DNA of 20,007 bases from a virus. A program made the translations under genes and the position numbers. The stretch covers positions 1 through 20,007 of the IMG/VR virus record IMGVR_UViG_3300025410_000105, one strand, 5' to 3'. Under the pieces are notes generated by a model. It did no database searches, was not told where the DNA came from, and saw only the letters and a program-made list of their open reading frames with translations. This document shows positions 1-20,007 of this stretch, one piece after another. Position 1 is the first letter of the stretch; every line of letters starts with the position of its first letter.

Positions 1-83
1 TCGGAAGTATAGGGAGCGTCATATACTGAAATATCAGATAAACGCTTATTGCACTCTTTGCAATATGTGGCAATAGTAGACAT
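1..83 (-). CDS. Small zinc-ribbon-like protein, 3' end outside the window
   Basis: An ATG at 83-81 opens a frame that stays open to the window edge (27 full codons). It is preceded by an AAAGGGG-type ribosome site about 7 nt upstream and by promoter module P1 (115-136). The visible N-terminus reads MSTIATYCKECNKRL, with a CxxC pair at residues 8 and 11, as in half of a zinc ribbon. Function is unknown. The rest of the gene, including any second CxxC pair, lies left of the window. Confidence 0.7.
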   Translation of the reverse strand, partial: MSTIATYCKECNKRLSDISVYDAPYTS

Positions 84-114
84 TTAATGCCCCTTTCTTT
101 TCTTGATAGTTGGA

Positions 115-136
115 AGTATACCAGAATCCACTGACA
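115..136 (-). promoter_or_regulatory. Promoter module P1
   Basis: On the minus strand TGTCAGTGG (136-128) is followed after 4 nt by TGG and TATACT (120-115), an extended -10 box. It lies about 30 nt upstream of the gene starting at 83. It shares sequence and exact spacing with five other sites in the window (P2-P6). Confidence 0.75.
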
Positions 137-266
137 TTATCTACTCGTACCCGCCAGTATTTATGAGATTAAAATCACATTCTCAGGGTAAAGTTTGACC
201 AGTCGTAACGGCGTGTCGCCTTGACAGGGGGCGCGGCCCTGCATAATTATGCAACGTTATGCATAA
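137..266. other. Intergenic cassette A (composite regulatory region)
   Basis: This non-coding stretch holds, in plus-strand order: a near-palindrome TGACCAGTCG (196-205); a block running CGTAACGG-CGTGTCG-CCTTGACAG (204-227); a GC-rich GCGCGGCC (231-238); and an inverted repeat (243-270) with 11-bp arms around the loop ACGTTA. The same ordered blocks recur at 1580-1744. TTGACA at 221-226 with AT-rich sequence 15-17 nt on could be a plus-strand promoter, but no plus-strand gene follows. I see no open frame with a ribosome site here. Confidence 0.6.
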
Positions 267-270
267 TTAT
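243..270. repeat. Inverted repeat with TATGCAAC-G-TTATGCATA core
   Basis: The arms ATAATTATGCA (243-253) and TGCATAATTAT (260-270) are perfect reverse complements around a 6-nt loop ACGTTA. The repeat overlaps the stop codon of the 36-residue gene (267-269), so it could end minus-strand transcription, although no T-run follows. A sister copy with different arm sequence but the same core is at 1721-1744, which suggests that structure or a bound protein is conserved. Confidence 0.65.
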
Positions 271-377
271 TCAAATTTATTTTTATATTTATTTTTGCGT
301 GTATATTTTTTCTTTGACGGAATTGCAGTAGCTGCATTACTACGACGCAATTCTTGAACACGATTTACTTTATTCAT
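267..377 (-). CDS. Small basic phage peptide (36 aa)
   Basis: An ATG at 377-375 is preceded by GGGAG six nt upstream. The 36-residue product is strongly basic: it has ELRRSNAATAIPSKKKY followed by a Lys/Asn/Arg-rich tail. From memory, short RRSNA-plus-basic-tail peptides occur in many actinobacteriophages, which supports a real gene; I cannot verify that here. Its function is unknown, and the charge suggests nucleic-acid binding. It overlaps the upstream 26-codon gene by 8 nt and is probably the last cistron of the P3/P2 operon. Confidence 0.72.
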   Translation of the reverse strand: MNKVNRVQELRRSNAATAIPSKKKYTRKNKYKNKFE

Positions 378-450
378 TATTTTCTCCCGCAACTTCACGA
401 CACTTCTCACATTCTGATTCTATTCCGCCAAGGTGAATTGTTGTTACCAT
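370..450 (-). CDS. Very small CxxC peptide (26 aa)
   Basis: The ATG at 450-448 overlaps the stop of the upstream gene as TAATG, and the frame ends with TAA overlapping the next gene by 8 nt. GGTGGAAAG just upstream can act as a ribosome site. The product is MVTTIHLGGIESE followed by CEKC (residues 14-17) and a short acidic tail. Chained overlaps on both sides argue for translation. Function is unknown; a single CxxC cannot form a full zinc site alone. Confidence 0.55.
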   Translation of the reverse strand: MVTTIHLGGIESECEKCREVAGENNE

Positions 451-653
451 TACTTTCCACCAACTTTTCCGCTACGATAAAAAATCTTTGTGTACATTTT
501 GCCATCAGGCATTGTTAAATTGTAGGTTGCATATTCATTTGCAAATCCCCAATCTGTGCAACGAGCAAAAGAATTGAATGCCTCAAGTGCATCTGCTAAT
601 TGAATCATATGGTGAGGGGCTTGTCCATCATAGGCGGTTGTTAGTTTATACAT
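450..653 (-). CDS. Small hypothetical phage protein (67 aa)
   Basis: The ATG at 653-651 lies 1 nt after the stop of the 38-codon gene, with GGAACGA as a weak ribosome site. The product (MYKLTTAYDGQ..., ending YRSGKVGGK) has a predicted helical middle (HHMIQLADALEAFNSFA) followed by a beta-like segment. No family is recognised. Promoter module P2 sits about 50 nt upstream, inside the preceding small gene, so this cistron may have its own transcript as well as read-through from P3. Confidence 0.7.
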   Translation of the reverse strand: MYKLTTAYDGQAPHHMIQLADALEAFNSFARCTDWGFANEYATYNLTMPDGKMYTKIFYRSGKVGGK

Positions 654-654
654 A

Positions 655-771
655 TTATTCGTTCCAATCTAGTGTTACACATTTGCAGGGATTTATAGTA
701 ATTGTATCAGATTCCACTGACACTGTTGCAAGAGTATCGCAATCATCGCATATAAATATTGCATCAGACAT
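655..771 (-). CDS. Zinc-ribbon-like mini-protein (38 aa)
   Basis: The ATG at 771-769 overlaps the end of the upstream gene by 8 nt; the stop TAA is at 657-655, and the next gene begins 1 nt later. The peptide has CDDC at residues 8-11 and CKC at 29-31, a spacing compatible with one zinc-binding knuckle pair. Codons 17-24 (VSVESDTI) are written by promoter module P2, so this DNA either does two jobs or the frame is fortuitous. The Cys spacing and the cistron chaining favour a real gene. Confidence 0.55.
   Translation of the reverse strand: MSDAIFICDDCDTLATVSVESDTITINPCKCVTLDWNE
701..722 (-). promoter_or_regulatory. Promoter module P2 (inside a coding frame)
   Basis: TGTCAGTGG (722-714), then AATC, TGA and TACAAT (706-701) on the minus strand match P1 in order and spacing. 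The predicted start near 694 would give a leader of about 40 nt for the gene starting at 653. Unlike the other modules it lies wholly inside an open frame (655-771). Confidence 0.65.
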
Positions 772-979
772 AGTAAGCCATTTCTGTTAAAAGATGAGCA
801 TAGCCATCTTTGTCGGATTTAAGAGATAATTCGCAAGGCTGGCATTCCCAAGCATAGCGAATAGTACCTTTAGTAGAAAATCCACCAAGTGTAGCGATAC
901 ACATATGGGTCATCTTTTCTGAGCATACTGGGCAATAGGCAGAAATTGTCTGCCCTAGCCCACCAATTTTAATTGTCAT
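764..979 (-). CDS. Small zinc-ribbon protein (71 aa)
   Basis: The ATG at 979-977 is chosen because it begins 1 nt after the upstream stop and has GCAGGA a few nt before it; a longer open frame upstream would overlap the previous gene heavily. The product carries CPVC (residues 16-19) and CQPC (46-49), a classic two-knuckle zinc ribbon, with a Gly/Thr-rich beta hairpin between. No enzyme motif is seen. A role in protein-protein or nucleic-acid binding is plausible but unproven. It is the second cistron of the operon driven by P3. Confidence 0.75.
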   Translation of the reverse strand: MTIKIGGLGQTISAYCPVCSEKMTHMCIATLGGFSTKGTIRYAWECQPCELSLKSDKDGYAHLLTEMAYYV

Positions 980-980
980 T

Positions 981-1202
981 TTAGTCCTGCAATTCTGAGT
1001 CAATACCGACATAAACAGTTGTCCAGAAATCAGGCTTTGGATAACCTGTTCCGTTCCACATTGGGCGAACCTTGCAAGCAAACGCAAGATAACCTTCAGG
1101 GGTAGAGTGTCGCATATCCTTTCGGAAATCTGCATATTGGATTAGTCCTTGACCTTGTGAGGACTTCACATATTTGCCTTCTAGGGCTTGTGAGATTAGC
1201 AT
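981..1202 (-). CDS. Small hypothetical phage protein (73 aa)
   Basis: The start at 1202 has AGAAGG 8 nt upstream and is the first cistron after promoter module P3 (1238-1259), giving a leader of about 30 nt. The sequence (MLISQALEGKYVKSSQGQG..., then PEGYLAFACKVRPMWNG) has an alpha-then-beta look and no recognised domain. It heads a chain of at least six small genes running down to 267. Confidence 0.75.
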   Translation of the reverse strand: MLISQALEGKYVKSSQGQGLIQYADFRKDMRHSTPEGYLAFACKVRPMWNGTGYPKPDFWTTVYVGIDSELQD

Positions 1203-1237
1203 AAGTGCTACCTTCTTTCTTTCTTGTTAATAGGGTT

Positions 1238-1259
1238 ATTATATCAGAGCCCACTGACA
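1238..1259 (-). promoter_or_regulatory. Promoter module P3 (consensus -10, palindromic box)
   Basis: TGTCAGTGG (1259-1251), GCTC, TGA and TATAAT (1243-1238) on the minus strand. This copy has a perfect consensus extended -10. Its TGTCAGTGG box is also part of a 17-bp palindrome (1249-1265: GCCCACTG, one central base, CAGTGGGC). It drives the gene starting at 1202. Confidence 0.8.
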
Positions 1260-1268
1260 GTGGGCGGG

Positions 1269-1288
1269 ATTCTCTAGAGGCAGAGAAT
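1269..1288 (-). terminator. Hairpin at the end of the 64-aa gene
   Basis: ATTCTCT and AGAGAAT form a 7-bp stem with a 6-nt loop, overlapping the TAG stop at 1276-1274. No clear T-run follows; GC-rich sequence and P3 come next. It may be a weak terminator or an RNA 3'-end stabiliser separating two transcription units. Confidence 0.4.
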
Positions 1289-1468
1289 ACACTCACACTT
1301 AGGGGCATTTCCACCCAATAGGATTTTTAATAAGGCTATACGCTGGAGCGTAGATAAGCCATAAGCAGACTTACATCCACCATTATTAAAATCGTGGATA
1401 ATTTGATTTTCTAATTTAGCAGAAATACGCAAGGTTTTTCCGATATTTACATTTTCTAGTGTAGTCAT
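1274..1468 (-). CDS. Small Cys-containing hypothetical protein (64 aa)
   Basis: The ATG at 1468-1466 is preferred to a GTG three codons upstream because the AAAGG ribosome site lies 8 nt before it. The N-terminal half is helical (SAKLENQIIHDFNNGGC). The C-terminus ends in a Cys cluster: C58, C60 and C63, with C32 further up, so four Cys could bind a metal. No family is recognised. It is the only gene directly after promoter module P4. Confidence 0.7.
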   Translation of the reverse strand: MTTLENVNIGKTLRISAKLENQIIHDFNNGGCKSAYGLSTLQRIALLKILLGGNAPKCECILCL

Positions 1469-1503
1469 TTTGACCACCTTTCTTTATTTAATCTAATACT
1501 CGT

Positions 1504-1525
1504 ATTCTAGCATACCCCACTGACA
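1504..1525 (-). promoter_or_regulatory. Promoter module P4
   Basis: TGTCAGTGG (1525-1517), GGTA, TGC and TAGAAT (1509-1504) on the minus strand. The expected start near 1497 gives a leader of about 30 nt for the gene at 1468. The bases before the box (GATAATG) are the same as at P1. Confidence 0.75.
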
Positions 1526-1781
1526 TTATCAAGTTGAAAATGCATACAAATCGGACATTTAAAAAAATATTTTTAAGTGTGACTAGTCATCCAATGGTCA
1601 AAGATAAAAATTCATCTCGTAACTCGGCGTGTCGTCTTGACAGACATTCCAGACATTTCTTAATATATCGTAACAAATCGGACATTTTGGACAGGCCGCG
1701 CCGCATCGGGCGTGTCGCATATTTATGCAACTTTATGCATAAATAAACGTGAGCAGTTTTAAGAGTTGCTCAGCTCTTTTT
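1526..1781. other. Intergenic cassette B (long composite regulatory region)
   Basis: This is the bulk of a 313-nt gene-free stretch (1469-1781). It holds two copies of the 15-mer ACAAATCGGACATTT (1546-1560, 1673-1687). It also has a perfect 10-bp palindrome TGACTAGTCA (1580-1589), GTCAAAGATAAAAAT (1597-1611, inverted copy at 3409-3423), and a CGTAACTCGG-CGTGTCG-TCTTGACAG block (1618-1643). A GC-rich GGCCGCGCC and an inverted repeat (1721-1744) follow. Several blocks recur in the same order at 196-270 and partly at 3382-3458. I see no open frame with a ribosome site. Confidence 0.6.
1721..1744. repeat. Inverted repeat, sister of 243-270
   Basis: ATTTATGCA (1721-1729) and TGCATAAAT (1736-1744) flank the loop ACTTTA. 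The core TATGCAAC-T-TTATGCATA matches the copy at 243-270, while the outer stem bases differ but still pair in both. Confidence 0.65.
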
Positions 1782-1783
1782 TT
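1761..1783 (+). terminator. Rho-independent-like terminator on the plus strand
   Basis: AAGAG (1761-1765) pairs with CTCTT (1774-1778), and the T-run is seven long (1777-1783). An alternative stem, TGAGCA/TGCTCA (1750-1755 with 1767-1772), would compete. There is no plus-strand gene upstream, so it may end a short RNA from the TTGACA-18-TAATAT promoter-like site at 1637-1666, or be fortuitous. Confidence 0.4.
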
Positions 1784-1964
1784 AATTATGATTTACTGTT
1801 TTAAAACATTCATCCCAAAATCTATCCGAGTCAAATCGCTCGTTATCATTTGCAAACATTTCAATAAAATCATTTACGAGATCCTCATACACTTCTAATT
1901 TCATTTCAGTGCCATATGAGTTTAAAATTTCAGCAGTTGCAACATAGTCTTTTCTTGTCATCAT
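1782..1964 (-). CDS. Small acidic hypothetical protein (59-60 aa)
   Basis: Two adjacent ATGs (1964 and 1961) can start this frame; AAAGGA lies about 12 nt upstream of the first, so the second is even less favourable. The product is acidic and helical (EVYEDLVNDFIEMFANDNERFDSDRFWDECF pattern, split here as residues ~25-55). No domain is recognised. An extended -10-like site (2035-2043) and a leader hairpin (1993-2028) precede it. Confidence 0.65.
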   Translation of the reverse strand: MMTRKDYVATAEILNSYGTEMKLEVYEDLVNDFIEMFANDNERFDSDRFWDECFKTVNHN

Positions 1965-1992
1965 TTTATTTTCTATTCCTTTTGTTAGTAGA

Positions 1993-2028
1993 TGGCGGGA
2001 GTGTCAGTATTAGTGGGCAGTCCCGCCA
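1993..2028 (-). other. Leader hairpin between two small genes
   Basis: TGGCGGGA (1993-2000) and TCCCGCCA (2021-2028) form a perfect 8-bp GC-rich stem with a 20-nt loop that contains TGTCAGTATTAGTGG on the plus strand. It follows the stop of the gene ending at 2044 by 15 nt, so it could act as a terminator. An RNA starting from the -10-like site at 2035-2040 would instead begin at this hairpin, making it a 5' structure of the gene at 1964. Confidence 0.45.
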
Positions 2029-2034
2029 AGATTT

Positions 2035-2043
2035 ATTATAGCA
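2035..2043 (-). promoter_or_regulatory. Extended -10 site without the TGTCAGTGG box
   Basis: On the minus strand TGC-TATAAT (2043-2035) immediately follows the TAA stop of the upstream gene. The box expected 4 nt further up is absent, and I see no good -35. It is the only promoter-like sequence found for the gene starting at 1964/1961. Confidence 0.35.
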
Positions 2044-2214
2044 TTACTTAGAAGTTTTTACCATAGCAAAACGCTTTTGACCATTTGCTAGAGTAAGACC
2101 AACACGAGTAACAGTTTTGCTAATTGGTGCGAAAGAGTTAATGCGACCAGTTACGCCTGTTGTGCTAGTTGTGAATAAATCTCCGACTTGATAAGTGTAT
2201 CCGTTAAGTGACAT
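2044..2214 (-). CDS. SH3-like small phage protein, paralog 1 (56 aa)
   Basis: The ATG at 2214-2212 has AAGGA 8 nt upstream. The 56-residue product begins MSLNGYTYQVGDLFTTS and ends QKRFAMVKTSK. It aligns over most of its length with the gene at 2305-2466: both have a T-Y-x-V-G-D-L-F-T-T start, then V-T-G, then a terminal R-F element. The short alternating beta pattern suggests an SH3- or KOW-like barrel. From memory, similar proteins occur in actinobacteriophages. The pair probably arose by tandem duplication. Function is unknown. Confidence 0.8.
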   Translation of the reverse strand: MSLNGYTYQVGDLFTTSTTGVTGRINSFAPISKTVTRVGLTLANGQKRFAMVKTSK

Positions 2215-2258
2215 TTTAGTTTTCCTTTTCTTTTTTTCTTTGTTGGGTTTTTTATTGT

Positions 2259-2281
2259 TGAGCCTTTTTGTGACTTGCTCA
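2259..2281 (-). other. Hairpin in the spacer between the SH3-like paralogs
   Basis: TGAGC (2259-2263) and GCTCA (2277-2281) pair around a 13-nt loop in the 90-nt spacer. With the hairpin at 2287-2303 it makes two consecutive stems between the paralogous genes. Poly-purine sequence rich in A follows on the transcribed strand, not a T-run. Confidence 0.3.
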
Positions 2282-2286
2282 GGTCA

Positions 2287-2303
2287 TTTCGGTATTTCCG
2301 AAA
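2287..2303 (-). terminator. Hairpin right after the 53-aa gene
   Basis: TTTCGG (2287-2292) and CCGAAA (2298-2303) form a 6-bp stem with a 5-nt loop, 1 nt past the stop codon at 2305. No T-run follows, so termination would be partial. No other promoter is visible for the downstream paralog, which therefore probably depends on read-through. Confidence 0.4.
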
Positions 2304-2304
2304 C

Positions 2305-2466
2305 TTAGAAAGTTACAGTTGTGAAACGCTCTTCACCATCAACGTCAAGAAGTACGAGTGTACGATTTGAGTCCTTTGGTTCAATAGCCTTAATTACGCC
2401 TGTAACCTTGCTCTTCTGTGTTGTGAAGAGATCGCCTACTTTGTAAGTCTTATTTTCTAGTGTCAT
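2305..2466 (-). CDS. SH3-like small phage protein, paralog 2 (53 aa)
   Basis: The ATG at 2466-2464 follows an AAAAGGA ribosome site by about 9 nt. The product begins MTLENKTYKVGDLFTT, contains KVTGVIKAIEP, and ends EERFTTVTF. It is clearly related to the neighbour at 2044-2214. The beta-rich pattern with Gly/Asp turns suggests a small barrel that could bind nucleic acid or protein. It is the first gene after promoter module P5. Confidence 0.8.
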   Translation of the reverse strand: MTLENKTYKVGDLFTTQKSKVTGVIKAIEPKDSNRTLVLLDVDGEERFTTVTF

Positions 2467-2500
2467 TTATTTTGTCCTTTTCTTTGTTGTTGTTAGTAGT

Positions 2501-2522
2501 AGTCTACCATAGACCACTGACA
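2501..2522 (-). promoter_or_regulatory. Promoter module P5
   Basis: TGTCAGTGG (2522-2514), TCTA, TGG and TAGACT (2506-2501) on the minus strand. It begins 1 nt past the stop codon of the gene ending at 2524 and serves the SH3-like pair, with a leader of about 28 nt to 2466. Confidence 0.75.
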
Positions 2523-2523
2523 T

Positions 2524-2673
2524 TCATTTCTTGTATATTGTTACTGTGCCTTTATAGTAACGTGCAACGTGTATGTGTCGCAGCCCGTGATTAGCAGATC
2601 CGTGAGTCTTTGCATTAGCAAGGGCGGGAGTTAGTGATAGCATTAGTGCTAATATAATAATCTTAATCTTCAT
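2524..2673 (-). CDS. Small secreted peptide (49 aa) with signal sequence
   Basis: The ATG at 2673-2671 overlaps the end of the preceding gene by 11 nt. Residues 1-21 look like a standard Sec signal: a KIK start, the hydrophobic IIILALMLSL, then TPALANA with an A-x-A-like cleavage site. The mature part is about 28 residues, His- and Lys-rich (KTHGSANHGLRHIHVARYY). GGGGAAAG upstream can serve as ribosome site. Function is unknown. A secreted or surface peptide made by a phage operon could alter the infected cell envelope; that is inference. Confidence 0.65.
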   Translation of the reverse strand: MKIKIIILALMLSLTPALANAKTHGSANHGLRHIHVARYYKGTVTIYKK

Positions 2674-2764
2674 TATTCTTTCCCCAATCTTTATCGGTTA
2701 TGAGTTTAGCAGATAGGTACGACACTAGCAATAGCGAAAGAAGTGTAAAAGAGTTAATAGTCAT
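2663..2764 (-). CDS. Small single-pass membrane peptide (33 aa)
   Basis: The ATG at 2764-2762 overlaps the upstream stop as TAATG. The product has one hydrophobic segment (residues ~5-22, SFTLLSLLLVSYLSAKLI) followed by a charged tail (DKDWGKNNED). No typical ribosome site is seen, so translation probably depends on coupling. It overlaps the next gene by 11 nt. Function is unknown. It is holin-like in size, but with only one segment and far from the lysis genes this stays speculative. Confidence 0.55.
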   Translation of the reverse strand: MTINSFTLLSLLLVSYLSAKLITDKDWGKNNED

Positions 2765-2910
2765 TAGAGAATCTCCAATTCATCAAACTCATCTACTGGG
2801 ATAAAGGTATCCTCAGATTCATCAGAGTTTAGTTCATCAAGCATTGAGATATAGTTATCTTCTAATTCAGCCCAACGATCTGTGTTGGTATTATCAAACG
2901 AGTATGACAT
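2764..2910 (-). CDS. Small acidic protein (48 aa)
   Basis: The ATG at 2910-2908 has AAAGG about 8 nt upstream and is the first cistron after promoter module P6, with a leader near 90 nt. The product is extremely acidic (many Asp and Glu, almost no basic residues; e.g. MLDELNSDESEDTF). Small acidic phage proteins often bind and block host DNA-binding proteins by mimicking DNA, but nothing here shows that. It heads a three-gene set with the membrane peptide and the secreted peptide. Confidence 0.7.
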   Translation of the reverse strand: MSYSFDNTNTDRWAELEDNYISMLDELNSDESEDTFIPVDEFDELEIL

Positions 2911-3007
2911 TTTGTCACCTTTCTTTAGTAGTTCTTTTCCTTGCCCGATTATTTGCCTACTGTGTAGGGCTCACGGGATTTATTCTTATTTAATTGTTAT
3001 GACTGGA

Positions 3008-3029
3008 AGTCTATCAGATAGCACTGACA
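3008..3029 (-). promoter_or_regulatory. Promoter module P6 (one mismatch)
   Basis: TGTCAGTGC (3029-3021), TATC, TGA and TAGACT (3013-3008) on the minus strand. The box differs from the others only in its last base. It starts a leader of about 90 nt that contains a possible small hairpin (GCCCTAC / GTAGGC) before the gene at 2910. Confidence 0.7.
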
Positions 3030-3039
3030 AAATCAACCC

Positions 3040-3058
3040 GACACGCCGTTAGCGTGTC
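3040..3058 (-). terminator. Hairpin over the stop codon of the 79-aa gene
   Basis: GACACGC (3040-3046) and GCGTGTC (3052-3058) form a perfect 7-bp stem; the stop codon TAA (3051-3049) lies in the 5-nt loop. T-rich sequence (TTGATTTTG) follows on the minus strand. The left arm plus loop is an inverted copy of the 12-mer TAACGGCGTGTC at 206-217. Confidence 0.5.
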
Positions 3059-3288
3059 TGTGAGTTACGCCACATCTTGACTAGGCTACCATAACGGCGG
3101 GCGATTTCAATCGCCTTTGGGTTAGGCTCCATAGCGAGAGGGTCGCTCTGATACTTAGCGTTAAGATATAGAGCCTGATTTACTGATAAAGCAGGGCGGG
3201 GAGATGGAGCGAATCCACCAAACTCTAAGCCAAACTCTTTAGCAATATCGGTACGGATTTCATAGTAGTAATTATTTAGTGAAGTCAT
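3049..3288 (-). CDS. Small hypothetical protein (79 aa)
   Basis: The ATG at 3288-3286 has AAAGGAAG about 7 nt upstream. The product starts MTSLNNYYYEIRTDIAKEF and ends in a basic helix (IARRYGSLVKMWRNSQTR); the middle is Pro-rich (APSPRPALS). No family is recognised, and the C-terminus could be DNA-binding. It lies downstream of a variant promoter (3344-3352) that keeps the extended -10 but not the TGTCAGTGG box. Confidence 0.72.
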   Translation of the reverse strand: MTSLNNYYYEIRTDIAKEFGLEFGGFAPSPRPALSVNQALYLNAKYQSDPLAMEPNPKAIEIARRYGSLVKMWRNSQTR

Positions 3289-3343
3289 TTGATAACTTCC
3301 TTTCTTTTTTCTGAAGATTAACCTTTAACCTTTCAATAATGAA

Positions 3344-3365
3344 AGTCTATCAGATACTTTCGGAA
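3344..3365 (-). promoter_or_regulatory. Variant promoter with divergent upstream box
   Basis: On the minus strand TATC-TGA-TAGACT (3356-3344) is identical to the same part of P6. The nine bases where TGTCAGTGG should be read TTCCGAAAG. It precedes the gene at 3288 by about 50 nt. It may be a module that lost, or never had, the shared box, and so may be regulated differently. Confidence 0.5.
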
Positions 3366-3578
3366 AAATCAAGTCGCAAAACGGACAAAATAGGACAAAT
3401 TAAAAAATATTTTTATCTTTGACTGGTCATTTCTGCCCGTTATGCACCAAATGTCCGAATTTCGGGCGCACTATCCAAAATTAAAAAAAAGTTTTGAAAG
3501 ATGCATCATCCATTTTAAAATCCCATTCACATTTTTGTCAAAAGTGATTCTTAAAATTAGCTGAGAGGCGGGATTTTG
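3366..3578. other. Intergenic cassette C
   Basis: This non-coding region is related in parts to cassette B. It has ACGGACAAAA (3381-3390), ATTTTTATCTTTGAC (3409-3423, inverted copy at 1597-1611), the near-palindrome TGACTGGTCA (3420-3429), and AAATGTCCGA (3449-3458, inverse of TCGGACATTT). An 11-bp palindrome CCGAATTTCGG follows. AAAATCCC (3517-3524) and GGGATTTT (3570-3577) form a wide inverted repeat just past the stop of the gene ending at 3579 and may help end the lysis operon. No gene is seen. Confidence 0.55.
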
Positions 3579-4370
3579 TCAGATATCTAGATCAATATCA
3601 GTAATTTTATACTCAGAATAAAAATCCTGAGCTATTCTACGTTGTAAAATGACATATAAAGCCTGGCGGGATATAGAAAGAGCATCCCAATCATATTCAT
3701 CTAGATAATTTATAGCAATTTGAGCATCATTAGCATCAATTGCATGTTTTCCTTTTAGATCAGAAGCAGAAATTTTATCAAAAACTTTATTTACAAGGCT
3801 TAAATCTCTTAAAATTTTGTCGGGAGTCCAAGAATCTTCTCCTCTATCCTTTAATGCTGGATAAATATGGCACGGGGAGATTGCAAAAGAGCCTTTAGTC
3901 CATCTTACATGAGGAAATTTAGTCCTAATAACAGATTCTTCTTCTGCATAGTACTCTATAAGTCTTAAAACATCAGAATTTTCATCTTTGATAGCTCTTT
4001 TCCATCTGGAATCAGCAATATTCTGTTTTCCATTGCGATTTCTAGATTGAGACATATAAGGAAGGCGGGAAATCAGATCAGAAGGAGCTATTAGCTCTCC
4101 ATTATAAGACTTTCTCTCTATCTGATAGTTAATTTCATCTATAGCAGACCTTTTAGGACGTTTTTTCTGTAAGATAGTCAATTCTTCATCTGTAAATCCA
4201 AAAAGTAGCTCTGTATGCTTATAATGAGCATTTAGACCATATTGTAGATTCTGTAATCCAGATCTAGGAATGATGAAAAAATACTTATCAGTATAAATGT
4301 GATAGGTATCTTCTCCAGGAGTAAGCGTAAATTTTATATCGTGACATGTGTCACTCAGATTGAACATCAT
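3579..4370 (-). CDS. Hypothetical protein (263 aa), last gene of the lysis operon
   Basis: The frame is open from 4457. I prefer the ATG at 4370 because GAGG lies 9 nt upstream, with 4379 and 4367 as alternatives; it overlaps the preceding gene by about 20 nt. The N-terminus (FNLSDTCHDIKFTLTPGED) is followed by beta strands. A charged helical middle (KKRPKRSAIDEINYQIERK) and a C-terminal half of several helices come next. No membrane segment or known motif is visible. It is the longest unknown in the window, and its operon position suggests a function late in infection. Confidence 0.75.
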   Translation of the reverse strand: MMFNLSDTCHDIKFTLTPGEDTYHIYTDKYFFIIPRSGLQNLQYGLNAHYKHTELLFGFTDEELTILQKKRPKRSAIDEINYQIERKSYNGELIAPSDLISRLPYMSQSRNRNGKQNIADSRWKRAIKDENSDVLRLIEYYAEEESVIRTKFPHVRWTKGSFAISPCHIYPALKDRGEDSWTPDKILRDLSLVNKVFDKISASDLKGKHAIDANDAQIAINYLDEYDWDALSISRQALYVILQRRIAQDFYSEYKITDIDLDI

Positions 4371-4581
4371 TTTCTTCATCCTCAAATATAAAAGACGGGG
4401 CGGGAGCGAGAATCTGTCCAGATTCATGCAAAGATGATAATCCCTTAGCATCAGCACCTAGCTTATCTGCAATAATAGATAACATATCATAGTTACGCAT
4501 CTCCTGGATGTATATCGCACCTAGAAGTTCTCGTATATTTGATATCATATCTTCCATTAGCTCTTCTCCTAAATTACCCAT
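4351..4581 (-). CDS. Small helical hypothetical protein (76 aa)
   Basis: The ATG at 4581-4579 has AGGAG about 8 nt upstream and overlaps the preceding gene by 8 nt. The first ~45 residues are amphipathic helix (LGEELMEDMISNIRELLGA and onward). A Pro/Ala linker (ILAPAPSF) and a very acidic end (EDEENDVQSE) follow. No family is recognised. The end of this gene encodes the ribosome site for the next. Confidence 0.7.
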   Translation of the reverse strand: MGNLGEELMEDMISNIRELLGAIYIQEMRNYDMLSIIADKLGADAKGLSSLHESGQILAPAPSFIFEDEENDVQSE

Positions 4582-4840
4582 TATCTTCTCCTATGATCTC
4601 TCTAGTTAGATAATCCCATTTGTTGGCTTCCATACTAGTAGAGCAGTTTATCTGTAAATCCCCGTTTTTACTAGTCTCAGTATATAGCCATTTTATGGGT
4701 TTGTCTAGTTCTACCTTACCGATCAATATATGATCTGGATTTCCATTTTCATCTGATTGTTTCACGTGAAACAATATGGCTAGGGGTTCATCCTTTTCTG
4801 ACGGCTCAATATAAGCTCTTTCAATGTGAATCTTGGCCAT
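4574..4840 (-). CDS. Hypothetical protein (88 aa) that contains a parS site
   Basis: The start at 4840 overlaps the upstream gene by 20 nt. I see no clear ribosome site, so translational coupling is likely. The sequence alternates beta-like stretches (IHIERAYIEP, LAILFHVKQS, HILIGKVELD, KWLYTETSK) and resembles a small beta-barrel, with no recognised family. Codons 23-28 (L-F-H-V-K-Q) are written by the exact 18-bp palindrome described separately at 4757-4774. Confidence 0.7.
   Translation of the reverse strand: MAKIHIERAYIEPSEKDEPLAILFHVKQSDENGNPDHILIGKVELDKPIKWLYTETSKNGDLQINCSTSMEANKWDYLTREIIGEDNG
4757..4774. promoter_or_regulatory. parS: Perfect parS-type palindrome (ParB-CTP loading site)
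   Basis: TTGTTTCAC followed by GTGAAACAA is a perfect 18-bp inverted repeat. Its inner 16 bp, TGTTTCACGTGAAACA, match the well-known bacterial chromosomal parS consensus, including the 14-bp form GTTTCACGTGAAAC used in Streptomyces and other actinobacteria. It lies inside the 88-residue gene, in frame with six codons. No parA or parB gene is in the window, so the reader would be a host or distant phage ParB. The match is visible directly; function is inference. Confidence 0.75.
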
Positions 4841-5324
4841 GTGAAGATTGAGATAATAATGGATAGTCTTCTGCCATCATGTTATTAAACTCTTCTGATC
4901 CTATCCAGAATATATTTCCTAATACCCGCCATGCAAAATTTGTACCTTCAGATAAATGTTTCTCTATTGCCCAAGATAAAACTTCTGAATCCAGTTTCCG
5001 TCCCGCCTCAATCAGCATCGTATACTCAACATCCTTAATTTTGCGGGTTGAGAAGATTGTCTGAGATATTGAAGGTTTGAAAGATTCAGGCATTGTTTCA
5101 TCAGTTAAGTAATCACATCTAAATGTCTGACATGGGGATACTGGTCTTGCCTCATATACCCCGCATCCTTCTCCGATTTTTACAAATGGGCAAGGTACCC
5201 TGACGCCTTCATCATTGATTCCCATGAAGTATTTCTCTGTACCCAATTCAGCCCGTAGATGGCCTTCACAGCACTTTGTACATCCTTCACAGGATCTTCC
5301 ATTGACAACAGGAAGAAAGTCCAT
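4821..5324 (-). CDS. YkgJ-family Cys-cluster protein (putative Zn/Fe-chelating)
   Basis: The N-terminal third has the signature of the YkgJ/UPF0153 family: C12-x2-C15-x2-C18-C19, then P-C45-P, C54, S-P-C65 and R-x-C70. This fits a metal-binding domain of about 70 residues. The family is usually described as zinc- or iron-chelating, with biochemical function unsettled. Residues 80-167 are mostly helical with no motif I know. The start at 5324 overlaps the stop of the preceding gene (TAATG) and has only a weak ribosome site. Placement between a peptidoglycan hydrolase and unknown late genes is unusual. Roles such as metal scavenging or Fe-dependent modification are possible. Confidence 0.8.
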   Translation of the reverse strand: MDFLPVVNGRSCEGCTKCCEGHLRAELGTEKYFMGINDEGVRVPCPFVKIGEGCGVYEARPVSPCQTFRCDYLTDETMPESFKPSISQTIFSTRKIKDVEYTMLIEAGRKLDSEVLSWAIEKHLSEGTNFAWRVLGNIFWIGSEEFNNMMAEDYPLLSQSSHGQDSH

Positions 5325-5785
5325 TAAACGAGTCTTTTCGCCAGATCTGCGGGTGTAACAAGAGCATGTGGCTTATTGGTCAACTTAATCTTAATATGAG
5401 AATATGACCATGCCACCAATTGTGAGCATATAACTCTTTTTTCTTTTTCAGCTAATATATTTGCAGGAAGTATAGATAATCCAAGACACTTAAATGCCAG
5501 TGCAATAATTGATCCTACGCCATACCCGTCATTTTCAAAACTTTTTGCAAATTTTACAAGATTTGAGCGTTGTTCTTCTGTGAGCGGCTCATTGCTCCAG
5601 ATAATTGGGAGATTATCATATTCACTAATATCACGAATCTTTACTCCATTCGGACGAGCCTCAATTACTTTGTTGTCTCCGATATATATTCCAGCATGAT
5701 TCCATTTTGAGCGGGTTCCTAATTGAATTAATCTAGCAGCCCAGCCAGTTGTATGAACTACAAAGTAATCTCCAAGATTAGGCAT
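5324..5785 (-). CDS. Permuted NlpC/P60-like (YiiX/G6R-type) cysteine hydrolase
   Basis: The order of catalytic elements is that of circularly permuted papain-like enzymes. An N-terminal GD (residues 5-6) comes first, then W-N-H30-A-G-I-Y with the catalytic His. E42-A-R-P-N-G-V follows, and the Cys nucleophile is in I-C120-S-Q-L-V-A. The family cleaves amide or ester bonds, often in peptidoglycan stem peptides or lipids. At 153 residues it is a stand-alone domain without a signal peptide. Its start (GGGAG 7 nt upstream) overlaps the preceding gene by 8 nt. With the transglycosylase two genes upstream it probably forms a lysis or virion-entry pair. Residues ~89-111 contain a hydrophobic stretch. 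Confidence 0.8.
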   Translation of the reverse strand: MPNLGDYFVVHTTGWAARLIQLGTRSKWNHAGIYIGDNKVIEARPNGVKIRDISEYDNLPIIWSNEPLTEEQRSNLVKFAKSFENDGYGVGSIIALAFKCLGLSILPANILAEKEKRVICSQLVAWSYSHIKIKLTNKPHALVTPADLAKRLV

Positions 5786-6008
5786 TTTCTATCTCCCTTA
5801 AAATATTTTCATATAATTGGATACCAGCAATTTGCTCATACCCACACGCTGTACAGTATAGCACGATTTTATTGTCTTGTTCTTTATGAGTTAGCCAGTA
5901 TAAGACATCGCTAAAGCTATAGTCATTCTTATGATTAGGACAGGCGAGAGGTTTTACCCTACCCGCCTGTGCTAAGTTGTAATACTGAGAGAATACTTGA
6001 ATTTTCAT
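5778..6008 (-). CDS. Small zinc-ribbon-like protein (76 aa)
   Basis: The ATG at 6008-6006 overlaps the stop of the transglycosylase gene as TGATG; a longer open frame from 6089 would overlap that gene by about 80 nt and is rejected. The product has C23-P-N-H26 and C52-T-A-C55, giving a four-ligand zinc site with a 25-residue spacer (DVLYWLTHKEQDNK). The last 20 residues are an acidic helix. Function is unknown. The spacing recalls the zinc ribbons encoded at 655-979. Confidence 0.75.
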   Translation of the reverse strand: MKIQVFSQYYNLAQAGRVKPLACPNHKNDYSFSDVLYWLTHKEQDNKIVLYCTACGYEQIAGIQLYENILREIENA

Positions 6009-6691
6009 CAGTATGCTATGTTCGCCTTCTGAAATACAGATGTGACATATTGGTAGACAGTAGGATTTCCTGGAAGCGGTGCTTGCCAAGATTTCATATT
6101 GCCTGCTCTTGATGGGTAGAGATGTGCTGCAACGGCTTTTCTCCAGTCCTGATACTTGGCGTAGGATGATTTTAGTTCATTTACCATACGTTCGTCCTGT
6201 ACCCATTCTGGTGCATCGCATGCACTCTTATAGCCCATAAAGTTATCCCATGATGTTGACATGTACTGATACGCACCACATGCACTACTGGAATAAGACT
6301 TGCGATAATATGCACCAACTCCGCCAGTTTCCTGACTCTTGATTGCATTTGCTAGTCTTGAGATTATTACCCGATTATCTACTCTTGAATTTAAATTTAG
6401 CTTGATGCTATAGTCGGGCATAATAAAATTATTTCCAGAGTTAAAATCAGTAACTAAATAAGCTGATCTTAATCTGTTATTAATATTATTATTAATATAA
6501 TCAATATTAATTATATTTTTAATATTAACTAAATTAATATATTTATTAATATATAATATATTTTTATTATACACTACAAGTTCTTTCATTTGTGCTGCAT
6601 GGACAGGATTAACGCCAAAAAGCATTGTGATAATGCTCACACCAATCATTGTCCATACTGTTCTTATCCTTGCTTTGTTCTCATTGTTCAT
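6008..6691 (-). CDS. Secreted lytic transglycosylase-like endolysin (227 aa)
   Basis: Residues 1-34 form a signal peptide: a basic start (NKARIR), hydrophobic MIGVSIITMLFGV, and a cleavage-like VHA-A. The C-terminal domain (residues ~108-227) has the soluble-transglycosylase/lysozyme-like pattern: catalytic Glu in Q-E121-T-G-G, then S-S-A-C-G-A-Y-Q (135-142), and W-R-K-A-V-A-A-H (183-190). Cys138 and Cys158 may pair outside the membrane. Such enzymes cut the MurNAc-GlcNAc bond. Residues ~41-78 are a low-complexity Ile/Asn/Tyr linker encoded by almost pure AT. The start at 6691 has a strong GGAGG site 6 nt upstream. It leads the leftward operon from the promoter at 6725-6753. Confidence 0.85.
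   Translation of the reverse strand: MNNENKARIRTVWTMIGVSIITMLFGVNPVHAAQMKELVVYNKNILYINKYINLVNIKNIINIDYINNNINNRLRSAYLVTDFNSGNNFIMPDYSIKLNLNSRVDNRVIISRLANAIKSQETGGVGAYYRKSYSSSACGAYQYMSTSWDNFMGYKSACDAPEWVQDERMVNELKSSYAKYQDWRKAVAAHLYPSRAGNMKSWQAPLPGNPTVYQYVTSVFQKANIAY
6475..6572. repeat. Almost pure A+T low-complexity tract inside the endolysin gene
   Basis: Roughly 95 bp with only two or three G or C bases, made of reiterated ATTAAT and TTAATAT words. It encodes the Asn/Ile-rich linker of the endolysin. It could be a slippage-prone expansion or an easily melted DNA element, and it lies 160 bp from the divergent promoter pair. Confidence 0.7.
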
Positions 6692-6724
6692 TTTGAACCT
6701 CCTAGGGAAAGAGTAGTAAAATCA

Positions 6725-6753
6725 ATCGTACCATGATACAATTAGAAAAACAA
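6725..6753 (-). promoter_or_regulatory. Leftward promoter of the lysis operon
   Basis: On the minus strand TTGTTT (6753-6748), a 17-nt spacer ending in TGG, and TACGAT (6730-6725) form a good extended -10 promoter. The predicted start near 6718 gives a leader of about 26 nt carrying the GGAGG site of the endolysin gene. Confidence 0.6.
6734..6742 (+). promoter_or_regulatory. Rightward extended -10 promoter
   Basis: TGA-TACAAT is identical to the extended -10 of P2 but lacks the TGTCAGTGG box and a clear -35. The predicted start near 6749 would give a short leader of about 17 nt with AGGA before the ATG at 6766. It abuts the leftward -10: ATCGTA-CCA-TGA-TACAAT. Confidence 0.6.
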
Positions 6754-6765
6754 GTCAGGAATTTA

Positions 6766-7764
6766 ATGAAAGTATCATTTACGGGTGCTCCCGAATACAT
6801 GGATCGCAATGTTGGCTATGGTGAAGCCTCATTTCACGTGTTTAAAGAATTTGAGAAACAAGGCATTGAATGTTTAATTGGTTCTCCATCTGCAAAAATT
6901 GGTATGTCATTTATTCAACCAAATCAATACAAGTTTGGTAAATATCAATATAAAATTGGTTATACTCCATGGGAGTCAACGGGAATTCCAGATGAATGGA
7001 AAAAACCATTACTTACTGGAATTGATGAAATGTGGACAACATCACAATGGTGTGCAGATGTATTTAAACAATACACTAATAAACCTGTCTTTGTTTATGA
7101 ACATGGAATTGAAGATGAATGGATTCCTATAAAGAGAACAATCAATCCAGACCGCCCGTTTAGATTTTTACATATTGGCGAACCTTATTTTAGAAAAGAT
7201 GCACAACGAGTTGTTGAAGCATTTATTAAAACATTCGGTGATGACCCTAGATTTGAGTTAGTTTTAAAATGTAGTCGCATGAATACAACAAGAGTATTTG
7301 ATCCTGTTACTGGACAAGTTCAGGGATCACCTGGAGCATTTTATCCAAACATTAAAACCATTGAATCTCTTTTGTCTACCGAGCAAATGAATGGCCTTTA
7401 CGATTTGTGTGATGCATTTGTTTATCCGTCATGGGGTGAGGGATTTGGATTTAATCCTTTGCAAGCAATGGCTAAAGGTATTCCAGCTATTTGTACAAGT
7501 GTATGGGCACCATATGCAAGATATATAACTGCTCCGCTTGATTCTGAAAAAGTTTCTTCACCTTGGCCTACCGTCCATCCTGGAGAAATGTACAGACCTA
7601 ATTTTGAACAACTAATGTTTTATATGAAAGATGTTTATGAGAACTATGATAAGTATAGTGACCTAGCTTACAAAAATGCTTTCTTAATTCACAAAGATTA
7701 TAACTGGTCAAAAGTATCAAAGCCAGCTGTTCAAAGGTTAAAAGAAATACACGAAAATCTTTAA
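6766..7764 (+). CDS. GT4-like glycosyltransferase (332 aa)
   Basis: The C-terminal half has the GT-B, family 4 hallmark Y-P-S-W-G-E-G-F-G-F-N-P-L-Q-A-M followed by AKGIPAI, which binds the nucleotide-sugar. In the usual E-x7-E pair the second Glu is Gln here. The first half has a Gly-rich loop (NVGYGEASFH). R-F-L-H-I-G-E-P-Y-F-R-K-D begins the second Rossmann domain. I start at 6766 because AGGA lies 5 nt upstream and the earlier ATG at 6733 sits inside the -10 box. The substrate is unknown; with the downstream FkbM and GH130-like genes it suggests synthesis or decoration of a glycan on virion or host surface. Confidence 0.85.
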   Translation: MKVSFTGAPEYMDRNVGYGEASFHVFKEFEKQGIECLIGSPSAKIGMSFIQPNQYKFGKYQYKIGYTPWESTGIPDEWKKPLLTGIDEMWTTSQWCADVFKQYTNKPVFVYEHGIEDEWIPIKRTINPDRPFRFLHIGEPYFRKDAQRVVEAFIKTFGDDPRFELVLKCSRMNTTRVFDPVTGQVQGSPGAFYPNIKTIESLLSTEQMNGLYDLCDAFVYPSWGEGFGFNPLQAMAKGIPAICTSVWAPYARYITAPLDSEKVSSPWPTVHPGEMYRPNFEQLMFYMKDVYENYDKYSDLAYKNAFLIHKDYNWSKVSKPAVQRLKEIHENL

Positions 7765-7778
7765 AATCTTGATTTTAA
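7761..7778. repeat. Perfect 8-bp inverted repeat after the glycosyltransferase gene
   Basis: TTAAAATC, TT, GATTTTAA forms an 18-bp palindrome that includes the stop region of the glycosyltransferase and the -35 (TTGATT) of the next promoter. It could be an operator or a weak terminator. It is AT-rich, so confidence is modest. Confidence 0.4.
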
Positions 7779-7798
7779 AAATTGCAGTGTGATACACT
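7769..7798 (+). promoter_or_regulatory. Promoter of the ribonucleotide reductase gene
   Basis: TTGATT (7769-7774), 18 nt, TGA-TACACT with the -10 at 7793-7798. The predicted leader of about 25 nt ends in GAGGAG 5 nt before the ATG at 7829. Confidence 0.55.
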
Positions 7799-7828
7799 TA
7801 AGTTCTATTAAATTCCAGAGGAGACCAC

Positions 7829-9760
7829 ATGTCTAATACAATTGAAAACCCATATGAAAATTTTATCGCACTATCTCGCTATGCAAGATGGTTAGAAAAT
7901 GAAAATCGCCGTGAGACATGGGGTGAAACTGTAGACCGTTACTTTAACTTTATGGTTATTCAATTGCGTGAGAAGCATGGTTACGTTCCTAGCGATGAAA
8001 TTCTTGCAGAACTTCGTGAAGCAGTATTTAACCGTAACGTCATGCCATCAATGCGTTCTGTTATGACTGCAGGACCTGCATTAGAAAGAGAAAACGTTGC
8101 TGGATACAACTGTTCATTTATTCCAGTAGACAATGCAAGATCATTTGATGAAGCAATGTATATTCTTATGTGCGGTACTGGTGTTGGATATTCTGTTGAG
8201 TATAAATACATCAATAAACTTCCCGCCCTTCCCGAAACACTAGAGAAATCTAATAGTATAGTTATTGTTGGAGATTCAAAAGAAGGTTGGGCAAAAGCTT
8301 ATCGTGAACTTCTTTCTCTTTTATGGGCAGGACAAATTCCTCAAATTGATATTAGTAAAGTTCGTCCAGCAGGTGCAAGACTTAAGACTATGGGTGGGAG
8401 GTCGTCTGGCCCACAACCACTTGTAGATCTTTTTGATTTTACAATTCAAGTATTTAAAGGAGCACTTGGTCGTCAATTAAAACCAATTGAAGCTCATGAC
8501 ATTATGTGTAAAATTGGTGAGGTTGTTGTAGTTGGAGGAGTTCGTCGTTCTGCTATGATTTCTCTTTCAAACATTAACGATATTGAAATGGCAAAAGCTA
8601 AATCAGGAAATTGGTGGGAGCAACATGGTCATCGTGGATTAGCAAATAATTCAGTAGCATATTCACGTAAACCAGATATGGAACAATTTATTGCAGAATG
8701 GAAATCTCTATATGATTCAAAGTCGGGCGAAAGAGGTATCTACAATGTGGCAGCAGCACAAGCCCAAGCAGCAAAATATGGAAGAAGAAATCCAGATATT
8801 CACTACGGAACTAACCCATGTTCAGAAATTATTTTACGTCCTTACCAGTTTTGTAATCTTTCAGAAGTCGTACTTCGTGAAAAAGATACAGTTGAAGATG
8901 TTGCTAACAAAGTTCGTCTTGCATCTATATTGGGTACGTGGCAATCTACGCTTACAGATTTTAAGTACATCCGTAAAATTTGGAAAGACAATACGGAAGA
9001 AGAACGCCTTCTAGGAGTTTCTCTTACAGGACAGTTTGGCCATAAATTCTTTTCTGGTCAAGAAGGTTTAACAAAACTTGCAGATGTTCTTGATAGACTT
9101 CGTGAATATGCAGTTACAACAAATATTGAAGAAGCAGGGAAAATTGGGATTCCCGCTTCAGCAGCAGTAACTTGCGTTAAGCCTTCAGGCACAGTGTCCC
9201 AATTGGTCGGGGTGTCTTCAGGAATGCATCCATGGCATTCTGATTACTATATTAGAACAGTTCGTGGAGATAAAAAAGATCCACTTACTCAGTTCTTAAA
9301 AGATTCTGGAATTCCAACAGAAGATGATGTTAGAAAGCCTAATGATACTTGTGTATTTTCATTTCCAGTGAAAGCACCAAAAAATGCTATAACAAGAGAT
9401 AAGCTTACAGCAATAGAACAACTTGAAATTTGGCTTGTTTATCAAAAGCATTGGTGTGAACATAAGCCATCTATTACTGTTTCAGTAAGAGAAGATGAGT
9501 GGATGGAAGTTGGAGCATGGGTATATAAGAATTTTGATGAAGTATCTGGAATTTCATTCCTTCCATATTCAGAGCATACATATGTTCAGGCACCATATCA
9601 AGAGATTACAAAAGAAGCATATGAAGAGTTGTCTGCAAAGATGCCAAAGAATATTAACTGGTCTGCATTATCTCTTTATGAGCTTGAAGACACAACAACA
9701 GGAACTCAAGCTCTTGCATGTGTATCTGGTGAGTGTGAAATAGTAGATATTAACAAGTAA
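7829..9760 (+). CDS. nrdJ: Adenosylcobalamin-dependent class II ribonucleoside-triphosphate reductase
   Basis: The enzyme reduces ribonucleotides to deoxyribonucleotides for phage DNA synthesis, using a B12-generated thiyl radical and no oxygen. Key residues match the Lactobacillus leichmannii-type monomeric enzyme. C95 (in Y-N-C-S-F) and C342 (F-C-N-L-S-E) form the substrate-side pair. N329-P-C331-S-E333 carries the radical Cys with its Asn and Glu. K-P-S-G-T (451-455) is the phosphate-binding loop. The C-terminal C631-V-S-G-E-C636 is the reductant relay. At 643 residues it is about 100 shorter than the leichmannii enzyme (739), part of the loss lying between C95 and C331. The start has a GAGGAG site. 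No thioredoxin-like partner is in the window. Confidence 0.93.
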   Translation: MSNTIENPYENFIALSRYARWLENENRRETWGETVDRYFNFMVIQLREKHGYVPSDEILAELREAVFNRNVMPSMRSVMTAGPALERENVAGYNCSFIPVDNARSFDEAMYILMCGTGVGYSVEYKYINKLPALPETLEKSNSIVIVGDSKEGWAKAYRELLSLLWAGQIPQIDISKVRPAGARLKTMGGRSSGPQPLVDLFDFTIQVFKGALGRQLKPIEAHDIMCKIGEVVVVGGVRRSAMISLSNINDIEMAKAKSGNWWEQHGHRGLANNSVAYSRKPDMEQFIAEWKSLYDSKSGERGIYNVAAAQAQAAKYGRRNPDIHYGTNPCSEIILRPYQFCNLSEVVLREKDTVEDVANKVRLASILGTWQSTLTDFKYIRKIWKDNTEEERLLGVSLTGQFGHKFFSGQEGLTKLADVLDRLREYAVTTNIEEAGKIGIPASAAVTCVKPSGTVSQLVGVSSGMHPWHSDYYIRTVRGDKKDPLTQFLKDSGIPTEDDVRKPNDTCVFSFPVKAPKNAITRDKLTAIEQLEIWLVYQKHWCEHKPSITVSVREDEWMEVGAWVYKNFDEVSGISFLPYSEHTYVQAPYQEITKEAYEELSAKMPKNINWSALSLYELEDTTTGTQALACVSGECEIVDINK

Positions 9761-10770
9761 TGAACCTAGTACAAAGAGCCGTTAATGCTGGTGGTAAACT
9801 AGCACCAATTGTGATCCCGCAAGATATAACATCGGGAACTGGCTTGATGAATCCATCTGTTTTTATAGATGATGACGGGGACATACTTGTAAACCTTAGA
9901 CACACTAATTATACACTTATTCATTCTGAAAATACTCAGAAGTTTCCTTCACGCTGGGGTCCATTATCATATGCTCATCCAGAACAAGATAGAAAGCTTG
10001 GTACAACCAATTATCTTGTAAGAATGGATAAAGATCTTAAGGTTACAGACTATTGTTTTATAGACACCTCTAAAAATGATATTCCGCCAGTATGGGAATT
10101 TGTGGGATTAGAAGATGCTCGTCTTGTAAAATGGGATGACAAGTATTATATGATTGGTGTCAGAAGAGATGTAAAGCCTAATGGCGAAGGCCGTATGGAA
10201 TTAGTAGAGATTAAGATTAATAAAAAGAAATGGTCTGCTAAAGAAAAATCACGTATTAGAATTCCCGCCCCAGGCGAAGACAATTCTTATTGTGAAAAGA
10301 ATTGGTATCCTATTTTAGACAAGCCTTATCATTTTATTAAATGGACTTCTCCAACAGAGATTGTCAGAACATACCCAGATCTTCCAGCACGTTGCGATCA
10401 GGTTGAAGTAAAGCTTGCACCACCAGTTCAATCAGATTTGCGTGGTGGATCACAACTAATTCGTTGGGGCAAATTTTATTTGTCAATAGCACATGAAACT
10501 GAACTATTCTTTAATTATCTAAATCAAAAAGATGGAATATACCGTCACCGTTTGTGTGTCTGGGATGATGATTTTAATCTGGTTGGTATATCTCCAGAAA
10601 AGTTTTCCTTTTTAGATGCAAGAATTGAATTTTGTGCAGGTGCAGCAAAGCTAGATAATACACTGCTTATATCTTTTGGTTTTCAAGATAATGCTGCATT
10701 TATTTTGCGGGTTACCGAAGATGTTGTTGATCAGATGATACAGGAGGCATTAACATATGAACTCAATTGA
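9760..10770 (+). CDS. GH130-like five-bladed beta-propeller protein (336 aa)
   Basis: The ATG overlaps the reductase stop (TAATG). The protein resembles the GH130 mannoside phosphorylase/hydrolase fold. It has M-N-P-S-V-F near residue 30 with V-N-L-R-H-T-N-Y, then F-V-G-L-E-D-A-R-L-V (114-123) followed by a Y-Y-M-I strand. E-K-N-W-Y-P (179-184), R-G-G-S-Q (228-232) and a final F-G-F-Q-D-N-A-A blade come after. Classical GH130 has E-D-P-R where this has E-D-A-R. Activity may be glycan phosphorolysis, hydrolysis or only binding; the substrate is unknown. Next to GT4, TPR and FkbM genes it fits a surface-glycan module. Confidence 0.75.
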   Translation: MNLVQRAVNAGGKLAPIVIPQDITSGTGLMNPSVFIDDDGDILVNLRHTNYTLIHSENTQKFPSRWGPLSYAHPEQDRKLGTTNYLVRMDKDLKVTDYCFIDTSKNDIPPVWEFVGLEDARLVKWDDKYYMIGVRRDVKPNGEGRMELVEIKINKKKWSAKEKSRIRIPAPGEDNSYCEKNWYPILDKPYHFIKWTSPTEIVRTYPDLPARCDQVEVKLAPPVQSDLRGGSQLIRWGKFYLSIAHETELFFNYLNQKDGIYRHRLCVWDDDFNLVGISPEKFSFLDARIEFCAGAAKLDNTLLISFGFQDNAAFILRVTEDVVDQMIQEALTYELN

Positions 10771-11329
10771 AGAGTTAATTGAATATACGTCTCATGATAT
10801 GTTTAACCCAGTGCTTAATTTTGAGATTGCTAAGAAATACGAAGAACTTGGTCAAACTGCTGCTGCAATATCATTTTATTTAAGAGCAGCAGAATATGGC
10901 TATGAAACTTACCCATTAATTGTTTATACATCGCTTATTAGAATGTCTTTTTGTTTTGAAAATCAACAGGGTAGAGAACATTCTGTAAGTAACTATTTGT
11001 TGCAAGCAATAGAGTATATGCCAACAAGACCAGAGGCATACTTCTTGCTTTCCCGTTTTTATGAAAGAACTCAAAAGTGGCAAGAGTGTTATACTTGGGC
11101 ACAAGTTGGTTCTATATATGGAGAAAGAGTAGAAAGTTTGCCAGCGGAAACAGAATATCCTGGTGCATATGGATTTTTATTTGAAAAAGCTGTAAGCGGT
11201 TGGTGGCTGGGTAGAAAAGAAGAATCTGGCAAAATATTTAAAGATCTTTTAACAAAAGATATAGCAGAAAATTATAGAGCTACAATAGAATGGAATATGA
11301 AGATGGTGGGATCAAATGTTACTATTTGA
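10757..11329 (+). CDS. TPR-like helical repeat protein (190 aa)
   Basis: The start overlaps the previous gene by 14 nt and has AGGAGG about 9 nt upstream. The helical pairs resemble tetratricopeptide repeats: N-F-E-I-A-K-K-Y-E-E-L-G-Q-T-A-A-A-I with F-Y-L-R-A-A-E-Y-G (residues ~22-50), and R-P-E-A-Y-F-L-L-S-R-F-Y-E-R (~91-104). The last pair is G-W-W-L-G-R-K-E-E-S-G-K (~148-159). Such repeats usually scaffold protein partners. TPR segments often accompany glycosyltransferases, so a complex with the GT4 or GH130-like protein is a reasonable inference. No catalytic residues are seen. Confidence 0.72.
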   Translation: MNSIEELIEYTSHDMFNPVLNFEIAKKYEELGQTAAAISFYLRAAEYGYETYPLIVYTSLIRMSFCFENQQGREHSVSNYLLQAIEYMPTRPEAYFLLSRFYERTQKWQECYTWAQVGSIYGERVESLPAETEYPGAYGFLFEKAVSGWWLGRKEESGKIFKDLLTKDIAENYRATIEWNMKMVGSNVTI

Positions 11330-11987
11330 TATAGGTGCAAATAGAGGAGATGCAGTTGTTGCGGGGCTTGAATTAGGTTTTGATAAGATTATAGCATTAG
11401 AACCTGCACCAAAAATGTTTATGTTATTGCATAATAATTTTAAAAATAATCCAGAAGTTGTCCCGCTTAAATATGCTGTGTCTGATTCTAATAATGAAAG
11501 AATTGAATTTTATGAATGTGTTGAAGATGGTTTATCAACAATTAATATTGAATGGTTAACTGCAGATAATGCATTATACAAAGGAAAACAATATAAAACA
11601 ATATATGCAACAACATGCACTATTGATAAGCTTGTTGAAAAATATGGTTTGCCAGATTTAGTTAAAATTGATGTTGAAGGTGCAGAAACACAAGTATTTA
11701 ACGGAATGACATGCAAGCCCAAAAAGCTTTGTTTTGAATGGAGCCTATTTACGCTAGATCAACATATAGAGCAATTAAAAAGATTGCGTGATGTTAATGG
11801 ATATACTGAATTTGCTTTACAATATATCACCAAACACCTAGAAGAGCCTTTGACTTACCGCTCTCTTGATGATTATGAATTATTACCCACTTGGATTGAA
11901 AATACCAAAGCAGAATGGGAAGGCGGGGAGTGGCTAAAATATGGTCACAGAGCCACAGCAGACGTTGGTATGATATGGGTCAAATAA
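11316..11987 (+). CDS. FkbM-family SAM-dependent methyltransferase (223 aa)
   Basis: The Rossmann SAM-binding motif F-D-I-G-A-N-R-G-D is at residues 4-12 and an acidic strand end A-L-E-P-A-P at 28-33. V-K-I-D-V-E-G-A-E (around residue 116) is the hallmark of the FkbM family, whose members mostly methylate hydroxyls on sugars or natural products. The gene overlaps the TPR-like gene by 14 nt, with GGTGGGAT upstream as ribosome site. Being the last gene before the tail fibres, it may O-methylate a phage or host glycan made by the upstream GT4; this is inference. N-terminal residues before the SAM motif are nearly absent, giving a minimal domain. Confidence 0.88.
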   Translation: MLLFDIGANRGDAVVAGLELGFDKIIALEPAPKMFMLLHNNFKNNPEVVPLKYAVSDSNNERIEFYECVEDGLSTINIEWLTADNALYKGKQYKTIYATTCTIDKLVEKYGLPDLVKIDVEGAETQVFNGMTCKPKKLCFEWSLFTLDQHIEQLKRLRDVNGYTEFALQYITKHLEEPLTYRSLDDYELLPTWIENTKAEWEGGEWLKYGHRATADVGMIWVK

Positions 11988-12007
11988 TCGCTTTTAATAC
12001 TTAGTTT

Positions 12008-12015
12008 GGTATACT
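12008..12015 (+). promoter_or_regulatory. Extended -10 promoter for the tail-fibre genes (leaderless)
   Basis: TG-G-TATACT is identical to the -10 region of P1. The first T of TATACT is at 12010 and the expected start at about 12021-12024 coincides with the ATG at 12024. No Shine-Dalgarno sequence lies between the -10 and the ATG, so the mRNA is probably leaderless. No good -35 or TGTCAGTGG box is seen. Confidence 0.55.
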
Positions 12016-12023
12016 TGTAACAA

Positions 12024-15000
12024 ATGAGCCTGCAATACACCTATACCAGTAATCTCCAAACTACTCAGGGCGGTAATTTCAACTATCCCGCTTATACAGA
12101 CACACCTGACGTTCCAAGAGATATTTATCGTTTAGCCACAGAGCTTGACGCATATTTGGCTGTTAACAAAGGTCCAGGTTATTTAATATTTTCAAGTTCT
12201 TCAAATACATTTTCTTTAGGCTCAAAAACTTTTTCTGTTTCAATTAATGCAAACAACCCAAATGGTAGCGGTGCATATGCAGCAGGTGACCGTGTAAGAA
12301 TAATAAATACTGCTAACTCAGCTCAGTTTATTGAAGGTATTGTTACATCTGTAACAACGAATTCAAGTATTACCGTAAATATTGATACTGTCCTAGGCTC
12401 AGGAACTATCACAACATGGCAATTTAGCCTTACTGGTATACAAGGAATTCAAGGGCCACAAGGTCCCCAAGGAACCCAGGGTGTACAAGGAGTACAAGGT
12501 CCTCAAGGCACCCAGGGTATCCAAGGCGTACAAGGACCACAAGGCACACAAGGTGTGCAGGGAGTTCAAGGTCCTCAAGGCACACAAGGTGTGCAGGGAG
12601 TTCAAGGTCCTCAAGGCACACAAGGTGTGCAGGGAGTTCAAGGAACTCAAGGTGTACAAGGTTCTGGTTATTCGGTAACAACATCTACAACATCTGTTAC
12701 AGTTGGAACAGGTGCACAAACATTTACAATTACATCTCCAGGTGCATTTATTGCAGGAGATCGTGTAAGAGTTGTTGATACAGCAAACACTTCCATATTT
12801 ATGGAAGGAACAATTTCTTCAATATCCGCAACTAGCTTAACAATGAACGTTGATATGGTTTCAGGTTCTGGAACTATTGCAACTTGGAAGTTTAGCATTG
12901 CTGGTGTTCAGGGTGTTCAAGGTCCACAGGGTCTTCAAGGTGTACAAGGCCCGCAAGGAACCCAAGGCATACAAGGCATACAAGGTGTCCAAGGTCCACA
13001 AGGAACACAAGGAGTTCAAGGTCCTCAAGGAACACAAGGTATCCAAGGTGTACAAGGACCACAAGGTACACAAGGTGTGCAGGGCGTTCAAGGACCGCAG
13101 GGAACGCAGGGAATTCAAGGTCGTTCTCACATTGGTGTTACATCAGTAACATCTAATACAATTGGTCAAGGTCCAAAAACATTTGCAGTAACTTATTCTG
13201 GAGATTTTGCACTAGGCGAAAATGTAATTGTTTCTAATACTGCTGCACCATCAAATTATGTAATTGGTAATATCACCGCACTGACATTAGATTCAAGTAT
13301 TACTGTTAACGTTACAACTACAGGTGGATCTGGAACTTATACTGCTTGGACATTTGCATCATCTGGAATTCAAGGTGTACAAGGTACTCAAGGAGTACAA
13401 GGTCCTCAAGGCACCCAAGGTATCCAAGGTGTACAAGGACCACAAGGTACACAAGGTGTGCAGGGTCTTCAGGGTATTCAAGGGCCTCAAGGTACCCAGG
13501 GTACCCAGGGTGTACAAGGTCCGCAAGGAACCCAAGGCATACAGGGCATACAGGGAGTACAAGGACCACAAGGTACACAAGGTGTCCAAGGTACACAAGG
13601 TATTCAGGGTATTCAAGGCCCGCAAGGCACACAAGGTGTGCAGGGTGTTCAGGGACCACAAGGCACACAAGGTGTGCAAGGAAATCAAGGAACTCAAGGA
13701 ATACAAGGTGTCCAGGGTATTCAAGGAATTTCTATTCAAGGAACCGCAGGTATAGCAGGTCAAACAAATGCACACGCAGCAATTAATGCCGTTTCTACAA
13801 ATAGTGGAGCGGGATCAAGTACTTATTTTGCGGGAAGTGCAGATGTTGAAAGCGGAAATGGTATTGGTGCTTATATTGAAGCAAATACAAATGGAGTTAT
13901 ACCAACAATTGATGGAGTAACACTCGCTATTGGAAATCGTGTTTTATTTACAGGTAGAGCAAACTCAATTGAAAATGGTATTTATTCAGTAACTAATTTA
14001 GGGTCAGGTTCTACCAAATATCGTTTTACTCGTGCAACAGATTCAGATAACCATGTTGCTGCACAAGTAGAACCAGGAGATTATGTTTTTGCACTTACTG
14101 GAACTTTATATGCAAATAGTACATGGGTTTTGTATAGCACTGGTTCTAATCCAGATGGTTCAATTAAAATTGGTACAGATCCAATTCAATTTACACAAGC
14201 AGGCGGAATTGGTGCACAGGGAACTGTAGGTCCACAAGGTACACAGGGTGTACAAGGCAATCAAGGTTTGCAAGGTATTCAAGGTTTTGGATATGCACAG
14301 CTTCAGGGTACACAAGGTATACAAGGTTTGCAGGGCAATCAAGGCACACAAGGTGTTCAGGGGACTCAAGGAATTCAAGGAATACAGGGTTCACAAGGTA
14401 CTCAAGGTTTACAAGGTTTGCAAGGCGTTCAAGGTCCACAAGGTACGCAAGGATTACAGGGACTTCAAGGTACACAAGGTTTGCAGGGCCTGCAGGGACT
14501 TCAAGGAAACCAAGGTCTTCAAGGTTTTGGTTATGCACAATTACAAGGTGTTCAAGGAACGCAGGGACTTCAAGGAACTAATGGTAACTATACAATTTCT
14601 GCAACTCCTCCATCATCACCAGTAGTTGGATCAGCTTGGCTTAATTCAAATGATGGTCGTTTATATATTTGGGATGGCGTTGAATGGTTTGAACCTTACG
14701 ATAATTTAAGCGGACTTCAGGGTATTCAAGGACCTATAGGTACTTCAATTGCAACTACGGTTGCAGTTTATATGCCAGGTGGAACTTCTAGCCCACAAAC
14801 TGCTGCAATTAACGCACCTGCTGGTACTTATATTTATCAGTCAAGTGGTCAAAGCGTGACTGCAACTCTCAACGGTACTACTCTTACCCCACCTGATGCG
14901 GCTGCAACTTCATTTGTTGCTGGTACTGTAACTCTCGCTGGTGGTGCAACCTCTATAACAATAGACACTCTTAAAGCCCTATCATCCAATGGAACGAAAT

Positions 15001-15950
15001 TTAGCACTACTGCTGGCAGTCCTTTTAATTCAATTGGTTATTCGTCCTCTGCTGGAAAATATCTTGCCAATCCAGCAGGTTCTAACAGCAGTTATTATTA
15101 TCTATCAAGTGATTTAATAAATTGGACACAATATAGCAAGCCATCTGGTTTAACTAACCCCGTTTATGTTCAAGGCGGTAGTAACGGATTTGCTTGGTGG
15201 GGTGATTTTAATTACGGAACCTCAACAGACGGCATTAACTGGACAATACGCTCATATTCATCATCGGCGCTTGTTTACAGATCAGGTAAGCCATCCAGCA
15301 ATGACAACGGATATTATGTTTATATTGGACCTCAATCGGGTGACATTTATTATTCATCTAATAACACGACTTATACTAAAGTAACTATTTTGTCACCTGG
15401 GCAGGTTTTTGGTATTTACTATCTAAACGGTCAATGGGTTGCTCTTTGTTTTGATTTTTCTGATTACAACTTTTATTTTTACACTTCGTCCAATTTGACC
15501 ACTTGGACTAAAGTTATCGGCAGCAACCCTAGAGTTCATGCAGGCAACTCTCTTTTAACTTACATAAGTGGAACTTATTATTTGTTTTCTAGTGGTGATG
15601 GCGTAGTTTATTCAAGTACGACTTTAACAGGACCTTGGACAACTATTAGTTCTGCTCTCCCTGGCGATATAGGTCAAATTATTCAAGTTGGTAATAATTT
15701 TGCAGGACTTGGGGCTTCTTCATATTACACATCAACTGATTATGGAGTTACTTGGACTACTTATAGCGCTCCCGCAAATGCTTACAGTTCCAATTCAGAC
15801 AATTTGGATCTTCAGTATTTCAATTCAAATATTGTTGAAATGTATTCTGACCCAACCACTACTTACGCTAGTATTGCAAAAACTACTACACTTGCCCCAC
15901 CTAATACTCCAGCAAAACTAATTCTCACAAAGGCAGCAGTAACCTCTTAA
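12024..15950 (+). CDS. Collagen-like tail fibre protein (1308 aa)
   Basis: A modular fibre. Residues 1-60 are a probable attachment domain. Four collagen-like G-x-Q blocks lie at about 139-213, 294-366, 449-569 and 730-852. The first three are each preceded by a beta module of about 80 residues with the same pattern (GDRVRI-TAN, later GSGTI-TW-F). A common phage-fibre domain (V-x-L-A-x-G-N-R-V-L, N-G-I-Y-S-V, T-R-A-T-D) fills 600-728, and a small W-rich domain lies at ~853-895. The C-terminal ~310 residues carry Asp-box/BNR-like repeats ([15 protein letters not shown]), suggesting a receptor-binding propeller. The Y position of the collagen triplets is nearly always Gln. FGYAQLQ interrupts the fourth block twice. 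It forms trimers by family analogy. Confidence 0.88.
12450..14580 (+). repeat. Collagen-coding DNA repeats
   Basis: Four tracts (about 12438-12662, 12903-13121, 13368-13730 and 14211-14579) are built from 9-nt units encoding G-x-Q, combined into 27-nt and longer near-identical blocks (e.g. three consecutive copies at about 12549-12632). Such tracts are prone to recombination or copy-number change and explain the many overlapping shadow frames here. Confidence 0.8.
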
Positions 15951-15959
15951 GGAGATAAA

Positions 15960-16601
15960 ATGGCTATTAACTTTCCTACAACAAGTTTAACACCAAACGT
16001 AACTACGTACACTTACTCTGGACGCACATGGTTGTGGACAGGTACTGTTTGGCAATCTGTTGGTACCGCTCAAGGTTTGCAAGGAACCCAAGGAATACAA
16101 GGAATACAAGGATCGCAGGGAACTCAAGGAGTTCAAGGAATACAGGGTATTCAAGGATCTTCCTATACTGGACCAACACTTGGCCAAACATATTTATCTT
16201 CTGCACAAACAATTTCAGGTGTTCAAGGTTTAACTTTACAAAATACTACATTACAAGGTACACTTATTGCAGGCGGAGTTGTTGGAACTTCTGGATATCT
16301 TTTGACATCTACTGGAACAGGTGTTCAATGGGCACCAGCCCCAGTTTCACTTCCTTCACAAACTGGTTATGCATTACAGTTCCTTACAACTAATGGAACT
16401 ACTGCATCGTGGACACCAGTTTATTATCAATCTGTTGCAACTGCAGCAACTACAGGCGTTGCGGGAACTCCAAGTACAGCCCGCCCTAAATTAACATTTA
16501 TTGGTGCAACATTATCAGATGATTCCGCCAATAACCAAACAACTGTTACAATTACAAGTGGCGGAAATGCAGAGATAAACACAATTATGGGAGTCTATTA
16601 A
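15960..16601 (+). CDS. Small collagen-like tail fibre (213 aa)
   Basis: The start at 15960 has AAGGAG 6 nt upstream and lies 9 nt after the long fibre. Residues 1-38 form a phage-fibre start module with paired Trp (SGRTWLWTGTVWQ). A short G-x-Q collagen block occupies 39-66. The rest is Thr/Gly/Ser-rich beta structure with a repeated Q-G-x-T-L pattern (residues ~88-105). The C-terminal ~60 residues (PKLTFIGATLSDD, TVTITSGG) resemble fibre-tip folds. It may form a side fibre or pair with the 1308-residue fibre. Confidence 0.78.
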   Translation: MAINFPTTSLTPNVTTYTYSGRTWLWTGTVWQSVGTAQGLQGTQGIQGIQGSQGTQGVQGIQGIQGSSYTGPTLGQTYLSSAQTISGVQGLTLQNTTLQGTLIAGGVVGTSGYLLTSTGTGVQWAPAPVSLPSQTGYALQFLTTNGTTASWTPVYYQSVATAATTGVAGTPSTARPKLTFIGATLSDDSANNQTTVTITSGGNAEINTIMGVY

Positions 16602-16602
16602 G

Positions 16603-16908
16603 ATGGCAACAAGCACACCAAAATTACTTTATAGAGGAGCAGCAGCAACAAGCTCCACATCTGTATATTATGTGCCTTCTGCAACTACAACTATTTTAAC
16701 AGACATTGTTATTGCTAATAATGATCTTAATCAACAATCAGTAACTATTTTAATTAACTCTGTTCCTCTTGTTCCTACAGTTCCCGTTGCTGCGGGTGGA
16801 GTAGTAAATCTTCAATTTAGAACAGCATTAAACGCAACTGATACAATATATGCGTATGCAACATCAACAAACGTAGCCTTGCATTTGAGCGGAGTTACCA
16901 TTGCATGA
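16603..16908 (+). CDS. Beta-rich tail-associated protein (101 aa)
   Basis: The ATG lies 1 nt after the previous stop, with GGGAG 9 nt upstream. The product is Ser/Thr/Ala/Val-rich with alternating hydrophobics (VYYVPSATTTILTDIVIAN, SVTILINSVPLV) typical of a small beta-sandwich. Proteins of this size and type sit between fibre genes in many phages, but I cannot name a family. It could be a fibre assembly adaptor or minor tail decoration. It ends overlapping the next gene by 4 nt (ATGA). Confidence 0.7.
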   Translation: MATSTPKLLYRGAAATSSTSVYYVPSATTTILTDIVIANNDLNQQSVTILINSVPLVPTVPVAAGGVVNLQFRTALNATDTIYAYATSTNVALHLSGVTIA

Positions 16909-19226
16909 CAATAGAACAATATCCTTCATCCAATAACATAGCAACAACTACTGTCTGGAAATACACAGCCACAGGGTCTGAATTAACACTATCTGGATAT
17001 GATAACTATTCGCAAGCTTTACAATTTACGGCGGGATCTGAACAGGTATACCTCAACGGAGTCCTTCTAGTAAGAAATCTAGATTATACTCCAGCAGCAA
17101 ATGGTCTATCTATTACATTCCCAACAAATCTTGCATATAATGACTTTGTACAAATTTATTGTTATTCTAACTATTCTATTGCATCTGTAGCATCATCATC
17201 TATTACTGGACTTATTCAAAATGCTCAACTTTCTAATTCATCTATAACTATCGGTAATCAGTCAATATCTTTGGGTAATGCTATAACAACATTGACAGGT
17301 ACATCTATATCTGGATCTACAAATACTTTGACTAACATTCCTAATTCCGCCCTTTCTAATTCATCAATAATTATTAATGGTAATCCAATATCATTGGGTG
17401 GAACAGTAAATATTACAACACCAAATACAATTTTATCTCAAAAAGGTGGACTAATTGTTGGAACTGGTGGAGGATCTGTTGCACAATTAACAGTAGGATC
17501 AAATGGTTCATATTTAATTCCAGATTCTACACAAACATCTGGGTTAAATTGGGCTGGCCCTCAAACTACATCTGGAAAAAATTATGTTCTGAACGGAGCT
17601 TTTGATTCCTGGCAGAGAGGCCCTGGTCCATTTGCATATAGTTCATTTTTAGCTGATAGATGGTTTACGACTGTAAATATTGGGTCTTCGGCTTCTACAG
17701 TAATCCAATCTACAGATGTTCCTAATTTGCAATATAAATATTCTGCAAATTTTACAGTTAATGCAAATATAACTTCTGGAAATATGATTGAATGTGCATT
17801 TAGACAACTTATAGATTTGCAAATTGTAAGATCTTTAGTTGGAAAATCAACTTCAGTTTCATTTTGGTATAAATCAAGTATATCTGGAACTCATAAAGTA
17901 AGATTTTCAACATATAATAATGGTGGAGTAGGGTTTTCAGATTTAACATCTACATTTTCTTATACATCAACTGGAAATTGGCAATATATTACTGTTCCAA
18001 ATTTAAGTCCATTTTTAAGTGTAGTGTCTTGGGATCCAACATATACCGATTCATCATTTTGTGCATTTTTAGATATTGGTCCAAATAATGGAACTGCATT
18101 ATTATCAACAGATTATTTTAGAGTTACTGGAGTTCAAATAGAAGAAGGATTGGTTTGTACACCATTTTCAAGAAATGGTGGGCAATTACAAGGTGAGCTT
18201 ACTAATGTAGGTTCAGCAAGTTTTGATGGAGTTTTAGTATCTACAAACGCATTAAATAACGCATCTGGATCAGGAACAAACGGCTGGGCTGGGTATCAAG
18301 TAGCTGGTAAAAATCATATAATTGGTGGTTCCATGGAAAATTGGCAACGTGGAATTACTGGTCTAACATCGTATACATGCGATAGATTCCAAGTAAATAC
18401 TGGAACATGGGCTCAATCTACAGATGTTCCAACAGGAGCAGGACTTACTTATTCTCTTTCAACATCAACTTCGCCTTTGTCTGGATGGTTAATTCAACAT
18501 GCCATTGAATTACCAGCAACTGGTTTAGGTGGACCATATGTTGGTTTATATACAATATCTTTTTATGCAAAATTTGCAGCAGGATCAACAATGTATTGGG
18601 CAGCATGGTTTGCAGATGGAATCGGCGGTGGAAACCAAATAACAGTTTCCGATTATACTGGAACAACATCTCCTGCAAAATTTGTTGGAACAGGTGCTTG
18701 GAAAAAATATTCTTATACTGTAAATATTCAAGTTACCCCGTCTGGAACAAATAAAGTTTTAAGATTGGTTTGGTTAGATTTAACTGGAACAAACTTAACT
18801 GGAGGATTTAAAATGACTGGAGTTCAATTTGAACAAGGCGGAACTGCAACAGCATTTGCAAGAGCGGGCGGAACCTTAGAGGGAGAATTAAGAGCATGTC
18901 AAAGATATTACATTAAAAAACAACCAACAACATCTGATGGGTATTATGGGGCAGCAATGGTTATAAATAGTACAACAACTATAATGACTACAATAACTCT
19001 TCCAACAGTTATGAGAACAAGGCCAATATTCTCATTTTCTGGTTTAAGTTTTCTTTATGGACCAAGCTCATCAACGGTATCCCTTTCTATGTTAAATAAT
19101 TATTCAGATCAACTATCTGGAACTATGGGTTTATATATTAATTTAGCTTCTGCAGTGACGCAAGGAACACCTGGGTTTATATATGGATCAAATAGCTCAT
19201 ATATGATATTTGATGCGGAATTTTAG
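16905..19226 (+). CDS. Tail fibre with two carbohydrate-binding-like domains (773 aa)
   Basis: Residues 1-125 are an attachment domain with EQVYLNGVLLVR (46-57) and S-N-S-S-I-T-I-G, shared with the next gene. Two tandem jelly-roll-like domains follow. The first (~224-430) starts K-N-Y-V-L-N-G-A-F-D-S-W-Q-R-G and the second (~468-665) K-N-H-I-I-G-G-S-M-E-N-W-Q-R-G. Both end in T-G-V-Q-x-E-x-G, resembling CBM4/9-type carbohydrate-binding modules often found in phage fibres. The C-terminal ~110 residues begin with E-L-R-A-C-Q-R-Y-Y, a common fibre-tip element. Start overlaps the previous gene as ATGA. It probably binds host surface glycans. Confidence 0.85.
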   Translation: MTIEQYPSSNNIATTTVWKYTATGSELTLSGYDNYSQALQFTAGSEQVYLNGVLLVRNLDYTPAANGLSITFPTNLAYNDFVQIYCYSNYSIASVASSSITGLIQNAQLSNSSITIGNQSISLGNAITTLTGTSISGSTNTLTNIPNSALSNSSIIINGNPISLGGTVNITTPNTILSQKGGLIVGTGGGSVAQLTVGSNGSYLIPDSTQTSGLNWAGPQTTSGKNYVLNGAFDSWQRGPGPFAYSSFLADRWFTTVNIGSSASTVIQSTDVPNLQYKYSANFTVNANITSGNMIECAFRQLIDLQIVRSLVGKSTSVSFWYKSSISGTHKVRFSTYNNGGVGFSDLTSTFSYTSTGNWQYITVPNLSPFLSVVSWDPTYTDSSFCAFLDIGPNNGTALLSTDYFRVTGVQIEEGLVCTPFSRNGGQLQGELTNVGSASFDGVLVSTNALNNASGSGTNGWAGYQVAGKNHIIGGSMENWQRGITGLTSYTCDRFQVNTGTWAQSTDVPTGAGLTYSLSTSTSPLSGWLIQHAIELPATGLGGPYVGLYTISFYAKFAAGSTMYWAAWFADGIGGGNQITVSDYTGTTSPAKFVGTGAWKKYSYTVNIQVTPSGTNKVLRLVWLDLTGTNLTGGFKMTGVQFEQGGTATAFARAGGTLEGELRACQRYYIKKQPTTSDGYYGAAMVINSTTTIMTTITLPTVMRTRPIFSFSGLSFLYGPSSSTVSLSMLNNYSDQLSGTMGLYINLASAVTQGTPGFIYGSNSSYMIFDAEF

Positions 19227-19235
19227 GAGATGTAA

Positions 19236-20007
19236 ATGACTATTCAAGTATATCCAGCAGCTAAATCTCAAGTTACCTCTAATTTTTGGAGATATACGGC
19301 GGTAGGTGGAGAAACTACACTTTCAGGTGTAGATAGTTCTGGTGTAACTCTTTATTATTATCCAAATCAAGAACAAGTATTTTTAAACGGCGTTTTGTTA
19401 GTTCGTGGAGTTGACTATACAGCAACATCTGGAACATCTATAACAGGTTTGGCATCTTTGGTCGCAGGAGATACTATACAAGTAAATTGTTATAGTAATT
19501 TTACTATTACTCAAGTTCCCGTCACCGCTTTACAAGGATCTATTACAAATCTTCAACTTGCTAACTCATCAATTACAATTGGTGGACAAACAATAAATTT
19601 GGGCGGATCTCAAAGTACTTTTTCAGGAATTACTCTTACCACCCCTACATTAAATAATCCAGTTATTTCAACAACAGCAACAGGTGCAGCTCCATTAACA
19701 ATTAATGGAATTGCATCTCAAACTGGAGACTATTTAGATATTAAAAATAGTTCTGGAACAACTTTGCTTTCATTAAGTTCTGTTGGAAAATTAACAAATA
19801 GTGGAGATATTGCAATTGTTGGTGGTGGAAATATTTATAGCTCCAATACAAATTCAACGTGGTCACTTGCTGGTGGAAATAGTTTTAATAATGGTGGCTC
19901 AATAACACTTGGAGGATCAACCTCTCCTGTAATTGCAGGAGGAATATCCTTTCAAACAGGAACTGGCTCTACAAATACAGAAGCAATGCGTATTGATAGT
20001 TCGGGTT
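19236..20007 (+). CDS. Tail fibre paralog, truncated by the window end
   Basis: The ATG at 19236 has AGGAG 5-6 nt upstream and follows the previous stop by 9 nt; 257 codons are visible and the frame stays open. The first ~120 residues repeat the attachment domain of the preceding fibre (MTIQVYPAAKS, EQVFLNGVLLVR, then L-A-N-S-S-I-T-I-G-G-Q-T-I). Further on a Gly/Ser/Asn-rich shaft ends near T-E-A-M-R-I-D-S-S-G. That phrase typically precedes an intramolecular chaperone (peptidase S74) tip, so one may lie to the right. This is a tandem duplication of the fibre base with a different distal part. Confidence 0.85.
   Translation, partial: MTIQVYPAAKSQVTSNFWRYTAVGGETTLSGVDSSGVTLYYYPNQEQVFLNGVLLVRGVDYTATSGTSITGLASLVAGDTIQVNCYSNFTITQVPVTALQGSITNLQLANSSITIGGQTINLGGSQSTFSGITLTTPTLNNPVISTTATGAAPLTINGIASQTGDYLDIKNSSGTTLLSLSSVGKLTNSGDIAIVGGGNIYSSNTNSTWSLAGGNSFNNGGSITLGGSTSPVIAGGISFQTGTGSTNTEAMRIDSSG

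Follow-up and report, generated by a model that had tools for sequence, protein, structure and literature searches.

In bacteria, parS is the DNA site at which the chromosome-segregation protein ParB is loaded. Its consensus in B. subtilis and C. glutamicum is the palindrome TGTTNCACGTGAAACA (PMC7022226). The closest phage precedent for the locus described here is phi29 (Salasvirus), a virulent Bacillus phage that has no partition genes of its own and carries chromosomal-type parS; according to PMC9437464, which cites Meijer et al. 2005, its genome is reported to be entrapped in spores by the host Spo0J (ParB). Used as a positive control, phi29 gave four one-mismatch sites, TGTTTCACGTGGAACA, located within annotated genes or at their ends, against a mean of 0.003 matches at ≤2 mismatches for permuted palindromes. 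Two other systems are comparable in part. The parS mimics of SGI1 bind the resident IncC ParB, so that SGI1 gains stability and the owner of the ParB is destabilised (PMC10954446), whereas prophages of RedRock (cluster A) actinobacteriophages encode both ParA and ParB and have a phage-specific parS made of direct repeats (PMC7157519). The phage studied here would share with SGI1 the condition of a mobile element with parS copies, and with cluster A that of actinobacterial phages exploiting ParB-parS partition. However, SGI1 mimics a plasmid parS and the present phage a chromosomal one, and in contrast to cluster A with its own parABS, neither partition gene was found in the relatives searched and the palindrome is of the chromosomal kind.

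The window, that is, the whole stretch of DNA analysed, is a viral IMG/VR contig of 20,007 bp. It contains the palindrome TTGTTTCAC-GTGAAACAA (Table 1), within which TGTTTCACGTGAAACA satisfies exactly the 16-bp definition of a chromosomal-type parS. This bears out the initial annotation, which had reported a perfect 16-bp parS inside an 18-bp palindrome; the palindrome even extends to 20 bp, with arms of 10. The accompanying estimate that a given 16-mer is expected by chance about once in 10^5 windows of this size agrees in order of magnitude with the calculated value, 20,007/4^16 = 5 × 10^-6. On the minus strand the site is written, as had been noted, by six in-frame codons of a gene of unknown function, TTG TTT CAC GTG AAA CAA, encoding L23-F24-H25-V26-K27-Q28. 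A Noc site (NBS) was rejected as the identity of the palindrome, since its half-sites differ; an intrinsic terminator was rejected as well, the sole terminator-like match between positions 3000 and 7000 sitting elsewhere. The sequence of the site is the one given for parS of C. glutamicum and M. smegmatis, and the chromosomal sites of these species and of B. subtilis are identical to it or fall within the consensus (PMC7022226). In contrast to those sites, it stands on a phage, as a single copy (no second match at ≤3 mismatches in the whole window) and unlinked to parAB or oriC. The description of the carrier as a lysis-operon gene is plausible in view of the neighbouring amidase and a weak endolysin match, but it remains unproven, as the 88-aa protein itself has no match in PHROGs or Pfam.

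Table 1. Features of the window, with positions counted from its first nucleotide
Feature	Position	Strand	Remarks
Orphan parS TTGTTTCACGTGAAACAA	4757..4774	.	Exact 16-bp consensus at 4758-4773; palindrome 4756-4775
88-aa gene, unknown function	4574..4840	-	parS at codons 23-28; 80 IMG/VR homologs kept
Promoter P_b (TTGACA-18-TAAAAT)	3512..3541	-	Second address; neither parS nor CRP-type palindrome there in the window
Cys-rich protein	4821-5324		SCEGCTKCCEGHLR near start; adjoins the parS gene; PHROGs family of unknown function
C92/NlpC-P60-type amidase	5324-5785		Neighbouring ORF
ORF with endolysin match	6008-6691		Weak match
Metabolic cluster	6733-11987		Glycosyltransferase, B12-dependent ribonucleotide reductase, FkbM methyltransferase
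Putative tail proteins	12024-15950 and 15960-16601		Long collagen-like Q-G-x-Q-G repeats

Relatives of the window carry the site as well. The exact 14-bp core, GTTTCACGTGAAAC, occurs in 12 of 50 further relatives, where 0.005 would be expected in 1.3 Mb; the reversed control gave no exact match in those 50 and a single one-mismatch match in all of them. With near-identical contigs counted once, about ten lineages hold the exact core, and they hold it at three addresses: (a) inside the 88-aa gene, (b) at a distance of 1-2 kb downstream of it, where the site directly precedes the conserved intergenic promoter P_b (L219, L220, G116/L225 and G119, with one-mismatch versions in G025 and L192), and (c) in a gap between genes about 13 kb downstream, shortly after the -10 box of another promoter, P_c (G028, G123/G124 and G095). 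The coding position is thus not essential, since other lineages have parS between genes. No long genome examined has more than one copy. Several relatives, 87-108 kb in length, have no site even at ≤1 mismatch; some lineages or hosts can thus do without it, which counts against the recruitment of host ParB proposed below. A ParB_N domain was detected in none of 52 relatives, in a search that can miss divergent ParB and among records many of which are fragments, and a ParA of the AAA_31 type in none of the 26 long ones. Consequently, the parAB genes to which a chromosomal parS is linked on its own replicon were not detected, nor were the parA and parB genes that mark a phage-encoded parABS system, and what the relatives do satisfy is the phi29-type definition of an orphan parS, namely a site beyond chance without a phage ParB. 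As regards a virulent life style, no tyrosine integrase was detected in the same 26 long relatives, although serine integrases and repressors lay outside the search and the records may be incomplete.

WhiB genes are present in 9 of 15 long relatives, and the terminase (TerL) of G004 is 62-68% identical to those of Streptomyces phages of the Stanwilliamsviridae; on these two grounds we infer actinobacterial hosts. The window derives from a freshwater phage that, on this inference, probably infects actinobacteria. A host search through bacterial genomes returned 46 pattern matches, none of which was confirmed. The site is missing from the ten sampled Streptomyces phages of the Stanwilliamsviridae, whose terminases are the nearest, and this too counts against recruitment.

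Because the relatives keep the site at three positions without a ParB gene having been found, recruitment of the host ParB, which the initial annotation had raised as a possibility, is very probable, and the orphan parS, which is real and recurrent, is very probably read by that protein, although there are no binding data. Both sequence checks suggested in the annotation, for the site and ParB genes in related phages and for the palindrome in the codons of homologs, gave results in its favour. We propose, as the probable explanation, that the phage uses its orphan parS to load host ParB-CTP clamps onto its own genome; the host ParB would bind the site and then spread, both steps being inferred. 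The benefit would accrue to the phage genome as a whole, through attachment to the ParA/SMC segregation and nucleoid machinery of the host, which would assist the positioning, compaction or retention of phage DNA in cells that divide slowly. This genome-level benefit is inferred from the fact that the copy number is kept while the address is not. We favour such attachment over control of a single promoter nearby and over the titration of ParB in bulk, but with less certainty, as it has not been shown; which purpose the site serves among segregation, compaction, regulation and titration remains undecided.

Local control is the alternative that survives best. Here the host ParB, or another protein reading the palindrome, would regulate nearby phage promoters or silence the region by spreading. 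The site touches a promoter at two of its three addresses, lying just downstream of one in group c and just upstream of the -35 box of P_b in group b, at the spot where other lineages have TGTGA-N6-TCACA, so local regulation is not excluded. Against an operator, the same single site stands at three addresses beside different genes, genomes that keep the promoter are often without the site (G116 at P_c, G123 at P_b), and in the clade of the window it lies within a gene, about 1.2 kb from P_b. We therefore regard an operator function as possible but doubtful. As a separate observation, the spot upstream of P_b is exchangeable: parS occupies it in five of the listed sequences, the CRP-type palindrome in nine, which include several parS-less lineages, and other sequence in the rest. 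This box may be a control point at which phages swap host regulators.

Less probable still, and in our judgement unlikely, is that the site serves as a decoy, with tens to hundreds of one-site phage genomes pulling ParB off the host origin and disturbing segregation or division. Phage copy number alone would suffice for this, and SGI1, with its two parS mimics, destabilises the IncC helper partly in this manner (PMC10954446). Arrays of 3-5 sites do exist on some unrelated viral contigs, but the family of the window has one site per genome and no array, whereas a pure decoy would gain from more. The contigs with arrays are L046, L073, L082 and L092, in which 3-5 exact parS are clustered within about 1 kb and ParB_N was not detected.

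Beyond this family, the exact 16-bp parS was found in at least 120 IMG/VR stretches, compared with 1, 11 and 9 for three composition-matched palindromes, two of which retain the CACGTG core; the enrichment over these CACGTG-containing controls is at least 10-fold. The sites also lie between ORFs far more often than random positions do (44 of 104 versus 9.8%; Fisher p = 2 × 10^-17). A chance origin was rejected on the basis of the composition-matched palindromes and the random positions. Among the parS contigs listed, 76 of 80 have no ParB_N match, which suggests that the trait may be widespread. In 5 of 10 sampled contigs, the largest protein could clearly be assigned to a phage structure; most of the contigs, but not necessarily all, would thus be true phage DNA, and misassigned host DNA remains a caveat.

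The carrier gene offers a view of the site at the level of single codons. IMG/VR yielded 86 relatives of the 88-aa gene, the best 80 of which were kept. The exact site is retained in three near-identical contigs (97-99%) and, at the same codon positions, in L189/L190 and L197/L198. In a sister group (62-66% identity), a single base differs, giving TGATTCACGTGAAACA and replacing F24 by I; this one-mismatch site counts against recruitment of the host ParB, with its quality as a site unknown. According to the initial annotation, homologs that keep L-F-H-V-K-Q with synonymous changes breaking the palindrome would refute the proposal. L173 nearly qualifies, as it keeps the peptide with one synonymous change (TTC), but the resulting TGTTCCACGTGAAACA still fits the published consensus (PMC7022226) and, read on the opposite strand, equals the four phi29 sites. 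H-I-K homologs use the codons CAT and ATA/ATT/ATC, and their gene has no site. Six H-V-K sequences (the window, L005, L021, L173, L189 and L197) were available for a codon test. Although the window shares identical codons with the others at only 47-55% of identical residues, TTG of L23, CAC of H25, GTG of V26 and AAA of K27 are invariant in all six, so that invariant codons occupy 4 of 4 motif columns versus 10 of 35 conserved columns overall (hypergeometric p = 0.004); in the window, GTG accounts for 8% of Val codons and CAC for 25% of His codons. The palindrome is thus kept beyond the need of the protein wherever the H-V-K codons are kept, as selection on the DNA predicts. Since the six sequences are related and include the close pairs L005/L021 and L189/L197, we consider the test to be supporting evidence and not independent proof. 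A tree of the 88-aa protein, built on 65 usable columns, does not have the resolution for a firm count of gains and losses. That the window site is a functionless coincidence, in which the peptide H-V-K-Q gave TGATTCACGTGAAACA and a change from ATT to TTT then produced a perfect parS, is very improbable, for even though that one base is what separates the site of the sister group and many H-I-K homologs lack the site, other lineages of the family have exact sites in unrelated places, the rare codons CAC and GTG persist despite synonymous turnover, and parS is enriched in IMG/VR over the control palindromes.

Exact sites are also found in cultured phages. The Gordonia Orchidvirus isolates RobinSparkles, Orchid and Gibbles have a pair of exact 16-mers close to the right end of the genome; in RobinSparkles no ParB_N was found, and a tyrosine integrase is annotated. 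One of the two parS of RobinSparkles (MH479923.1, L296 34661-34691) lies within a longer perfect palindrome, the outer arms of which recur about 380 bp away around a different hairpin. As these cultured Gordonia terrae phages hold exact sites, laboratory testing is possible now. The literature searched contained no description of an orphan chromosomal parS in actinophages. By comparison with the described systems, the family of the window is closest to the phi29 kind of orphan parS, in a different phage group: phi29 carries its four sites into a host that sporulates, whereas this family has one site per genome, apparently actinobacterial hosts and three addresses among which the site moves.

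Taken together, we lean slightly towards the view that orphan chromosomal parS are common in many phage lineages, plugging their genomes into the host ParB/SMC machinery without partition genes, as a general counterpart of the strategy of phi29 in sporulating cells. If the host ParB is recruited, phages that lack integrase and partition genes could make use of the segregation and nucleoid machinery of their hosts, which, if true, would bear on the way in which slow-growing cells come to position, compact or retain the genomes of virulent phages.
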